64,000 bases of DNA from Maridesulfovibrio salexigens DSM 2638 (GTDB taxonomy: Bacteria > Desulfobacterota > Desulfovibrionia > Desulfovibrionales > Desulfovibrionaceae), in contig NC_012881.1 of assembly GCF_000023445.1 (NCBI RefSeq), forward strand, positions 3,215,501 to 3,279,500, read 5' to 3'. Position 1 is the first letter of the stretch. Each line of letters opens with the position of its first letter. Position numbers and translations under genes: made by a program. Positions 1 to 64,000 of this stretch are shown here, piece by piece. Below the pieces are notes generated by a model. The model did not search any database, was not told the DNA's origin, and was given only the letters and a program-made list of their open reading frames with translations.

Positions 1-31
1 GACTTAAGAAGAAATTCTTAAGTCCTTTTTT
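1..31 (+). terminator. Rho-independent terminator of an upstream gene outside the window
   Basis: A perfect 10-bp stem (1-10 with 15-24) closes a GAAA loop and is followed by a run of T at 26-31. The gene it serves lies before position 1. Confidence 0.85.
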
Positions 32-191
32 CGTTTTAAAAAATGGCAAGAATTACACTAAGGCACTCCAATCCTGCCGCCCTGCTCACAAACGAAGTCC
101 ACCAACACAAAATAAGACACAACTAATTGAATGGACTTACTTTATTTTTATCCAATTTTATTTACCGAAACCCGTGTTAGGTATATTCGTT

Positions 192-232
192 AATTGCCCC
201 GATAGGTCTTTCCTGACTTTGGGCGGGCAATT
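192..232 (+). promoter_or_regulatory. Inverted repeat in the leader of the GNAT/ATP-grasp gene
   Basis: AATTGCCC at 192-199 is repeated inverted as GGGCAATT at 225-232. A smaller AGG/CCT pairing lies inside. It ends about 9 bases before the ribosome binding site at 241-244. It could be a leader hairpin or a protein site. There is no U-run, so it is not a standard terminator. Confidence 0.3.
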
Positions 233-250
233 TTAACAACGGAGAAATAC

Positions 251-2242
251 GTGAGCCTGATACACGGAGTGGATAACACTTCATGCCGATCCCATATCAT
301 TCGGGAGGCGGTTCCTAACGACTTAGACTTTGTAATGCAGCTTGAACGTGAGTGCTTTGCGGAGAAACGCCAGAGTTCAAAGCGAAGCCTGCAAAACAGC
401 ATATCCAGCACCAGCCAGCTTGTGTTGATCATTGAAAGCTCCACCGGACGTAAAAAAAACGTTAAAATGGGTGCAGCCGTAATTATCCATTACAAACGCT
501 CAATTCGAATATATTCACTGGCCATCGACAGAAATTATAGAAAAACGGGAGTTGGCGAAGCCCTCGTTAGGCACATCATCAACTTTGCATCCAGTCATGG
601 ATATGAACGGATTTCACTTGAAGCTGACATTAACAATCCGAGACTGGTCGACTGGTACAATAAATTTGGGTTTGAGGCGGCAAGAGCCCTGCCAGACTAC
701 TATGGACCGGGAGAATCCGGACTCAGGATGTCTCTGGTGCTCTCTACCCAAAAAACAGTTCAGGACAGATTACTTATAGTTACAGATGATGTCAGATCAT
801 TGAAGAAATGGTCTTCGGAACTGACTTTATGCTCTGCCCAAGACTACCTTTCGGACCATAACTATGCAAAATCCAATAGATTTCATATATTAAACATCTG
901 TAATTCTTACAAAATCCACTCATTGGGGTATTATGTCTCTTTGCTGGCTAACGCACGCAATCACATGGTTATTCCGTCCGTTGTAAACATGAAAGATGTC
1001 ACAACTCCTATGGTTGCGCAAAGCCTCCTTGATGAAATCGAGAATTATCTTGCGGCAAAGTTGTCACTTATAACAAAGCAGAACTTCTCCCTGACAATTA
1101 TCATGGGTAAATCGAGCGACCAGCGATTTAGTGAACTGGCTCAGAAGTTGTTCCGCCTTTTTTCGATTCCATTCTTCAGTCTATGTCTTCAGCGCAAAGA
1201 CCGTTGGGTAGTGAAAAAGATTAAAGTGCTGTCTGTAAAAAATGTTATGGCTGAGCATGAACATTTGCTGCAGGAAGCTTTGGGTGAATACAGTGCGAAA
1301 AAACGCTATACCCGTCCACGGCTCAAGCATTTCAAATATGATCTGGCAATTCTGGTAAACCCGGAAGAGAAAACTCCCCCTTCCTGTCCTGATGCACTTG
1401 ATAGATTCAGGAAAGCAGCGGAAAAAACTGGTTTTTACGTGGAATTCATTACCAAAGCTGACAAACGTCGAATATGCGAGTTCGATGCCCTTTTTATTAG
1501 AGAAACAACAGCAATTGAAAACCATACATATGCCATATCGCGGCATGCATACACAGAAGGTCTTGTCGTAATTGACGACCCATGGTCCATAATGCTTTGC
1601 TCAAACAAAGTATTCCTCCATGAGAAACTTGGCAGCGAAGGGATTTGTCAGCCACGCGGATGGCTACTCACCAAGAAAGACATCTCTGAGAAACGCACTC
1701 AATCGTTAGTGTTTCCGCTGGTCTTAAAACTTCCTGAGAGCTCATTCTCTCAGGGAGTATATCGAGTTGATTCACACGCCGAGTTGCAGGAGCGTTTAAA
1801 TGAGATGCTGAAAAAATCAGATCTGGTTATTGCTCAGGAATTCCTCGTCTCGGAATATGACTGGCGGATTGGCGTTCTCGACAATAAGCCGATCTTCGCA
1901 TGCAAGTACTTTATGGCTAAGAATCATTGGCAAATATACAACTGGGATTCATCCGATGCGGTCGATTTCAGCGGCCAACATGAAGCTGTCCGCATAGATC
2001 AGGTGCCACCTTCAATCCTAAAGGCTGCGGTAAGGTCATCATCGCTTATCGGAAATGGTTTTTACGGTGTGGATCTTAAGGAGATAGGCGGTAAGGCCTA
2101 TGTAATCGAAGTAAACGACAACCCGAATGTCGATTTCGGTATCGAGGACCAATTGCTCGGCAATGAGTTATACGAGCGAATTATGCAATCTATTTTCGAC
2201 CGGATCGAATTGGAACGCCAACAAATCCGGTATATTTCTTAA
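251..2242 (+). CDS. GNAT acetyltransferase fused to a RimK-type ATP-grasp ligase
   Basis: Three-part protein of 663 residues. Residues about 14-165 form a GNAT domain with the acetyl-CoA loop RKTGVGEAL near 97-105. Residues about 172-340 resemble the N-terminal domain found in RimK-like ligases (RLAN). Residues about 375-655 are an ATP-grasp domain that ends with the metal-binding motif EVNDNPN at 620-626. ATP-grasp enzymes of this type join an amino acid or amine to a carboxylate through an acyl phosphate. The GNAT domain would acetylate an amine, so an N-acetylated peptide-like product is a reasonable inference. The substrate is unknown. The start is GTG, chosen for the GGAG at 241-244. It is transcribed alone: a terminator precedes it and the next gene faces it. 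Domain assignment is solid, function is not. Confidence 0.85.
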   Translation: MSLIHGVDNTSCRSHIIREAVPNDLDFVMQLERECFAEKRQSSKRSLQNSISSTSQLVLIIESSTGRKKNVKMGAAVIIHYKRSIRIYSLAIDRNYRKTGVGEALVRHIINFASSHGYERISLEADINNPRLVDWYNKFGFEAARALPDYYGPGESGLRMSLVLSTQKTVQDRLLIVTDDVRSLKKWSSELTLCSAQDYLSDHNYAKSNRFHILNICNSYKIHSLGYYVSLLANARNHMVIPSVVNMKDVTTPMVAQSLLDEIENYLAAKLSLITKQNFSLTIIMGKSSDQRFSELAQKLFRLFSIPFFSLCLQRKDRWVVKKIKVLSVKNVMAEHEHLLQEALGEYSAKKRYTRPRLKHFKYDLAILVNPEEKTPPSCPDALDRFRKAAEKTGFYVEFITKADKRRICEFDALFIRETTAIENHTYAISRHAYTEGLVVIDDPWSIMLCSNKVFLHEKLGSEGICQPRGWLLTKKDISEKRTQSLVFPLVLKLPESSFSQGVYRVDSHAELQERLNEMLKKSDLVIAQEFLVSEYDWRIGVLDNKPIFACKYFMAKNHWQIYNWDSSDAVDFSGQHEAVRIDQVPPSILKAAVRSSSLIGNGFYGVDLKEIGGKAYVIEVNDNPNVDFGIEDQLLGNELYERIMQSIFDRIELERQQIRYIS

Positions 2243-2280
2243 AGATATTAAATAAATCTCTTTCGACAAGAAGAGTTAAG

Positions 2281-2314
2281 CAACAAAAAGGCCGCTCCCC
2301 TTCAGGAACGGCCT
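2281..2314 (-). terminator. Terminator of the TraT-like gene
   Basis: A 10-bp stem (2289-2298 with 2305-2314, one G-U pair on the minus strand) with a 6-base loop is followed on the minus strand by five T (2285-2289). It lies 27 bases after the stop of the minus-strand gene. Read on the plus strand it has no T-run. Confidence 0.8.
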
Positions 2315-2340
2315 AATGCATACACAAATAATATGGGTGC

Positions 2341-3078
2341 CTAAAGCAAGCACTCTGCAATACTATATGAAGTTTTCTTTTGGACCAAAGGCAAAGCTTC
2401 TTCGAATTTTAAATTTACCTTGTTTGCGATTGTCACAATTCGTGTTTTATAAATGATCCATTTATAATTTTCACCGCGAACGACACTACTGTTAATAGTG
2501 GTGCTGGTTCCAGACTGAGCTACAGTGTCAGCACTGTTCGCATATTTATCACCAGCAATTGGTCTTTCTCTAAGCTCTACATCAACTACGAAAGAATAAT
2601 ACACATCTTGCACCATTGTATCTGCAAGAAATGCTATAGCAGAACCAGCCAAAGCTGCACCACCGATACCATATCCGCTAGCGCCGAGCACTGCTGCGGT
2701 TCCCGCACCAGCCAGGGCTCCAGAAAAACCAGCTCTCAGCGAAGAATAAGCTTCCTCTTTTGTAGTTTTGCCTGCCTGAAGAATTGTAGCATGAAGCATA
2801 AGGTTAGCTTCTTTTGGATTATTCGTAATTTTTATTCCTTCCATACCAAGCTGACTGGACAGAGTCTGGAGCATAGACTGACGCAAGCCATTACCGCTCG
2901 CATCACGAACCCTGACATAAGCAATTCGCTCAGAAGGAGCTAACGGCTCCAAAACAACTGCTGCGGACATTTTAGTTTCAACTGACAGATCTTTTTTCTG
3001 AATAGCAGTACGAGCAGCACCACAACCAACAAGTGATAGAACCATACATAGTAAAAATAATTTTCTAAGTATTTTCAT
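2341..3078 (-). CDS. traT: TraT-like complement-resistance lipoprotein
   Basis: A 245-residue outer-membrane lipoprotein. The signal peptide ends in the lipobox LVGC (Cys19). The mature part carries the TraT signature of a long Gly/Ala-rich hydrophobic stretch (about 119-152), followed by a conserved region that starts VQDVYYSFVVDVELRER. TraT on F-like plasmids blocks mating-pair formation and complement. Chromosomal homologues in free-living bacteria have no settled role. The ATG at 3078 has AAGGGG about five bases upstream. It is a single gene, with its own terminator at 2281-2314 and a divergent secreted-protein gene upstream. No conjugation genes are nearby, so a surface-exclusion role here is doubtful. 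Confidence 0.85.
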   Translation of the reverse strand: MKILRKLFLLCMVLSLVGCGAARTAIQKKDLSVETKMSAAVVLEPLAPSERIAYVRVRDASGNGLRQSMLQTLSSQLGMEGIKITNNPKEANLMLHATILQAGKTTKEEAYSSLRAGFSGALAGAGTAAVLGASGYGIGGAALAGSAIAFLADTMVQDVYYSFVVDVELRERPIAGDKYANSADTVAQSGTSTTINSSVVRGENYKWIIYKTRIVTIANKVNLKFEEALPLVQKKTSYSIAECLL

Positions 3079-3187
3079 TACGACCCCTTTATTTTTTTTA
3101 TCAATTCTTTACATAACCTTAAAATTGAGGTCAAGTAATCATTATAAAAATAAGAAGATCACACACCAACTCAAAATATGTGCTACT

Positions 3188-3847
3188 ATGCTAAAAATAA
3201 AAAATATATTTGCAATATTAGTATTTCTCTCTACATCTAGTTTTGCTCCGTCCACAGCCCACGCATTGACAGAATACGGAAAACAACTGGCACTAGGAAT
3301 GTGCCCGAACCGTGCCCCCCTTTGTGTGCAAAATGCAATCACTCGCATTCAAAACGAATGTAACCAAAAACTTGAACTTATAAATCAAGCAAAGATTTCA
3401 GATAGGCAAAGACTGGCAAGAACGTGTTCAAATTATCAGAAGGTAATAAAAATTTGTGGAAGAGACGTAGTAAAAACTGCAAGAGGACATCAACTTCAAA
3501 ATCAACATAATCAATCACTACAGGGGATAAAAAAAGACAGACTGGAATCTATTGTTAACTTGACCAGAATCATTAATGATTTCGCTTACTCTACTGCAGC
3601 AGATTTAGATAAAACTCAGATGGTTAGGGGGTCCAAAATTGCAGTAGACACCTTCACTAAAGCCACATTCTCTGACCAGCCAATCAAAGATGCTTTTAGA
3701 GACTCATTAGCTAAAAATATCCCCGCACCTAGAATGGGCACGATAGGTAAAGCACAAAACGCTATAGAATTTCATCAAGCTTTAAAAAAATTCAATAAAG
3801 CTTGGAATACAGAGTTGCCACCCAAAAGATTTCATACTCAAAAATAA
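3188..3847 (+). CDS. Small secreted protein of unknown function
   Basis: I do not recognise this family. From the ATG at 3188 it encodes 219 residues. The first ~26 form a signal peptide (basic start, hydrophobic core, APSTAHA before the probable cleavage). The mature part is mostly helical and hydrophilic, with five Cys in its N-terminal third that could pair as disulphides in the periplasm. The frame opens earlier with a TTG at 3125, but that would put 21 polar residues before the signal peptide, so I prefer 3188. No good ribosome binding site is visible at either start. The local sequence is AT-rich compared with the housekeeping genes further on. It lies between the divergent TraT-like gene and the converging DUF3108 gene. 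Confidence 0.65.
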   Translation: MLKIKNIFAILVFLSTSSFAPSTAHALTEYGKQLALGMCPNRAPLCVQNAITRIQNECNQKLELINQAKISDRQRLARTCSNYQKVIKICGRDVVKTARGHQLQNQHNQSLQGIKKDRLESIVNLTRIINDFAYSTAADLDKTQMVRGSKIAVDTFTKATFSDQPIKDAFRDSLAKNIPAPRMGTIGKAQNAIEFHQALKKFNKAWNTELPPKRFHTQK

Positions 3848-3877
3848 CACGGACAAACACTCTTTTACATTGTTTAA

Positions 3878-4678
3878 TCAGAATTCTACCTCTGGATCAC
3901 CGGGAGTATATTTTGAAAGCTCAACAGAGAAATGACCTACTGAAACTTCACTTTTAACTTTTACCGGAATGCGCAATTCATCCGCCGTGAACCACATTTT
4001 GAGTGTCGCGTCGGGGCTTTTCTTGAAAACGCCGCCCAGATCTTTAATCTCAGGCTCGACCACGAATGTATCATACTCTTTACCTGCAACAGTGATGGTC
4101 TCTCTTCCCGTAACCATAGCCCGACCAATGACCGATTTTTTACCGTCTGTTATCGGACAGACAAACTCGTAACCTTCTTCCAAAGGCTGGGTACGAAATG
4201 AAAAGAGGATGGACAGAGGATCATGCTCGCCGGGATAGATGGGCAACTTCTGGCGAAAAGTCCCGTCTGAACCGTATCTGGTTACTGAAAAGGTATTCCA
4301 GTCGAAACGCAAGGTTATATCCCTATGGTAGTCCCCTTCGCGCTGTTTTTTAAAATAATAAAGAGCCGAATCCATGCCCGGAGTAGTAATGGATTCAATT
4401 CGATTTCTCACCTTGTAAAACACATCCACGAAATCATTTGTGCGGGCCGTTGCATTGAATATAGGACCGGATGTCCCGTTACCTTTTGATGTGGTCAGCT
4501 CCGCATATCCGGCATGAAATACAGTCCAGTAAAGATTGTATTCAATTTTTTCTCCGGGATGGAAGGGAAGTTTGGATTCTGCATGCGCTGCGCAGGCAAA
4601 GAAAATAGTAAGTACGGCACTCAAAAAGCCAGCTGCGAGCAGAGACCTAACCATGTGATCGTATAAATATTTCTGCAT
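3878..4678 (-). CDS. DUF3108 domain protein, secreted
   Basis: A 266-residue exported protein of the DUF3108 family. A signal peptide (about residues 1-33, ending CAAHAES) is followed by the family's beta-rich body, with the typical opening PFHPGEKIEYNLYW and a central FDW..FSVTRYG region. DUF3108 proteins are periplasmic or outer-membrane associated in proteobacteria, and their biochemical role is not established. The ribosome binding site AGGAG sits only one base before the chosen ATG, unusually close. The next Met (residue 9) would be 25 bases away. It lies 42 bp downstream of the AraC-type gene on the same strand with no terminator between, so the two may be cotranscribed. Confidence 0.8.
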   Translation of the reverse strand: MQKYLYDHMVRSLLAAGFLSAVLTIFFACAAHAESKLPFHPGEKIEYNLYWTVFHAGYAELTTSKGNGTSGPIFNATARTNDFVDVFYKVRNRIESITTPGMDSALYYFKKQREGDYHRDITLRFDWNTFSVTRYGSDGTFRQKLPIYPGEHDPLSILFSFRTQPLEEGYEFVCPITDGKKSVIGRAMVTGRETITVAGKEYDTFVVEPEIKDLGGVFKKSPDATLKMWFTADELRIPVKVKSEVSVGHFSVELSKYTPGDPEVEF

Positions 4679-4720
4679 ACTCCTAAATCACATTTGAGCT
4701 AGTGGAAGTCAATATACGGA

Positions 4721-5569
4721 TCAGATATGCAAATCTTTTTGATATTGGCTGGGAGAAAATCCGTGAATCGCTTTGAAGCTGCGTGAGAAATGAGCCTGAT
4801 CAGCGAATCCGGCCTGTAAAGCAGCATCAAGAAGCGGAACACCTTGGTCCACTGCTCTACGGGCTAGATAAACTCGACACTGCATGAGATAGGCATGAGG
4901 AGGGAGGCCGGTGATGGCCTTGAACTGCCGCAAAAAATAATATGGTGAAAGCCCTGCAACAGCGGCAATATCATTCACAGAAATATTCTCAGCCGCATTT
5001 TTACGGATATAGTTTACAGCTTTTTTCACGGCTTCTGTATTGCGTATAACCGGGCATGGAGACCGGCTTTCATCTCCGTGACGCAAAAAGACTTCCGCAA
5101 CAACCTGCATCATCAAGCTTTCTGCCGCCAGCATGTTCTTCTGGGCTCCTTCCATGAATTGATGTGCATGGAGCAAAGCAGAAGACACATCCCGGTCAAA
5201 AAGTACTGGAGATTTAAAATACGAAACACTGCGCCTATCACCATAGAGACCGAAAAAAATATCGCTGAGCAGCTCATCATTGAAATAAGCAACACGATAG
5301 CGGCACCCATCAGGGACTGCGGATTCTCCGTCATGAACCTCGCCGGGGTTGATAGCAATCATTGCCGAAGCCGGAGCAACGCGCTTGGCACCACCGAGTC
5401 GAAACTGCTGGACACCATCTTCAATAACACCCAAGGCATAACTCTCATGGCTGTGCTTCTTGAATGAAAAAGTCTGGATCTCCGCCTTGTAAAGAGACAC
5501 CCTGCTCTCTTTTACAGGCTTCCATAATCTGGCCCAATCTTTTTTATTTTTTCCCATTATCTTAAACAC
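4721..5569 (-). CDS. AraC-family transcriptional regulator
   Basis: A 282-residue regulator. Residues about 30-105 form a cupin-like sensor domain (HSHESYALGVIEDG, NPGEVHDGE). Residues about 180-280 form the two helix-turn-helix motifs of AraC proteins, with the signature ending DQAHFSRSFKAIHGFSPSQY. The ligand cannot be read from the sequence. The start is GTG at 5569 or ATG at 5557; neither has a strong ribosome binding site, and I keep the longer form. It is divergent from the MscS/DUF389/CorA operon across a 209-bp gap that contains a widely spaced inverted repeat (5612-5665). The target could therefore be that operon, the DUF3108 gene downstream, or both. Confidence 0.88.
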   Translation of the reverse strand: MFKIMGKNKKDWARLWKPVKESRVSLYKAEIQTFSFKKHSHESYALGVIEDGVQQFRLGGAKRVAPASAMIAINPGEVHDGESAVPDGCRYRVAYFNDELLSDIFFGLYGDRRSVSYFKSPVLFDRDVSSALLHAHQFMEGAQKNMLAAESLMMQVVAEVFLRHGDESRSPCPVIRNTEAVKKAVNYIRKNAAENISVNDIAAVAGLSPYYFLRQFKAITGLPPHAYLMQCRVYLARRAVDQGVPLLDAALQAGFADQAHFSRSFKAIHGFSPSQYQKDLHI

Positions 5570-5611
5570 TCACATGTAGACAAGCAGTCAGTTTAAGGAT
5601 CATTGGAGACA

Positions 5612-5668
5612 ATTACTTGCCGCATAATCAGAAGCAAATCAACATATACGGACTTTACGGCAAGTTAT
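5612..5668. promoter_or_regulatory. Spaced inverted repeat between araC-type gene and mscS-type gene
   Basis: ACTTGCCG (5615-5622) recurs inverted as CGGCAAGT (5658-5665), and further flanking bases also match. The 35-base spacing is too long for a simple hairpin operator but suits two half-sites of a looping AraC-type regulator. It lies in the divergent gap beside an AraC gene. Confidence 0.35.
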
Positions 5669-5778
5669 TATCTTTAGACCAACTTATTGTTTGGATTGCA
5701 GAATCATCGACCAGTGGTGTATATAAGCATTTAATTTACTGTGATAATATGCGCAAAAACTAAGGAGAACTCTAGATA

Positions 5779-8082
5779 ATGCCTAAGCAAAAGCATACCG
5801 CACCCAAAATAGTCTTAATTACTATTTTAATTATATTAGGATTTTGCGTGTCTTTTTCAGCACTTGCAAATCAGGACTATGATTTTTTACGGAGCAGAGT
5901 GCAGAACTATCAGGCTTTTGAGGCTGAAGAGCTTGCGACTTATGCGAGCGTTGAGGATATGATTGTTCAGTCGCAAAAAGAATTTGCAAAACTACTTCAA
6001 CGTTCGCAAATTCTTTTTATCTCAGAAAGAGCATCTGCAACCTCTCCAATAGAAAGGAAGTTTGTAAAAAATACTCTGAATGATTTGCGAGATGATATTC
6101 AAGAAATCGTCGACAAATTAAGAAATGCCAAATCAGAGTGTCTGTCCAGAATTGAAGTTCTGAAATCATTTGAACAGCTGGCTTCCAGCATGCCGGAAGG
6201 CACTCCTAAAGATTTAATCGCTATTTATCGAGAAAGATTCAAATCAGTATCCGAATTACGCATAAAATCCAAAAAACAACTTTCACGCATCAACCTATTG
6301 GATGCGCAAGGTGTGAGGATGCTTGACCGGATAGAGAAGCTGGAAAAAGGAGAAAAACAAAACCTGCTTCAGCTCTGGAAAGCTTACCTATTGACAGGAA
6401 AAACTCCCATATTCAGCTCTGATTTTTGGGAAACATCTTTTTCACTGCATAATTGGGCCCAGCTGAGAAAAGCTGAATACACAGCAGCTCTGCAAAATTA
6501 CAAAAGTGAATGGCTCAAACATTTCTCTGTTCTAATCGTTGTCCTTTTCATCTGCTTTTCAATTAAAGGTTTAGTTCAGAAAACAATTACGTGGCGCTAT
6601 TCAATACTTCACGAACACAGGAAAATAAGAATTTACACTTTTACTGCTCTGTTCAGTATTTCTTTATGTATTGCTAACATGCTTGTGTCCACAGGAACAT
6701 TGGAGCTGTTCTCATATTTTGTTTTCTGCGTATTCTTTTATTCCATTTTACGCCTTTCCAAATTCCTGTCTCGTGATAAATTTTTAGTCACCAGCGGCAG
6801 TTTCAGGATGTCAGTGCTGTTATTTATAAGTGTGGCTATGATCTCACTACACGTCCCCAGCAAATATATTACTATATTTTTTCTGTTATTCACCTTCGGT
6901 TCATGGACGATCAGCTCAACAAACGCATGGCGTAAAAACAGATTTAAGGGACTGGTTCGATCAACTCAAAAAATCAGCTTCATTACTCCACTTGTGATCC
7001 TTTCCTTCCTGGGTTTCGGAAGAATGGCCTGTCTGGTTGCTATTCTATTGTGCCTTGGAATTTTTATACGTTCCTTTGGAAGATTATGGGGACAGATTCT
7101 GTTTGTAAGCACAGAAAAAGGAGAAAAACTGCTCAAAGGATTAATCAGCGGTCTTGCTGTTCCTCTAGGCTGGGGGATTGCCTTTTTGATTGTTTACTAC
7201 TGGCTGACAATCTTCCTTGGGCCGACTGCCATTGACGATGTAATGGCCAGACAGATCAATATTTATGGATTTTCCCTGACAATAGGTAGTATTGTTTCTT
7301 TGGCTGTTTTGTTTTTCATAACCAAAAGCTGTGTAGCGGCGTTTAATGTTTCCATAGAACATGTAGGCAATAGATGGCCCAGAGGAAAGCGCGGCGCAGT
7401 ACCTTCGATGCAAACTCTCTTCACTTACACTGTATGGTCACTGTTTGTGATAATTTCCATGAGAGTTCTCGGGGTAAACCTTACAAGCATCGCCGTTATC
7501 GCCGGTGGTCTTAGTGTCGGTATCGGTTTCGGCCTCCAGAATATAGTTAACAACTTCATCAGCGGACTGATTCTGCTGTTTGGGCGGTCTATCCAGCAGG
7601 GAGATGTTATCGAGCTTAACGGCCTCTGGTGCACTGTGCAGAAAATCAACATCCGCACAACTTTGGTTGAAACATTTGAAAATGCGGTAATCATGATTCC
7701 CAACTCCGACCTTGTAACAACCCAGATGACCAACTGGACCAAAAACAGTTCGACTTTGCGGCGGGATATCCTTGTGGGAGTTGCCTATGGCTCTGATACA
7801 GCTAAGGTTAAAAGCACTCTTCTAGCAATTGCCGAAAAAAACGAACATGTCCTTGCAACGCCTGAACCTTATGTCCATTTCAGTAATTTCGGCTCAAGCA
7901 GTCTGGATTTCATATTAAGAGTCTGGATCGATGACATTGATTACTCCATTAGAGCAATGTCTGATCTGCGGTTTGAAATAGACAACAATTTCCGGAAAGA
8001 AGGCATAGAGATAGCTTTTCCGCAATTGGATATTCATGTTAAAAACATGCCTGAGGCTAAACCTTCCAAAGGCAGCGCATAA
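5779..8082 (+). CDS. Large MscS-family mechanosensitive channel with periplasmic domain
   Basis: A 767-residue membrane protein of the long MscS type (MscK/YbdG-like architecture). An N-terminal signal or membrane segment (about 10-30) leads into a helical periplasmic domain up to about 245. About eight further hydrophobic segments follow between 250 and 590. The conserved pore/beta domain runs about 570-765: VIAGGLSVGIGFGLQNIVNNFISG, then the MIPNSDLVTTQMTNWT stretch and the terminal IAFPQLDIHVKN signature. Such channels open on membrane tension and release solutes on hypo-osmotic shock. AAGGAG lies about 11 bases upstream of the ATG. It is the first gene of a run with 27- and 30-bp gaps to the DUF389 and corA genes. 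Confidence 0.88.
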   Translation: MPKQKHTAPKIVLITILIILGFCVSFSALANQDYDFLRSRVQNYQAFEAEELATYASVEDMIVQSQKEFAKLLQRSQILFISERASATSPIERKFVKNTLNDLRDDIQEIVDKLRNAKSECLSRIEVLKSFEQLASSMPEGTPKDLIAIYRERFKSVSELRIKSKKQLSRINLLDAQGVRMLDRIEKLEKGEKQNLLQLWKAYLLTGKTPIFSSDFWETSFSLHNWAQLRKAEYTAALQNYKSEWLKHFSVLIVVLFICFSIKGLVQKTITWRYSILHEHRKIRIYTFTALFSISLCIANMLVSTGTLELFSYFVFCVFFYSILRLSKFLSRDKFLVTSGSFRMSVLLFISVAMISLHVPSKYITIFFLLFTFGSWTISSTNAWRKNRFKGLVRSTQKISFITPLVILSFLGFGRMACLVAILLCLGIFIRSFGRLWGQILFVSTEKGEKLLKGLISGLAVPLGWGIAFLIVYYWLTIFLGPTAIDDVMARQINIYGFSLTIGSIVSLAVLFFITKSCVAAFNVSIEHVGNRWPRGKRGAVPSMQTLFTYTVWSLFVIISMRVLGVNLTSIAVIAGGLSVGIGFGLQNIVNNFISGLILLFGRSIQQGDVIELNGLWCTVQKINIRTTLVETFENAVIMIPNSDLVTTQMTNWTKNSSTLRRDILVGVAYGSDTAKVKSTLLAIAEKNEHVLATPEPYVHFSNFGSSSLDFILRVWIDDIDYSIRAMSDLRFEIDNNFRKEGIEIAFPQLDIHVKNMPEAKPSKGSA

Positions 8083-8109
8083 CCGAAAGTCAAAGAATAG
8101 GGGAAGATC

Positions 8110-9141
8110 ATGCCGCTTCGAGTCATTGAGATAATAGCCCCGAGCGAAGATAAGGATGAAATATGTAAAACTCTTGACGAGCATCGTCCTGATGAAGGCT
8201 ATGTTTTTTGGATTTCTTCAAATGAGGAAGAGCACTCCCTTACATTCAAGGTTGTTATGGATGTGAAGGAATCCGAGAATGTACTTGATCGTCTAGAGTC
8301 CTTTTTTACATGGAAAGACAAATACCGCATAGTTGTCTTTCCTGTTGAAGCTACTATTCCAAGACTGAAAGAAATTGAAGAGGAACCGCCTGCCGAGGAC
8401 AATCAGAAAAACAATCAGAAAAAGATACAAAACAGATTAAGCCGGGAAGAGCTCTATACCGATGTGCTTGATACGTGTGTGTTGTCCCGAAGCTACATTC
8501 TGCTCATAATTTTTTCATCAATAGTCGCAGTCATAGGACTTTTGAAAAACAACGTTGCAATCATAATCGGGGCAATGGTTTTAGCCCCCCTGCTGGCACC
8601 GAACGTAGGACTGTCGTTAGCCACAACACTCGGGGATAATGATCTTGCAAAAACATCCTCCAAAACCCTTGTTGTAGGCATTTTACTGGCCTTTGCCATT
8701 ACGTTCGCAACCGGGGTGTTTACCGGAGTGGACATCAATGAAAACTCTTCCGAACTAATTTCAAGAGCTTCGACTGATTTTTCAGATATTATTCTGGCGA
8801 TGGTGTCCGGGGCAGCCGGGATCATATCTTTCACATTAGGAGTTCCAACCTCTTTAGTCGGGGTAATGGTCGCCCTGTCTCTACTGCCGCCTCTCAGTGC
8901 CTGTGGCTTATTTTTAGGAGCAGGCCACACTTCACACGCCATGGGTGCCGCCACTTTGTTTTTTGCAAACATAATCTGCCTCAATCTCTCAGGAGTGATT
9001 TCCTTTCTGCTAATGGGAGTACAACCGCTGACTTGGTGGAAACGGGAGGAGGCAAAAGCATCATCTATAAAAATTATTGCGATTTGGGGTGCTCTGTTGG
9101 CAATCTTAAGTGCTCTTTTATACTTTGGATTAGTTAAATAA
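8110..9141 (+). CDS. DUF389 / TIGR00341-type membrane protein
   Basis: A 343-residue protein with a soluble N-terminal region of about 130 residues (an alpha-beta domain followed by an acidic, Gln/Asn-rich linker) and a DUF389 membrane domain of about six helices. The domain carries the characteristic NNVAIIIGAMVLAPLLAPNVG segment (about 146-166) and a later GVMVALSLLPPLSACG segment. The family is widespread and its transported substrate, if any, is not known. GGGGA lies 5-9 bases before the ATG. It is the middle gene of the mscS-type/DUF389/corA run, which points to ion or osmotic homeostasis, but that is inference from neighbours. Confidence 0.85.
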   Translation: MPLRVIEIIAPSEDKDEICKTLDEHRPDEGYVFWISSNEEEHSLTFKVVMDVKESENVLDRLESFFTWKDKYRIVVFPVEATIPRLKEIEEEPPAEDNQKNNQKKIQNRLSREELYTDVLDTCVLSRSYILLIIFSSIVAVIGLLKNNVAIIIGAMVLAPLLAPNVGLSLATTLGDNDLAKTSSKTLVVGILLAFAITFATGVFTGVDINENSSELISRASTDFSDIILAMVSGAAGIISFTLGVPTSLVGVMVALSLLPPLSACGLFLGAGHTSHAMGAATLFFANIICLNLSGVISFLLMGVQPLTWWKREEAKASSIKIIAIWGALLAILSALLYFGLVK

Positions 9142-9171
9142 GCATGTCCCAAAGATTATTTAGGAGAATTT

Positions 9172-10236
9172 ATGGCAAGATTTCTAAGAAATAAGGATCA
9201 AAAGGCCGGACTGCCTCCTGGATCATTGATTTTCACAGGACAACACAAAATCTCCACGCCTGAACTCAGGCTTATTGAGTATGACAGTTCCAACCTGACC
9301 GACACTGCCATGGAGTCGCTGGCCGATATTTCAGAAGAATCTGAAAGCAAAAAAAAGACATGGCTGAACATAGACGGGATTCACGACTCTGAACTGATAA
9401 AAGAACTCGGTGAGTGCTTTAATATTTCAGCGCTGGCATTGGAAGATATACTTGATACAGGGCAACGCCCTTTCATCGAGGAGTATCAGGATTATCTGTT
9501 CTCCACTATGAAAATACTAGTATTAGGCGATGCCGATCAGGAAATCTTTGCCGAACAAGTCAGCTTTATTCTACAGGAAAATCACCTGATATCATTCAAC
9601 GAACAGCCGAATACCATTTTTGATCCGATCCACAAGCGGCTTAAAAAGAACAAAAGCAAAATACGAAACAACGGCACAGACTACCTCTTTTATACGCTTT
9701 TGGACTGTGTCCTTGAAAACTACCTTAAAGTGATAGAAATCACAGGTGAAAGGATTGAGGACCTTGAAGAGGAGGTAACCGTTGAACCTTGTCCGGAACA
9801 TCTGGAAAGCATAAATTTCTATCGCCGAGAAATTGCATACATTCGTAAATCAATTCGCCCGGTGAAAGAGATTGTCTTAAAAATTAATAAACTTGATTCT
9901 GAGCTTGTTTCTGATGACACAACAACCTACATGAAAGACCTGCTGAACATGATGGATCAGGCTTTGGATTCGCTGGAAATCTATAAAGATATTCTCGGTG
10001 ATCTATTCACCACCTACAGTATGTACATGGGAACCCGCTTGAATGAGACCATGAAATTCCTGACTATCTTCTCTACAATATTCATCCCGCTGACCTTTAT
10101 TGCCGGGCTGTATGGAATGAATTTCACGACTATCCCCGGCCTAAATTCCCCCCACGGCTTTTACCTGTCAGTCATAATTATGGGCGCAATTTCTGCCGGA
10201 ATGCTGGTATTATTTAAACTTAAAAAATGGCTTTAA
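9172..10236 (+). CDS. corA: CorA-type divalent cation (Mg/Co) transporter
   Basis: A 354-residue CorA family protein. A large cytoplasmic N-terminal domain carries the long stalk helix (about 190-290). Two C-terminal transmembrane helices follow (about 295-315 and 330-350), with the diagnostic selectivity motif YGMNF between them. The protein ends with the basic LKLKKWL tail typical of the family. CorA forms a pentamer in the inner membrane and imports Mg2+ (also Co2+ or Ni2+). GGAG sits about 6 bases before the ATG. It is the last gene of the mscS-type/DUF389/corA run and is followed by a strong hairpin at 10268-10299. Confidence 0.93.
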   Translation: MARFLRNKDQKAGLPPGSLIFTGQHKISTPELRLIEYDSSNLTDTAMESLADISEESESKKKTWLNIDGIHDSELIKELGECFNISALALEDILDTGQRPFIEEYQDYLFSTMKILVLGDADQEIFAEQVSFILQENHLISFNEQPNTIFDPIHKRLKKNKSKIRNNGTDYLFYTLLDCVLENYLKVIEITGERIEDLEEEVTVEPCPEHLESINFYRREIAYIRKSIRPVKEIVLKINKLDSELVSDDTTTYMKDLLNMMDQALDSLEIYKDILGDLFTTYSMYMGTRLNETMKFLTIFSTIFIPLTFIAGLYGMNFTTIPGLNSPHGFYLSVIIMGAISAGMLVLFKLKKWL

Positions 10237-10581
10237 AAAAGTAATCCTATCCTTCTACACCTCACGTAACTGCCGTTGAATCTACCTTCAACGGCAGTTA
10301 AGGCATCTGCATATTAAATCTTCCATATTCATGATCACCCACAACGCTCATGGGTATATTGAGTACCCCATACATACCCAATAGGTAGCCTTGCGACTAA
10401 AGCTTATACCTGTTCAAACTTCTCCCGGACTTAATTAATAAACTTTATTTACGTCCATTTAAACACGAACAAAGTGTAAAAAAATCTAAAAACAACAGTA
10501 TTAGACATTATGTTTTTTAGAAGCAGATAATTTTACTTCAGTACTCTTCGTTCACAGCTTAGTTTACAGCTAAAAACAGCG
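10237..10581. other. AT-rich intergenic region upstream of the kamA promoter
   Basis: No gene is supported here. It holds the corA 3' hairpin (10268-10299) and a second inverted repeat, TGGGTAT at 10351-10357 with ATACCCA at 10374-10380. Part of that repeat can pair alternatively with the CCCCAT in between. The rest is AT-rich spacer. Confidence 0.5.
10268..10299 (+). terminator. Strong hairpin after corA, no U-tract
   Basis: A perfect 13-bp inverted repeat (10268-10280 with 10287-10299) closes a TCTACC loop about 30 bases after the corA stop. No T-run follows on either strand, so it may act as an mRNA 3'-end stabiliser or a weak terminator. Confidence 0.55.
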
Positions 10582-10609
10582 TTGAAAAAAACTATAGTAA
10601 AATTATAAT
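10582..10609 (+). promoter_or_regulatory. Sigma-70-type promoter for kamA
   Basis: TTGAAA at 10582-10587 and a perfect TATAAT at 10604-10609 are separated by 16 bases. Transcription would start near 10616, leaving a leader of about 200 bases before the preferred kamA ATG. Confidence 0.6.
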
Positions 10610-10701
10610 GCACCATTTTTTATCCTATCGAGTGATAACAACTTCGCATTTTTGTCTATTTTTATCGATTAATTATTTACCAATTCAAAATGCATAATTC
10701 T

Positions 10702-10747
10702 TGAAACATAGTTACCCCACATACTTTTGTGGGGTTTTTCCGTTTCA
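10702..10747 (+). promoter_or_regulatory. Terminator-like hairpin in the kamA leader (candidate attenuator)
   Basis: CCCCAC (10715-10720) pairs with GTGGGG (10729-10734) and is followed by five T (10735-10739), the form of an intrinsic terminator. It lies 100 bases downstream of the promoter and 75 bases before the kamA ATG. TGAAAC (10702-10707) and GTTTCA (10742-10747) flank it and could pair around it. I do not recognise a lysine riboswitch or another known aptamer upstream. Confidence 0.55.
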
Positions 10748-10814
10748 GGCTGCTGCAAAGCGAAGCCACCACTCCATTACACCGTTGTTCGCTAAACAAA
10801 CATGGATAATTTCA

Positions 10815-11876
10815 ATGGAAAACTGGAAAGATCAGATGAAAAACATGGTCGATAACCTTGAACGTTTAAAACAGTACATTAACGTCACTCCCGATGAAGA
10901 GGAGGCCATAAACACTTTGAACACCAAGTGGGGGACAACTCCGCATATGGCTTCGCTGATGGATAAGGACGATCCCAATTGCCCTATCCGCATGCAGGCT
11001 ATCCCTTCTCTCAAGGAAACCAAAAATGAATTTGGCCTCGACAACTATCTGGTTTGGAAAGAAAATCGTGACACCGAGGAAAAAAGACCGGACTGCATTG
11101 CCCGCCAATACGTGGATCGTATTGCCTTTACCGTCACTGATATTTGCGCCAACTACTGCCGCCACTGCTTCCGCAAAGAACTGGTTGTAGATAAGAATCT
11201 GGAATTGCGCTTTGATCTGGAAGAAGGAATAGACTGGATAAGGGAACATGAAGAAATACGGGATGTACTGGTTACCGGTGGCGACCCGCTGCTCCTTTCT
11301 GATGACCGCATTGATCACCTGTTAAAAAGCCTGCGCTCAATTGACCATGTCGAAATGATCCGTTTCGGAAGTCGTGTTCCCATCGCCATGCCGCAACGCA
11401 TCACTCCTGAACTGCTCGAAGTTCTGGGAGGCGACCACGAAGTCCCCGTATGGCTGAACACCCAGTGCAACCACCCAAAAGAACTGACTCCGCGAACTCG
11501 TAAGGCAGTTTACGATCTGTTAACCGCCGGAGTAAACGTCGGCAACCAGATGGTACTGCTCAAAGGAATTAATGACGACGTCGAGACCTTCCGTCACCTT
11601 CACCAGAAGCTTTTACAATACCGCATCCGTCCCTATTACGTATTTTACTGTGAGCCTGCGCCCGGCATCGACCATTTTCGCACTCGAGCCGAGCTTATCC
11701 GCGACGGCCTCAGAGGGCACACCACCGGTCTTGCACAGCCCATGTATGTATGCGCGACCAATATCGGTAAAATTCCGCTTATGCCGGACTACTACTGTGT
11801 AGATAAAAACGATAAAGAATACACTTTCCGCAACCACCGCTGGCAGACAACCACTATGCCAGTGATCAAAGATTAG
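10815..11876 (+). CDS. kamA: Lysine 2,3-aminomutase family radical SAM protein
   Basis: A 353-residue KamA-family enzyme. The radical SAM cluster motif CANYCRHC (three Cys) is present, as is GGDPLLL. The PLP lysine is kept in NIGKIP (about Lys319). KamA moves the alpha-amino group of lysine to the beta carbon using a 4Fe-4S cluster, SAM and PLP. In characterised KamA the ligands for the lysine side-chain amine are two Asp residues. At the matching places this protein has YCEPAP and CATNIG, without those Asp residues and without the Gly-rich loop before the PLP lysine. The substrate may therefore not be lysine. I chose the ATG at 10815; the frame opens at 10701, but that extension runs through the leader terminator. 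No ablB-type acetyltransferase is adjacent. Confidence 0.85.
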   Translation: MENWKDQMKNMVDNLERLKQYINVTPDEEEAINTLNTKWGTTPHMASLMDKDDPNCPIRMQAIPSLKETKNEFGLDNYLVWKENRDTEEKRPDCIARQYVDRIAFTVTDICANYCRHCFRKELVVDKNLELRFDLEEGIDWIREHEEIRDVLVTGGDPLLLSDDRIDHLLKSLRSIDHVEMIRFGSRVPIAMPQRITPELLEVLGGDHEVPVWLNTQCNHPKELTPRTRKAVYDLLTAGVNVGNQMVLLKGINDDVETFRHLHQKLLQYRIRPYYVFYCEPAPGIDHFRTRAELIRDGLRGHTTGLAQPMYVCATNIGKIPLMPDYYCVDKNDKEYTFRNHRWQTTTMPVIKD

Positions 11877-11912
11877 AAAAATTATTCAACTGAAACAAAT
11901 ATTCAGAATTAC

Positions 11913-11946
11913 AAGGGCTCACGACACAGATCGTGAGCCCTTTTTT
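11913..11946 (+). terminator. Terminator after kamA
   Basis: A perfect 10-bp GC-rich stem (11915-11924 with 11931-11940), a 6-base loop and six T. A textbook intrinsic terminator 36 bases after the kamA stop. Confidence 0.92.
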
Positions 11947-12106
11947 GTGTACTGAGCACAACCTTGCGAAGAATACCAAGAACTGCTATCAAACCCTACA
12001 CTTTTCCGGATTTCATTCAAAATCCCACATATTTTTTCGATAAATGAAATTTTGTTTATCTGAAAATTCTTTTTGAGCACACTCTTAACTAACATCAGGA
12101 GGGAAG

Positions 12107-13393
12107 ATGTTTTCTTGGTACTTCAAAAGTAACCTGTTGATTCGAATCATTATCGGTCTGGTATTAGGAGCCATTGCAGGACTTATTTTAGGTCCTGAAG
12201 CAAAAATCCTGTCTCCGCTGGGAGATATATTGGTCCGATCACTGAAAATGATCGTAATGCCTGTAATCGTCTCCACCATCATCGTGGGCGCAGGCAGTGT
12301 AAAACCCAGCCAGCTCGGTAAAGTAGGCGCTAAATGTATGGGTCTTTACATGCTGACTACCGGATTTGCGGTTGCCATCGGTCTCTTTTTCGGAAACATT
12401 CTCCAGCCCGGTAACGGTCTTGAACTGGCCGCAGAAGGCGCAGCCCTCAAAGTCGCAGCTCCCAAGGCAACATCCTTTCTCGATATCCTGATCAACATCA
12501 TCCCCAAAAACCCGTTTGCAGCTATTACCACCGGTGACGTTCTCTCCACCATTTTCTTCTGTATCATCACAGGTATTGCCATCTCCATGCTGCGCCACAG
12601 TGAAGACGCACGCATCAAGAATGCAGGGGACTCCCTCTTCTACCTTTTCGAAGGTCTTGCTGAAGTAATGTACATCATCATCGACTGGGTACTACAGTAT
12701 GTTCCCATCGGTGTTTTCGCGCTTATCGCCGTTGTTTTCGGTGCTCAGGGATCCAAAGCAGCCGGACCGCTGGGAGTAGTCGTAATTGCGACTTACCTCG
12801 CTTTTGCCTGCCACATCTTCCTTATTTACGGCGGTGGCCTGCTGCTTTTCAAGATAAACCCGATCAACTTCTTCAAGAAAGTTAAAACCGCTTCCATTGC
12901 CGCATTCGTAACCCGCTCCAGCAGCGGCGTACTGCCCATCAGCATGGAAGTTGCCGACAAGGAACTGGGCGTAGACAAAAGCATCTATTCCTTCTCCCTG
13001 CCGCTGGGTGCAACCATCAACATGGATGGTACCGCAATCTATCAGGGTGTATGTGCTCTGTTCATCGGTTACGCCATCGGTGAACCCCTTACCGCCAGCC
13101 AGCAGATAACCGTCATCGGGACCACTGTTCTGGCTTCTCTCGGTACTGCCGGTATTCCCGGCGCAGGCGCAATCATGCTCATGATCGTGCTCAACTCCGT
13201 GGGTCTTGAAATCACCGCAGGCTCACCCACAGCACTGGCCTATGCCATGATCTTCGGCATTGACGCCCTGCTCGACATGGGCCGCACCTGTACCAACGTT
13301 ACCGGCGACCTCGCCGTAACCTGTGCAGTAGCCAACAGTGAAAATGAAATTAATCATGAATGCTGGGAAGCCCGCGAAGTTACACAGGAATAA
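12107..13393 (+). CDS. Dicarboxylate/amino acid:cation symporter
   Basis: A 428-residue member of the DAACS (GltP/DctA) family. Membrane segments run throughout. The re-entrant serine-rich motif RSSSGVLP (about 270) and the ion/substrate motif GATINMDGTAIYQG (about 302-315) are both intact, followed by the AGIPGAGAIML hairpin. These carriers import glutamate, aspartate or C4-dicarboxylates with Na+ or H+. The exact substrate cannot be told from sequence. AGGAGG lies 5 bases before the ATG. It is monocistronic, between the kamA terminator and a bidirectional terminator at 13412-13450. Confidence 0.92.
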   Translation: MFSWYFKSNLLIRIIIGLVLGAIAGLILGPEAKILSPLGDILVRSLKMIVMPVIVSTIIVGAGSVKPSQLGKVGAKCMGLYMLTTGFAVAIGLFFGNILQPGNGLELAAEGAALKVAAPKATSFLDILINIIPKNPFAAITTGDVLSTIFFCIITGIAISMLRHSEDARIKNAGDSLFYLFEGLAEVMYIIIDWVLQYVPIGVFALIAVVFGAQGSKAAGPLGVVVIATYLAFACHIFLIYGGGLLLFKINPINFFKKVKTASIAAFVTRSSSGVLPISMEVADKELGVDKSIYSFSLPLGATINMDGTAIYQGVCALFIGYAIGEPLTASQQITVIGTTVLASLGTAGIPGAGAIMLMIVLNSVGLEITAGSPTALAYAMIFGIDALLDMGRTCTNVTGDLAVTCAVANSENEINHECWEAREVTQE

Positions 13394-13411
13394 CCACCTG
13401 TACCACAACGC

Positions 13412-13450
13412 AAAAAAGAAGGCCGATTCCATCTGGAATCGGCCTTTTTA
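13412..13450. terminator. Bidirectional terminator between symporter and glycerophosphodiesterase genes
   Basis: A perfect 10-bp stem (13421-13430 with 13435-13444) and a 4-base loop, with T-runs on both strands (AAAAAAG before it, TTTTT after it). It serves the two converging transcripts. Confidence 0.9.
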
Positions 13451-13469
13451 ATTGAGTTTTAAAACCGTT

Positions 13470-14297
13470 CTATGCATTCTGCGGATAATCGGTAACCAGC
13501 CCGGTCACACCCCACTTTGTGAGCCGCTTCATATCTTCCACTTCGTTAACCGTATACGGATTAATTGCCAATCCTGCTTCACGCGCAGCCTTGACCTTAT
13601 CCTCAGTAAGATAACGGAAGCCCGGATGCCAAGCGTCTGCATTTGCAATGCGGGCAGCCTCAAGCGGATCTCCGGCATATTTATGCTCAGTCAACACCCC
13701 GGTAAGAATATGCGGGGCAACTTCTTTACTTCTGCGCACGTAGTCATGATTAAAGGAAGAAACCACCACCTGATCATCCATGGATTGCGCCCGGATAACT
13801 CCAAGCACCTTTTCCACAATATCCCCGGCAAGTGAATTCGGGACCGCTTTGCTAAGGTCCTTAATCTCCACATTGATCCACATATCCAGATCCCTGCTTA
13901 CTTTCAGAGCCTCAATCAAAGTGGGGATTCGCAAATCAGAAGGAAGATTTTCCGGCAGTTCCCGCCAAGGCTGCTCAATATATTTGGGCGGGCAGAAACG
14001 GCGCGGAAAAACATCAGCGCTGAGTTCCTTTATTTCAGTAAGGCTGAACCTCCACGGCAGTGCCGGAGGATTACCTATAAACAAAGGATGCACACTGGCA
14101 TTGGTGGACCGCAGCAAATTGAGGTCGTGGAGGAGAATGACTTCCCCGTCCTTGGTGACCTGCACATCAAGCTCCCAGCCGTCCGCCCCGGTCTCTTTGG
14201 CCTTGCGTACAGCTGCAAGTGTATTTTCAGCCGCAAGGGAACGTCCCCCGCGGTGCGCCCAGATCAATGGACGTTCATTTATTAAAGATAAAGACAT
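13470..14297 (-). CDS. Glycerophosphodiester phosphodiesterase
   Basis: A 275-residue GDPD-family TIM-barrel enzyme. The conserved catalytic stretch is complete: AHRGG near residue 14, ENT, then WELDVQVTKDG and LLHD, which supply the two catalytic His and the metal-binding Glu and Asp. It hydrolyses glycerophosphodiesters to glycerol-3-phosphate and an alcohol. No signal peptide is visible, so it should be cytoplasmic (UgpQ-like rather than GlpQ-like). It starts nine bases after the aapP-type gene and so closes the amino-acid transporter operon. The start has AGGA about eight bases upstream. Confidence 0.92.
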   Translation of the reverse strand: MSLSLINERPLIWAHRGGRSLAAENTLAAVRKAKETGADGWELDVQVTKDGEVILLHDLNLLRSTNASVHPLFIGNPPALPWRFSLTEIKELSADVFPRRFCPPKYIEQPWRELPENLPSDLRIPTLIEALKVSRDLDMWINVEIKDLSKAVPNSLAGDIVEKVLGVIRAQSMDDQVVVSSFNHDYVRRSKEVAPHILTGVLTEHKYAGDPLEAARIANADAWHPGFRYLTEDKVKAAREAGLAINPYTVNEVEDMKRLTKWGVTGLVTDYPQNA

Positions 14298-14306
14298 TAT
14301 ATAATC

Positions 14307-15086
14307 CTAATGATTCAAAATCTGCTCCAAGAACATGCGGCTGCGTTCTTCTTTGGGCGCGGTAAAGAACTCCTTCACCGGAGCGTATTCAACGATCTGG
14401 CCCTTATCCATGAAAACCATGGTATCGGCCACTTCACGGGCAAAGCCCATTTCGTGGGTGACACAGATCATGGTCATGCCCTGCTCAGCCAGTTCACGCA
14501 TAACATCGAGAACTTCCTTGATCATTTCCGGATCAAGGGCTGAAGTAGGTTCGTCAAAAAGCATGATCTTAGGCTGCATAGCCAAGGCACGGGCAATCGC
14601 CACGCGCTGCTGCTGACCACCGGAAAGCTGTCCGGGGAACTTGTTGGCCTGCTCTGCAATTCCGACTCGCTCAAGGTAAGAATGAGCAAGATCAACAGCC
14701 TGCTTGCGGGGCATGTTGCGCACATGAATAGGACCGGAAATAACGTTATCCAGAATGGTCATATGCGGAAACAGGTTGAACTGCTGAAAAACCATGCCTA
14801 CCTCGCGGCGAACACGTTCAATCTGCTTCACATCATTGGTCAGCGGTGCACCGTCGACAACGATGGAACCTTCCTGATGCTCTTCCAACCTGTTGATGGT
14901 CCTAATTAGGGTTGATTTACCTGAACCGGAAGGTCCACAGATGACCACCTTCTCCTGCTGACGAATCTGAAGGTTGATATCTTTCAGTACGTGGAACTGC
15001 CCGTACCATTTATTGAGGCCCTGTATATCGATCACAACCGGGCTGTCCCCGAGATGTGTAGCTGTGTTTATATGTGCGGTTGTCAT
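14307..15086 (-). CDS. aapP: General amino-acid ABC transporter ATPase
   Basis: A 259-residue ABC ATPase of the polar amino-acid group (GlnQ/AapP). Walker [10 protein letters not shown] (about 51-59), the signature LSGGQQQR, Walker [12 protein letters not shown] and the switch His in VTHEMGF are all intact. GAGGAG lies about eight bases before the ATG. It follows the aapM-type permease by 12 bases. Assignment to the AapJQMP type rather than GlnHPQ rests on the two unusually long permeases next to it. It energises uptake of a broad range of L-amino acids if the analogy holds. Confidence 0.92.
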
Positions 15087-15098
15087 TATATTTCTCCT

Positions 15099-16202
15099 CT
15101 ATTTACTTGCGGAAGGCATCTTGCGTTCAAGGTATTGACTGTAACTGGAAAGAGCGTAGCAAAGAATCCAGTACCAGAAGGCAATGAATACGTAAGCTTC
15201 CTCCAGCCTGCCGAACCATTTGGGGTTGGAGGTGGTGGCGAATGCGATTTGCAGAAGGTCCACCAGACCTACGATGCCAACGAGGGAAGTATCTTTCAGG
15301 ATTCCGATGAAGTTGTTGACCATGGGCGGGATAACAATGCGCAGAGCCTGCGGCAGAATTACCACGATGGTCTTTTTCCAATAGCTCATACCCAGCGCGT
15401 CAGCAGCCTCATACTGTCCTTTGCTGATGCCCTGCAAACCGCCACGAATATTCTCCGCAAGATAAGCGGAAAAGAACATGGTGATACCGACCAAGGCGCG
15501 CAGAACCTTATCCAGTTCCATACCCGCAGGCAGGAACAAGGGCAGAACTACGGAAGCCATGAACAAAATGGTGATCAAAGGCACACCACGGATTAGCTCG
15601 ATATAGGCCACACAAAAGGGCTTCGCGATAGGCATGTCCGAAGTTCGGCCCAAGGCGAGCAGCACGCTGATAGGGAAAGCTGCCAGCATAGCGACAATGG
15701 AAAGCATGATGGTCAGCATCAAGCCGCCCCAATAGTGGGTTCCAACCACGGGAAGACCGACAATTTCGCCGCCGTAAACAAGCGCGAAAACAACAATGGG
15801 CGAAACAAACCAGAGAATTTTGAGCAACCTGCTGCGGCGATAGGATGCCACAAGACTGAGGCTGACCAGAATCACCACGATGCACAGAGCGATCAGCGGA
15901 CGCCAGCGCTCTTCAGCCGGGTAAACCCCGGTCATGAACACAGGCCACATGTCACGGATAAATCCCCATGCCGCCCCGGAGTATTCTTTTGCAACTTCCG
16001 GGTCGAGAGTGATGGAGGCATTGGTTACCGCCCACTCCCAGAAAGGAGCCACCGCCGACCAGATGGCCCAGCAGGAAACAATGGTCAGCACAGCGTTGTA
16101 CCAAGGGCAGAGCAGATTCTTGCACACCCAGCCGATTACCCCCACTTGAGTTGCCGGGGGCTGTCTGTCAGGAATATTTCTGACTGGAGTATTTTGGGCC
16201 AT
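15099..16202 (-). CDS. aapM: General amino-acid ABC transporter permease, AapM-like
   Basis: A 367-residue permease of the HisM/AapM family. It has an N-terminal membrane segment (about 36-55), a long periplasmic part, several further helices and the permease EAA-type loop EAADALGMSYWKKTIVVILPQ, which docks with the ATPase. Simple polar amino-acid permeases are about 220 residues; this length is typical of AapM. The frame is open back to 16274, but the ATG at 16202 has a GGAG/AGGT ribosome binding site and sits two bases after the aapQ-type stop, so I use it. Confidence 0.9.
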   Translation of the reverse strand: MAQNTPVRNIPDRQPPATQVGVIGWVCKNLLCPWYNAVLTIVSCWAIWSAVAPFWEWAVTNASITLDPEVAKEYSGAAWGFIRDMWPVFMTGVYPAEERWRPLIALCIVVILVSLSLVASYRRSRLLKILWFVSPIVVFALVYGGEIVGLPVVGTHYWGGLMLTIMLSIVAMLAAFPISVLLALGRTSDMPIAKPFCVAYIELIRGVPLITILFMASVVLPLFLPAGMELDKVLRALVGITMFFSAYLAENIRGGLQGISKGQYEAADALGMSYWKKTIVVILPQALRIVIPPMVNNFIGILKDTSLVGIVGLVDLLQIAFATTSNPKWFGRLEEAYVFIAFWYWILCYALSSYSQYLERKMPSASK

Positions 16203-16204
16203 AC

Positions 16205-17584
16205 CTACCTCTCCACCAACGCTACTTTGCTGTTGTAAATATTCATTCCAAAAGAAATGAACAGGGAAATGCACAGGTAAACACCCATCCAGATACCCAC
16301 AATCTCAACCGCCTGACCGGACTGGTTCAGGATAGTTCCGCCGACACTGACAAATTCCGGATAACCGATAGCAACCGCTAGTGAACTGTTCTTGGCGATC
16401 GCCAGATATTCACTGGTCATGGGCGGAACGATGATACGCATAGCCTGCGGCAGGATAACGATACGCATGACCTGACGCTCATTCATTGCCAGAGCACGGG
16501 CCGCCTCGCGCTGTCCCTTGGATACAGCTTCAATACCGGAACGGATGATCTCGGCGTTGAAGGCGGATACATAGACAGTCAGCCCGACTACCAGTGCGGT
16601 GAATTCCGGTGTAAGCCCGGTACCGCCCTTGAAGTTAAAGCCTTTAAGCACGGGGAAATCGAGAGTGAACGGCTGTCCACCAAGCAGCCAGGCCACTGCG
16701 GGCAGGCCGATCAGCACAGCAAGTGAAGGAAATAAAGTTTTTACAGACTTGCCTGTTTCATCAAGAATACGCTTGGCCCGTCTGCGGATGATCCAGATAG
16801 CGGCAAATCCGACAACAACGGCAGCACAAAAAATCCATGCACCCTGCTGCGGAACCAATGCAGGCATGTAAAGTCCGCGTTTGTTAAGGATCAACCAGCC
16901 GCCGAGATCAATGGACTTGCGAACATTGGGCAACTGCTGCAAGACGATGAAATACCAAAAGAAGAGTTGCAGAAGCACAGGCAGGTTGCGGTTAAGCTCC
17001 ACATACCAGCGGCAGATATTGGAAAGCAGCCAGTTAGGAGAAAGGCGTCCGAGCGCCACCAGCAGCCCGAGAATGGTAGAAGCCACACAGCCGATAACTG
17101 TAACTTTCAAAGTATTGCCCAGCCCGGTTAACAGGGCCATGAAATAGCTTGAAGATTCAGTATAGTGTGCAATTTCAACGCTGTCCCGGAAGACATAGAG
17201 TGTCAGCAAGGGTAACCCGATGCTGAACATAAGACAGACCGAGAGCCACTTGCTGTTCATAGGTCTATCTGACTTACTCTTCAGGTGACGTGAAATAAGC
17301 TGGGAAATTGCAAGCCCGGCCACAAGGCTGAGCAGAAACCAGAGCAATCCGCCCTGCGGTAGGGGGATTCCGGTTACCTCGCCGATACGGAATCCGGCTT
17401 CATTGCCCAGAAACCCGAAACCGGAACTGATACCACGAGTTTCAAGGTTGACCAATGTATTCCGGTACATGGAAACTGCCAGCCAGAGAAAACCACCGAC
17501 CATGCAGAGCTGGAACATCCAGGCCCTTCCCTGCGGACTGCGCCAGAAAGGAACCTTTTCCTGCGGTGCGAAACGTTCGGACAT
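16205..17584 (-). CDS. aapQ: General amino-acid ABC transporter permease, AapQ-like
   Basis: A 459-residue permease, longer than the usual AapQ of about 400. An N-terminal helix (about 24-42) is followed by a periplasmic segment, then a membrane domain with two hydrophilic insertions. The EAA-type loop REAARALAMNERQVMRIVILPQ lies near residue 375. It pairs with the AapM-like permease in the inner membrane. AAAGG about eight bases before the ATG is the ribosome binding site. An intrinsic terminator (17604-17637) separates it from the binding-protein gene upstream, which should lower its expression relative to aapJ. Confidence 0.9.
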   Translation of the reverse strand: MSERFAPQEKVPFWRSPQGRAWMFQLCMVGGFLWLAVSMYRNTLVNLETRGISSGFGFLGNEAGFRIGEVTGIPLPQGGLLWFLLSLVAGLAISQLISRHLKSKSDRPMNSKWLSVCLMFSIGLPLLTLYVFRDSVEIAHYTESSSYFMALLTGLGNTLKVTVIGCVASTILGLLVALGRLSPNWLLSNICRWYVELNRNLPVLLQLFFWYFIVLQQLPNVRKSIDLGGWLILNKRGLYMPALVPQQGAWIFCAAVVVGFAAIWIIRRRAKRILDETGKSVKTLFPSLAVLIGLPAVAWLLGGQPFTLDFPVLKGFNFKGGTGLTPEFTALVVGLTVYVSAFNAEIIRSGIEAVSKGQREAARALAMNERQVMRIVILPQAMRIIVPPMTSEYLAIAKNSSLAVAIGYPEFVSVGGTILNQSGQAVEIVGIWMGVYLCISLFISFGMNIYNSKVALVER

Positions 17585-17603
17585 AGAAAAAACCTTTTAT
17601 TAA

Positions 17604-17637
17604 AATAAAAAAACGCGCCGGGAAAAATCCCGGCGCG
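17604..17637 (-). terminator. Internal terminator between aapJ and aapQ
   Basis: On the minus strand a perfect 9-10-bp GC stem (17628-17637 with 17614-17623) is followed by seven T. It lies inside the operon right after aapJ, an arrangement often used to make excess binding protein. Confidence 0.85.
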
Positions 17638-17656
17638 AATACTACATTATAAAGAC

Positions 17657-18667
17657 CTAGCGGAAAGGCGGTGCGTAGATGAGGCCACCCTCATTCCACT
17701 GCTTGTTGAGTCCGCGCTCCATGCGCAGGGGAGTTTTAGGACCGAGGTTACGGTCAAAGATTTCACCGTAGTTACCAACAGTCTTGATGATGCGAACGGG
17801 AGCGTCCTTATCAAGGCCGAGGTCAGTCCAAAGGGAACCGGTTTTACCCAGCATACGCTGTACTTCGGGGTCCTTGCTGTTAGCGAACATTTTTTCAACG
17901 TTAGCCTGAGTAACACCCTTTTCTTCAGCAGCCATGGTCAGCCAGATAGTCCAGCGAACAATGTCGGACCACTGGTTGTCGCCGTGGCGTACAACAGGAC
18001 CGAGGGGTTCCTTGGAGATAACTTCGGAAAGAATGATGTGCTCAGCAGGCTTTTCCATCAGGGAACGCTGAGCAGCAAGACCGGAAACGTCGGTGGTGTG
18101 AACGTCACAACGGCCGGTGTCATAAGCTTTACGTACATCAGGCTGTTTGTCGAAAACAACAGGAGTAAAGCTCATGCCGTTTTTACGGAAAAAGTCGGAA
18201 ATGTTAAGTTCGGTGGTGGAACCGGTCTGCAGGCAAACAGTTGCGCCGTCCAGATCCTTAGCATCAGTAATGCCGAGTTCTTTACGAACCATCATACCCT
18301 GACCATCGTAAAGAGTGGTCACGGTAAAATCGAGGCCGAGCTTGACGTCACGGCTCATGGTGTGGGTGGTGGTACGGGAAAGGATATCAATTTCACCGGA
18401 CTGCAAAGCAGGCAGACGCTCTTTGGATGTGAGCGGGGTGTATTTGATTTCGGGAACATTCACTGCTGCAGCAACTGCACGGATAAAATCAACATCAAAA
18501 CCAACACGTTTACCATTGCTGTCCAGCGCAGAAAAACCGGGGTTTTCAATGTGGGTTCCAGCCTTGAGAAAGCCGTCTTTCTTGACGTTATCCAAGGTGC
18601 CGGCCTGAGCAATGGATGCCATAGCCACAATCATCAGACAAATGAAAGAAGTACGAAAAAGAGCCAT
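17657..18667 (-). CDS. aapJ: General amino-acid ABC transporter substrate-binding protein, AapJ-like
   Basis: A 336-residue periplasmic binding protein of family 3. The signal peptide covers about residues 1-22 (ending SIAQAG). The mature protein starts with the typical GTLDNVKKDGFLKAG and contains the family motif GFDVDFIRAVAAAV. At about 340 residues it matches AapJ rather than the ~250-residue GlnH type. It should capture L-amino acids for the aapQMP membrane complex. GGAGGT lies 6-7 bases before the ATG. It is the first gene of the operon and is divergent from a GntR/UTRA regulator. Confidence 0.92.
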   Translation of the reverse strand: MALFRTSFICLMIVAMASIAQAGTLDNVKKDGFLKAGTHIENPGFSALDSNGKRVGFDVDFIRAVAAAVNVPEIKYTPLTSKERLPALQSGEIDILSRTTTHTMSRDVKLGLDFTVTTLYDGQGMMVRKELGITDAKDLDGATVCLQTGSTTELNISDFFRKNGMSFTPVVFDKQPDVRKAYDTGRCDVHTTDVSGLAAQRSLMEKPAEHIILSEVISKEPLGPVVRHGDNQWSDIVRWTIWLTMAAEEKGVTQANVEKMFANSKDPEVQRMLGKTGSLWTDLGLDKDAPVRIIKTVGNYGEIFDRNLGPKTPLRMERGLNKQWNEGGLIYAPPFR

Positions 18668-18721
18668 TTAACTACCTCCACCCTCAAAACTTCACAACGC
18701 AACATTGTGAGGGAATTCCAG

Positions 18722-18743
18722 TCCGTATAACATATAATACGGA
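18722..18743. promoter_or_regulatory. Dyad upstream of aapJ
   Basis: TCCGTAT (18722-18728) and ATACGGA (18737-18743) form a 7-bp inverted repeat with an 8-base AT-rich centre, 55-76 bases before the aapJ ATG. It is a candidate operator or leader hairpin for the transporter operon. Confidence 0.4.
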
Positions 18744-18859
18744 TTTGCGCTGCATAGATATTGCTGCCCGCCGACCGTGGAGTCCACTCCACTTCCGAAG
18801 ACAGTCATCCTGTTAACTCACTGTATGCAACCGTGATACACTGTTGCCAAGAACAGCTC

Positions 18860-18877
18860 AACTGGTTTAAACCAGTT
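18860..18877. promoter_or_regulatory. Perfect 18-bp palindrome in the aapJ-gntR divergent region
   Basis: AACTGGTTT followed by its exact inverse AAACCAGTT. It lies 88 bases before the GntR-family gene and 193 before aapJ. Its size and symmetry suit a GntR-family dimer, so autoregulation or control of the transporter is a fair guess. Confidence 0.5.
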
Positions 18878-18964
18878 TTTCAAAAAAAAGTTACAAATTC
18901 GTGATGACTATGAAAAAATTATGTGCCAAGTTCGGATCTTGAACGCTCAAAACATGACTAAATT

Positions 18965-19678
18965 ATGAAAAAAACCAGATATTACGAAATAGTGCAGAAC
19001 ATGATCCTTGAACGTCTGGCTTCAGGAGAACTGAAGGCGGGAGACAAACTTCCCTCCGAAAGAACCCTCTGCGCAGAACTGTCCTTGAACAGAAATACTA
19101 TCCGTCACGCTTTGCTGAAATTACAGCGGGACGGTAAAATTTTCAGACTGGAACGAAAAGGCTGGTATGTGAATACCGTCCGCATGGTTTACAACCCCGC
19201 AGACCACGTCAACTTTGCTCAACTGGCCGCGTCTCAAGGACGCAAAGCGGACTGGACCACCGAAGACAACGGCATCATCACAATAAAAGAAGATATGGAA
19301 ACATATACGGATGATGGATTTGCAGCCGGGACGAAAGTCTATTCCATGGAAAACACCTTCTTCCTTGATGACCAGAAGGTAGCCCGAACCCTGAACTATC
19401 TGAATGCTGAAAAACTGGAAGGAATTGTTCCTAAAACAGCCCAGCGCGCTATGACACAGGTTGTTGCAGAAGATTACGGACTTAGCCTGAAGCAGAGAAA
19501 CCTGCTCATAAGACCGCTCCTGCTGCCAAGGGATGTAACATCACACCTTGGAATAACTCACGGTTCTCCGGGAATTTATGTACGCCGCATCAAAACTGAC
19601 GGCAAAGATACCGTGCTCACGGTCGAACACGAGTACTGGCGTTTTGATGCCATTGAACTGCGTGTGGACCAAAATTAA
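18965..19678 (+). CDS. GntR-family regulator with UTRA domain (HutC subfamily)
   Basis: A 237-residue regulator. Residues about 1-72 are the GntR winged helix (KLPSERTLCAELSLNRNTIRHALLKLQRDGKI). Residues about 90-235 are a UTRA ligand-binding domain, ending with the usual LTVEHEYWRFDAIELRV strand. HutC-type regulators respond to small metabolites, often the substrate of a neighbouring pathway. It faces the aapJQMP-like operon across 297 bp that contain a perfect palindrome, so control of that transporter is likely. No clear ribosome binding site precedes the ATG. It ends at a bidirectional terminator. Confidence 0.9.
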   Translation: MKKTRYYEIVQNMILERLASGELKAGDKLPSERTLCAELSLNRNTIRHALLKLQRDGKIFRLERKGWYVNTVRMVYNPADHVNFAQLAASQGRKADWTTEDNGIITIKEDMETYTDDGFAAGTKVYSMENTFFLDDQKVARTLNYLNAEKLEGIVPKTAQRAMTQVVAEDYGLSLKQRNLLIRPLLLPRDVTSHLGITHGSPGIYVRRIKTDGKDTVLTVEHEYWRFDAIELRVDQN

Positions 19679-19690
19679 TTTTCAGCCCAT

Positions 19691-19735
19691 AAAAAAGGCC
19701 CGCAATTTCATCCGAGAAATTGCGGGCCTTTTTGT
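19691..19735. terminator. Bidirectional terminator between gntR and TPR gene
   Basis: A perfect 13-bp stem (19697-19709 with 19716-19728), a 6-base loop, and A6/T5 on either side, giving U-tracts for both converging genes. Confidence 0.92.
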
Positions 19736-19749
19736 TTTAACACAAATAG

Positions 19750-20124
19750 TTATTGTCCGGCGGCATGCTCTTCCATCACGGCAAGCAACTGGCCGGTCTT
19801 TTCTGCTTCTTCTGTCATACCCATTTCTGTAAATCCCCGAAAAGATTCGCGCACAACAGCTAATCCATCCTGGATGTTGCCGGAGACAAAAAGAAGCTGT
19901 CCAAGCAATTCCCCGGCAAAACAATGGCCCTTAGATTCACCCAGCTTCTGAAACCTTGAATAAGCCTCCATGAGCATAAGCAGAGCCTGCTCCTGATTGC
20001 CTTCACTGATCTCGAGCTTTGCCATCTCATAAAGGGTTTCTGCCTTACCTTTGGAATCTCCGTTCTTCTCGCATTCCTTAAGTTTATTTTCGTATTCCGC
20101 CTTCAAATCAGCTGACTGGTCCAT
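19750..20124 (-). CDS. Small TPR-like protein
   Basis: A 124-residue soluble, all-helical protein. About three degenerate tetratricopeptide-type helical hairpins can be traced (GDSKGKAETLYEMAKLEI, the GNQEQALLMLMEAYSRF unit, and a final GNIQDGLAVVRESFRGFTEMG unit). It has no signal peptide and no catalytic motif, so it is probably a protein-binding module. GGAGAAG lies just before the ATG. It is a single gene convergent with the GntR-family gene; I infer no function from context. Confidence 0.75.
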   Translation of the reverse strand: MDQSADLKAEYENKLKECEKNGDSKGKAETLYEMAKLEISEGNQEQALLMLMEAYSRFQKLGESKGHCFAGELLGQLLFVSGNIQDGLAVVRESFRGFTEMGMTEEAEKTGQLLAVMEEHAAGQ

Positions 20125-20291
20125 ATCTTCTCCAAAATTGTTTCAAGCTTTGTGCGCTAGGAATATTAACGGTTTTTCCAAACGTCAAGGTACGCCCTCA
20201 TGTTGCCCAAAAAGTCCATATACTGTAGCTGAAATAAGAGTATTGATAGACCATTTCTAATTAAGAATAAGTTCAATGCATGGAGGCAAGC

Positions 20292-21089
20292 ATGCGACTA
20301 ATTCCGCTGAAAAACAATCCGGGCTGGTGGGCCGCCCGTTATATAGCTGGAAAAATCAAAACATTTTCACCAAGCGCTGAAAATCCTTTTGTCTTGGGAC
20401 TTCCCACCGGCGGGACCCCCATCAGTATGTACCGGGAACTGATAAACCTGCATCGGGCCGGAGAAGTCAGCTTTAAACATGTTGTAACCTTTAATATGGA
20501 CGAATACGTCGGACTGCCCGAGGACCATCCTCAAAGCTATCACTATTACATGCATGAAAACTTTTTCAACCATGTTGATATACCAAAGGAAAATATAAAC
20601 CTACTGGACGGCAACGCCCCCGACCCGGAGAAAGAGTGTGAAGCCTATGAGCAAAAAATAATCAACCACGGCGGAATCCAAATTTTCGTAGGCGGAGTCG
20701 GAACTGATGGACACATTGCCTTCAACGAACCGGCCTCCTCGCTTTCCTCCCGCACCCGCATCAAGACCCTGACCCTTGAAACACGCATGGGCAACTCCCG
20801 CTTTTTCAATAATAATATGGAAGAGGTTCCCAAATACGCTCTCACCGTGGGAGTAGGGACTCTGCTCGATTCAAAGGAAGTAATCATCCTTGCTTCCGGT
20901 TTAAATAAAGCCCTTGCCGTTTCTTATGCAGTGGAGCATGGGGTGAACCACCTCTGGACCGTCTCCGCTCTGCAACTGCATCGCAAAGGAATCCTCGTCT
21001 GCGATGAAGACGCTACTATGGAATTAAAAGTCAAGACACTTAAGTATTTTAAACAAATAGAAGTAGATAACCTGCAAGACCCCAAATAA
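20292..21089 (+). CDS. nagB: Glucosamine-6-phosphate deaminase
   Basis: A 265-residue enzyme, almost exactly the length of E. coli NagB (266), with the same opening MRLIPL. It converts glucosamine-6-phosphate to fructose-6-phosphate and ammonia. The active-site pieces are present: GLPTGGTP phosphate loop, NMDEYVGL (catalytic Asp) and [17 protein letters not shown] (the Asp-His-Glu relay). The frame opens four codons earlier, but GGAGG at 20281-20285 sits inside that extension, 6 bases before the ATG at 20292. It stands alone, without nagA, a PTS gene or a NagC-type regulator nearby. Confidence 0.95.
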
Positions 21090-21189
21090 ATGCAACCCTT
21101 AAAATCGGTTAAAATTATTCGCTTTCCGGGCTGATTATTTATTCCTATCCGGTTAAGCTTCTGTTCATTTAACCTTGAGGGAGGACCAA

Positions 21190-21828
21190 ATGAATAAGAA
21201 AACCACTGTACGGAAAGCTTTCACCGGGGATCATGTTCAGCAATATGACCAAAAAACATTAGAAGCCAACTGGCTAGACCCGGATATCGTCTTCGGTCTT
21301 ACCTACCGCTATATAAACCCGGGTGAAAGTATTCTGGATGTTGGTATCGGGACCGGACTGTCTTCAATCCTCTTCCACCGGGCTGGGCTTGAAGTTCACG
21401 GACTTGATTTTTCAAGTGAGATGCTTGAAGTCTGCGCTCAAAAATCTTTTACCGCCAGCCTGACAAAGCACGATGTCAGCGCGGCTCCCTATCCGTTGAA
21501 AGATAACTCTGTAAACCATGCCGTATCTACAGGATTAACCCATCTTTTCAGCAACCTTGAAACCTTTTTTTATGAAGTACACCGGATAATCAAACAAGAC
21601 GGTGTTTTCAGCTTTGTGGTAGCTGATTCAGAAAAAGTGGAAAGCTGTGTCTTGAGCTGCCAAAACAACAATAATTCAAAAGTTAAATTCCATTACCATT
21701 CACAAAAAGACCTGAACAGATTATTTCAAGAGTGCGGGTTTGAGCAGCTGAATTCTTTAAAGTTCAGCTCATCCTCCATCGGCAGACAGGAACGAACCTA
21801 CCGTGCCTACGTAGTGCAAAAACTATAA
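21190..21828 (+). CDS. SAM-dependent methyltransferase, class I
   Basis: A 212-residue methyltransferase of the UbiE/Methyltransf_11 type. Motif I ILDVGIGTGLSS binds SAM. The acidic end of strand 2 is GLDFSSEML, and motif IV-like residues are in the NHAVSTGLTHLF segment. The substrate is not evident. GGGAGGA at 21178-21184 places the start at the ATG 21190, not at the earlier in-frame codon. A short hairpin follows the stop. Confidence 0.85.
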   Translation: MNKKTTVRKAFTGDHVQQYDQKTLEANWLDPDIVFGLTYRYINPGESILDVGIGTGLSSILFHRAGLEVHGLDFSSEMLEVCAQKSFTASLTKHDVSAAPYPLKDNSVNHAVSTGLTHLFSNLETFFYEVHRIIKQDGVFSFVVADSEKVESCVLSCQNNNNSKVKFHYHSQKDLNRLFQECGFEQLNSLKFSSSSIGRQERTYRAYVVQKL

Positions 21829-21840
21829 TCCATCATACCT

Positions 21841-21863
21841 GAGCCCTAGAAGGGCTCTTCTTA
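21841..21863 (+). terminator. Weak terminator after the methyltransferase gene
   Basis: A 7-bp stem (21841-21847 with 21851-21857) with a 3-base loop is followed by TTCTTATT, an imperfect U-tract. It lies 13 bases past the stop. Confidence 0.5.
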
Positions 21864-22052
21864 TTAGCAGAGCCCAAACCAGTTACATCAATATTAATAC
21901 ATCAGCCCAAATTTGAATTTTGCTTCCTGCGAACAAAACCACCCGCCTCAGTTGTATAATCTCCGCCCCGCTATTTACATTTAAAAAAACAAGACTATAC
22001 TCAAGAAAGTGCTGCCTATCCCGTTTTCCGGGCGGCATTACGAGGAGGTTAC

Positions 22053-23495
22053 ATGAAATTAAAACGCTACATTGGATTACTTACTCTCATCACTGTACTC
22101 ATCCTGCCCGTATATGCACATGCGGACGGACTGCCTTCGTTTGTGGAACTGGCTAAGAAGTGTGGCCCAGCCGTGGTCAACATCAACACTGTGAAAATGG
22201 TCGAAGTGGGCAACCCCATGGAAGACTTTTTCAAATTCCACGGCAGAGACGGAAACAATCCTTTTGAGGATTTCTTCAAGCAGTTCAATAACCGGGGAAA
22301 CAACAAACAGCCCAAACAGAAACGCAAAACAGGTTCACTGGGCTCCGGTTTCATCATTTCCAAAGACGGATTTGTGGTCACAAACAACCATGTGGTCGCC
22401 TCTGCTGATGAAATCACTGTGAAGCTACAGAATGACGGTCACGAATACCCGGCAAAGATCATCGGCCGGGATAAAGAAACCGACCTTGCCCTTTTAAAAA
22501 TAGAAGTGAAAAAAGACCTGCCCTTCCTTGAGTTCGCAAACTCGGATAAAGCCGAAGTGGGCGAATGGGTACTGGCTATCGGCAACCCCTTCGGTTTGGG
22601 ACATACCGTAACCAAAGGAATCATCAGTGCCAAAGGCCGGATCATCGGCGCTGGTCCTTTTGACAACTTCATTCAGACCGATGCCAGCATCAACCCCGGT
22701 AACTCCGGTGGACCGCTCATCGACCTGAAAGGACGAGTCATAGGCATCAACACCGCAATTATTGCCAGTGGTCAGGGAATCGGTTTTGCCATTCCCAGCA
22801 ACATGGCTGAAAACGTCATCTCGCAACTTAAGACCGATCACAAGGTCAGCCGCGGTTGGCTGGGCGTAACCATTCAGGACGCTGATGCAAAGACAGCCAA
22901 AGCGCTCGGTCTTAAAGATGAAAAAGGCGCACTGGTCAATTCCGTGAATCCCGGCGACCCAGCTGATAAGGGCGGCATGAAAGTCGGTGACGTTATCCTC
23001 AAGATTGACGGCGAAAAAATCGATGACACCAACGACCTGCTGCGCACCGTAGCAGCTCTGCCTCCGGGCAAGGCTGTAAGTGTTCAAGTTTGGCGCAAGG
23101 GCCGGGAAAAGAACCTGCGCATCGTGCTTGGCGAACGCAACGGTAAGAATGTTGTAGCAGAAGCCGAGAAGATGTCACCCAAGGCAGCGGAAGAAAACCT
23201 TGATGACCTCGGACTGGTTGTCCGCAGGGTCAACCGCAAGGCTGAAGCGGACTCCCTTGGACTGGACAGACCGGAAGGCCTGCTGGTTATCGAAGTTATG
23301 CAGGGAACTCCGTCCGAAGATGCCGCTATCGCAGTTGGTGATGTAATTATTGAAGCCAACCAGCATAAAGTTAATTCCATCAAAGATCTGCAAAAGATCA
23401 TCAATACTGAAGGAAAAAAACGCGGATTGGTTATGCTGCTCCTGAAACGTCAGGGCCATAACATTTTCCGGACAATAGAACTGAAAGACAAATAG
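22053..23495 (+). CDS. degP: Periplasmic serine protease/chaperone DegP (HtrA, Do family)
   Basis: A 480-residue Do-family protease. The signal peptide covers about residues 1-24. The trypsin-like domain has the triad His113 (TNNHVV), Asp144 (ETDLALL) and Ser218 (PGNSGGP). Two PDZ domains follow (about 260-350 and 380-475). It degrades or refolds misfolded periplasmic proteins. A Gln/Asn/Lys-rich stretch near 75-95 corresponds to the flexible LA loop. GAGGAGG precedes the ATG by about five bases. It is flanked by hairpins on both sides and transcribed as a single gene. Confidence 0.95.
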   Translation: MKLKRYIGLLTLITVLILPVYAHADGLPSFVELAKKCGPAVVNINTVKMVEVGNPMEDFFKFHGRDGNNPFEDFFKQFNNRGNNKQPKQKRKTGSLGSGFIISKDGFVVTNNHVVASADEITVKLQNDGHEYPAKIIGRDKETDLALLKIEVKKDLPFLEFANSDKAEVGEWVLAIGNPFGLGHTVTKGIISAKGRIIGAGPFDNFIQTDASINPGNSGGPLIDLKGRVIGINTAIIASGQGIGFAIPSNMAENVISQLKTDHKVSRGWLGVTIQDADAKTAKALGLKDEKGALVNSVNPGDPADKGGMKVGDVILKIDGEKIDDTNDLLRTVAALPPGKAVSVQVWRKGREKNLRIVLGERNGKNVVAEAEKMSPKAAEENLDDLGLVVRRVNRKAEADSLGLDRPEGLLVIEVMQGTPSEDAAIAVGDVIIEANQHKVNSIKDLQKIINTEGKKRGLVMLLLKRQGHNIFRTIELKDK

Positions 23496-23522
23496 TCTCC
23501 CGACTGTTGTTAGCTCTCAACG

Positions 23523-23552
23523 GCCCCGTCCTGATCGACCTCAGGACGGGGC
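23523..23552 (+). terminator. Hairpin terminator after degP
   Basis: A perfect 12-bp GC-rich stem (23523-23534 with 23541-23552) and a 6-base loop, 27 bases after the stop. Only TTCC follows, so termination may be partial and let transcription into ispE. Confidence 0.65.
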
Positions 23553-23576
23553 TTCCTAATTCAGAATCTTTAAGTT

Positions 23577-24458
23577 ATGAGACAGCCCATGAACAAAACA
23601 ATTCTTACCGCCCCGGCTAAGGTCAATCTCTACTTGAAAATCGTCCGCAAAAGAGATGACGGCTTTCACGAGCTGGACACCCTCTTTCACCCCTTCCCGG
23701 CTTTGGCTGACACCCTTGAGGTGACCGAAACCGGAGAAGGCTGCACTATCCACTGTGCGGATTTCGACCTTCCGGCGGAAGACAATCTTATATATAAAGC
23801 TTGGGATAAATATGCTGAGGCAACCGGATTCCGTCCGGGGCTTCACATTGAATTGATCAAGCGCACACCCACAGGGGCCGGTCTCGGCGGAGGCAGTTCC
23901 GATGCTGCATCCATGCTCCGTTTCCTGAACACTCACCCCGACAGTCCGGGGCTGGAACATGATAAGCTGAACGCACTGGCTGCGGGACTTGGAGCGGATG
24001 TTCCCTTCTTTTTACTGGATGGTCCGGCATGGGCAAAAGGAATAGGTGAAATTTTATCGCCCTCAGAGGTTGACCTTTCCGGCCTGACCGCGTTATTAGC
24101 CTGCCCGGATGTGCACGTGAATACCGCATGGGCATATAAGGCATGGTCCAATCGTGACCGGTCCGCTAATTTCAAAAAAAGTGACGCCTTTGACTTGACA
24201 ACGTCAGCCTGCGGTAATAATAGAACGGCCTCCAAAACGAGGGTGACTTTGTTCAATGACTTTGAAGAAGTTGTCCTTCCCGAGTTTCCCAAAATCAGGG
24301 AGACAAAGGAATATCTGTTGAAAAACGGAGCCTGCGGAGCTGTCATGAGCGGAAGCGGGGCAAGTATCATCTCTTTCTTTAAAGACGATGAAGCAGCTAA
24401 AGCAGCTGCCACTGACTTGAAATCAATGAACGTTGACTCTGTTCTTCACAGGTTTTGA
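23577..24458 (+). CDS. ispE: 4-diphosphocytidyl-2-C-methyl-D-erythritol kinase
   Basis: A 293-residue GHMP kinase of the MEP isoprenoid pathway. It phosphorylates CDP-methylerythritol. The N-terminal PAKVNLYL and the ATP loop PTGAGLGGGSSDAASML are diagnostic, and the C-terminal GAVMSGSGAS completes the fold. Two starts are possible, the ATG at 23577 and one at 23589; the second has GAG about seven bases upstream and would still keep the whole domain. It is followed by tRNA-Gln, prs, rplY and pth. The ispE-prs-pth neighbourhood is also found in other proteobacteria. Confidence 0.94.
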   Translation: MRQPMNKTILTAPAKVNLYLKIVRKRDDGFHELDTLFHPFPALADTLEVTETGEGCTIHCADFDLPAEDNLIYKAWDKYAEATGFRPGLHIELIKRTPTGAGLGGGSSDAASMLRFLNTHPDSPGLEHDKLNALAAGLGADVPFFLLDGPAWAKGIGEILSPSEVDLSGLTALLACPDVHVNTAWAYKAWSNRDRSANFKKSDAFDLTTSACGNNRTASKTRVTLFNDFEEVVLPEFPKIRETKEYLLKNGACGAVMSGSGASIISFFKDDEAAKAAATDLKSMNVDSVLHRF

Positions 24459-24494
24459 AAATTTTAATATAGATATATTTCACATAATCTGTGC

Positions 24495-24570
24495 AGGGAT
24501 GTCGCCAAGTTGGTAAGGCACGTGGTTTTGGTCCACGCATTCGCGGGTTCGAGTCCTGCCATCCCTGCCA
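24495..24570 (+). tRNA. tRNA-Gln (anticodon TTG)
   Basis: A complete cloverleaf. The acceptor stem AGGGATG (24495-24501) pairs with CATCCCT (24560-24566), followed by discriminator G and an encoded CCA. The anticodon stem CGTGG/CCACG holds the loop TTTTGGT with anticodon TTG. The D-arm GCC..GGC and the T-arm around GGTTCGAGTCC are present. It reads CAA (and CAG by wobble). It sits between ispE and prs. Confidence 0.97.
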
Positions 24571-24609
24571 AATTCATTTCTCATCCGAGAGGTCAAGTTG
24601 GAGACCGAC

Positions 24610-25554
24610 ATGAACGGTGAACTCAAGATTATCAGCGGCTCGTCAAATCTGGCGCTTTCAGAAGCAATCTGTGACCATCTCGGCAGCACACTTACTCCCT
24701 GTCTGCGTGAAAAATTCAGTGATGGTGAAATCCGCATCGAAATTCAGGATAACGTCCGCGGCTGCGATGTTTTCGTAGTCCAGTCTACCTGTGACCCGGT
24801 GAACTTTCACTTCATGGAACTGTGTCTCATGCTGGATGCGCTTAAAAGAGCAAGTGCCCGCCGAGTAACTGCAGTTGTTCCTTACTATGGATACGCCAGA
24901 CAGGACCGCAAGGTTTCTCCCCGCGCACCCATCAGTGCAAAACTCTGTGCCGACTGCCTGACTGTTGCAGGTATGCAGCGCCTGGTTACCATCGACCTGC
25001 ATGCAGGCCAGATTCAGGGATTTTTCGACCTCCCCGTAGATAACATTTACGCTGCGCCCGTCCTTCTGGACGAACTGCGCACCCGCGAAGAAGACATGGT
25101 TATGGTTTCCCCTGATGCAGGCGGAACCGAGCGCGCAAGAGCATACGCCAAACGTTTGAACGCTGGCCTTGCTATTGTTGACAAACGCCGCGACGCTCCC
25201 AACCAGGCTAAAGCCATGCACGTTATCGGCGAAGTTAAAGATAAAGTCTGCGTGGTCATGGATGACATGATCGACACCGCAGGCACCATGTGCCAGGCAG
25301 CCAAGGTTCTCATGGACCACGGCGCTAAAGACGTAATTGCCTGCGCAACCCACCCGGTTCTTTCCGGACCGGCTATCGACAGGCTGGCAGCAGCACCTTT
25401 TTCCGAGGTGATTGTAACCGACACCCTGCCTGTTCCCGAAGAAAAGCTTGCTAACTGCAACGGTAAGATCAAAGTCAAATCCGTTGCCGGAATTCTCGCC
25501 AAGTGCATTCACAACGTGCACTCCGAGTCCTCCGTAAGCGTACTCTTCGTATAA
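24610..25554 (+). CDS. prs: Ribose-phosphate pyrophosphokinase (PRPP synthase)
   Basis: A 314-residue class I PRPP synthase (E. coli 315). It makes PRPP from ribose-5-phosphate and ATP for nucleotide, His and Trp synthesis. Key pieces are the YYGYARQDRK loop, the metal site VTIDLHAGQIQGFF, and the ribose-phosphate loop VVMDDMIDTAGT. An in-frame TTG lies four codons upstream, but GGAG at 24600-24603 sits six bases before the ATG at 24610, matching the usual N-terminus. It begins 40 bases after the tRNA-Gln gene. Confidence 0.97.
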   Translation: MNGELKIISGSSNLALSEAICDHLGSTLTPCLREKFSDGEIRIEIQDNVRGCDVFVVQSTCDPVNFHFMELCLMLDALKRASARRVTAVVPYYGYARQDRKVSPRAPISAKLCADCLTVAGMQRLVTIDLHAGQIQGFFDLPVDNIYAAPVLLDELRTREEDMVMVSPDAGGTERARAYAKRLNAGLAIVDKRRDAPNQAKAMHVIGEVKDKVCVVMDDMIDTAGTMCQAAKVLMDHGAKDVIACATHPVLSGPAIDRLAAAPFSEVIVTDTLPVPEEKLANCNGKIKVKSVAGILAKCIHNVHSESSVSVLFV

Positions 25555-25621
25555 CACTGCCTATTCCCACCCTCTGCCGGTCTTTTTTGAGCGGCAGCAG
25601 GTTAACCATAAGGAGAAAATA

Positions 25622-26212
25622 ATGTCTGAAAAAGTAACCTTCAAAGCTGAGCTGCGTACCAAAACCGGTAAATCCGCAAACCGCCAGCTCCGCAATCAGG
25701 GTATGGTTCCCGTTGTCTTCTATTCTCAGGACGGCGAAAACCTCGTTCTTTCCGTTAACGAAAACGAATTCGTAAAAATGTACCGTAAGGTCGGTACCAC
25801 CCGCGTATTCAGCCTCGAAGTAGACGGTAAAACCTACGACACCCTGATCTGGAAAGTGCAGATGGACCCCGTCCGTCCCCGCCCTAACCACATCGACTTC
25901 CTCGGTGTTTCCAAAGACCGTACCCTCAAAGTCGACGTTCCCGTTGTAACTGAAGGTAAAGCTCCCGGTGTTAAACTCGGTGGCCGTATGGCTATCTACC
26001 GTCCCAAGCTCACCGTAGCTTGTACTGCTGCAACTCTTCCTGCTGAAATCGTTGTTAACATCGACAGCATGAACGTTGGCGACACCGTATTCGTAAACGA
26101 AATCGACCTCGGCGAAGGTGCTTCCGTTGTTTTCGACAACAACTTCGCACTCGTTCGCTGTGCCGCTGGCCGCGGTTCTAAAGCTGCTGAAGAAGAAGCT
26201 GAAGAAGAATAG
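25622..26212 (+). CDS. rplY: 50S ribosomal protein L25/CTC
   Basis: A 196-residue L25 of the long CTC type. An N-terminal 5S-rRNA-binding domain (about 1-92) is followed by the C-terminal TL5/CTC beta domain (about 95-185) and an acidic tail of EEEAEEE. AAGGAGA lies six bases before the ATG. Codon use is strongly biased, as expected for a ribosomal gene. It sits between prs and pth, its usual position in many bacteria. Confidence 0.96.
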   Translation: MSEKVTFKAELRTKTGKSANRQLRNQGMVPVVFYSQDGENLVLSVNENEFVKMYRKVGTTRVFSLEVDGKTYDTLIWKVQMDPVRPRPNHIDFLGVSKDRTLKVDVPVVTEGKAPGVKLGGRMAIYRPKLTVACTAATLPAEIVVNIDSMNVGDTVFVNEIDLGEGASVVFDNNFALVRCAAGRGSKAAEEEAEEE

Positions 26213-26237
26213 GTCTTTACAAGTATACTCATTTTCG

Positions 26238-26261
26238 GGCCCCGGTTTATCCGGGGCCTTT
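26238..26261 (+). terminator. Hairpin between rplY and pth
   Basis: An 8-bp GC stem (26238-26245 with 26251-26258) with a TTTAT loop and only three T. It is probably a partial terminator that reduces pth transcription relative to rplY. Confidence 0.55.
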
Positions 26262-26287
26262 GCCGTTTGTTAAGCAGGGACTTTATC

Positions 26288-26905
26288 ATGGAATACAAAG
26301 CACTTATCGTAGGACTGGGTAACCCCGGATCTGAATACGCCAAAACCAGACACAACATTGGTTTTATGGCAGTTGATGCTTTGGCTGAAGTGGCAAAATC
26401 CCGCAAAAGCATGCGCTTCAAGGAAATGGGTATTTCCGGCGACTTCGAACTTTTCAGCCTCAATTTAGCCGGAAACAACGTGCTTGCAACCAAACCGCTC
26501 ACTTACATGAACCTGAGCGGTAAAGCAGTTGCAGCCATCTGCGGCAAATATTCCATTGCCGTATCAGATGTCTACGTCATCCATGATGAACTGGACCTTC
26601 CCTGCGGAAGAATGAAATTCAAAAAAGGTGGTGGCAATAACGGCCACCGCGGACTTGAATCTATTCAGGAGAAGATGGGGTCTCCGAATTTTTTCCGTAT
26701 TAGGGTTGGTATCGGCCGTCCGGAATTTTCCTCACAGGTCAAAGACTATGTACTTGAGGAATTTAATACGCAGGAACTTGCGATAGCTGCCCAGATGTCA
26801 CAGGCGGCAATCAAAGGTTTGAACCTGCATTTCAGGCGCGGTCAAGGAACGGCAACCCAGTTCATGAACAGTTTCATGCCTGATCTTCCTGAAACCGAAC
26901 CGTAG
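26288..26905 (+). CDS. pth: Peptidyl-tRNA hydrolase
   Basis: A 205-residue Pth. It releases tRNA from peptidyl-tRNA that has dropped off the ribosome. The opening VGLGNPGSEYAKTRHNIGF contains the catalytic His, and the later HDELDLPCG and GGGNNGHRG motifs are complete. The frame is open to a TTG at 26267, but the ATG at 26288 has AGGGA seven bases upstream and matches the family N-terminus. It follows rplY by 75 bases. Confidence 0.96.
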   Translation: MEYKALIVGLGNPGSEYAKTRHNIGFMAVDALAEVAKSRKSMRFKEMGISGDFELFSLNLAGNNVLATKPLTYMNLSGKAVAAICGKYSIAVSDVYVIHDELDLPCGRMKFKKGGGNNGHRGLESIQEKMGSPNFFRIRVGIGRPEFSSQVKDYVLEEFNTQELAIAAQMSQAAIKGLNLHFRRGQGTATQFMNSFMPDLPETEP

Positions 26906-26931
26906 ACTATTTTTTACAATTCAGTTATAAT
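26903..26931 (+). promoter_or_regulatory. Sigma-70-type promoter for carD
   Basis: TAGACT (26903-26908) and a perfect TATAAT (26926-26931) are separated by 17 bases. It overlaps the pth stop codon. It predicts a leader of about 185 bases before carD. Confidence 0.5.
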
Positions 26932-26948
26932 AACTTTTCGTAGCAATT

Positions 26949-27022
26949 CCCTCTTTAGAAAATAAATATCAATATAGAGGGTAAAAGAAATGGGAAGGGC
27001 CTGTAAACCCGTTTTCAGCTAA
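26949..27022 (+). promoter_or_regulatory. carD leader hairpin and ten-codon open frame
   Basis: CCCTCT (26949-26954) can pair with AGAGGG (26976-26981). That AGAGGG would be the ribosome binding site for a ten-codon frame beginning at ATG 26990 and ending with TAA at 27020-27022. Whether this small frame is translated is not known; it is recorded as a possible leader peptide. Confidence 0.25.
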
Positions 27023-27122
27023 TCCTGAATTCCACGTAACCGCGCCACCACCATCTCGGGATATCCCCGAAATTCGCACCGACCTTTCCAAGCATTTCTT
27101 TAGCAAGTCCAAGGAGCCATGA

Positions 27123-27638
27123 GTGTTTGAGCTAGACCAGTTGGTTGTCTACCCTTCACAGGGAGTAGGCAAAGTAGAACGTATCGAAAGCCAGGAAATC
27201 GGCGGAGCAACCGCTGAATTTTATATTGTCCGCATTTTAAGTAACAATGTTACGCTCATGGTTCCGGTCATGAACGCGCATAACGTGGGTCTTCGCGCTG
27301 TTTGTGACAAGGACGCGGGTATGGAAATATTTGAAAGTCTCAAGGACAGATCTGATTTCACCGGCTACACCGGGCAGAACTGGAACAGACGCTACCGCGA
27401 ATATTCTGAGAAGCTCAAAAGCGGCGACCTTCAGGACGTGGCTTATGTCCTCAAAGAACTGTTCCTGATCGGTCGCGACAAAGAACTTTCCTTTGGTGAA
27501 CGCAGACTCCTTGAGCAAGCTATGGGTTTGGTTTCGATGGAACTTTCCTTTGCTCTTGATCTTGATCAGGAAGAGATCAAGGAAGATATCAATGCACTTT
27601 TCAGTGATGTTCTGGAAAAACAGGAAGAGGAATCCTAA
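27123..27638 (+). CDS. carD: CarD-family RNA polymerase-binding regulator
   Basis: A 171-residue CarD protein. The N-terminal domain (about 1-60, VVYPSQGVGKVERIE) is the RNA-polymerase-interacting Tudor-like module shared with TRCF, and the helical C-terminal part would contact promoter DNA. CarD proteins stabilise open complexes, notably at rRNA promoters. The start is GTG: AAGGAG (27111-27116) is six bases upstream, and the ATG at 27119 is in another frame and stops after three codons. It is placed between pth and rho with its own predicted promoter. Confidence 0.92.
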   Translation: MFELDQLVVYPSQGVGKVERIESQEIGGATAEFYIVRILSNNVTLMVPVMNAHNVGLRAVCDKDAGMEIFESLKDRSDFTGYTGQNWNRRYREYSEKLKSGDLQDVAYVLKELFLIGRDKELSFGERRLLEQAMGLVSMELSFALDLDQEEIKEDINALFSDVLEKQEEES

Positions 27639-27975
27639 AAATCCTGTTCAAACGACTTGTCATAAACGATTCTTTCAGTTAATGCCCTATGAGTTGCAGG
27701 ATTTAGAATGTTTCGCGTTTCATTAGAAACACTCGGCAAAGCATTTCTAAACATAACAGACTGCAACTAGGGTGGAGCAAGAATCAAAGACGATATCAAA
27801 GTCGTTGTATTCGAACAGATAAACAGCCCCTCACTCAGGAAAATCCAATATAATTTCCATCATCTAGTTAAGGTAGAGCATTTTAGCAAGTACATGAACA
27901 CGTCATGTGTGCATTGCTTAGGCTTTCCGATAACTTATAAATATTTTTAAAACTTTTTAAATCCGGTTATACAGT
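27639..27975 (+). other. Intergenic region between carD and rho
   Basis: No gene is supported. It contains a good promoter close to rho (27914-27941). I see no clear terminator for carD and no recognised leader RNA. Confidence 0.5.
27914..27941 (+). promoter_or_regulatory. Promoter for rho
   Basis: TTGCTT (27914-27919), a 16-base spacer and TATAAA (27936-27941). Transcription would start near 27948, about 28 bases before the rho ATG. Confidence 0.45.
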
Positions 27976-29250
27976 ATGGGCCAAGAAAAAAAGATACAAA
28001 ACCTGAACCTGACTGAACTAAAACAGAAGAAGATGTCAGACCTAATGGATCTGGCAGCTAAATTCAAAGTTGAAAACCCCAGCGGCATGCGCAAGCAGGA
28101 ACTTATTTTTGCACTGCTTCAGGGTTGCGCGGCACAGAACGGACAGATTTACGGTGAAGGTGTTCTGGAAGTCCTTCCCGATGGATTCGGTTTCCTCCGT
28201 TCCCCCACCTACAGCTACATGCCCGGACCGGATGACATCTATGTTTCTCCTTCCCAGATCAGAAGATTCGGCCTGCGCAAGGGTGACATTATTTCCGGAC
28301 AGATTCGTCCTCCCAAAGAAGGCGAACGCTACTTCGCACTTCTCAGAGTAAATGAAATCGGACTTGAACCGCCGGAACACTCCAGAAATCTGGTTCTTTT
28401 CGACAACCTCACTCCAGTATACCCGGACAACCGTTTCAAAATGGAAAACGGTCCTAAAAATTTCAGTTCCCGGGTAATCGATATTCTTTCCCCCATCGGC
28501 CGCGGCCAGCGCGCACTGCTCGTTGCACCGCCCCGTACCGGTAAGACCATGATGCTGCAGAATATAGCAAACTCCATCAACGCCAACCATCCCGACGTTG
28601 ATCTCATTGTTCTGCTCATCGATGAACGTCCCGAAGAAGTCACCGATATGGCCAGAACTGTTAAGGCTGAAGTGGTCAGCTCCACTTTTGATGAGCCTCC
28701 GCAGCGCCATGTACAGGTTACCGAGATGGTACTTGAAAAGGCCAAGCGCCTTGTTGAGCGTAAACGTGACGTTGTCATCCTGCTCGACTCCATCACCCGA
28801 CTCGGTCGCGCATACAACGCCGTAACCCCTTCCTCCGGCAGGGTCCTTTCCGGTGGTCTGGATGCCAACGCAATGCAGCGTCCTAAAAGATTCTTCGGCG
28901 CAGCGCGTAACATTGAAGAAGGCGGCAGCCTGACCATCATCGCCACCGCTCTCATCGATACCGGCTCCCGCATGGACGAAGTTATCTTTGAAGAATTCAA
29001 GGGAACCGGTAACATGGACCTGTACCTTGACCGTAAGCTCGCTGAAAAACGCGTCTTCCCTGCAATCGACATCAACCGTTCCGGTACCCGTAAGGAAGAA
29101 CTCCTTCTCGATGACGGTGTTCTCAACAAGGTCTGGATCCTGCGCAAACTTCTTGCCCCCATGAACTCCATTGATTCCATGGAATTCCTGCTCGATAAGA
29201 TGAAGGGCACTAAAAACAATGACGAATTCTTCGACATGATGGGCAAATAG
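27976..29250 (+). CDS. rho: Transcription termination factor Rho
   Basis: A 424-residue Rho. The N-terminal helical domain ([18 protein letters not shown]-like, about 10-50) and the cold-shock-like RNA-binding domain (about 55-125) precede the RecA-type ATPase with Walker A APPRTGKT (about 185). Walker B is [16 protein letters not shown], and the Q- and R-loops follow. It is a hexameric RNA translocase that ends untranslated transcripts. The start is the ATG at 27976; the ribosome binding site is weak. It has a strong terminator of its own. Confidence 0.97.
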
Positions 29251-29275
29251 TCCGCCCGGTTCATAAAGAATTACT

Positions 29276-29310
29276 AACCCCGCAAGTTCTGCTTGCGGGG
29301 TTTTCTTTTT
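29276..29310 (+). terminator. Terminator after rho
   Basis: An 11-bp stem (29276-29286 with 29292-29302) with a 5-base loop is followed by TTTTCTTTTT. Strong. Confidence 0.92.
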
Positions 29311-29403
29311 GCTTCCTTCCTTTACAAGCAGCCATTCAAAACTTACTCTCTTCAACATACATAAAATTCTTCAACATCATTTATAGATTCAACAGATTTC
29401 AGT

Positions 29404-30867
29404 ATGCTCATCAGAAATAAAATCCACCTCCAGATCATATCGTTAATCCTGATATTTTTTTTCAGCCTGTGCATGACACCGCAGGCCACTGCTAATTCGC
29501 TTTTCGGGGATTTTACTGTCAAAGACGAAATCAAGCTCGGCGGAGAGTTTGATAAAATGGTCCGAAACAGGCTTCCGATTATTCTCGATCCGCAAATTGA
29601 GGGCTATGTAAAACATCTTGTTGCCAAGGTTGCTAAACATATCCCTCCCCAACCTTTCCCGATCACCGCTACCGTTATACGCAACAATGCCATGAACGCT
29701 TTCGCGGTTCCGGGCGGATACGTCTATGTCTACACCGGCTTGATCCTGAATATGAAGCATGAGGCAGAGCTCGCAGCAGTTATCGGGCACGAACTTGCCC
29801 ACGTATCCCTGCGCCATGTGGCCCGCCGCATGGAAAAAATGAAAATGGTCAACTTTGCAAGTATGCTCGGAACATTAGCCGGAATGCTGGTAGGTATTGC
29901 CGGTGGCGGCAGCAATATGGGCAATCTTGGTTCAGCCATTGCCGTAGGGTCAATGGGCGGAGCTACAAGTGCATACCTCAACTACACACAGGAAAATGAA
30001 AGGGAAGCTGACCATCTCGGCATGAACTACCTCGTTGCTGCGGGCTACAACCCGCAAAGCATGATTGATGGTTTCAAGGTTATGAAACAGCGCCAATGGC
30101 ACATAAGCAATACCAACATACCGACTTATCTTTCCACACACCCCGGCCTTGATTCACGTATCGGATACCTGCAAGACCGCTTCAAACGCATGCCGCCGGA
30201 ATATTTTGAGCGTAAAGATGATGATGCTGCCTTTTTCAAAGTTCAGACTCTTATCAGGGCGCGGCTGACTTCAGCGGACGTTGCCCTAGCATATTATATG
30301 GCAATTCCTGAAAACGAACGCACATGCCTCGACCATTTAGGATTGGGAATTGTCTACACGCGCATGAAACAATACAAAAAAGCTGAGTTGTCCTTTAATC
30401 AGGCACACGAACTTTGCCCTGATGACACTCTTATCCTTCGAGAACAGGGTCGTTTCTTCTTTACCATAGGAGAAATGGACAAAGCTTCACCGCTGCTGCG
30501 TGAGGCTTACCTGCGAGAGCCGCGTGATGCCATGACCCTCTTTTTCATCGCCCGTATTGAAGGCACGAGGAAAAACTACAAACAGGCCATCCTGACAATG
30601 CGCAGAGTTGCTGAAATGGTCCCCCATGATCAGGAAATTCACTATCATCTTGGACGGATGCTGGGAGAATCCGGGCACTATTTTGAAGCCCATAGCCAAC
30701 TCGCATATGCAGCTTTGTATGGTCACGATATGAAGAAAGCGCAGTTCCACCTCCGTAAGGCTGAAGGACTGGCGAAAACCAAGAAACAACGCGATGAACT
30801 CACGAAACTGCAGGAAACAATCAACCCGAAACCGCCCGAGGAAGAGGGCAATGGAAAGCTTGAATGA
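29404..30867 (+). CDS. Periplasmic M48 metalloprotease with TPR repeats (BepA-like)
   Basis: A 487-residue exported protein. The signal peptide covers about residues 1-30 (ending TPQATA). The M48 peptidase domain has the zinc motif HELAH near 136-140 and the third ligand region ENEREADHLGMNY near 198-210. About four TPR units fill residues 290-470. This is the architecture of BepA/YfgC, which with BamA and LptD helps outer-membrane protein assembly and degrades stalled LptD. A weak ribosome binding site precedes the ATG. It is not obviously cotranscribed with ribF, which starts 66 bases later. Confidence 0.9.
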   Translation: MLIRNKIHLQIISLILIFFFSLCMTPQATANSLFGDFTVKDEIKLGGEFDKMVRNRLPIILDPQIEGYVKHLVAKVAKHIPPQPFPITATVIRNNAMNAFAVPGGYVYVYTGLILNMKHEAELAAVIGHELAHVSLRHVARRMEKMKMVNFASMLGTLAGMLVGIAGGGSNMGNLGSAIAVGSMGGATSAYLNYTQENEREADHLGMNYLVAAGYNPQSMIDGFKVMKQRQWHISNTNIPTYLSTHPGLDSRIGYLQDRFKRMPPEYFERKDDDAAFFKVQTLIRARLTSADVALAYYMAIPENERTCLDHLGLGIVYTRMKQYKKAELSFNQAHELCPDDTLILREQGRFFFTIGEMDKASPLLREAYLREPRDAMTLFFIARIEGTRKNYKQAILTMRRVAEMVPHDQEIHYHLGRMLGESGHYFEAHSQLAYAALYGHDMKKAQFHLRKAEGLAKTKKQRDELTKLQETINPKPPEEEGNGKLE

Positions 30868-30933
30868 TATGGGCTTTTGAGGTAACGGTTTTCGTTTCTA
30901 AAATCCTATCTCCAATTAAAAAGTGAAGCGAAT

Positions 30934-31917
30934 ATGATCATCGCAAAATCAATAGATGAAATTATCAAGCCTGAACAAGGCGCATGCGTTACAATCGGAA
31001 ACTTTGACGGGGTCCACAAGGGACACCAGAAGCTGATCAGCAGCACCTGCAAAAAGGCTCGCGCCAATGGCCTTGCCAGCGTAGTAGTAACATTTGACCC
31101 CCATCCTCTCCGGGTACTGGTTAATAGCAAAACCCCGCCTTTCATCACCCTTACCTCTCAAAAACTGGAACTTATCGCCCTGCATAAGCCGGACATAATA
31201 CTGGCCCTGAACTTCACCAAGGAAATGGCTGCCCTTTCCCCCGAAGAATTCATCCAGCGTTACCTCATTGAACCTCTTGGGATGAAAGAAATGGTAGTTG
31301 GTTATGACTATGCATTGGGTAAAGGTCGCAGCGGCAACTACGAAACCATTGTAAAACTGGGACAAAAGCATGAGTACGGGGTCGAACGTCTTGATCCGGT
31401 AATCATCAACGATGCTGTAGTCAGCTCTTCCCGTATCCGTGACATGGTCAGCGAAGGTAACGTCTGGGACGTACGTCCTTTGCTCGGCCGTTTTTATCAG
31501 GTGCGCGGTGAAGTTGTGCACGGCATGAACAGAGGCGGCAGACTGCTCGGTTTCCCAACAGCCAACATCAAGCTTGAAGATGAACTTTTCCCCAAGAAGG
31601 GGGTTTACGCCATCCGAGTGGAAGTCGAAGGCAAGGTCCTGCCCGGTGTTGCCAACATCGGTAAAAACCCCACTTTCGGCAATGAAGCCCTTTCCGTAGA
31701 AGCGCACATTCTCGATTTTTCAAAAGATATATACGGCAAGGATATCCGCGTACATTTCATCCAGCGCATCCGTTCCGAGAAGAAATTCAACGGTCTGGAT
31801 GAGCTCAAGGAACGCATCGGTATTGATATCGGCCTTGCCAGAGAAATTCTCTCATACCCTGAATCACAGGTCCGTCCCGGACTTCATCTGAGCGAATCAG
31901 AATCAGGAGCAGAATAA
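30934..31917 (+). CDS. ribF: Bifunctional riboflavin kinase/FMN adenylyltransferase
   Basis: A 327-residue RibF. The N-terminal nucleotidyltransferase half has GNFDGVHKGHQKL (the HxGH-like motif), and the C-terminal flavokinase half has GRLLGFPTANI with the PTAN motif. It turns riboflavin into FMN and FAD. GTGAAG lies just before the ATG. Its TAA stop overlaps the ATG of the ClC gene by one base (TAATG), implying translational coupling with that channel. Confidence 0.96.
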   Translation: MIIAKSIDEIIKPEQGACVTIGNFDGVHKGHQKLISSTCKKARANGLASVVVTFDPHPLRVLVNSKTPPFITLTSQKLELIALHKPDIILALNFTKEMAALSPEEFIQRYLIEPLGMKEMVVGYDYALGKGRSGNYETIVKLGQKHEYGVERLDPVIINDAVVSSSRIRDMVSEGNVWDVRPLLGRFYQVRGEVVHGMNRGGRLLGFPTANIKLEDELFPKKGVYAIRVEVEGKVLPGVANIGKNPTFGNEALSVEAHILDFSKDIYGKDIRVHFIQRIRSEKKFNGLDELKERIGIDIGLAREILSYPESQVRPGLHLSESESGAE

Positions 31918-33734
31918 TGAGTCCTTTTCTCAGTCTGCATACATGGAGGGATCTTGCCCGCTCCTACCGTAAAGTCAGCCATTTCCGCTGGCTGGTACTC
32001 GGTATTGTAGTAGGTATCCTTTCCGGTATCGTAGCCGTGCTTTTTTTCGGTGCGGTAGAGCTCGGCAAATATATTTTCATGAGCCAACTGGCCGGACTTT
32101 CCCTGCCCGCCCCTGAAGGCGAAGAGCTTTTTCACGGGCATGCCGGGGAGCATCTGCGCACTTGGACCATCCCCATCTGCCTGACCATCGTAGGTCTGGT
32201 TACCGGATGGCTGGTCAACAAGTACATACCGGAAACAACCTCCGGCGGAACGGACGGCACCGATGCCACCATCAAATGTTTCCATCAGGGCAGCGGTCTC
32301 ATGCGCCCCATAGTACCCATCATCAAGGGTATAACCTCAGTCTTCACCATCTCCTGCGGTGGTAGTGCAGGCCGAGAAGGTCCCATCACCCAGATGGGAG
32401 CCGGGGTTGGATCATGGTTGGCCCAGAGGCTAAAGCTCTCCACCAAGGAACGCCGCATTTTGCTCCTTGCCGGAGCAGCAGGCGGCCTCGGTGCGATCTT
32501 CCGTGCCCCGCTGGGCGGCGCTCTCACCGCCATCGAAGTAATCTACCGTGAGGACTTTGAATCCGAAGCCATCCTGCCTTCGGTCATCTCCTCCGTAGTA
32601 TCATATTCCCTGTTCACACTTTTTTACGGAACTGAGCCGATCTTCGGCATTCCGCGCTTTGTCTTTCACGATCCGCGGGAGCTGATTTTCTACGTGGCTC
32701 TGGCATTTGCCTGCACCTTGGCGGGTTGGATGTATATCCGCACTTTCCGCTTCATCAAGTTCTCGGTGTTCAATCAGATCAGAGACCGGGTCGGCCTCAT
32801 GTGGGCTACCGCTCTCGGCGGACTGCTCATGGGTATCATGGGTATGTTCTTCCCGCAGGTTCTCACCGGGGGATACGGCTGGCTGGAAATGGCAATCATG
32901 GGTGAAATCCCGCTCATGATGATGACCGCCATTGTAATCGGCAAAACCATCGCCACCTCCATGACCATCGGTTCCGGTATGTCCGGCGGTATGTTTGCGC
33001 CCGCACTTTTCGTAGGCGGTATGTCCGGCGGAATCGTGGGACAGCTTGCCGGAAAATACTATCCGGACATCGTGACCCAGCCCGGAGGCTACGTACTGGT
33101 CGGCATGGCCGCATTCTTCGCCGGGGTCGCAAAAGCACCTATCGGACCGCTGATCATGGTCTGCGAACTCACACAGGGTTACGGGCTGCTGGCCCCGCTC
33201 ATGCTCGCCTCCGCGCTTTGCATCGTGCTTGGACGCAGCTTCTCACTTTACGAGCATCAGGTGGAAAGTAAATTCGATTCTCCGGCTCATATTGAGGACA
33301 AAACCATCAACATCCTTGAAGGGCTACACGTTGAGACCCACTACAAACCGGGTCGCGTAACCACCCTTGAAGAAGGAACCACGCTCAAGGCGCTGACCGA
33401 TATCATCGCCAACACCAACGAGCTATACTTCCCGGTCAAAAACGAAGATGGGGTTATCACCGGAATCCTGACCATTCAGAATGTCCGTAACCACCTCTTC
33501 AACCCGGACCTCTTCGACCTCATCCTAGCCAAGGACCTCGCCACCAAGCCGGCGACCCTCAAGGCGGATGATGACCTTTACACTGCGCTGCTCAAGTTCG
33601 TAGACACGGACTACGGGCAAATCCCGGTTGTAAGTGAGGACGATCCCAACAGGATCATCGGTATCCTGAACAGGGAGAACGTGTTCCGCGCTTATGCCAA
33701 GTCTGTTAAGGAATTAAGAGAGGCTGCTGAGTAA
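31917..33734 (+). CDS. ClC-family chloride channel/transporter with CBS pair
   Basis: A 605-residue ClC protein. The membrane domain (about 20-440) has the selectivity-filter motifs GSAGREGP (with the gating Glu) and GMFAPALF, and a GGTDGT segment near the first filter helix. Two CBS domains (about 470-600) likely bind adenine nucleotides and regulate gating. Whether it is a channel or an H+/anion exchanger (chloride, fluoride or nitrate) cannot be decided by eye. It is coupled to ribF by a TAATG overlap. A strong bidirectional terminator follows. Confidence 0.93.
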   Translation: MSPFLSLHTWRDLARSYRKVSHFRWLVLGIVVGILSGIVAVLFFGAVELGKYIFMSQLAGLSLPAPEGEELFHGHAGEHLRTWTIPICLTIVGLVTGWLVNKYIPETTSGGTDGTDATIKCFHQGSGLMRPIVPIIKGITSVFTISCGGSAGREGPITQMGAGVGSWLAQRLKLSTKERRILLLAGAAGGLGAIFRAPLGGALTAIEVIYREDFESEAILPSVISSVVSYSLFTLFYGTEPIFGIPRFVFHDPRELIFYVALAFACTLAGWMYIRTFRFIKFSVFNQIRDRVGLMWATALGGLLMGIMGMFFPQVLTGGYGWLEMAIMGEIPLMMMTAIVIGKTIATSMTIGSGMSGGMFAPALFVGGMSGGIVGQLAGKYYPDIVTQPGGYVLVGMAAFFAGVAKAPIGPLIMVCELTQGYGLLAPLMLASALCIVLGRSFSLYEHQVESKFDSPAHIEDKTINILEGLHVETHYKPGRVTTLEEGTTLKALTDIIANTNELYFPVKNEDGVITGILTIQNVRNHLFNPDLFDLILAKDLATKPATLKADDDLYTALLKFVDTDYGQIPVVSEDDPNRIIGILNRENVFRAYAKSVKELREAAE

Positions 33735-33769
33735 TAGGCTTCGCCGGTTCATACGATAAATTGCTATAG

Positions 33770-33817
33770 ATAAAAAAAGCTCCCTCTTGCGTTTGCAAGA
33801 GGGAGCTTTAAATTTTT
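33770..33817. terminator. Bidirectional terminator after the ClC gene
   Basis: A 15-bp perfect stem (33776-33790 with 33795-33809) with a GTTT loop, A-run before and T-run after. It serves the ClC gene and the converging minus-strand gene. Confidence 0.92.
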
Positions 33818-33833
33818 CTGGCTAATTCAAACC

Positions 33834-34619
33834 CTAAACAACTTCATCAACATATGTCCCCGGCGGTGGAACCGTACCGACAGAAGCACTGCCTCCTTGC
33901 ACTGTCTGCGTAGACTCTCCGGTCAATTCGGCCTTCTTATTACCTTCCGGTGCAACAGAACTTGCCGCCGCGACAGTACTTACCTGTTCAGCAGCCTGAA
34001 CATTGCCGGCAATTGTCTGAGGCTCATCCTGCTCACTACCTTTTAAAATTTTGTCACCTCTGGCTTCAGTAGCCTCTTCGACCTTCTCCGCGATTTCCTC
34101 GGTAAGCTCCTCGGGATCAGGATCAGCGTCCAGAACCTGCTTGGCTCCATCGGGCATGAGCTTTTCTTCAATCTTTTCCTCGATCTTCTTCTCTAAATCT
34201 TCTTCTTGCTCTTCGTGATCTTTCTCCAACTTCTCTTCAAGCTTCTCGCCCGCATAGTCTTCCGCCTGCTCTTCGGCAAAATGTTCGGCCTCCATAACAG
34301 CAAGCCCCATCAAACGATAATTTGACGGCATATCTGCGGACATAATCTTAGCATCATCACTATAAACATTTGCAACACTCTGCATCTGGCTGCGAAATTG
34401 GTCAGCAATATCATATGAAGTTATCAAGCCAGTTATATAGCGAGATTGCTCTCGGTCATGCTGAAAAAAGTTCCCCGCCATCATATTACGGGATGAGTAG
34501 GAATGCCCCTGCGGTTCCTTTTCTACAACTTGCTGATGGGTTGAGTTTACCTCTTCCTCAGCTGGTTTCTTCATATCGAAAATATTAAACTTAAAGCCCG
34601 AAGATTCATTAATTCTCAT
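33834..34619 (-). CDS. Glu-rich coiled-coil protein of unknown function
   Basis: I do not recognise this family. It has 261 residues and no signal peptide or membrane segment. Residues about 1-110 look folded, with Phe/Tyr/Met-rich patches around FFQHDREQSRYITG. Residues about 110-190 are an almost uninterrupted Glu/Lys helix (repeated EEKLEK, EEKIEEK), a strong coiled-coil candidate. Residues about 190-255 are Ala/Ser/Thr/Gln-rich and probably disordered. The end is PPPGTYVDEVV, whose terminal residues look like a conserved peptide tag. GAGG lies six bases before the ATG. It is a single gene between two terminators. Confidence 0.7.
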   Translation of the reverse strand: MRINESSGFKFNIFDMKKPAEEEVNSTHQQVVEKEPQGHSYSSRNMMAGNFFQHDREQSRYITGLITSYDIADQFRSQMQSVANVYSDDAKIMSADMPSNYRLMGLAVMEAEHFAEEQAEDYAGEKLEEKLEKDHEEQEEDLEKKIEEKIEEKLMPDGAKQVLDADPDPEELTEEIAEKVEEATEARGDKILKGSEQDEPQTIAGNVQAAEQVSTVAAASSVAPEGNKKAELTGESTQTVQGGSASVGTVPPPGTYVDEVV

Positions 34620-34756
34620 GGCTGGCCTCAGATATTAGAATTTAGAGGTTAAGTGCGTATCGACATTATTTTCGGCATAAATTAATATTTCTTTAGGTTG
34701 GGGAGCTGGATTATTGGAAGGAAGGGAAAGGAAATGGACCTATAGAGCACCTCTTA

Positions 34757-34797
34757 CAAAAAAACTCCCTCCTCTGACATTTGGTCGGTGGAGGGAG
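34757..34797 (-). terminator. Terminator of the small secreted-protein gene
   Basis: CTCCCTCC (34765-34772) pairs with GGAGGGAG (34790-34797). On the minus strand a run of seven T follows. It is placed directly after the stop of the gene at 34807-35316. Confidence 0.8.
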
Positions 34798-34806
34798 GTC
34801 TACAAA

Positions 34807-35316
34807 CTAAAAGGGTTCACCATCATTAATTAAGAATCTTGGTTGAGTAAGGGCCATCCCACTAGATGTTCTATGCAATCTTTGTTGCTCTCCCCCTCCA
34901 ACCAACGCTTTTCTGAGAAGTGGGTCAGCAGTCGATTTCCACTCTACAACGGCATAAGCATAGGCAACCATACGACTGCTTGGCCGCCTTAACGTATTAA
35001 AACGAGTCGATTTTGCAGGAATATCAAAATCACGCCCAGTAGCAACCCTAACGAAATTTGAACCGCCAGTATAAGTCTCCTCAAGATAAGTAAGTTCATT
35101 TCCATCATGGTCATAGTAAGTCACTCGGCACTGCACAGGGACGCTGGAAATATTGGTCAACGACATTCCTGGAACCATCCAAGAGTCAGAAGACATAAAC
35201 CAGACCTGAAGGTTAGGAACTAGCACGCTACCTTGAGCATTAAAACTTTCCTGAGCAAAAGCGCTTCCACAAACCAACATAACCAGCATAACAACTAGGA
35301 TCAGTAAACGTTTCAT
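34807..35316 (-). CDS. Small secreted protein of unknown function
   Basis: A 169-residue exported protein I do not recognise. The signal peptide covers about residues 1-21 (MKRLLILVVMLVMLVCGSAFA). The mature part is beta-rich with a pattern like a small immunoglobulin-type or adhesion domain (GMSLTNISSVPVQCRVTYYDHDG). The ATG at 35316 has AGGAG five bases upstream; the frame opens six codons earlier without a site. It has its own terminator. No neighbour suggests a role. Confidence 0.7.
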   Translation of the reverse strand: MKRLLILVVMLVMLVCGSAFAQESFNAQGSVLVPNLQVWFMSSDSWMVPGMSLTNISSVPVQCRVTYYDHDGNELTYLEETYTGGSNFVRVATGRDFDIPAKSTRFNTLRRPSSRMVAYAYAVVEWKSTADPLLRKALVGGGEQQRLHRTSSGMALTQPRFLINDGEPF

Positions 35317-35579
35317 ATGTTCTCCTATGAACAATTAATAATCAATGAAACACAATGTTTCTTTATATAATTAAAATCTTGTCGTCAGAATTTCATTTGT
35401 CTTTAGGACGTTAGTTCAAAATGGTTCCTCCCCCCTTGCCATCCCCCTCACAGGTATTATGTTCTGGTAACCAAAAATTTCGCGCCGCTATGAATAAATA
35501 TCCCCCGGCGTAATTATTGAATTCATAAACAAATTGAACTCAATCCGTCATATTGAAATAGATGAATCAGGAGATGAAC

Positions 35580-36119
35580 ATGGAAATGAGAGGAACAACC
35601 ATTCTGGCCGTTAAAGACGATAAAGGCACTGCCATGATCGGTGACGGTCAGGTCACTATGGGACAGGCTGTGGTTATGAAACATTCCGCAGTTAAAGTCC
35701 GCACCCTTTACAATGATCAGGTTATCGCCGGATTCGCCGGGGCGACCGCTGATGCATTTACCCTTTTTGAACGCTTTGAAAAGAAACTCAAAACCTACTC
35801 CGGCAACCTTGTGCGCTCCGCCGTTGAGATGGCTACCGACTGGCGCACTGATAAATTCCTGCGCAAGCTGGAAGCAATGATCATGGTGGCTGATGCCGAG
35901 CATATCCTCATCATCAGCGGTAACGGTGATGTTATCGAGCCTGATGACGGTGTCGCAGCTATTGGTTCCGGTGGTTCATACGCCCTTTCCGCAGCCCGTG
36001 CACTTATGCGCAATACCGATATGCCCGCTGCGGACATCGCCCAGAAATCCATGGAAATCGCCAGTGAAATCTGCGTTTACACCAACGACCACTTTGTTCT
36101 CAAAACCCTTGAAAAATAA
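35580..36119 (+). CDS. hslV: ATP-dependent protease peptidase subunit HslV
   Basis: A 179-residue proteasome-type peptidase. The mature catalytic residue is a Thr in [13 protein letters not shown], so a short propeptide (MEMRG) should be removed autocatalytically. GDGQVT and [14 protein letters not shown] are diagnostic. Three in-frame ATGs lie close together (35562, 35574, 35580); AGGAG at 35569-35573 is correctly spaced only for the last. It forms a double hexamer that degrades proteins fed by HslU, whose gene starts 19 bases downstream. Confidence 0.95.
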
Positions 36120-36138
36120 AATTTCGCGAGCCTAACAA

Positions 36139-37512
36139 ATGAGCAATCTTACACCTAGAGAAATCGTTTCTGAACTGGACAAATTCATCATCGGCCAGTC
36201 CGATGCCAAACGGATGGTCGCCATTGCCATGCGTAACCGCTGGCGCCGTCAGCAGCTTCCACCGGAACTGCGTGACGAAATAGCACCCAAAAACATCATC
36301 ATGATGGGCCCCACCGGGGTTGGTAAAACCGAAATCGCCCGCCGTCTGGCTAAACTTGCCGGATGTCCTTTCTTCAAGGTCGAAGCCACTAAATTCACCG
36401 AAGTTGGCTACGTTGGCCGCGATGTTGAATCCATGGTCCGCGACCTGATGGAAATCGGTATCAACCTTGTGCGCAAGGAAGAAATGGAGAAGGTCAAAGT
36501 TAAGGCTGAAAAACACGCAGAAGACGCACTTCTCGACATTCTGCTCCCCTCTTCCAAGCCCAAGCAGCCCGGTATGGGATTCTTCAATCCCGCTGCCCCT
36601 GAAGAGCAGGAAGAACAGCCCTCAGCAGATCAGTCGTCCACCCGCGAAAAATTCCGTAAAATGTGGCGCGAAGGCAAACTCGATGACCGTGAAGTGGAAA
36701 TCGAAGTTTCCGTACAGGGCGGCGGCGTGGAAATCATGTCCATGCCCGGAATGGAAGACATGGGCATGCAGGTCAACGATATGATCGGCAAGATGTTCCC
36801 CAACAAGAAAAAAATGCGCAAGGTCAAAATCCGCGAGGCTTACGACATCCTCATCCAGCAGGAATCCGACAAGCTCATTGATATGGATAACGTGGCAGAA
36901 CTGGCCCGTGAACGCGTAGAACAGGGCGGTATCCTCTTCCTCGATGAAATCGACAAAATCGCAGGTAATCAGGAAGGTGGCGGTTCCGCAAATGTATCCC
37001 GCGAAGGTGTGCAGCGTGACCTTCTTCCCGTTGTTGAAGGCTGCGTAGTCAACACCAAGTACGGCATGGTCAAGACCGACCACATCCTGTTTATCTCTGC
37101 CGGTGCATTCAGCTACGCCAAGCCCTCGGACCTTATTCCCGAGCTTCAGGGACGTTTTCCCCTGCGTGTGGAACTGACATCTCTCGACAAGGACGACTTC
37201 TACCGCATCCTCACCGAGCCGCAGAACGCTCTTACTGTACAGTACAAAGCCCTGCTGGAAACCGAAAACCTGAACATTGATTTCAGCCGCGAAGCACTTG
37301 AAGAAGTGGCCCTCAACGCCCAGAAATTCAATGAAGAGACCGAAAACATCGGTGCGCGTAGACTTTACACTATCATGGAAAAGATTCTCTCTGACCTTTC
37401 CTTTGAAGCCCCGGACCGTTCCGGTGATTCAATTGTTATTGACAAGGAATACGTACAGAAACAACTGCAAGATGTAACTGAAGACAGAGATCTTTCACGT
37501 TACATTCTTTAG
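36139..37512 (+). CDS. hslU: HslU unfoldase ATPase
   Basis: A 457-residue AAA+ ATPase. Walker A is GPTGVGKT (about 56-63), the I-domain spans about 110-250 with a Met/Glu-rich part, Walker B is [10 protein letters not shown], and the C-terminal tail DLSRYIL is the segment that inserts into HslV. It unfolds substrates for HslV. The ribosome binding site is weak, consistent with translational coupling to hslV. No clear sigma-32 promoter is visible upstream of hslV. A strong terminator follows. Confidence 0.97.
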
Positions 37513-37542
37513 AAGTCCTTATATTTATATTAATTTAACAGT

Positions 37543-37577
37543 AAAGCGGGACAGTTGTAATACTGTCCCGCTTTTTT
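37543..37577 (+). terminator. Terminator after hslU
   Basis: An 11-bp perfect stem (37545-37555 with 37562-37572), a 6-base loop and a T-run. Confidence 0.93.
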
Positions 37578-37688
37578 AATGCTTTTAAAAATTGAGGCTC
37601 ATACGGATCTGTGCTATACGCACAGAGGACATCTGGCTGACATAATTTTAATTATATATTCTAAAAGTTAAGAGACAAAACAGGCGCT

Positions 37689-38435
37689 ATGGCTGAGAAC
37701 ACAGCTTCCATGCCCAAAATAAAGGGCACTTTTTCCACTAAACTAATACAGGAAATCGGGACCGGAACGACTAAAAGAAAAGTCATCCAGTCTTTCCTGT
37801 ATTTTGCAGAGGAAAAGGATAATGGAGAAGTTGGCCTGCGGGTACTTAACGAAAATGATGTTCCCTCAGGGGAAGAACAGATTATCAGTAAAGAAGAACT
37901 GCTGGAATCATTCACCCCGGAAGTTGAACTTTACACATCCACAGTATTCCCGGCCATCCAAAAACTGAATAAGACTCTTGCCAAGGCTGACCGCCAACGT
38001 CAGGAAGGGAATACCTTCACCGCAGAAATGGAATACGGCAAGGCCCTCAACATCGATGAAGACAATATCAGAGCCAACTTCGGCATCGGCCTCTGCTACC
38101 TTGACCGCAATGAAGCAGATAAAGCCACAGATGTATTCAGCAGGCTAATCGAGCTTAATGCCGCCTTTGAACTGGAACATAAACACCTCTTTAATGATTT
38201 TGGCATCTCCCTGCGAAAGAATAAAATGTTTGACGAAGCCGTTAATTTTTATTCCAGAGCATTAGGGCTTACCGATGATGACGAAAACCTATATTTCAAT
38301 ATAGCCCGCTGTCTTTATGAAAAAGGGGACCGTAAAGGTGCCCTGAAAAATGCTGAAAAATGTCTCGGCATCAATCCTAAGTCTGCTCCGGCAATGAAGC
38401 TCAAAAAATATTTGAAAAAGAAAGTTCCAGCCTGA
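37689..38435 (+). CDS. TPR protein
   Basis: A 248-residue cytoplasmic protein. Residues 1-80 form an N-terminal domain I do not recognise (IQEIGTGTTKRKVIQSFLYFAEE). Residues about 95-245 contain three to four tetratricopeptide repeats, with canonical AEMEYGKALNIDEDNIRANFGIG and YFNIARCLYEKGDRKGALKNAEKCLGINP units. It is probably a scaffold. It has its own terminator (38472-38507), so it is not cotranscribed with flgE downstream. Confidence 0.82.
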   Translation: MAENTASMPKIKGTFSTKLIQEIGTGTTKRKVIQSFLYFAEEKDNGEVGLRVLNENDVPSGEEQIISKEELLESFTPEVELYTSTVFPAIQKLNKTLAKADRQRQEGNTFTAEMEYGKALNIDEDNIRANFGIGLCYLDRNEADKATDVFSRLIELNAAFELEHKHLFNDFGISLRKNKMFDEAVNFYSRALGLTDDDENLYFNIARCLYEKGDRKGALKNAEKCLGINPKSAPAMKLKKYLKKKVPA

Positions 38436-38471
38436 TCTTAATTATTTCTCCCGGAATCATGGCAGCCACTG

Positions 38472-38507
38472 AAGTCCTCTTAATGTTTATTAAGAAGGAC
38501 TTTTTTT
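38472..38507 (+). terminator. Terminator after the TPR gene
   Basis: The stem 38472-38484 pairs with 38489-38502 (one bulged A), with a GTTT loop and seven T. It insulates flgE from upstream transcription. Confidence 0.85.
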
Positions 38508-38562
38508 CCGCCTTTATCCCAAATACAACTAACAAACCCTTGATATTGCTTAATACAAACTT

Positions 38563-38580
38563 TAGGCACGCCCCTTGCTT
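38563..38580 (+). promoter_or_regulatory. Sigma-54 promoter for flgE
   Basis: TAGGCACG-CCCC-TTGCTT matches the -24/-12 consensus (TGGCACG-N4-TTGCW), with the GG and GC elements exactly ten bases apart. Transcription should start near 38592, 85 bases before the flgE ATG. Confidence 0.82.
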
Positions 38581-38676
38581 AAGTACTGGTGACCGGATTT
38601 TTATTCCGGCCTACAGGTTAAACAGGTGCAGGCGGAGTCACAGTTTTAATGCCGACACCTATCAAGGAGTTCAATC

Positions 38677-40263
38677 ATGGGTTTCAGCTCAATGTATACA
38701 GCCGCGACGGGCGTAAAGTCACACGGAGTGCTATTGCAGCAAATCGGTGCCAACCTTGCCAACGTCAACACCACTGCTTACAAAAGCGGCGACACATTTC
38801 TTGAAACACTCGCCAGCCAGAGTTCGGGTAAAGCCAATTCCGGTATTGTGTCCGGTGGAATCAGCACACCGGGACAAATAGGGCTGGGAACGCGGGTTGC
38901 GACCACCAGAATTAATTTCAAGGAAGGATCATTCGAGACCACGAACTCAAGCACTGACATCGCTATCGGCGGTCAGGGATTTTTCCGTGTAGCCGATCCG
39001 GTCTCAAATGCCAGCCGCTACACTCGTGCGGGCAGCTTTCATTTTGATAAGAACGGGCAGCTCGTAGACTCTCACAAGAACATCCTTCAGGGCTACAAGA
39101 TTGACGATGACGGTAACATTGGCAGCACCTCGCAAAACATTGTGCTGCCCATGAAAGAAGAAACCGACACTTACGGCAACAAAATCATGGTTGTGAAGTC
39201 AGATCCGAAAGGCACTGATTCTGTAACTATGCGCACAAACCTTGATTCCGGTGCAGTAGATAACAGCAGCAGTGAAGATTCTCCTTTCTTTTCCCTGCTT
39301 CAGGAATGGGATGGAACCAAAGACACACCGTTGACTGCTGACAAGTATGAATACAACAGCTCCATCCAGATTTACGATGACAACGGCAACAAGCACGATC
39401 TGGTCGTATACTTCGATAAAGTAATAAATGACGGCGACAGTTCCGATAAAAGGCACTGGGAATACATTGTAACCGTTCCCCCCGGTGAAGATGCAAGTGC
39501 ATTGACCGGAACCTCCGGTGCCGGACTTGTTATGGCCGGGACGCTCACTTTTTCCGGTGACGGAGCCCTGCTCAACCAGAGCGCCTTCACTCTTGCAGCA
39601 GGTTCAGCAGACGGTAAGGATCTCGCCAACTGGGAACAGGCAACCCTGAACAGTAACGGACAGCCTACTTTCAGCGTGACTCTCTCCGGGGCAAGCGGAA
39701 CCGCTTCAGCACAGACCATATCCCTTGATATGGGGATCACTTCCGGGACAGACTCATGGAACACCACCGGAGTGACTGCTGCGGACATAGGCAGCAATGC
39801 ATCCTCACTGCCCGGAATGGTAGACGGTAAGCTCAACGCTCTTGCCACCACAGACTACTACGGTTCATCATCCACCATCAGCCAGTCACAGGACGGCTTC
39901 GGAGAGGGGTACCTCCAGAATGTATCCTTCAGCCCGGATGGAATTATGAGTGCACTGTTCTCAAATGGAATGAGCGCTGAACTCTATCAGGTAAACCTGT
40001 ACAATTTTAAGAATGAATTCGGACTGCGCCGTGAAGGATCAAACTACTTCAGCGCTACAATCGACTCAGGAGAGGCAATCCAAGGTGTAGCCCGAAAAGA
40101 TGGGCTCGGCTCTGTGGTAAGCAACAGCCTTGAAACCTCAAACGTGGATCTGGCGGATGAATTTGCCTACATGATTCTGACCCAGCGCGGTTTTCAGGCA
40201 AACTCCAAGGGAATCACCACCACGGATTCAATGATCAACACAGCTCTTGGCATCAAGAAGTAA
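38677..40263 (+). CDS. flgE: Flagellar hook protein FlgE
   Basis: A 528-residue axial protein. The conserved N-terminal helix and rod motif (TAATGVKSHGVLLQQIGANLANVNTTAYK) and the C-terminal helix (SNVDLADEFAYMILTQRGFQANSKGI) define the FlgE/FlgF/FlgG family. The length and the variable central domain (about 140-400) identify it as the hook. It polymerises as the universal joint between rod and filament. AAGGAG lies six bases before the ATG. It is monocistronic: a terminator and a sigma-54 promoter lie before it and a strong terminator after it. The usual partners flgD and fliK are not adjacent. Confidence 0.96.
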   Translation: MGFSSMYTAATGVKSHGVLLQQIGANLANVNTTAYKSGDTFLETLASQSSGKANSGIVSGGISTPGQIGLGTRVATTRINFKEGSFETTNSSTDIAIGGQGFFRVADPVSNASRYTRAGSFHFDKNGQLVDSHKNILQGYKIDDDGNIGSTSQNIVLPMKEETDTYGNKIMVVKSDPKGTDSVTMRTNLDSGAVDNSSSEDSPFFSLLQEWDGTKDTPLTADKYEYNSSIQIYDDNGNKHDLVVYFDKVINDGDSSDKRHWEYIVTVPPGEDASALTGTSGAGLVMAGTLTFSGDGALLNQSAFTLAAGSADGKDLANWEQATLNSNGQPTFSVTLSGASGTASAQTISLDMGITSGTDSWNTTGVTAADIGSNASSLPGMVDGKLNALATTDYYGSSSTISQSQDGFGEGYLQNVSFSPDGIMSALFSNGMSAELYQVNLYNFKNEFGLRREGSNYFSATIDSGEAIQGVARKDGLGSVVSNSLETSNVDLADEFAYMILTQRGFQANSKGITTTDSMINTALGIKK

Positions 40264-40287
40264 CCTGAACATCAAATAAGCAAAAAC

Positions 40288-40324
40288 AAAGCCCCCTCTG
40301 AGATACTCAGAGGGGGCTTTTCAA
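40288..40324 (+). terminator. Terminator after flgE
   Basis: A 15-bp stem (40288-40302 with 40306-40320) closed by three bases, ending in TTTT. It could also serve the converging ferritin-like gene. Confidence 0.88.
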
Positions 40325-40341
40325 TACCTTTGCAGCTAAAG

Positions 40342-40815
40342 CTAGCTGAGTTTTTCCGCCAGCATGCGCAGGTGTTTACGCTCTTCGTCAATACATTCTT
40401 CAACGAATTTACGCTCTGAATCGGGAACCATTCTCTTCAATTCAGTGAAAAGAAGAATGGTGTCCTTTTCAAAACGCATAGCAGCTCGCACAGCCTGCTC
40501 AAAATTGAAAGCCTCGTCTTTAAAAGCCTCGGTGTAATCAAAGTTGAAAACATCGTGGGAATCAACAAGAGCCATCACATACTGGGTATATTCTTCATAG
40601 TCGCTTCCCGGAGGGACCTCAATAGAACCGATACGGTCACGCATATCACGGAAAAACAGTTCATGCCGGGATTCTTCCTCGGCAAAGAATTCAAAAAATT
40701 CCTTTGCGCCGGGATCTTTTGCCTCATCTGCAGCCAACAGGTAGAAAGCCTGTCCTTTCTGCTCAATACGCATTGCAAGTTCTGCCACTTCATTAGCACT
40801 GAAAAAGGTTACCAT
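40342..40815 (-). CDS. Ferritin-like/rubrerythrin-type diiron protein
   Basis: A 157-residue four-helix protein. The iron ligands are in the expected places: an early Glu in RIEQKGQAFY, EEESRH on helix 2, a Glu in MRFEKDT on helix 3, and DEERKH on helix 4. It lacks the C-terminal rubredoxin domain of rubrerythrin, so it is closer to the short ferritin-like family. Such proteins handle peroxide or iron in anaerobes. GAGGTG lies before the ATG. Single gene. Confidence 0.87.
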   Translation of the reverse strand: MVTFFSANEVAELAMRIEQKGQAFYLLAADEAKDPGAKEFFEFFAEEESRHELFFRDMRDRIGSIEVPPGSDYEEYTQYVMALVDSHDVFNFDYTEAFKDEAFNFEQAVRAAMRFEKDTILLFTELKRMVPDSERKFVEECIDEERKHLRMLAEKLS

Positions 40816-41132
40816 ATGTACACCTCGTAAATTAAAAACTTCCTGTGGAAATCGATTTATTTATGATCTATCTTTGGATAAATCCGCCAAATCTCTGCAA
40901 ACAGATGGTCATTGATTTTTAATATTAACCAGAGTTCTCAAAAGCGCAACCGTAATAAGTTATATTTTTAGCGAACAACCTTTGCCATTTTTATCATTCA
41001 AGAATATAAAAAGATAATGGATTTCTTCTAAAAAAAATTGCACAAATATCTTTTAATCGACAAGCTGAACCTTGGTTAACGGGTAATTATTCAACCCAAA
41101 CCGTCTTAAATAAATCTGCCAAAGGTGATAAA
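40816..41132. other. AT-rich divergent intergenic region
   Basis: This 317-bp gap between the divergent ferritin-like gene and the Hpt-like/HisC-like gene contains no gene. A short dyad TTTGG-N9-CCAAA at 40873-40891 is the only symmetric element I noticed. AAAGGTGA just before 41133 is the ribosome binding site of the next gene. I see no convincing promoter by eye. Confidence 0.45.
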
Positions 41133-42743
41133 ATGACTGATAATTTACAAGAAGATGTGGCACTGCAACATTTCGTGGAACAATCTCTGGACAAACTGGA
41201 CCAGATTGAAAATGTACTCATTGAAATGGAAAAAAGTTCATCCCCTTCTGCGGCCTCTGTCGCACAGGTATACGGGATACTTGTCTCCCTCAAAGAAAGC
41301 GCATCACTGCTCGAGCTTACCAACATCAGTCGTGTTGCCGACGAGATAGGCAAAGTCCTTGATCAGATATTTAAAAATGAGATTGAACTTAGCAATGACC
41401 TGTTGAATATCATCATTGATTCGTTCGACAAACTTAATGAAATAGTCAGTAACGCCACCCTGAGTGACGATATCGATATCCGCATAATCACCCTGCCTCT
41501 TGAAATGTATTCCAAGCCCGTGACCAAAACAGAAGCAAGGGAACCGCAAAAGAAGGCAGAAACAGCTACACTTGCCCCGGAACCGGAGCCGGTCGCTGCA
41601 CCGGAACCTGAACCCGAAGTAACGGCAGCTCCCGCTGAAGAAATTAAGGAACCCGAACTTCCGGAGACCGAGATTCCGCAAGCAAAACCCAAACCCGGCA
41701 AAAAGCTGAGCTCAGCAGCTTTTCGTAAAAAATACGGAATCAAAAAAGAAATAGACCTTGCCAGCAATTCCAACCCGCTGGGAGTATCAAAGGCCGTTTC
41801 TAACTCTATAGTAAATATGGCCAACAACTGTTCCGCCTTTGAGAACGGTTCGGCTGACAGCCTTAAATTCGGCCTTGCAAAACGGCATGATGTGCCTGAA
41901 GAGTGTGTGCTCGTGGCCGGAGGAGCCGTTGAGATTCTTGATCTGGCCCTGCGTTTAACGGCTATACCGGGTGTAGACCATGTACTCAGCTATGAATACG
42001 GCATGCCGGAATACAGCAGCGTCGCAGCCTTATGCGGTGTGGAACTTTTACGCCTGCCCAGAGGCCGCAACTATTCACCGCCCTTGGACCAGCTGGTAAC
42101 GACAGCAAATGAAAACACAGCCGCAGTAATCATCACCAACCCGGACGAGCCATCCGGTTACGGACTTCCCGCTGAAGAACTTGCAACCATGTCCAACCTG
42201 CTGCCGAAGCGGACACTGCTCATTGTAGATGAAAGGTCTGTGGAATTTTCATGGCCTGAAGATGATTATTCAATGGTCAATTTTCTGGAAAAAGCACCCA
42301 ATCTTGTTATCCTGCGCAGCTTCTCGTGGTCCTTCGGGCTTAGGGGGGTGCGGCTTGGATATGCACTAATGAACAGCGAACGAGCCAGAGAGTTTGAAGA
42401 ATCCAGACTCCCTACTCCCATCAGCCCATTGAATATCGGTGCCGGGCTGGCAGCGCTCAACCACAACGAATTCTATTACTCTACCATAGCCCTGATAATC
42501 AGAGGCCGGGAACGCGTCCAAAAAGGGCTGGAAGAACTTGGTTGTACCGTATACCCCAGCCAGAGTAATTTCATCATGTTCAGTTCTCCTATTCCGGCAA
42601 AACAGCTGTGCGCAGAAATGTTAGACCATGGATTTAAATTAAGGAAACTGGATGATTTCGGACTACCGGATATGCTGACTGTTTCTATCGGCAACAATTC
42701 CCGCAATAGAATGTTTCTGGCAGCCATGAAAAACATTTTATAA
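41133..42743 (+). CDS. Fusion of a His-less Hpt-like domain and a Lys-less HisC-like aminotransferase domain
   Basis: A 536-residue protein in two parts. Residues about 8-108 align well with the CheA P1/Hpt helical bundle, but the phosphorylated His is Val51 in VSLKESASLLEL. A linker rich in Pro, Glu and Ala (about 130-190) follows. Residues about 205-536 have the fold-type-I aminotransferase pattern of HisC (LASNSNPLG, TNPDEPSG, IVDERSVEF, GLRGVRLGYA). However, the PLP lysine position is Trp399 (SFSWSFGLRG against SKAFGLAG). The PLP-contacting Asn and Tyr of NPNNPTG and DEAY are Glu339 and Ser369, and the C-terminal substrate Arg is also gone. Asp366 is kept. Both parts therefore look non-catalytic. 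It is followed 15 bases later by a lipoprotein gene and then an MCP. The role is unknown; signalling or scaffolding is inference. Confidence 0.85.
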   Translation: MTDNLQEDVALQHFVEQSLDKLDQIENVLIEMEKSSSPSAASVAQVYGILVSLKESASLLELTNISRVADEIGKVLDQIFKNEIELSNDLLNIIIDSFDKLNEIVSNATLSDDIDIRIITLPLEMYSKPVTKTEAREPQKKAETATLAPEPEPVAAPEPEPEVTAAPAEEIKEPELPETEIPQAKPKPGKKLSSAAFRKKYGIKKEIDLASNSNPLGVSKAVSNSIVNMANNCSAFENGSADSLKFGLAKRHDVPEECVLVAGGAVEILDLALRLTAIPGVDHVLSYEYGMPEYSSVAALCGVELLRLPRGRNYSPPLDQLVTTANENTAAVIITNPDEPSGYGLPAEELATMSNLLPKRTLLIVDERSVEFSWPEDDYSMVNFLEKAPNLVILRSFSWSFGLRGVRLGYALMNSERAREFEESRLPTPISPLNIGAGLAALNHNEFYYSTIALIIRGRERVQKGLEELGCTVYPSQSNFIMFSSPIPAKQLCAEMLDHGFKLRKLDDFGLPDMLTVSIGNNSRNRMFLAAMKNIL

Positions 42744-42757
42744 ACCCGGAGGATTCC

Positions 42758-43075
42758 ATGTTGAAAAAAGTTCTTCTAAGCAACATCCTGCTACTCTTTC
42801 TGGCAGGCTGCTCAGGCCATACAACCAGCATGCAGGATGTCAGCTCCTTTTGCAGATCACTAGCCACGGAAGAATTGTGTGACACTCAGGATTCCATATG
42901 TGCTAAATACTCCGAAATCACACTTGCCCCATACAAATCCGCCAAGGAATGCCGTATGAGCTGCGAAAGTGTGCGTATGAAAATGAACTCACTCCCCGAC
43001 AAGCAGGATTGCCTGCAACTGCTCCAGAGCGTAGAAGAGAAATGTAATGAGTTCTGCAACTCAAATTACGAATAA
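42758..43075 (+). CDS. Small Cys-rich lipoprotein
   Basis: A 105-residue lipoprotein. The signal peptide ends in the lipobox LAGC (Cys18), followed by Ser-Gly, so lipidation at Cys18 is expected. The mature chain carries eight further Cys, enough for several disulphides. I do not recognise the family. GGAGG lies five bases before the ATG, 15 bases after the preceding gene, so it is almost certainly cotranscribed with the Hpt-like/HisC-like gene. Confidence 0.75.
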   Translation: MLKKVLLSNILLLFLAGCSGHTTSMQDVSSFCRSLATEELCDTQDSICAKYSEITLAPYKSAKECRMSCESVRMKMNSLPDKQDCLQLLQSVEEKCNEFCNSNYE

Positions 43076-43139
43076 TACTGTTTCATTTCTCACACATCTT
43101 GCAAGTCAGAACTCTCTGACGTAAAGACTAATCAAATAT

Positions 43140-43174
43140 ATAGGCAGTGCTTCAACAAAAGAAGCACTGCCTAT
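43140..43174 (+). repeat. Perfect 14-bp hairpin between lipoprotein and MCP genes
   Basis: The arm 43140-43153 is the exact inverse of 43161-43174, with a 7-base loop AACAAAA. No T-run follows. It may terminate weakly, protect a 3' end, or set the ratio of lipoprotein to MCP mRNA. Confidence 0.65.
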
Positions 43175-43211
43175 GATTAATAGTTAAACAAACAAAAGGA
43201 TTTTTTGCGCC

Positions 43212-45278
43212 ATGCTGAAAAGGTTTACTGTCGGACAAAAAATATTCTGTAGTTTTATTGTTGTTTTCGCCCTTTTTGGGATTGTAAGCATGGAATCCAT
43301 GCTTGCACTGCAAAAATCCTCTTCCGGCTTTACCGACTACCGCTTCTTTGCCAAGGATTCAAACCTGATAGGCAGAATTCAAGCCAATATACTGCAAGGT
43401 CGAACCCACGTTAAAGATTACATTATTACCGGCGACAAAAAATCCAGCCGCAAATACTTTGAAACTGCAAAAACGGTTTTCCCCCTGCTTGAACAGGCCG
43501 AAAAGGAACTTGTATCCAACGACAGGATTAGAATAATCAAAGAGATTAAGGCTCTGCTGACAGATTATGACGCCAGCTTTGCCGAAGTGGAAAAAGCTCA
43601 ACTCTCACGAGACAATCAAGCAAACTCCATACTGGTCCCTGAAGGAGACCTTATGGAACAAAACTTCGAACGCATAATCAACAATCTCGGAAAATCTCAA
43701 AGCAATTCAGCTGCACTTTACCACTGTGCCAAAGGAGTCCGTCACCTGGTTCTCGCAAGGCTTTACACCACTAAATTTATTGAAAAAAGCCTAGATGCCC
43801 ACCAAAAAAGGGCCTTAGAAGAAATGAATTTAGTCAACGATGAACTGATTAAACTTAGCTCTATTTTAAAAGGGCAGAACCAGATCTTGCTTAATGAGAT
43901 TAAGGAAGCAAAAGAAAATTATTCCAAAAGCCTCATCGAACTTTTTTCACAAACAGCAACTCGTGACAGACTGATTAACACCGAGCTGGATGTAATCGGC
44001 CCTAAGATGGCAACGCTAATCGAACAGGCCAAATCATCAGTTATTTCAGATCAGGAAAAGCTAGGTCCCTCTCTGCAAGCCCGCAACAACAGAGCCATCA
44101 TGAACACTTGGATCTTCGGCATTATCGCCTTTGTTCTCGGAGTTGGTGCAGTTGTGATTGTAGGTCGCAACATCACCCTTCCCTTGCGCAAAGTTGTTGA
44201 AGCTGCCTACCGAATTGCCGAAGGTGATATGAGCACAGGAATCAAAGGGACCGACCGTCAGGACGAACTCGGATCACTGGCCCGTGCTTTTAACAAAATG
44301 ACCGAGTCACTTAACCAGATGGCCGAAGCCATGGAAAGGGTTGCTAACTCCGACCTTACTGTGGAAGCAAAACCCCGCTCCGAAAACGACACCATTGGTA
44401 AAGCTCTCGCGACCATGGTTGAAACCCTCAAAGGCGATAACCAGCAGATCCATGAAACCGTTCGTACTCTTTCATCTTCTTTGAGCCAGATTTCAGCTGC
44501 TTCTGCAGAATTGACAGCAAGTGCAGCGGAAACAGCAAGTGCTGTTGCTGAAACAAACGCCACAGTAGAAGAAGTAAAACAGACAGCTCACCTCTCAAAT
44601 GAGAAATCCAGACAGGTTGCAGACGTAGCCCGCAAAGCAGTTCTTACCTCTCAGCAAGGTAAGAAGGCAGCGGAAGACGCATCTTCAGGAATGAAAGATA
44701 TCCGCACCCAGATGGACACCATTGCCCAGTCCATCGTTAAACTTTCCGAACAGTCACAGCATATCGGTGACATTATTTATGTCGTGAACGATCTGGCAGA
44801 TCAGTCCAATATTCTGGCTGTGAACGCCTCGATTGAAGCATCCAAGGCCGGTGAAGAAGGACGCGGATTCACCGTGGTTGCCCGTGAAATCAGAAACCTT
44901 TCTGATCAATCCAAACAATCAGTTGCCCAGATCCAGTCAATCCTTGCCGACATCCAGAAAGCCACCAGCTCTGCGGTTATGATTACCGAGCAAGGCGGAA
45001 AGGCTGTTGAAACAGGAGCAACGCTCTCCTCTCAGACAGGGGAAGCCATTCTCAACCTGAGCACAGTAATCAATCAGTCCGCCCAGTCCTCAGCCCAGAT
45101 CGCGGCTTCAAGTCAGGAGCAGTTAGCCGGGCTTGATCAGGTGGCAGTGGCCCTAGGCTCTATCAAACAAGCCGGAGAACAGAACCTTGATAGCTCTCGC
45201 CAACTGGAAGAAGCTGTTAAAGATCTCGATCAACAGGCCCGCTCACTAAAAGAGATGATGGACAGATTCAAGCTCTAG
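43212..45278 (+). CDS. Methyl-accepting chemotaxis protein
   Basis: A 688-residue MCP. Transmembrane segment 1 is about 10-32, a helical periplasmic sensor domain runs to about 295, and transmembrane segment 2 is about 296-320. A HAMP domain (about 318-375) and a long signalling domain follow, with the hairpin tip DQSNILAVNASIEASKAGEEGRGF. The all-helical sensor of about 260 residues suggests a bimodular helical type rather than Cache or PAS. It ends RFKL without a CheR-docking pentapeptide. The ligand is unknown. The AAAGGA ribosome binding site is about 13 bases before the ATG. Terminator at 45311-45350. Confidence 0.93.
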   Translation: MLKRFTVGQKIFCSFIVVFALFGIVSMESMLALQKSSSGFTDYRFFAKDSNLIGRIQANILQGRTHVKDYIITGDKKSSRKYFETAKTVFPLLEQAEKELVSNDRIRIIKEIKALLTDYDASFAEVEKAQLSRDNQANSILVPEGDLMEQNFERIINNLGKSQSNSAALYHCAKGVRHLVLARLYTTKFIEKSLDAHQKRALEEMNLVNDELIKLSSILKGQNQILLNEIKEAKENYSKSLIELFSQTATRDRLINTELDVIGPKMATLIEQAKSSVISDQEKLGPSLQARNNRAIMNTWIFGIIAFVLGVGAVVIVGRNITLPLRKVVEAAYRIAEGDMSTGIKGTDRQDELGSLARAFNKMTESLNQMAEAMERVANSDLTVEAKPRSENDTIGKALATMVETLKGDNQQIHETVRTLSSSLSQISAASAELTASAAETASAVAETNATVEEVKQTAHLSNEKSRQVADVARKAVLTSQQGKKAAEDASSGMKDIRTQMDTIAQSIVKLSEQSQHIGDIIYVVNDLADQSNILAVNASIEASKAGEEGRGFTVVAREIRNLSDQSKQSVAQIQSILADIQKATSSAVMITEQGGKAVETGATLSSQTGEAILNLSTVINQSAQSSAQIAASSQEQLAGLDQVAVALGSIKQAGEQNLDSSRQLEEAVKDLDQQARSLKEMMDRFKL

Positions 45279-45310
45279 CTAATCCACTACTCCATACGCA
45301 AAATAAATAG

Positions 45311-45350
45311 GCCCTCCTGACGATTTTCATCAGGAGGGCTTATCTTTTTA
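45311..45350 (+). terminator. Terminator after the MCP gene
   Basis: A 10-bp perfect stem (45311-45320 with 45330-45339), a 9-base loop and TTATCTTTTT. Confidence 0.85.
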
Positions 45351-45470
45351 CGAATTCATTCTTTCCCCTTTCTTTTCAAAAATTTCTTTTGAAAACCCTT
45401 ATTTTGCGCTATTTTCAACTATCTCTAAAGACCTAAGTATATTCCCAATGAACACTTCAGGAGGTAAAGA

Positions 45471-46652
45471 ATGAAAAAAATGATTATCAGGTCTTTGCTG
45501 GTCCTCATGGTACTCGGACTGGCAATGATCATTGTCAGCGGCTGTTCTAAAAAAGAAGAGAAAATCAAGATCGGATTCAACATCCCACTCACCGGGGATA
45601 TCCCCAAAGTAGGTGAGGCCTCCAAGAACGCTGCTGAAATGCTTCTTGCTGACATAAACGGACAAGGCGGCCTTGAAGTTGGCGGCAAAAAAATCCCTCT
45701 CGAATTCTTTTATGAAGACAATGAATCCAAAGCAGAATCCGCTGTAAACGTTGCCCTGAAACTGATCGAGCAGGATGGCGTAGTCGCAATCATCGGCCCC
45801 AACTCCTCCAAGCAGGCAGTCCCCGCAGGTGGAACCTGTAATGACAACCGCACCCCCATGGTTTCACCTTGGTCCACCAACCCGGACACCACCAAAAATC
45901 GCCCCTGGGTTTTCCGCGCAGCATTCCTCGACCCCTTTCAGGGGCCTGTTGCAGTAAACTTCGCAACCAAACAGTTTAAGGCAAAAACCGCTGCAGTACT
46001 CTTTGATATCTCCAACGATTATTCCAAGGGACTCGCTGAAATTTTCAAGGAAGTATTTAAAAAGAAAAATGGATCTAAAGCCATTGTTGCTTTTGAATCA
46101 CACGGTACCAAAGATCAGGATTTCTCAGCCCAGCTGACCAAAATCATCAACTCCAATCCTGATTTCATCTTTGTTCCCGATAACTACAATCAGGTTGCCC
46201 TCATTGTTAAACAGGCTCGTGACCTTGGCTACAAAGGCCCCTTCATGGGTTCAGATGCATGGGGTTCCGCAGAACTGATGAAACTTTGCGGTGACGACTG
46301 TAAAGGCCAGTTCTTCTCCACCCACTACGCCGCAGCCGGTGCTAAAGGAGCAACCAAGGAATTCATCGATCGCTATGAAGCAAAATACGGTGAAACTCCT
46401 GACGATGTAGCAGCCCTCACTTGGGATGCCACCCGCCTTGTGCTTCAGGCCATTCAGGATGCCGGTTCCTATAGTTCCGACTTGAAAGCTGAACGCAAAG
46501 CTATTCGTGATGCCTTGAGCTCCATCAGGGAATTCGCAGGTATCACCGGTTCCATGAAATTTGACAGCCAGGGCGATCCCATCAAATGCGCCGTTGTTGT
46601 ACGCATTGACGAAAACGGTAACTTTGTATTCGCCGAATCCGTCTGCCCCTAG
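45471..46652 (+). CDS. livK: Branched-chain amino acid ABC transporter binding lipoprotein
   Basis: A 393-residue family-4 periplasmic binding protein. The signal peptide ends in the lipobox VSGC (about Cys25), so it is probably anchored rather than freely periplasmic. The mature start KIGFNIPLTGDIPKVG is characteristic of LivJ/LivK, and GPNSSKQAVPAG lies near the ligand pocket. It should bind Leu, Ile or Val, though this family also binds other amides. AGGAGG lies seven bases before the ATG. First gene of livKHMGF, separated from livH by a stable hairpin. Confidence 0.92.
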   Translation: MKKMIIRSLLVLMVLGLAMIIVSGCSKKEEKIKIGFNIPLTGDIPKVGEASKNAAEMLLADINGQGGLEVGGKKIPLEFFYEDNESKAESAVNVALKLIEQDGVVAIIGPNSSKQAVPAGGTCNDNRTPMVSPWSTNPDTTKNRPWVFRAAFLDPFQGPVAVNFATKQFKAKTAAVLFDISNDYSKGLAEIFKEVFKKKNGSKAIVAFESHGTKDQDFSAQLTKIINSNPDFIFVPDNYNQVALIVKQARDLGYKGPFMGSDAWGSAELMKLCGDDCKGQFFSTHYAAAGAKGATKEFIDRYEAKYGETPDDVAALTWDATRLVLQAIQDAGSYSSDLKAERKAIRDALSSIREFAGITGSMKFDSQGDPIKCAVVVRIDENGNFVFAESVCP

Positions 46653-46666
46653 TTCATTGAAGTAAT

Positions 46667-46697
46667 CTCAGACGGCGAACCTGATTCGCCGTCTGAG
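46667..46697 (+). repeat. Intercistronic hairpin between livK and livH
   Basis: A perfect 13-bp stem (46667-46679 with 46685-46697) with a CCTGA loop. It is followed by A-rich sequence, not T. It is likely a processing or stabilising element that raises binding-protein mRNA over permease mRNA. Confidence 0.7.
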
Positions 46698-46745
46698 AAA
46701 AAACTCCCTGCAACTGCCTAGAAGACAAAAGAGGAAAGACGGAAA

Positions 46746-47654
46746 GTGGATATCCTCATCCAGAACCTGCTCAATGCCCTGCAATGGGGCAGCTTTTATG
46801 CTCTCATTGCGCTGGGCTACACCCTTGTTTACGGTGTCCTGCTCCTGATCAACTTTGCCCACGGCGATATTTTCATGGTCGGAGCTTACATCGCCTTTTT
46901 CGTTGCCACCGCCCTGCTCGGCTTTTTGGACTTTGCTCCGTGGATGGTGCTGGCTCTAACCGTTCCACTGACCATGATCCTAACCGCCGGGGTGGGGGTA
47001 ACTCTCGAACGCATTGCCTACCGTCCTTTAAGACGAAAAGGGGCACATCGGCTTTATGTGGTCATCACTGCACTTATGTGCGGCCTGATTCTAGAAAACG
47101 GCAACCTTGCCCTGCTGGGTGCCAGCCGCAAAAAATTTCCGGAACTGCTAGACAAAGTTGTCTACACTTTCGGCAATGTCTCGGTAACCAACCTGAAAAT
47201 TATTGTCATCTTTGCTGCCATTGCCGTCTTCCTGCTCTTGCAGTTCATCGTAACCAAGACAAAAATCGGCATGGCCATGCGCGGCATTTCCTACGATAAA
47301 TTTGCCATCCCGCTCATGGGCATCCCCATCGACAACGTAATCGTATTCACCTTTGTGCTAGGCTCAGGAATGGCCGGACTTGCAGGACTGCTCTTTGCCA
47401 TGTCCTACCCTATCCTTGAACCGTACATGGGTGCTCTCATCGGCTGGAAAGCCTTTATCGCTGCGGTTGTAGGCGGAATCGGAGATATTCGCGGGGCCTT
47501 TATCGGCGGCTTCCTGCTCGGCTTCATCGAAGTCGGGGTTGTTGCCATATTCCCCTCAACTTTCCGTGACCTGTTCGCCTTTTCCATACTGCTTATCATC
47601 CTCTGGATGAAGCCCACCGGAATTTTCGGCGTTGCCAAGACAACTAAGATTTAA
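46746..47654 (+). CDS. livH: Branched-chain amino acid ABC transporter permease LivH
   Basis: A 302-residue LivH with about eight membrane segments. The early ALGYTLVYGVLLLINFAHGD and the later GWKAFIAAVVGGIGDIRGAFIGG are the signature LivH stretches, the second containing the loop that meets the ATPase. The start is GTG at 46746 with AGGAAAG/GGAAA upstream. It forms the inner-membrane channel with LivM, whose gene starts 12 bases after its stop. Confidence 0.95.
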   Translation: MDILIQNLLNALQWGSFYALIALGYTLVYGVLLLINFAHGDIFMVGAYIAFFVATALLGFLDFAPWMVLALTVPLTMILTAGVGVTLERIAYRPLRRKGAHRLYVVITALMCGLILENGNLALLGASRKKFPELLDKVVYTFGNVSVTNLKIIVIFAAIAVFLLLQFIVTKTKIGMAMRGISYDKFAIPLMGIPIDNVIVFTFVLGSGMAGLAGLLFAMSYPILEPYMGALIGWKAFIAAVVGGIGDIRGAFIGGFLLGFIEVGVVAIFPSTFRDLFAFSILLIILWMKPTGIFGVAKTTKI

Positions 47655-47666
47655 GGCGGACACAGA

Positions 47667-48743
47667 ATGCAGAAGTACAGTTTCAATATCGGAATCTGGG
47701 CCATGGCTGCCATTGTTGTAGCCCTCTCCCAATTCGGCGCGCTTGACCTCTACATCCAGTCGGTAATCATGTTCATCGGCATCAACATTATCCTTTCATC
47801 CAGCTTGAATGTTGTGAACGGATATATGGGAGAATTCTCCTGCGGTCATGCCGGGTTTATGTGTATCGGAGCCTATGTATCCTCTGTCCTGAGTGTAATG
47901 TTTTTCGCTCAGGACAAAATATTCGGCGCTCCCATACTACCTCCGGAACTTGCCCCGCTGGGATTCCCGATTGTAGTCATAATCTCAGGACTCGTTTCTG
48001 CTGTGGCAGGGCTGATTGTAGCCGTCCCCTCCTTCAAAACACGGGGCGACTATCTGGCTATCATCACCATTGCTGCAAACTACATGGTCATATCCGCCAT
48101 TGAGAACATGGACATCATCGGCGGACCTCGCGGATTCATGGGCATGAAACGGGTGGTCAACGCCATGGAAGATGTAATCGACATACCGTGGATGATGATC
48201 TGGGTGATCCTAGGGACTTTTATGTCCATCTGGATGATCCGTCGCTTTGTATCATCCACCTACGGCAAAGGCATCATGTCCATTTGTCAGGATGAAGTTG
48301 CCGCCGAAATCATGAGTGTTGATACCAACAAAATGAAAATGGCTGCTTTCATGCTGTCCTCCGGCCTTGCCGGGGTAGCGGGGGCACTCTTCGCTCATGT
48401 GCTCGGTTATGTAAACCCGCAATCCTTCAACATCATGAAATCCACAGAATGCCTTGTAATGGTCTACCTAGGCGGTATGGGCTCACTTGGAGGATCAATA
48501 CTTTCGGCCATATTCTTCACGGTAATGCTCGAACTGCTGCGTTTTATCATCCCGGCCCTCGACACTGGAATGCATTTCCTGAACCTGCTCCCGGACACCT
48601 ACCATCTCAGTCAGGTCTGGAAATGGGTACTCATCCCGCTGACCCTGATTCTGCTCATGCAATTCAGGCCCGAGGGAATTATGGGTAACAAGGAACTGCC
48701 CGACCTGTTCCCGCGGCTTAAGAAATTCTACAAATTCAAGTAG
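47667..48743 (+). CDS. livM: Branched-chain amino acid ABC transporter permease LivM
   Basis: A 358-residue LivM with about nine membrane segments. Typical stretches are SSSLNVVNGYMGEFSCGHAGFM, the RTRGDYLAI-like SFKTRGDYLAIITIA, and VYLGGMGSLGGSILSAI near the ATPase contact. AAGGCGG lies about eight bases before the ATG. It is cotranscribed with livH before it and livG 26 bases after it. Confidence 0.95.
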   Translation: MQKYSFNIGIWAMAAIVVALSQFGALDLYIQSVIMFIGINIILSSSLNVVNGYMGEFSCGHAGFMCIGAYVSSVLSVMFFAQDKIFGAPILPPELAPLGFPIVVIISGLVSAVAGLIVAVPSFKTRGDYLAIITIAANYMVISAIENMDIIGGPRGFMGMKRVVNAMEDVIDIPWMMIWVILGTFMSIWMIRRFVSSTYGKGIMSICQDEVAAEIMSVDTNKMKMAAFMLSSGLAGVAGALFAHVLGYVNPQSFNIMKSTECLVMVYLGGMGSLGGSILSAIFFTVMLELLRFIIPALDTGMHFLNLLPDTYHLSQVWKWVLIPLTLILLMQFRPEGIMGNKELPDLFPRLKKFYKFK

Positions 48744-48769
48744 TCAACACCGCGAGAAAAGGAGAAAAA

Positions 48770-49537
48770 ATGTCACTATTAAGTATAGATGGACTTACCC
48801 AGAGGTTCGGGGGACTGCAGGCCGTATCCGATTTTAATATTGAGCTTGAAGAAGGTTCCCTCACCGGATTGATCGGCCCGAATGGGGCAGGGAAAACCAC
48901 CATATTCAACCTCATATCAGGATTTTATCAACCAACGGAAGGAACAATAACCCTCGCAGGGAGGCCTACCCGCGGGCTCAAACCGCATCAGGTAACAGCT
49001 CAGGGCGTGGCTCGTACTTTCCAGAATGTTCGCTTGTGGCATGACATGACCGTCATGGACAACATCCGCATCGCCCAGCATTATCGCATGGGCTACGGCT
49101 TTTTCGATGCCATCATGCGCACGAAAAATTATTACCTGCGGGAAAAGAAAATCGAGCGCATATCCACCGAACTGCTCGAATTCATGGACCTCAAGCAATA
49201 TGCCGAGGAACTGCCCACAAACCTGCCCTACGGATTACAGCGGCGGGTTGAAATAGCCCGGGCTATGTCCATTCAGCCCAAGCTGCTGCTCCTTGATGAA
49301 CCCGCAGCAGGACTCAACTCTTCTGACGTTGAAGGTCTGATCAAGCTCATCAAGTGGATTCACGATGAATTCGACATCACCATCCTCATGATCGAGCATC
49401 AGATGAAGGTTGTTATGACACTTTGTAAGTGGATTAAATGCATTGATTTCGGCGCAACCATCGCCGAAGGAACACCAGAAGATATCCAGTCCAGCGAGAC
49501 TGTTATCAAAGCTTATCTGGGAGATGATTCAATCTGA
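48770..49537 (+). CDS. livG: Branched-chain amino acid ABC transporter ATPase LivG
   Basis: A 255-residue ABC ATPase. Walker A is GPNGAGKTT (about 36-44), the signature variant is PYGLQRRVEIARA, Walker B is LLLLDEPAAGLN, and the His switch is in IEHQMKVVM. The LPYGxQR form of the signature is normal for LivG. AAGGAG lies six bases before the ATG. Its TGA overlaps the ATG of livF by one base. Confidence 0.95.
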   Translation: MSLLSIDGLTQRFGGLQAVSDFNIELEEGSLTGLIGPNGAGKTTIFNLISGFYQPTEGTITLAGRPTRGLKPHQVTAQGVARTFQNVRLWHDMTVMDNIRIAQHYRMGYGFFDAIMRTKNYYLREKKIERISTELLEFMDLKQYAEELPTNLPYGLQRRVEIARAMSIQPKLLLLDEPAAGLNSSDVEGLIKLIKWIHDEFDITILMIEHQMKVVMTLCKWIKCIDFGATIAEGTPEDIQSSETVIKAYLGDDSI

Positions 49538-50271
49538 TGACTACTCTACTTGAAATCAAAGATCTCCACGTGAAATACGGTAATATTGAAGCCCTGCACG
49601 GTATTTCATTCAATGTTAACGAAGGGGAAATCGTCACCCTGATCGGCGCTAACGGAGCAGGTAAAACGACCACCCTGCTTTCCATCAGCCGCCTTCCCCC
49701 GCCAGAAGCACCCAAAGTCATTTCGGGTGACATCTCATGGAAAGGTGACTCGATACTCGACATGCCGCCGCACAAGGTTATTTCAGACCTGCACTTGGCT
49801 CTTGTACCGGAAGGAAGGCACATTTTCGGCAATCTAACCGTGGAAGAGAACCTCAAGCTGGCAACCTATGCCCGCAAGGATTCCATCAAGGATGTTCATG
49901 GTGATTACGACCGCGTATTCGCCCTTTTTCCGCGTCTTGCCGAACGCAGAAAGCAACGCAGTGAATCCCTTTCCGGCGGAGAACAGCAAATGCTGGCCGT
50001 GGGGCGTGCTCTCATGTCCAAATGCAACTTCATAATGCTCGATGAGCCTTCAATGGGCCTTGCGCCACTGCTCATGTACGACATGTTCCGCACCCTCAAG
50101 GAACTGAATGAACAAGGACTCACAATTCTCTTAATCGAACAGAACGCAAACCTCGCGCTCAAGTTCGCCCATCGTGGTTACGTGCTTGATACCGGGGAAA
50201 TTGTAGCTCAAGGTTCGTCTGCACAGCTTATGGATGACCCTGAAGTGAAGAAGGCATATCTGGGGGGATAA
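49537..50271 (+). CDS. livF: Branched-chain amino acid ABC transporter ATPase LivF
   Basis: A 244-residue ABC ATPase with Walker A GANGAGKTT, signature SLSGGEQQMLAVGRALM and Walker B IMLDEPSMGLAP, plus the LivF-type ending. It pairs with LivG as a heterodimer. It starts on the last base of the livG stop (ATGA overlap) and closes the operon; a terminator is found at 50390-50432. Confidence 0.95.
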   Translation: MTTLLEIKDLHVKYGNIEALHGISFNVNEGEIVTLIGANGAGKTTTLLSISRLPPPEAPKVISGDISWKGDSILDMPPHKVISDLHLALVPEGRHIFGNLTVEENLKLATYARKDSIKDVHGDYDRVFALFPRLAERRKQRSESLSGGEQQMLAVGRALMSKCNFIMLDEPSMGLAPLLMYDMFRTLKELNEQGLTILLIEQNANLALKFAHRGYVLDTGEIVAQGSSAQLMDDPEVKKAYLGG

Positions 50272-50370
50272 AGATGCCTCCGGCAGCCCCTTCGGGGAGA
50301 CCAAAGAAACTTTCGAAAAAGGTGTCTCTGGACTCTTCAAAAACTTTTAGTTTGGCTCCGCCGCTTTGAT
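50272..50370 (+). repeat. Degenerate intergenic repeat-like element after livF
   Basis: A GC-rich head GCCTCCGGC and a tail GGCTCCGCCGC enclose a CCCC-TTCG-GGGG stem (50290-50301), an imperfect hairpin (CCAAAGAAACTTT with AAGGTGTCTCTGG) and TTCAAAAACTTTTAG. The layout resembles short repeats I recall downstream of many Desulfovibrio genes. Family membership is from memory and unverified. Confidence 0.4.
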
Positions 50371-50389
50371 TTATCAAAATTAATCAATT

Positions 50390-50432
50390 AAAACGGCTGG
50401 TTTGACGAGAAATCAAACCAGCCGTTTTTTTT
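50390..50432 (+). terminator. Terminator of the liv operon
   Basis: A 16-bp perfect stem (50390-50405 with 50413-50428), a 7-base loop and eight T. It is also close to the stop of the converging PNPOx-like gene. Confidence 0.93.
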
Positions 50433-50452
50433 AGGATATATTTGTTGAAAAT

Positions 50453-50920
50453 TTAGTTCGCGCGACCTTTTGCCGTTGCGTGTTCGATATTAATTTTAAT
50501 CACCCGAGTCTTGTCCATATCATTATGAATGTACTTTTCGCCTGCGGGAATATGATCCGGGGAAAGCCTGTGCACCAGTGCGAGCAAAGCTTCTTTCTTC
50601 TCTTCCCCGGAAACCTCTTCAGCCTTACCGAAAACGACAACTGATTTGAACTTGATGCTGAATTTAGACGGCACCAGTTCAGCATCAACATAGACGCAAA
50701 ACGAGACTTTGGAATTAAAAGCGATGTTGTCCAGCTTATGTCCGGTCAATGCACAATGAAAATAAATCGCTCCGTTGTGGTAAACATAATTAAGCGGGGT
50801 GGCATAAGGGTGGCCATCTTCACCGCAAGTAGCCAGTACACCCTCTTCTCCGGCTTTAAGAATTTCTTCAACAGACCCTGCGGGCAATGTTTTTTTGGTA
50901 TTCTGAATTTCTCTGAACAT
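50453..50920 (-). CDS. Pyridoxamine 5'-phosphate oxidase-like FMN-binding protein
   Basis: A 155-residue split-barrel flavoprotein of the NimA/PNPOx-like group. The segments GVLATCGEDGHPYATPLNYVYHNGAIYFHCALTGHKLDNI (in pieces, about 28-66) give the FMN site, and a Tyr/His pattern matches the family. It is probably a flavin reductase or nitroreductase-type enzyme; true pyridoxamine oxidation is unlikely at this length. GGAG lies before the ATG. Single gene. Confidence 0.87.
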   Translation of the reverse strand: MFREIQNTKKTLPAGSVEEILKAGEEGVLATCGEDGHPYATPLNYVYHNGAIYFHCALTGHKLDNIAFNSKVSFCVYVDAELVPSKFSIKFKSVVVFGKAEEVSGEEKKEALLALVHRLSPDHIPAGEKYIHNDMDKTRVIKINIEHATAKGRAN

Positions 50921-51010
50921 AATATTTCTCCGATTTAAACTTATGCCCAGATAATTACTTCAGAAGCCAGCCAACATAAAGACACAATTTCCACTAATTT
51001 TATAGTGGCA

Positions 51011-51041
51011 GAAAAAAGAAAGCCCCTGAAAAAACAGGGGC
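51011..51041 (-). terminator. Terminator of the TRIC-family gene
   Basis: On the minus strand GCCCCTG-TTTTTT-CAGGGGC is followed by TTTCTTTTTT. It lies 14 bases after the stop. Confidence 0.88.
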
Positions 51042-51054
51042 CAAAATATTATAA

Positions 51055-51714
51055 CTATTTATTGCGTCCACCAACTCGGACAAATTCGCCGGGAGGACCA
51101 AGCCGGATATCAAAGACCACTGCCGCTCCACGTAGAACCAGAGTCGCCATAAATCCCGATGCCATGGCAACTTCGGGCTGAACATGCAAAGTCATCATAC
51201 CCACGTTGACAAACGCCCCGGCAAGAGCTGCCACGGCGTAAAGCTCGCCGCAAAGAATCATGGGCCTATTTCCGGTCAGTAAATCGCGTATTACCCCGCC
51301 ACCGGTTGCTGTCATGACTCCCATGAACACAGCAACTGTCCACGGCACCTGAGACTGCAAAAACGCGACAGTACTTCCGGTAACTGCAAAGGCACTTAAT
51401 CCGAGAGCGTCAAACCATGCAGTAGCCTTATAGCGGTCTTTAATTTCAAGACGGCAAAAATAAGTTAGCAATGTAGCCATTATGCACAGGTACAACTCCA
51501 CAGGCTCATGAGTCCACCAGACAGGATGATCCAGCAAAACATCACGCAAAGAGCCTCCGCCGAGCCCTGTGATGGTTCCGATCAACACATAGCCGACGAT
51601 ATCCATCCTGCGTCTTCCAGCCGCCAAAGCGCCACTGACTGCGAATACAATATCGCCGAAATACATAAATCCGTTGATTGCGGACTGAACCATTTCACCG
51701 TTCAAAACACTCAT
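51055..51714 (-). CDS. TRIC/UPF0126 cation channel family membrane protein
   Basis: A 219-residue membrane protein of two repeats of three helices plus a seventh helix. Each repeat carries the family's Gly-rich kink (ITGLGGGSLRDVLL and MTATGGGVIRDLL). Prokaryotic TRIC proteins conduct K+ or Na+; this one has no direct evidence. The ATG at 51714 has GAGG six bases upstream, better than the TTG two codons earlier. Single gene with its own terminator. Confidence 0.9.
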   Translation of the reverse strand: MSVLNGEMVQSAINGFMYFGDIVFAVSGALAAGRRRMDIVGYVLIGTITGLGGGSLRDVLLDHPVWWTHEPVELYLCIMATLLTYFCRLEIKDRYKATAWFDALGLSAFAVTGSTVAFLQSQVPWTVAVFMGVMTATGGGVIRDLLTGNRPMILCGELYAVAALAGAFVNVGMMTLHVQPEVAMASGFMATLVLRGAAVVFDIRLGPPGEFVRVGGRNK

Positions 51715-51977
51715 ATCCAACCTCGAAAGCAGATAGACTGCATTTATTTTTTAAATGCTCACTTTTACTAAAAGCGAAATCGAGCCTGAAATAATTTCTG
51801 ATTCAACAGTTGTAAAGTCGTTTTTTTATAATTTCGAAATTTTTAAATATATTTTTTAAAAAGGCCCTCAATTTCAAATAGTTCACGCCTACTACTTTGA
51901 CTTGCCTGCCAAGAGCAGGCTTGTTAAAAGAATTCCCTTTTTTTGGAACAAATTTTATTTTTATATCGAGATAAACA

Positions 51978-52847
51978 ATGACATCATCAAGAGAATCTAC
52001 AGCATATTTGACTGTATCCTGTAAGGATAGACCCGGTATCGTTTCTGCGGTTTCCGGTTTCCTGTTTTCCAAGAATGCAAACATCATCCATTCCGACCAG
52101 CATTCCAGTGACCCCGTTGGAGGTCGTTTTTTCCTCAGAATGAAATTTCACATGAACGGAATTGAAGACGGCCTTGAAGAATTCAGACAGGAATTCGCCG
52201 AAAAGGTTGCTGATAAATTTGACATGGAATGGAATATTAATCCCGCATGGATCAAGAAAAAAACAGCTATCCTCGTCTCCAAGTTCGACCATGCACTCAT
52301 GGACCTGCTCTGGAGAGCCAAGCGAGATGAGCTCCACACCGAAATCACAATGGTCATCAGCAACCATGACGACCTGCGTAAGGCAGTAGAGTCATTTGAT
52401 GTTCCCTTCCATCACGTTCCGGTGGAAAAAGGCAACAAAGAAGCCTCTGAAAACAAAATCCTTGAGCTGATGGAAGGCAATGCCGATCTGGTCATTCTCG
52501 CCCGTTACATGCAGATTTTGACCCCCAAACTGATTGATGCCTATCCTAACCGCATCATCAACATCCACCACTCCTTCCTGCCTGCATTCGTAGGTGCCGA
52601 CCCTTACCGCAGGGCCGGAGAACGTGGTGTTAAGCTCATCGGGGCAACAGCCCACTATGTTACCGAGGAACTGGATCAGGGTCCTATCATTGAACAGGAC
52701 GTCATCCGCGTTTCACACCGCCACGACTATGAAGAACTCAAAGTCCTTGGCCGCGACATTGAACGTCAGGTTCTCAGCAGAGCTGTAAAATGGCACCTGA
52801 CTGAAAGAGTACTGGTAGACGGCAACAAAACCGTTGTATTTACTTAG
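51978..52847 (+). CDS. purU: Formyltetrahydrofolate deformylase
   Basis: A 289-residue PurU. An N-terminal ACT domain (about 8-85, VSCKDRPGIVSAVSGFLF) is fused to a formyltransferase-type hydrolase domain with catalytic Asn/His/Asp in RIINIHHSFLPAF and TEELDQGPIIEQD. It releases formate from 10-formyl-THF and balances the one-carbon pool, often under Gly/Met control through the ACT domain. GAGAT lies before the ATG. The 257-bp leader contains a short GCCTGC-CAAGA-GCAGGC hairpin (51905-51921). Single gene. Confidence 0.95.
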   Translation: MTSSRESTAYLTVSCKDRPGIVSAVSGFLFSKNANIIHSDQHSSDPVGGRFFLRMKFHMNGIEDGLEEFRQEFAEKVADKFDMEWNINPAWIKKKTAILVSKFDHALMDLLWRAKRDELHTEITMVISNHDDLRKAVESFDVPFHHVPVEKGNKEASENKILELMEGNADLVILARYMQILTPKLIDAYPNRIINIHHSFLPAFVGADPYRRAGERGVKLIGATAHYVTEELDQGPIIEQDVIRVSHRHDYEELKVLGRDIERQVLSRAVKWHLTERVLVDGNKTVVFT

Positions 52848-52866
52848 TATTGATTGATCTGAAAAC

Positions 52867-52906
52867 AAAAAAAGCTCTCCTTGTTTACAACAGGGAGAGC
52901 TTTTTT
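52867..52906. terminator. Bidirectional terminator after purU
   Basis: A roughly 13-bp stem (AAAGCTCTCC.. with ..GGGAGAGCTTT) flanked by A7 and T6. It serves purU and the converging 527-residue gene. Confidence 0.88.
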
Positions 52907-52925
52907 ATTGCTTGAAATATAAATT

Positions 52926-54509
52926 TTACTTTGCAGAGGCCGACAACTTCTTGGCCAGTTGCTCATCGCTCTGCTCACCGATACCGAAACGCATGAACAG
53001 ATCATTGAGCTTGCCGCGAATATCCTTGGTTGCCTTGGCAACAGCCTGCAAACTGATGAAGACAAGAAACTCGACCTTGTGATCACCTTTCTCGTAAAGC
53101 CTTAGAATTGCCGTTGCCAATTCTTTTTCAAGAGCCAGCAGCTGCATTTCTTTTACCAGATCCTGAGCATTGTTCTGCTTAAAAATCAACCAATTCTGAT
53201 TTGCAGAATCTTTAAGCCAGAGTCTGGCCATCCGGATACGGGTCATACCAATTTCATTGAGTGCCAACACATCCTTGGTAGAAGCACGCCTGCGCTTAAG
53301 CACACGCAGCTGCATCTTACTTTCCTCACCCTGCATTTTACTCTTAAGCAAAGAGGAAAATTTAACTTCAGTGAGGTAAAAGAAAAGTTTATCCAAGGCT
53401 TCCACCCCGAACATACGCAGGAAAATGGTCAGAACCTTTTCATCACGCTGGGTAAAATTTTTAAGTCCCAGCAAAAATTCACGGACAACGATATCGAGAG
53501 TAAGGCTGACCCCGATAGCACATGCCCCAATCTGATCCTGTGAAAATTGCATGTTACGGGCCATTTCCGCCTCTTTTTCTGCACTATCCGCTGAATATGC
53601 AGACTCACGCAAGGCTTCCATGGCAGCATCATAATCCTGCTTAAATTTAGTAGTGGCCGGATCGATACAGACAATGCGGGCAATCCGCTCAACAGTATCA
53701 TTACTTACAGGCTCATCACCCTGAATCAGAACCCCGCTATCAAGCAGCGAGTTATATGTCATCTTCAGAACTTCCGCAGACTCTTCATCTGCGCCGACCT
53801 GCTCAAATGCATTTTGAATTCTTGTCTTATCAATGGCTGGGAGATCAGCGGAAAAACGCCCGGTCACATCATCAAACGGAAAACGCAGTATAACGTAATT
53901 CTTATCCCGGGTAAGCGTGTAGCGTTCTTTGGTAATTATCTCGTTAAGGGATGATTCGACTTCCTGTGTGATGAACTGCTCAATCAGTGCATTCCAGAAA
54001 TCCTTATCCATCTCAAACTGTTCAAGCAAAGCATTATACTTCTTGAGCGCAGGTTCACCGAGATGACGAAGGGTTACTTCCTCAAAGTTATCGGAAATAA
54101 GGCAGGAAGCATAAACCACACCCTGAACAGTCTTGATCAGCAGGGTTTCAGCATTGATCAGCCGGGAACGTATGCCATCCAAGGCATCCTTATCCTTGCC
54201 GTCTTTAAGCTTGCTGTAACGACCTATCATCAAGATGAATTCACTGAGGATCTTCTTGATATACTCATGCGATGGGAGATCAATAGAACGGTGACATAAA
54301 AGCGCGATAATCCCGCTTTGCTGCTTTTCGAGCAAGGGGAATTCATTAATGCGGTTGTTATTGTACTTGATGAACTCAAGGAAAACCTCGCGTTCAAGCA
54401 CTTCACGCAGGGTGCTGCGCTCTTTCAGGCGAGCCAGAACCTTCAGGTAAAAATCAATCCGCTTATCTTTATCAGGAATCTGCGCATTTTCCTGGGACAC
54501 GTCACTCAT
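52926..54509 (-). CDS. Large uncharacterised helical protein
   Basis: I do not recognise this 527-residue protein. It has no signal peptide or membrane segment and appears all-helical and cytoplasmic. Features are a charged N-terminal region (KDKRIDFYLKVLARLKERSTLREVLERE), a central beta-containing piece around YTLTRDKNYVILRFPFDD, an acidic/Ala stretch near 310-335, and a very basic patch LRVLKRRRAST near 425 that could bind nucleic acid or membrane. The ATG at 54509 has GGAG five to six bases upstream; the GTG five codons earlier has no site. It is a single gene, and its neighbours suggest no role. Confidence 0.7.
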   Translation of the reverse strand: MSDVSQENAQIPDKDKRIDFYLKVLARLKERSTLREVLEREVFLEFIKYNNNRINEFPLLEKQQSGIIALLCHRSIDLPSHEYIKKILSEFILMIGRYSKLKDGKDKDALDGIRSRLINAETLLIKTVQGVVYASCLISDNFEEVTLRHLGEPALKKYNALLEQFEMDKDFWNALIEQFITQEVESSLNEIITKERYTLTRDKNYVILRFPFDDVTGRFSADLPAIDKTRIQNAFEQVGADEESAEVLKMTYNSLLDSGVLIQGDEPVSNDTVERIARIVCIDPATTKFKQDYDAAMEALRESAYSADSAEKEAEMARNMQFSQDQIGACAIGVSLTLDIVVREFLLGLKNFTQRDEKVLTIFLRMFGVEALDKLFFYLTEVKFSSLLKSKMQGEESKMQLRVLKRRRASTKDVLALNEIGMTRIRMARLWLKDSANQNWLIFKQNNAQDLVKEMQLLALEKELATAILRLYEKGDHKVEFLVFISLQAVAKATKDIRGKLNDLFMRFGIGEQSDEQLAKKLSASAK

Positions 54510-54721
54510 GAAAACTCCATCCACAATTTCTTAAATTATTTGCATGAAAATGTCTCAATTCAGCTATAATAGTCAAGAAGTTTAGAATTATAAGCCTTAA
54601 CATACACTACTTATGCAAGAAATATAACTGGAGTGACCTCCCAAAATAATCGATTTTAAAAAAAGAACCTGCTGAAAACAATGGTACTTTTCTTGCTTAA
54701 TCCATATAAACAAATAAAATA

Positions 54722-54749
54722 TTGACGGTCACACCTATTTTATTATTTA
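54722..54749 (+). promoter_or_regulatory. Possible promoter for the zinc-ribbon gene
   Basis: TTGACG (54722-54727), a 16-base spacer, then TATTTA (54744-54749). The -35 is good and the -10 is weak. It lies about 50 bases before the ATG. Confidence 0.35.
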
Positions 54750-54800
54750 CCAAGACCATTGAAACTTAATACCTGAAACCTTCTGAGGGATTACAGCTTA

Positions 54801-55103
54801 ATGATAACCTGCACTAAATGCGGCCAAAAGAACAACAATGCTGCAAAAGCCTGCTCCAAATGCGGGCATAAACTTCAATCCGGCCGAAAACGGCTGGAAT
54901 CCGAAATATCCCAACAGGAACGCCGGGAAATGTTTCACCTGAAACTGGAAAAAAACAAACGCTTTTCCAAGCACGGTGAAGCATGGGTCTACGCTCTGTT
55001 TCTACTCGGAGCCGTAATATTTTTTACTTATAATCAGGTTTACTGGCCCCTCTACGCACTTACTCCCGCTATTGCTCTTCTGGCTTGGTTTCGGAAGATT
55101 TAG
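54801..55103 (+). CDS. Small zinc-ribbon membrane protein
   Basis: A 100-residue protein. The N-terminal zinc ribbon has CTKCG and CSKCG (four Cys, residues 4-22). A basic amphipathic stretch follows, then two transmembrane helices (about 62-78 and 81-97). Proteins of this layout are widespread and uncharacterised. GAGGG is about 11 bases before the ATG, a long spacing. Its last 35 bases overlap the 3' end of the convergent secreted-protein gene. Confidence 0.72.
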   Translation: MITCTKCGQKNNNAAKACSKCGHKLQSGRKRLESEISQQERREMFHLKLEKNKRFSKHGEAWVYALFLLGAVIFFTYNQVYWPLYALTPAIALLAWFRKI

Positions 55104-55593
55104 AGGTCCTGTTCTGTAATGCCTTAAGAGCCTTCTCCTGATCTTCCTTCAACAAGTCAGGTACGGAACGCTGCCAGAATTCTGCTTCCTTATCAGCCTT
55201 CAGTTCTTTCTCAGATTTTGGAAAACAACATTTGATCACTGAACGCTTTGTGCAGGAAGCAGGAAAGTATTCAATAATCCCACACTCATTCTCATCAATA
55301 TAATATTTAACGCTACGCCGGAATTTCTTTTTACGGGACATGATTGTAATTTCACCATCGTCTATCTTACAGAAGAAATCCGTATACTTAGCCCCATAAA
55401 AAGAATTATAGATGTAAATATTATCTCTTTTTTTACCAACGTAGCTGAACTCGTGCGGATCCTTGCACTGGGCACGGGCGAGAGCTTGTCTGGTCAAACA
55501 CAGAGCTCGCTCCTCTTCCATGCTTCTGGCCTGTGCCGTAGAAGGCACATGGCAAATAGCAGTCAATATAATAATGAGCAAAAGGCTTCTCAT
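55069..55593 (-). CDS. Secreted Cys-containing protein of unknown function
   Basis: A 174-residue exported protein with a signal peptide of about 22 residues (ending PSTAQARS). The mature domain (about 25-125) has six or seven Cys and a hydrophobic/aromatic centre (DNIYIYNSFYGAKYTDFFCKIDDGE). The C-terminal 50 residues are charged and helical, probably extended. I do not recognise the family. GAGGT lies four bases before the ATG. Its 3' end overlaps the zinc-ribbon gene tail to tail. Confidence 0.7.
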   Translation of the reverse strand: MRSLLLIIILTAICHVPSTAQARSMEEERALCLTRQALARAQCKDPHEFSYVGKKRDNIYIYNSFYGAKYTDFFCKIDDGEITIMSRKKKFRRSVKYYIDENECGIIEYFPASCTKRSVIKCCFPKSEKELKADKEAEFWQRSVPDLLKEDQEKALKALQNRTSKSSETKPEEQ

Positions 55594-55833
55594 AATACCT
55601 CACGAAAAAGGGTACGTTTTCAGATAAATAACTTTTCGGCCGGAATGATGACCGGCTTTAGCCTTGGAGTGACATAGCAGCGCACAACAATTTCAAATTT
55701 CGCTACAAAAATTCTTTTCAAATCACATGCTGCTATGCTAAAAGAACTGATCATTTTGTGCAACCGCACAACCTTCCTTACTATTTTCCCATACCTTGTC
55801 AAAAACCGATTCCCGGCATTAAGAACAACTTTT

Positions 55834-55858
55834 TTTTCTAAACTTTGTTTAGAAAAAG
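55834..55858. promoter_or_regulatory. AT-rich inverted repeat upstream of nrdG
   Basis: Perfect 11-bp arms with a 3-base spacer. The sequence is followed by GTCCTGTTTTTT, so on the plus strand it could also act as a weak terminator. It is equally consistent with a dimeric operator. Confidence 0.4.
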
Positions 55859-55993
55859 TCCTGTTTTTTCGTGCTGTTTGAAGGTTATGAACTTGTGGAA
55901 AACTTTTTCTATTTTCTGATATTTACTCATAATCTCATATAAACGCTAATAATGACAATGTAACAACAATTTTTCTTTCACCCCCCTGTACAA

Positions 55994-56010
55994 AACTCAG
56001 CCCCTGAGTT
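55994..56010. promoter_or_regulatory. Dyad AACTCAG-CCC-CTGAGTT upstream of nrdG
   Basis: Perfect 7-bp arms with three C between, 103 bases before the nrdG ATG. It does not match the NrdR-box consensus as I know it. Confidence 0.4.
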
Positions 56011-56113
56011 AGTATTCTCTCTGAAATTGATTCAGCCCATAATCTACGGGACCTGAAACAAAACAAAGGCAAAAGCCTTCTCTAAAAAACACATAATTCA
56101 GTAAATAAATATC

Positions 56114-56794
56114 ATGAACGAACTCTCTTCTGGATGGAATCATCTCCGCGGTATTGAGCCGCTCAGTCTTTGCGACTGGCCCGGCAAGTCCTGCTGCGTA
56201 TTCTTCCTCGGTGGCTGCAATTTAAACTGCCCCACTTGCCATAACTTCGACATGGCGTGGAATATGGAGCGACTGCACCTTCTGTCCAGAGAAGACATGA
56301 AATCTTTCCTAAGGAACCGAGCAAAATGGCTTGACGGGGTCACTATCACTGGTGGCGAGCCTACAACGGTACCGAACCTTGGTGAAATTCTTTATGAAGT
56401 CAGGCAAGTATCCAAACTGCCCATTAAAATGGACAGCAACGGAATGCTTCCCGATATTCTTGAAGATATTCTCCAGCAGGGATTGGCGGACATGTTCGCC
56501 GTTGACGTTAAAGGACCGTATGAAAAGTACCCTGCTCTGACCGGGCAGGCCGTTACCGCTGAAGCGGCACAGAAAAACCTTGAAAGGATTTTCGAGCTTG
56601 CCGAAGCCAACCCCAAAGCCTTCTATTTTCGTCTTACCAAGGTACCCATCCTTACAGATGAAGATGTTGAAACTGCCAAGAGTTATCTTCCGGATGGTTT
56701 TGAACTGACCATCCAGAACTACATTCCTCCAAGGAGAGATCATGCCCACGCAGATAATGAAGCGAGACGGCCGGTTGGAGACCTGGTCGACTGA
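56114..56794 (+). CDS. nrdG: Anaerobic ribonucleotide reductase activating enzyme
   Basis: A 226-residue radical SAM activase with the cluster motif CNLNCPTC (three Cys, near 35-42) and the SAM-binding TITGGEPT. It installs the glycyl radical on NrdD. The start is ATG 56114 with a weak ribosome binding site. Its last 53 bases overlap the start of nrdD in another frame, tightly coupling the two. Gene order nrdG-nrdD is the reverse of E. coli. Confidence 0.93.
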   Translation: MNELSSGWNHLRGIEPLSLCDWPGKSCCVFFLGGCNLNCPTCHNFDMAWNMERLHLLSREDMKSFLRNRAKWLDGVTITGGEPTTVPNLGEILYEVRQVSKLPIKMDSNGMLPDILEDILQQGLADMFAVDVKGPYEKYPALTGQAVTAEAAQKNLERIFELAEANPKAFYFRLTKVPILTDEDVETAKSYLPDGFELTIQNYIPPRRDHAHADNEARRPVGDLVD

Positions 56795-58793
56795 GCGAAT
56801 TGCACAGGCCATTTTCAAAGCACTGAGCGCAAGCGGAATTAAAGACCCGCTCATGGCCAAACGCATGGCCAGAAAAGTTGAGTACAAGCTCGAAGGAGTC
56901 GACATTCCTGAACAGGAACATGTTCAGAATATGGTCGAAGAAGTGCTTATGGATTCCCGTCTGCACTCCGTTGCCAAAAAATTCATTCTCTACCGTGACA
57001 GCCGCCGCAGGCTCAGAAATCAGAAAGACGCTTATCTCGACATCAAGGAAACAATAGACGAATACCTTGAAAAAAGTGATTGGCGCGTGGCTGAAAATGC
57101 CAATATGACCCACTCCTTTCAGGGTCTCATGCTTCATCTCTCCGGAACAATTCAGGCTCGTTACGCCCTTGAAAAATACCCTGAGGAAATCAGACAGGCT
57201 CACGAGCACGGCTATTTCCACATCCATGATCTTTCCTACGGACTGGCCGGTTATTGCGCCGGATGGTCCCTGCGTGATCTGCTGCTCGAAGGTTTCAACC
57301 TTGAAGGCCGTTCCTGTGCCGGGCCCGCACGTCACTTTGACGCAGTCCTCGGCCAGATGGTTAACTTTCTCGGTACACTGCAAAACGAATGGGCAGGCGC
57401 TCAGGCCTTCAACAACGTTGACACCTACCTAGCTCCGTTCATCCGTCATGACGGCCTCAGCTATGAGGAAGTACGTCAGGCCATGCAGAAATTCGTGTTC
57501 AACCTGAACACCACCTCCAGATGGGGAGGCCAGAGCCCATTCACCAACCTTTCTTTCGACCTCGTTCCGCCCAAGCATATAGCCAAGGAAGCGGTAATTA
57601 TCGGCGGAGAACTTCAGGATAGCACCTACGGCGAATATGCCGAAGAAATGGAGATGATCAACCGCTCCTTCCTTGAAGTTATGGTCAACGGAGATCAGCA
57701 CAACCGCATTTTCTCCTTTCCCATTCCCACATACAACGTAACCGAAGATTTCCCGTGGGATTCAAAAATCGGCCATACCCTGCTTGATCTGACCGCAAAA
57801 TACGGTGTGCCCTATTTCCAGAATTTCATTAACTCAGACCTCAATCCCGAAGACGTGCGCTCCATGTGCTGCCGTCTGCAAATGGACCTGCGGGAACTGC
57901 GCAACAAGGTCGGCGGACTGTTCGGAGCAGGGGACCTGACCGGATCTATCGGCGTAGTAACCCTCAACCTGCCCAAGCTTGCTTATCTGGCTCAGGGTGA
58001 AGAGGATTTCCTCGATTTAATTGAGGAGTACGCAATTCAGGCTAAGAACTCCCTTGAGTTCAAACGCAAACTGATCCAGACCAACCTTGATAACGGCATG
58101 TTCCCGTGGTCACGCCGCTATCTCAAGAACGGTTACAAAGGACATTTCTCAACCATCGGGCTGCTGGGCGGACATGAAGCCTGCCTGAACCTGCTGGGCA
58201 AGGGAATCGAGACTCCTTCCGGAGTTAGGCTCATGACCCGGGTGCTTAACCACCTGCGAGATCTGACCTCCCAATTCCAGGAAGAAACCGGAAGCCTGTA
58301 CAACCTTGAAGCTACACCGGCTGAAGGAACCAGCTACCGTCTGGCTAAAATCGATAAATCCCTTTACGCCGACATCAAGACCTCCGGCAACGGAACTCCT
58401 TATTACACCAACTCCACCACCCTTCCGGTGGGAGTTTCCGAAGATGTTGTTCTGGCGCTTACCCATCAGAATAAACTCCAGCCCCTCTACACCGGCGGCT
58501 CGGTATTCCACACCTTCCTCGGAGAATCCACAGCTGATCTTGATGCCCTGAAAAGCTTTATTATTAAAGCTTTCCGCAACACCAAGATTCCGTATCTGTC
58601 CATCACACCGACCTTCTCCATATGCAAAGAGCACGGATATATTCAGGGCGAGCACCATACCTGCCCTGAATGCGGCTCTGAATCGGAAGTCTATACCCGA
58701 ATTGTCGGTTATTATCGTCCGGTTAAACAATGGAATGAAGGCAAAAAAGCAGAATACAAAGACAGGCAGGTTTACAACACGTTCTGCTGCTAA
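56742..58793 (+). CDS. nrdD: Anaerobic ribonucleoside-triphosphate reductase
   Basis: A 683-residue class III reductase. An N-terminal ATP-cone (about 3-92) senses ATP/dATP. The barrel contains GGQSPFTNLSFDL and the thiyl-Cys region SMCCRLQMDL, and the C-terminus has HTCPECGSE (metal site) followed by the glycyl-radical loop RIVGYYRP. It makes deoxynucleotides without oxygen. AAGGAG lies five bases before the ATG, inside nrdG. It is the operon's last gene and has a terminator at 58819-58851. Confidence 0.97.
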   Translation: MPTQIMKRDGRLETWSTERIAQAIFKALSASGIKDPLMAKRMARKVEYKLEGVDIPEQEHVQNMVEEVLMDSRLHSVAKKFILYRDSRRRLRNQKDAYLDIKETIDEYLEKSDWRVAENANMTHSFQGLMLHLSGTIQARYALEKYPEEIRQAHEHGYFHIHDLSYGLAGYCAGWSLRDLLLEGFNLEGRSCAGPARHFDAVLGQMVNFLGTLQNEWAGAQAFNNVDTYLAPFIRHDGLSYEEVRQAMQKFVFNLNTTSRWGGQSPFTNLSFDLVPPKHIAKEAVIIGGELQDSTYGEYAEEMEMINRSFLEVMVNGDQHNRIFSFPIPTYNVTEDFPWDSKIGHTLLDLTAKYGVPYFQNFINSDLNPEDVRSMCCRLQMDLRELRNKVGGLFGAGDLTGSIGVVTLNLPKLAYLAQGEEDFLDLIEEYAIQAKNSLEFKRKLIQTNLDNGMFPWSRRYLKNGYKGHFSTIGLLGGHEACLNLLGKGIETPSGVRLMTRVLNHLRDLTSQFQEETGSLYNLEATPAEGTSYRLAKIDKSLYADIKTSGNGTPYYTNSTTLPVGVSEDVVLALTHQNKLQPLYTGGSVFHTFLGESTADLDALKSFIIKAFRNTKIPYLSITPTFSICKEHGYIQGEHHTCPECGSESEVYTRIVGYYRPVKQWNEGKKAEYKDRQVYNTFCC

Positions 58794-58818
58794 CATCGAT
58801 ATCGCATTTTAAAATTAC

Positions 58819-58851
58819 AAAGGGAGATCTTTGAAAAGATCTCCCTTTTTT
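58819..58851 (+). terminator. Terminator after nrdD
   Basis: A stem of 12-13 bp (AAAGGGAGATCTT with AAGATCTCCCTTT) and a short loop, ending in T6. Confidence 0.92.
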
Positions 58852-59005
58852 CATTTCAATTCACAAAGCTTAACTTTGCGCTCATTTTCATTGCCAAGAA
58901 AAATACATTGCATTATGGTTAATAGTGAAAATGATACAAGTCTAAGATTGATTTCATTGGACTTCATTGCTCAAAGAATCACAGATGATATGAGATGGAG
59001 AGTAT

Positions 59006-59383
59006 ATGCGAATTCTGGTTGTAGATGATGAGCAGATGGTCAGGGAAAACCTTGTCGACTACCTTGAAGACGAAGGCCTTGATGTCATTTCGGTGGGGAG
59101 TGCCGAAGAAGCCCTGAATCTGATGAAAACTGAACATGCTGACATCGCCATAGTAGATATGCGTCTTCCGGTGATGCATGGCAATGATCTCATCATTCAT
59201 TTAAAAGAACTGCACCCGGATATGGATTTCATCATCCACACCGGATCGGTTGACTATGCAGTTCCGCCGGATGTCCGCGCCTACGGTATTTCTTCGGACA
59301 ACGTATTGCTTAAACCAGTTGCTGATATGGATATGTTCATCCAGAAAATCAGAACCTTATTCGGCACAAAGTACGATATTTAA
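59006..59383 (+). CDS. Stand-alone receiver-domain response regulator
   Basis: A 125-residue CheY-like receiver. The acidic pair is Asp7-Asp8 (VVDDE), the phosphorylation Asp is in IVDMRLP (about 51), the switch Thr is in IIHTGS, and the invariant Lys is in LLKPV. No output domain, so it acts through protein contacts. GGAGAG is just before the ATG. It sits between nrdD and a minus-strand cheR; with the EAL-HDOD protein these form a local signalling group, but a cognate kinase is not visible here. Confidence 0.93.
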   Translation: MRILVVDDEQMVRENLVDYLEDEGLDVISVGSAEEALNLMKTEHADIAIVDMRLPVMHGNDLIIHLKELHPDMDFIIHTGSVDYAVPPDVRAYGISSDNVLLKPVADMDMFIQKIRTLFGTKYDI

Positions 59384-59406
59384 CGGGTAGATATTTGAAA
59401 ATGCTC

Positions 59407-59446
59407 ACCGCCGCTTCTTGAAAAGAAGTTGGCGGTTTTTTATTTT
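59407..59446 (+). terminator. Terminator after the receiver gene
   Basis: A 13-bp stem with one internal mismatch (59407-59419 with 59424-59436), loop GAAA, then TTTTTTATTTT. The T-run reaches the end of the converging cheR gene. Confidence 0.85.
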
Positions 59447-59448
59447 AT

Positions 59449-60327
59449 TCAGCGCGTTTTACGATAAAGAAGAACTGCCCCCATATGTTCGGTGGCAAAA
59501 CGGTCTGTATGTCCGGCCAGTGTTTCTGTAGCCCCCAGCATGAGGTATCCTTTGTCCGGCAACAAATCGTGAATACGATGAACGATATCAATCTTTGTCG
59601 CATCATCGAAATAAATCAAAACATTACGACACATAACAAAATCGAATTGCCCCAAGGATCTGAAAGAATCGAGCAAATTAAACTTCTTGAAAGCAACAAG
59701 CGACTTTACAGAAGAGCATACCTGCCAATTGATTCCGTCCTGCTCAAAATACTTATCATACCCGGACGGAAGTCCGCGCGACTTCTCCAGCCTGCTGAAA
59801 AGCCCCTGTTTAGCGCGCTCAATAACTGTCCCGGAAATATCAGTAGCGAGGATTGAAAAATCAGTATGAGAGATTCCTCCAACTGTTTTGGTCCACTCGT
59901 GAATAAGCATGGAAAGTGAGTAAGGTTCCTGCCCTGTGGATGAAGCAGCACACCAGATTTTTATTTTAGCCCCCGGCCTGCGTTTATTCACAAGCTCAGG
60001 GAGCACTTTGTTTCTGATAGCGGCAAAGGGATGATTGTCGCGAAAAAAACTGGTTTCGTGGGTGCTGATTGCCGATACCGCTTCTTCCTTGAAATGGGTA
60101 TCTCCTGATACCAGAAGTTTATAAAACTCACCCCAGGAACGACAATTGCGAGACTGATACAAGGATTTGAAACGGTGCTGGATCAGGTATTCCTTACCCT
60201 CAGAAATGGTCAACCCGCACATGCGGTATATCTGCTTACGCAGCAGTTCAAAATCTTTTTTATCCAGCTTAACGTATTCCCTGCTCACGATGCTATCTTC
60301 ACCTGTCTCGATCAGATTAATCTTCAC
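59449..60327 (-). CDS. cheR: Chemoreceptor methyltransferase CheR
   Basis: A 292-residue CheR. A helical N-terminal domain (about 20-80) is followed by the SAM-dependent domain (WCAASSTGQEPYSL as motif I, FVMCRNVLIYFDD as the catalytic loop). It methylates glutamates of MCPs with SAM. The start appears to be GTG at 60327, which overlaps the end of the EAL-HDOD gene by 11 bases, so the two are cotranscribed and translationally coupled. No cheB, cheA or cheW lies beside it. Confidence 0.93.
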   Translation of the reverse strand: MKINLIETGEDSIVSREYVKLDKKDFELLRKQIYRMCGLTISEGKEYLIQHRFKSLYQSRNCRSWGEFYKLLVSGDTHFKEEAVSAISTHETSFFRDNHPFAAIRNKVLPELVNKRRPGAKIKIWCAASSTGQEPYSLSMLIHEWTKTVGGISHTDFSILATDISGTVIERAKQGLFSRLEKSRGLPSGYDKYFEQDGINWQVCSSVKSLVAFKKFNLLDSFRSLGQFDFVMCRNVLIYFDDATKIDIVHRIHDLLPDKGYLMLGATETLAGHTDRFATEHMGAVLLYRKTR

Positions 60328-61573
60328 GTCCCATCAGGACAACCTCATTGGCCCACTGCATGGCTGCCATATGACTTCTGGCCACAGCAAGAGAAGAAAG
60401 ATTATTACCCATAATCAAACGCCCCAACTTATCCCATTCAGCTTTCTCAAGACATTTGACCAAATCAAGATATAACGAAGCATTATTTTCTTTACCAATC
60501 AAGGCCAGCATAAGTTCTTTTTCTACGGGCAACTCTTCCATCAATTCTTCCATCGGCCTGCCCAGCAGGACATCAAGCAAGGAAAACAGCCCCAACATGA
60601 ACATTGATTCAGCTGGAAGCGGACAATGCTTCATTTCCAAGCACACCAACTCCAAAAATTTGGCTCTTTTAATGGACAGAAAAGCAAGCTCGTTACCTGC
60701 CGGACCGGAACTCATGTCTGAAAGCAGAATCATGCGCAGCCAACCGGCCAACTTCCTGTAACCAATCAAGGTAATGGCCTGTTTGATGGAATGAATTTCG
60801 TTAGGCAATCCAAATGCAGCAGAATTCATGAACTTTAACAGACGGTAACTCACGGAAACATCGGAGTTAATAGCCTCGGTCAGATCATCAACATCAAAAT
60901 CTTCACCACTGATGGAACTCAAAAGCTGCATGCGGTTAAGGTTGCTGGTAGAGACTTTCTTTCCGGGTATAATCTCCGGACGACTGAAAAAGAAGCCCTG
61001 AAAAAGATCAAAACCCAGCTCCAGACAGCGCTGGAACATTTCATTATCTTCAACTTTTTCAGCAAGAAGCATCACGTCCAATTGTTTGAGATTGCCAACG
61101 ATATTAACAAGCTCATCAGGACTTAAGTCAAGACAATCGACTTTGACTATATCCGCCAACTCAATAAAAGGTTCAAAACCATCCTGACCGATGTAGTCAT
61201 CAAGCGCCAGAACATAGCCGCGTTCTTTCAATTCCTTAAGGGCTTCGAGAACATCGGGCTCTGGTTGAACATGCTCCAAAATCTCTACAACACAAACTTC
61301 GGCGGGCAGAAAATCCGCAGCACCCTCCAGAAGCATATTGCGGGGAAAGTTGACCAGCAGTCTCTGTCCTTCATCAATATCTTCCTGTATCAATCCGAAA
61401 CCGTCAGCAATAACCTGCGATGTGGCTGCATCCTCGTCACCCACATCAGCAACATTACTCCCTTCGGAATTGCGGAAAAGCAATTCATACCCCCAGATCC
61501 CTTTATGCACGTCAAATACAGGTTGTCTGGCAACAAAGAAAGAATCTAGAAAAACATCCGAACATTCCGCCAT
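60317..61573 (-). CDS. EAL-HDOD signalling protein (YuxH-like)
   Basis: A 418-residue protein. Residues about 12-205 are an EAL domain. The EAL triad reads ELL in YELLFR, but the Glu is kept, and the other ligand positions NFP, EILE, LDDY, VKVD, AEKVED and FQGFFF are also recognisable, so cyclic-di-GMP binding or hydrolysis is not excluded. Residues about 210-400 are an HDOD domain (DVSVSYRLLKFMNSAAFGLP). The start is ATG 61573 with GGGGAATGCGAAG upstream. It lies 106 bases after argC and overlaps cheR by 11 bases. Confidence 0.9.
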   Translation of the reverse strand: MAECSDVFLDSFFVARQPVFDVHKGIWGYELLFRNSEGSNVADVGDEDAATSQVIADGFGLIQEDIDEGQRLLVNFPRNMLLEGAADFLPAEVCVVEILEHVQPEPDVLEALKELKERGYVLALDDYIGQDGFEPFIELADIVKVDCLDLSPDELVNIVGNLKQLDVMLLAEKVEDNEMFQRCLELGFDLFQGFFFSRPEIIPGKKVSTSNLNRMQLLSSISGEDFDVDDLTEAINSDVSVSYRLLKFMNSAAFGLPNEIHSIKQAITLIGYRKLAGWLRMILLSDMSSGPAGNELAFLSIKRAKFLELVCLEMKHCPLPAESMFMLGLFSLLDVLLGRPMEELMEELPVEKELMLALIGKENNASLYLDLVKCLEKAEWDKLGRLIMGNNLSSLAVARSHMAAMQWANEVVLMGRED

Positions 61574-61679
61574 AACTTCGCATTCCCCAAAATAATTTAA
61601 AAAAATACTATTTAGTTAGCAGAGCTATACCTCAGCGTTTTCTTAATATCAATCAAGATGAATTATAAAGAATCCGGAA

Positions 61680-62732
61680 TTAAGGCATCATCGGAGCAAG
61701 AGACAAGCCTTTGGTTTCTTCAAAACCAAGCATCAGGTTGGCGTTGGCAACAGCCTGCCCGGATGCACCACGGCAGAGGTTATCAATGGCGGCAAGAATG
61801 ATCAGCCTTCCGGTACGCTCGTCAGGAACAACCGCTACATCACAGAACATGGTTCCGCGCACCCAGCGTGTTTCCGGCAACTGTCCCTCGGAAAGAAAAC
61901 GGATCATCTTTTCATTTCCATATGCCTTTTCATACGCTGCACGGATATCTGCGGCAGTCACACCCGGCTTCAGCTTTGTGTAAATGGTGGAAAGGATGCC
62001 CCGGTCAATAGGCAGCAGATGTGTGTTGAAAGAAACGGTCATATCTTCACCGGAAGCAACAGCAAGTTCCTGCTCAATTTCCGGGGTGTGGCGGTGGGTG
62101 GTCAGACCGTAAGCACGGAAGGAATCCGCAACTTCACAGAAAAGGGTTCCTACAGCAGCCTTGCGCCCTGCTCCACTGGTACCGGATTTAGAATCAATGA
62201 CAATATCGGAAGTCTCAACCAGACCTTCACGCAAGGCAGGGGTCAAACCGACAATGACGGAAGTAGGATAGCAGCCGGGGTTGGCAACCAGCTTGGCGCC
62301 TTTAACCTGATCACGATAAAATTCAGGGAGACCATAGACTGCTTCGGGAAGCAGGTCTTCGCGGGTGTGGTCCACCTTATACCATGCTTCGTAGGTCTCA
62401 CGATCACGAATCCTGAAATCGGCACTAAGGTCCACAACCTTGATGCCTTTATCGTAAAGCTGACCACCGATATTCATGGCGGTCTTATGCGGAACAGCAA
62501 GGAAAACAAGATCACAGGCTTCAGCAAGGTCCTCAACCTCCGGGGCGGTGATTTCAAGCCCGCCAAGCTCCATGCCGTTAAGGAAAGGATAAATATCAGC
62601 CAGTTTTTTACCGGCCTCAGCACGGGAAGTCACCCGGACAAGCTTCATCCCGTCATGATTACTCAGAATACGGGTAAGTTCCATTCCGGTGTATCCGGTT
62701 ACTCCTACAAGTCCTACAGGTACAGCACTCAT
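61680..62732 (-). CDS. argC: N-acetyl-gamma-glutamyl-phosphate reductase
   Basis: A 350-residue ArgC. NADP-binding GVTGYTGMEL lies at the N-terminus and the catalytic Cys is in NPGCYPTS (about 150). It carries out the third step of arginine synthesis, reducing N-acetylglutamyl phosphate to the semialdehyde. AAGGATGGAT precedes the ATG. It stands apart from other arg genes in this window, 115 bases downstream of the DUF1844 gene. Confidence 0.96.
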   Translation of the reverse strand: MSAVPVGLVGVTGYTGMELTRILSNHDGMKLVRVTSRAEAGKKLADIYPFLNGMELGGLEITAPEVEDLAEACDLVFLAVPHKTAMNIGGQLYDKGIKVVDLSADFRIRDRETYEAWYKVDHTREDLLPEAVYGLPEFYRDQVKGAKLVANPGCYPTSVIVGLTPALREGLVETSDIVIDSKSGTSGAGRKAAVGTLFCEVADSFRAYGLTTHRHTPEIEQELAVASGEDMTVSFNTHLLPIDRGILSTIYTKLKPGVTAADIRAAYEKAYGNEKMIRFLSEGQLPETRWVRGTMFCDVAVVPDERTGRLIILAAIDNLCRGASGQAVANANLMLGFEETKGLSLAPMMP

Positions 62733-62847
62733 AATTATCCATCCTTGCGATAAATATTTTAGAAAAGGGCGCGACTGAGCACGCCCGGAATGATCGGTAT
62801 ATAAAGACAGCCCGTTCGGGGCACAAAGGAAATGTCGAAAAGGTCGG

Positions 62848-63150
62848 CTATTTCTTGGTTTTCTGCACGTACTTCATGCGCAGATTGTAAAGCATCTCAC
62901 AGAGGAGTCGTTCTTCATCGGCGGTCATGCCGTTCTTGATCTTATCTTCAAGCACTGCAAGTACATCAATGGACTGCTTGGCAAGCACCGGAGAGAACTC
63001 AACCTTACCGGTTGAAGGATCAGGAACTTCGCCCAGATGAACCATAGCGGAAGAACTCATGGACATGACAAATGTTGAGAAATTAACCTCGGGAATGGGC
63101 ATATCCTTAGCGTATTCGCTACCGCAACCGCACTTTTTATCATCAGACAT
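62848..63150 (-). CDS. DUF1844 protein
   Basis: A 100-residue protein of DUF1844. It has the family core IPEVNFSTFVMSMSSSAMVHLGEVPDP followed by a helical hairpin ending LLCEMLYNLRMKYVQ. An N-terminal CGCG may bind metal. No function has been established for the family. AAGGAG lies six bases before the ATG. It sits between polA and argC on the same strand; the polA terminator precedes it. Confidence 0.88.
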   Translation of the reverse strand: MSDDKKCGCGSEYAKDMPIPEVNFSTFVMSMSSSAMVHLGEVPDPSTGKVEFSPVLAKQSIDVLAVLEDKIKNGMTADEERLLCEMLYNLRMKYVQKTKK

Positions 63151-63210
63151 AATTGAACTCCTTAAGTAATCTGGCGGATTCTAAAAATATTCACCGTAAG
63201 ATTCAAGCAT

Positions 63211-63244
63211 TTTAAAAAATAAACCTCTCAAAGCTGAGAGGTTT
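63211..63244 (-). terminator. Terminator of polA
   Basis: On the minus strand AAACCTCTCA-GCTT-TGAGAGGTTT is followed by ATTTTTTAAAA. It lies 45 bases after the polA stop. Confidence 0.88.
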
Positions 63245-63289
63245 ATCAAAAAAACAAAGATCCATATGCGGGCTAAACCGCCGGAGATA

Positions 63290-64000
63290 TTAATGTGCTT
63301 GCGCCCAGTTACGCCCCAGACCCAGATCTACTTTGAGCGGCACGGCGAGAGTTGCCACAGTCTGCATATCTTTTTGCAGGAGCTTGCCGATTTCCTCGAT
63401 ATTCTCTTCAGGCCCTTCAACTAAAAGTTCGTCATGAATCTGCAGGATCAACCTGCCGCCAAGATGCTTAATTTCAGCATTATCAGCCACCTTGATCATG
63501 GCCATCTTGATAATATCAGCTGCACTTCCCTGAATAACGGTGTTGATAGCCTGCCTGCGTGCCTGAGACAGAATCTGAGGACTGGTGGAATGGAGCTCCG
63601 GCAACAGACGGCGGCGACCTGACAGAGTGGTTACGTAACCTTTTTCGCGTCCCTGCTCCACCACGGAATCGTAAAATTCTTTAAGCACATCAAGCTTTTC
63701 AAAATACTTGGCGATAAACTCTTTCGCCTCGTTAATTTTGATACCCAGTTCACGGGAAAGCTTCTGCGGTCCCATGCCGTAAATCAGACCGAAGTTGATG
63801 GTCTTGGCATTACGACGCTCATCGGAAGTAACGTCTGCCGGATCACGGTCAAAAAGGAGCGCAGCTGTGCGAGAGTGAATGTCCTCATCATGCTCAAAAG
63901 CGGAAACAAGAGCCGGATCACCGGAGAAATGAGCCAGTACGCGCAGCTCAACCTGCGAATAGTCCGCAGCCGCTAAACGCAAGCCTTCCCCGGCAGTAAA
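63290..64000 (-). CDS. polA: DNA polymerase I, C-terminal part (truncated by the window edge)
   Basis: The last 236 codons of polA; the gene continues beyond 64000 without a start inside the window. Polymerase motifs A (ADYSQVELR), B (RRNAKTINFGLIYGM) and C (QIHDELLVE) are all intact, so the palm and fingers are functional. It fills gaps and removes primers in replication and repair. The N-terminal 5'-3' and 3'-5' exonuclease regions cannot be judged. A terminator follows at 63211-63244. Confidence 0.96.
   Translation of the reverse strand, partial: FTAGEGLRLAAADYSQVELRVLAHFSGDPALVSAFEHDEDIHSRTAALLFDRDPADVTSDERRNAKTINFGLIYGMGPQKLSRELGIKINEAKEFIAKYFEKLDVLKEFYDSVVEQGREKGYVTTLSGRRRLLPELHSTSPQILSQARRQAINTVIQGSAADIIKMAMIKVADNAEIKHLGGRLILQIHDELLVEGPEENIEEIGKLLQKDMQTVATLAVPLKVDLGLGRNWAQAH

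Follow-up and report, generated by a model that had tools for sequence, protein, structure and literature searches.

A His-less P1-like domain fused to a Lys-less HisC-like domain, encoded beside a chemoreceptor gene in Maridesulfovibrio salexigens

What role could maintain a protein built of two enzyme-like domains that both appear to lack the residue on which their chemistry depends? The question is raised by a gene in the 64,000-nucleotide stretch of Maridesulfovibrio salexigens DSM 2638 DNA analyzed here (the window; NC_012881.1, positions 3,215,501 to 3,279,500). An initial annotation had described its product as a double pseudoenzyme, a CheA-P1-like domain fused to a HisC-like domain, encoded next to a methyl-accepting chemotaxis protein (MCP). 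The gene is found once per genome in 17/17 genomes of the genus (match E ≤ 1e-80), and we compared it with its relatives and with intact members of both domain families (Table 1).

Table 1. Positions of the fusion gene, its parts and key codons, its downstream neighbors, and two related genes elsewhere.
Feature	Position	Strand	Details
Pseudo-P1/pseudo-HisC fusion	41133..42743	+	536 aa; His-less Hpt/CheA-P1-like and Lys-less HisC-like
Pseudo-P1 (Hpt-like) domain	41133..41507	+	residues 1-125
Val51 codon, phospho-histidine position	41283..41285	+	
Linker, Pro/Glu-rich	41508..41699	+	residues 126-189
Pseudo-HisC domain, fold type I aminotransferase fold without PLP lysine	41700..42740	+	residues 190-536
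Glu339 codon, position of presumed PLP-contacting Asn	42147..42149	+	
Ser369 codon, position of presumed PLP-contacting Tyr	42237..42239	+	
Trp399 codon, position of presumed Schiff-base Lys	42327..42329	+	
Putative lipoprotein, Cys-rich	42758..43075	+	105 aa; lipobox by eye; next gene after fusion in 17/17
Methyl-accepting chemotaxis protein (MCP)	43212..45278	+	688 aa; syntenic counterpart in 17/17
L055 fusion, His-less Hpt and Lys-less HisC	L055 2367-3908	-	genome G038, another genus of the family
Own-genome CheA	L058 935-3949	-	1005 aa; three Hpt-like stretches

Both halves belong to the folds that the initial annotation had assigned, and Aminotran_1_2 and Hpt are the only Pfam matches in the fusion at E ≤ 1. 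The N-terminal domain, with predicted helices at residues 2-34, 40-59, 63-80 and 88-106, has the four-helix P1 fold by profile and by structural match to CheA P1, with a PF01627 score (16.3 bits in the whole protein, 20.1 bits for the domain alone) that falls short of the Pfam gathering score of 24.6 bits. The C-terminal part matches the HisC model TIGR01141 (E 3e-59; 200.7 bits, under the curated equivalog score of 276.55 bits), is 36% identical to HisC of the same genome, and matches the HisC structure 3ffh both by sequence (E 4.2e-28) and in a Foldseek comparison that starts from a poor model of the full-length fusion (E 2.6e-16; mean pLDDT 57.8). The pocket could not be read from that model, and the Pro/Glu linker annotated between the two parts is modeled with a pLDDT below 50.

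We compared the pseudo-P1 domains with 30 Hpt domains of at least 10 bits from stretches fetched across the order, excluding repeat reads of the same genes; the cut removed two matches, the third Hpt-like stretch of the own-genome CheA (6.1 bits) and another that scored -0.7 bits. His51 is present in 30/30 Hpt rows and in none of the 17 pseudo rows, in agreement with the Val51 first noted in M. salexigens. The neighbors Arg48, Lys54, Glu73 and Arg80 are found in 30/30 Hpt rows and His70 in 29; Lys54 alone remains in the fusions, His51 and the other four being absent from all 17. The fusions have also gained an invariant Glu55 and Ser56, and position 80 is occupied by Phe or Tyr. Fourteen positions are conserved in 27 or more of the 30 Hpt rows, and six of them (Phe14, Leu22, Leu29, Glu33, Lys54 and Asp99) are kept in 17/17 pseudo rows; of the remaining eight, seven are lost throughout and Glu20 is kept in seven rows. 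Invariant residues make up 7/15 of residues 8-22, a segment of helix A, versus 23/110 elsewhere (p 0.048, for a region picked post hoc). The third CheA stretch carries Val at the His position, as placed by eye, in all six genus genomes read (its own and five of the other 16; L211-L215); searched within the full frame, this stretch matches Hpt weakly, with an i-Evalue of 0.013. His-less P1 modules therefore occur in the chemotaxis system of the genus.

The HisC part was aligned as 17 pseudo rows and 68 HisC rows, with a second fusion, L055, kept separate; identical rows had been removed earlier (89 to 86). Position 399, which we take to be that of the Schiff-base lysine, is Lys in 68/68 HisC rows and, as first read in M. 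salexigens, Trp in 17/17 pseudo rows. The annotation had also listed Glu339 and Ser369 in place of an Asn and a Tyr that presumably contact PLP. Here the losses hold up (Asn339 is gone from 17/17 and Tyr369 from 14/17, remaining in three), whereas Glu and Ser themselves are not family features: position 339 is Ile, Val, Met or Glu, and position 369 likewise shows four residues among the 17. Also lost in every pseudo row are Asp/Asn266, Tyr236, presumably contributed by the partner subunit, and Arg516, presumably the C-terminal substrate Arg, whose absence had been noticed at the outset; Ser265 is lost in 15/17 and Arg504 in 8/17 (kept in nine), and the phosphate-loop residues are gone. Asp366 and Tyr294 are retained in 17/17, Ser398 in 16/17 and Arg407 in 15/17. 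Conserved HisC positions are kept at 3/11 sites in the pocket versus 28/58 elsewhere (p 0.32), which rules against loss specific to the pocket; the erosion extends beyond it. Both enzyme-like domains lack their catalytic residue and most of the surrounding network, and none of the homologues in the genus restores either residue (His 0/17, Lys 0/17).

Sequencing error and decay are ruled out because the intact frame and the substitutions recur in 17/17 genomes. Pairwise Nei-Gojobori comparisons of the window gene with its 16 relatives gave dN/dS of 0.035-0.070 for the HisC part (8/16 pairs with defined dS), 0.019-0.126 for the P1 part (6/16) and 0.22-0.74 for the linker (8/16), which evolves fast; these ratios are rough because dS exceeds 1. 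The MCP and flgE gave 0.053-0.106 where defined, and hslU, livK and a rubrerythrin-like gene were mostly lower (0.010-0.099). From these ranges, constraint on the P1 and HisC parts is about equal to that on the MCP and flgE: purifying selection on the two domains is strong.

All 16 near-complete genus genomes (16/16) also encode a stand-alone HisC that has its Lys (in G007, 84% complete, none was found at E 1e-92), and in M. salexigens the fusion gene lies far from hisC. In a large HisC tree, subject to the caveat that long branches meet, the pseudo rows form a single clade (100/100), grouping with L055 (98/89) and outside the genus HisC clade. A recent origin by duplication of HisC within the genus would be at odds with this placement, yet a topology joining pseudo and genus HisC rows was not rejected (p-AU 0.126; 28 of 86 rows), and support for L055 with the pseudo rows is only 91/82 in a smaller tree (28 of 86 rows).

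The L055 fusion has the same architecture as those of the genus but is non-His and non-Lys through different residues: the His position holds Asp, Lys399 is replaced by Arg, 339 is Glu, and both 369 and 265 are Leu. It keeps Tyr236, Arg407, Arg504 and Arg516 in the HisC part and Arg48 and Glu73 in the P1 part, and to judge from these residues it represents a less eroded relative of the genus fusions. Against a genus-only profile its N-terminus scores 36.1 bits, which does not set it above intact Hpt domains, so the case for common descent of the two fusions is built on their shared architecture and on the HisC-part tree, where long branches call for caution. No MCP adjoins the L055 gene, which lies 120 bases upstream of a same-strand frame; by eye, this frame is a hybrid histidine kinase and the other neighbors look like QueH and a HemW-like radical SAM protein.

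Searches of 288 family genomes (E ≤ 1e-92) and 348 order genomes (E ≤ 1e-106) gave 18 full-length fusion matches only, 14 of which are rows of the search profile itself; in the order search, no other match started before profile position 143. Among 188 genomes sampled across the phylum, the own genome alone matched at E ≤ 1e-70. Weaker fusions may escape such a search, since the G038 fusion could not be told by rank from ordinary HisC until it joined the profile. With an N-terminal profile in the 348 genomes the 18 fusions ranked at the top, followed, among the matches listed, by CheA-sized frames and further Hpt proteins. Of 18 stretches retrieved after this search, 17 held an Hpt match, and the Hpt domains read there carry His. 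On plasmids, 466 records matched, none covering 80% of the query, and the viral collection gave one HisC-like locus. A DNA pattern for the TGG motif was set aside, having many chance matches outside the genus among 199 genomes and comparable counts in a reversed control.

Several loci met along the way are recorded as observations. At L189, L191-L193, L196, L197 and L204, CheA-like frames are adjoined by Hpt proteins that retain the His and carry an extra C-terminal part (by eye). In the M. salexigens genome, an 899-aa frame (L056 649-3345, minus strand) joins a CobD-like aminotransferase to a CobQ-like domain, and a 615-aa frame (L057 1906-3750, minus strand) joins a nucleotidyltransferase to an aminotransferase, the lysine being kept in both (by eye). 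On a viral contig (L205 2-2376), which may be a chimeric assembly, a repeat-rich frame is joined to HisD-like sequence and followed by a HisC-like gene (by eye). Letter-for-letter identical copies of the Trp-motif DNA pattern occur in several genomes of a single genus (g40), G055, G082, G125, G161, G180 and others.

The annotated order of pseudo gene, lipoprotein and MCP is held in 17/17 genomes, and the MCP counterpart was also recovered by a separate search in 16/17. Besides its HAMP and MCPsignal domains, the MCP shows a match to a four-helix-type sensor that stays under the cut-off. The putative lipoprotein has nine invariant Cys, the lipobox Cys included (9 of 17 sequences aligned), and no Pfam family above cut-off. 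Taking the first possible codon as gene start, the lipoprotein begins -17 to 16 bases from the pseudo-gene stop across the 17 genomes and the MCP follows after a gap of 71-163 bases, so the lipoprotein and the MCP may be transcribed separately. Searches with sigma-28 and sigma-54 patterns upstream of the fusion and of the MCP gave no match in the 17 genomes. Upstream, a rubrerythrin-like gene lies on the opposite strand in 17/17, between flgE and the fusion in the window, and hslV, hslU, TPR and flgE are found in 16/17 stretches (not seen in L070). Downstream, livK is found in 16/17 (not seen in L076).

Because both catalytic residues are lost and the same chemoreceptor gene is kept alongside in 17/17 genus genomes, the fusion is probably a non-catalytic signaling part. 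More specifically, we tentatively read it as a cytoplasmic signaling adaptor, a proposal that we hold at somewhat less than an even chance. HisC is usually dimeric, with active sites shared between subunits, and the HisC-fold part would form a dimeric core. Trp399 in the place of the PLP lysine may close the pocket to PLP or remodel it for another ligand, and flexible linkers would carry the pseudo-P1 domains. In the CheA3 P1-CheY6 complex, the regulator is contacted through helices A and B of P1 (PMC2817712); the pseudo-P1 domain, which would undergo no His phosphorylation, retains the P1 fold together with much of helix A. Acting as a decoy or tether, it would dock on a CheA kinase domain or on a receiver of the CheY type and in this way adjust the output of the neighboring MCP, on whose periplasmic side the lipoprotein would act. 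Besides the P1 fold, the only tie of this adaptor to chemotaxis is its gene neighborhood. The earlier suggestion that a metabolic fold was recruited into signaling is reasonable in view of the P1 fold, the 17/17 link to the MCP, and the position of L055 beside a hybrid histidine kinase. At the same time, L055 weighs against the adaptor reading, having no adjoining MCP and retaining several P1 and HisC residues, and so do the gap between lipoprotein and MCP and the spread of HisC-part losses beyond the pocket.

The initial annotation had also raised the idea of a sensor. For PLP or histidinol phosphate, this is not supported, given the loss of Lys399, Asn339, Asp/Asn266, Tyr236 and Arg516 in 17/17 and of Ser265 in 15/17. 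The retention of Asp366 and Tyr294 in every row means that some ligand binding is possible, and the pocket could hold a small ligand other than these two. A remodeled pocket might accordingly bind, independently of PLP, a small metabolite such as an amino acid or its phosphate, or some other compound, with a conformational change relayed through pseudo-P1 to the chemotaxis kinase. Arg407, kept in 15/17, adds to the residues that such a sensor could use. We nevertheless consider it unlikely, given that Arg516 is lost throughout, Arg504 in 8/17, and the phosphate-loop residues are gone. In MocR/GabR regulators a class I aminotransferase fold is reported to serve regulation as a sensing domain (PMC6522883), but this precedent has a GntR domain and depends on PLP, whereas the fusion lacks the PLP Lys in our sequence test and shows no GntR DNA-binding domain at its N-terminus among Pfam matches at E ≤ 1.

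A regulatory pseudo-subunit that pairs with catalytic HisC and controls histidine biosynthesis is a still weaker candidate. HisZ controls HisG as a regulatory subunit, HisC is itself a dimer with shared active sites, and a Lys-bearing partner is encoded in 16/16 near-complete genomes. Such pairing would be improbable, however, since none of the 17 fusions has the Tyr that would complete the active site of the partner, the fusion gene is distant from hisC, and the P1 domain and MCP neighborhood go unexplained. We see little prospect for a different, PLP-independent enzyme with an altered active site: a few polar pocket residues are kept and Trp399 is invariant, as it would not have to be in a dead pocket, but other pocket positions vary, with four residues each at 339 and 369. 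Equally far-fetched is a flagellar or envelope assembly factor with no tie to receptor output, for which flgE is nearby in 16/17 stretches and flgE and the MCP would be coincidental neighbors, because an opposite-strand gene separates flgE from the fusion in the window and the N-terminus carries a domain of the CheA-P1 type.

Each ingredient has been described before: pseudoenzymes, pseudo-HPt proteins, and aminotransferase folds with regulatory roles. The fusion shares its fold with HisC (TIGR01141) but not the Schiff-base Lys, PLP-contacting Asn, partner Tyr or substrate Arg, and has a P1-like domain attached; it shares the four-helix fold with CheA P1/Hpt (PF01627) but not the phospho-His, its Arg/His/Glu/Arg neighbors, or a kinase domain in the same protein. 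A repurposed Caulobacter histidine kinase, which we take to be DivL, is a kinase, whereas the fusion combines Hpt with an aminotransferase fold. The resemblance is that a two-component module is reportedly reused there as a sensor, not a kinase (PMC4211667). AHP6 of Arabidopsis, an HPt whose His is replaced as in the fusion, is reported to compete with working HPts (PMC7402358), a precedent for the decoy proposed here; it is a plant cytokinin-pathway protein, whereas the domain here is joined to an aminotransferase fold. We found no report, among the open-licence papers listed by our searches, of a chemoreceptor-associated protein in which a dead phosphorelay domain is fused to a PLP-enzyme domain that is dead as well.

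Returning to the adaptor reading, its broadest form would be a class of chemosensory adaptors in which a cofactor-stripped enzyme fold brings a phosphate-proof P1 into the receptor-kinase array, occupies the kinase or CheY-type receivers and sets a single receptor's gain, perhaps controlled by a metabolite in the remodeled pocket; we regard this as rather doubtful. With simple genetics, the fusion would allow competition by His-less P1 domains to be examined as a means of regulating chemotaxis, and it bears on how a biosynthetic fold becomes a signaling scaffold.
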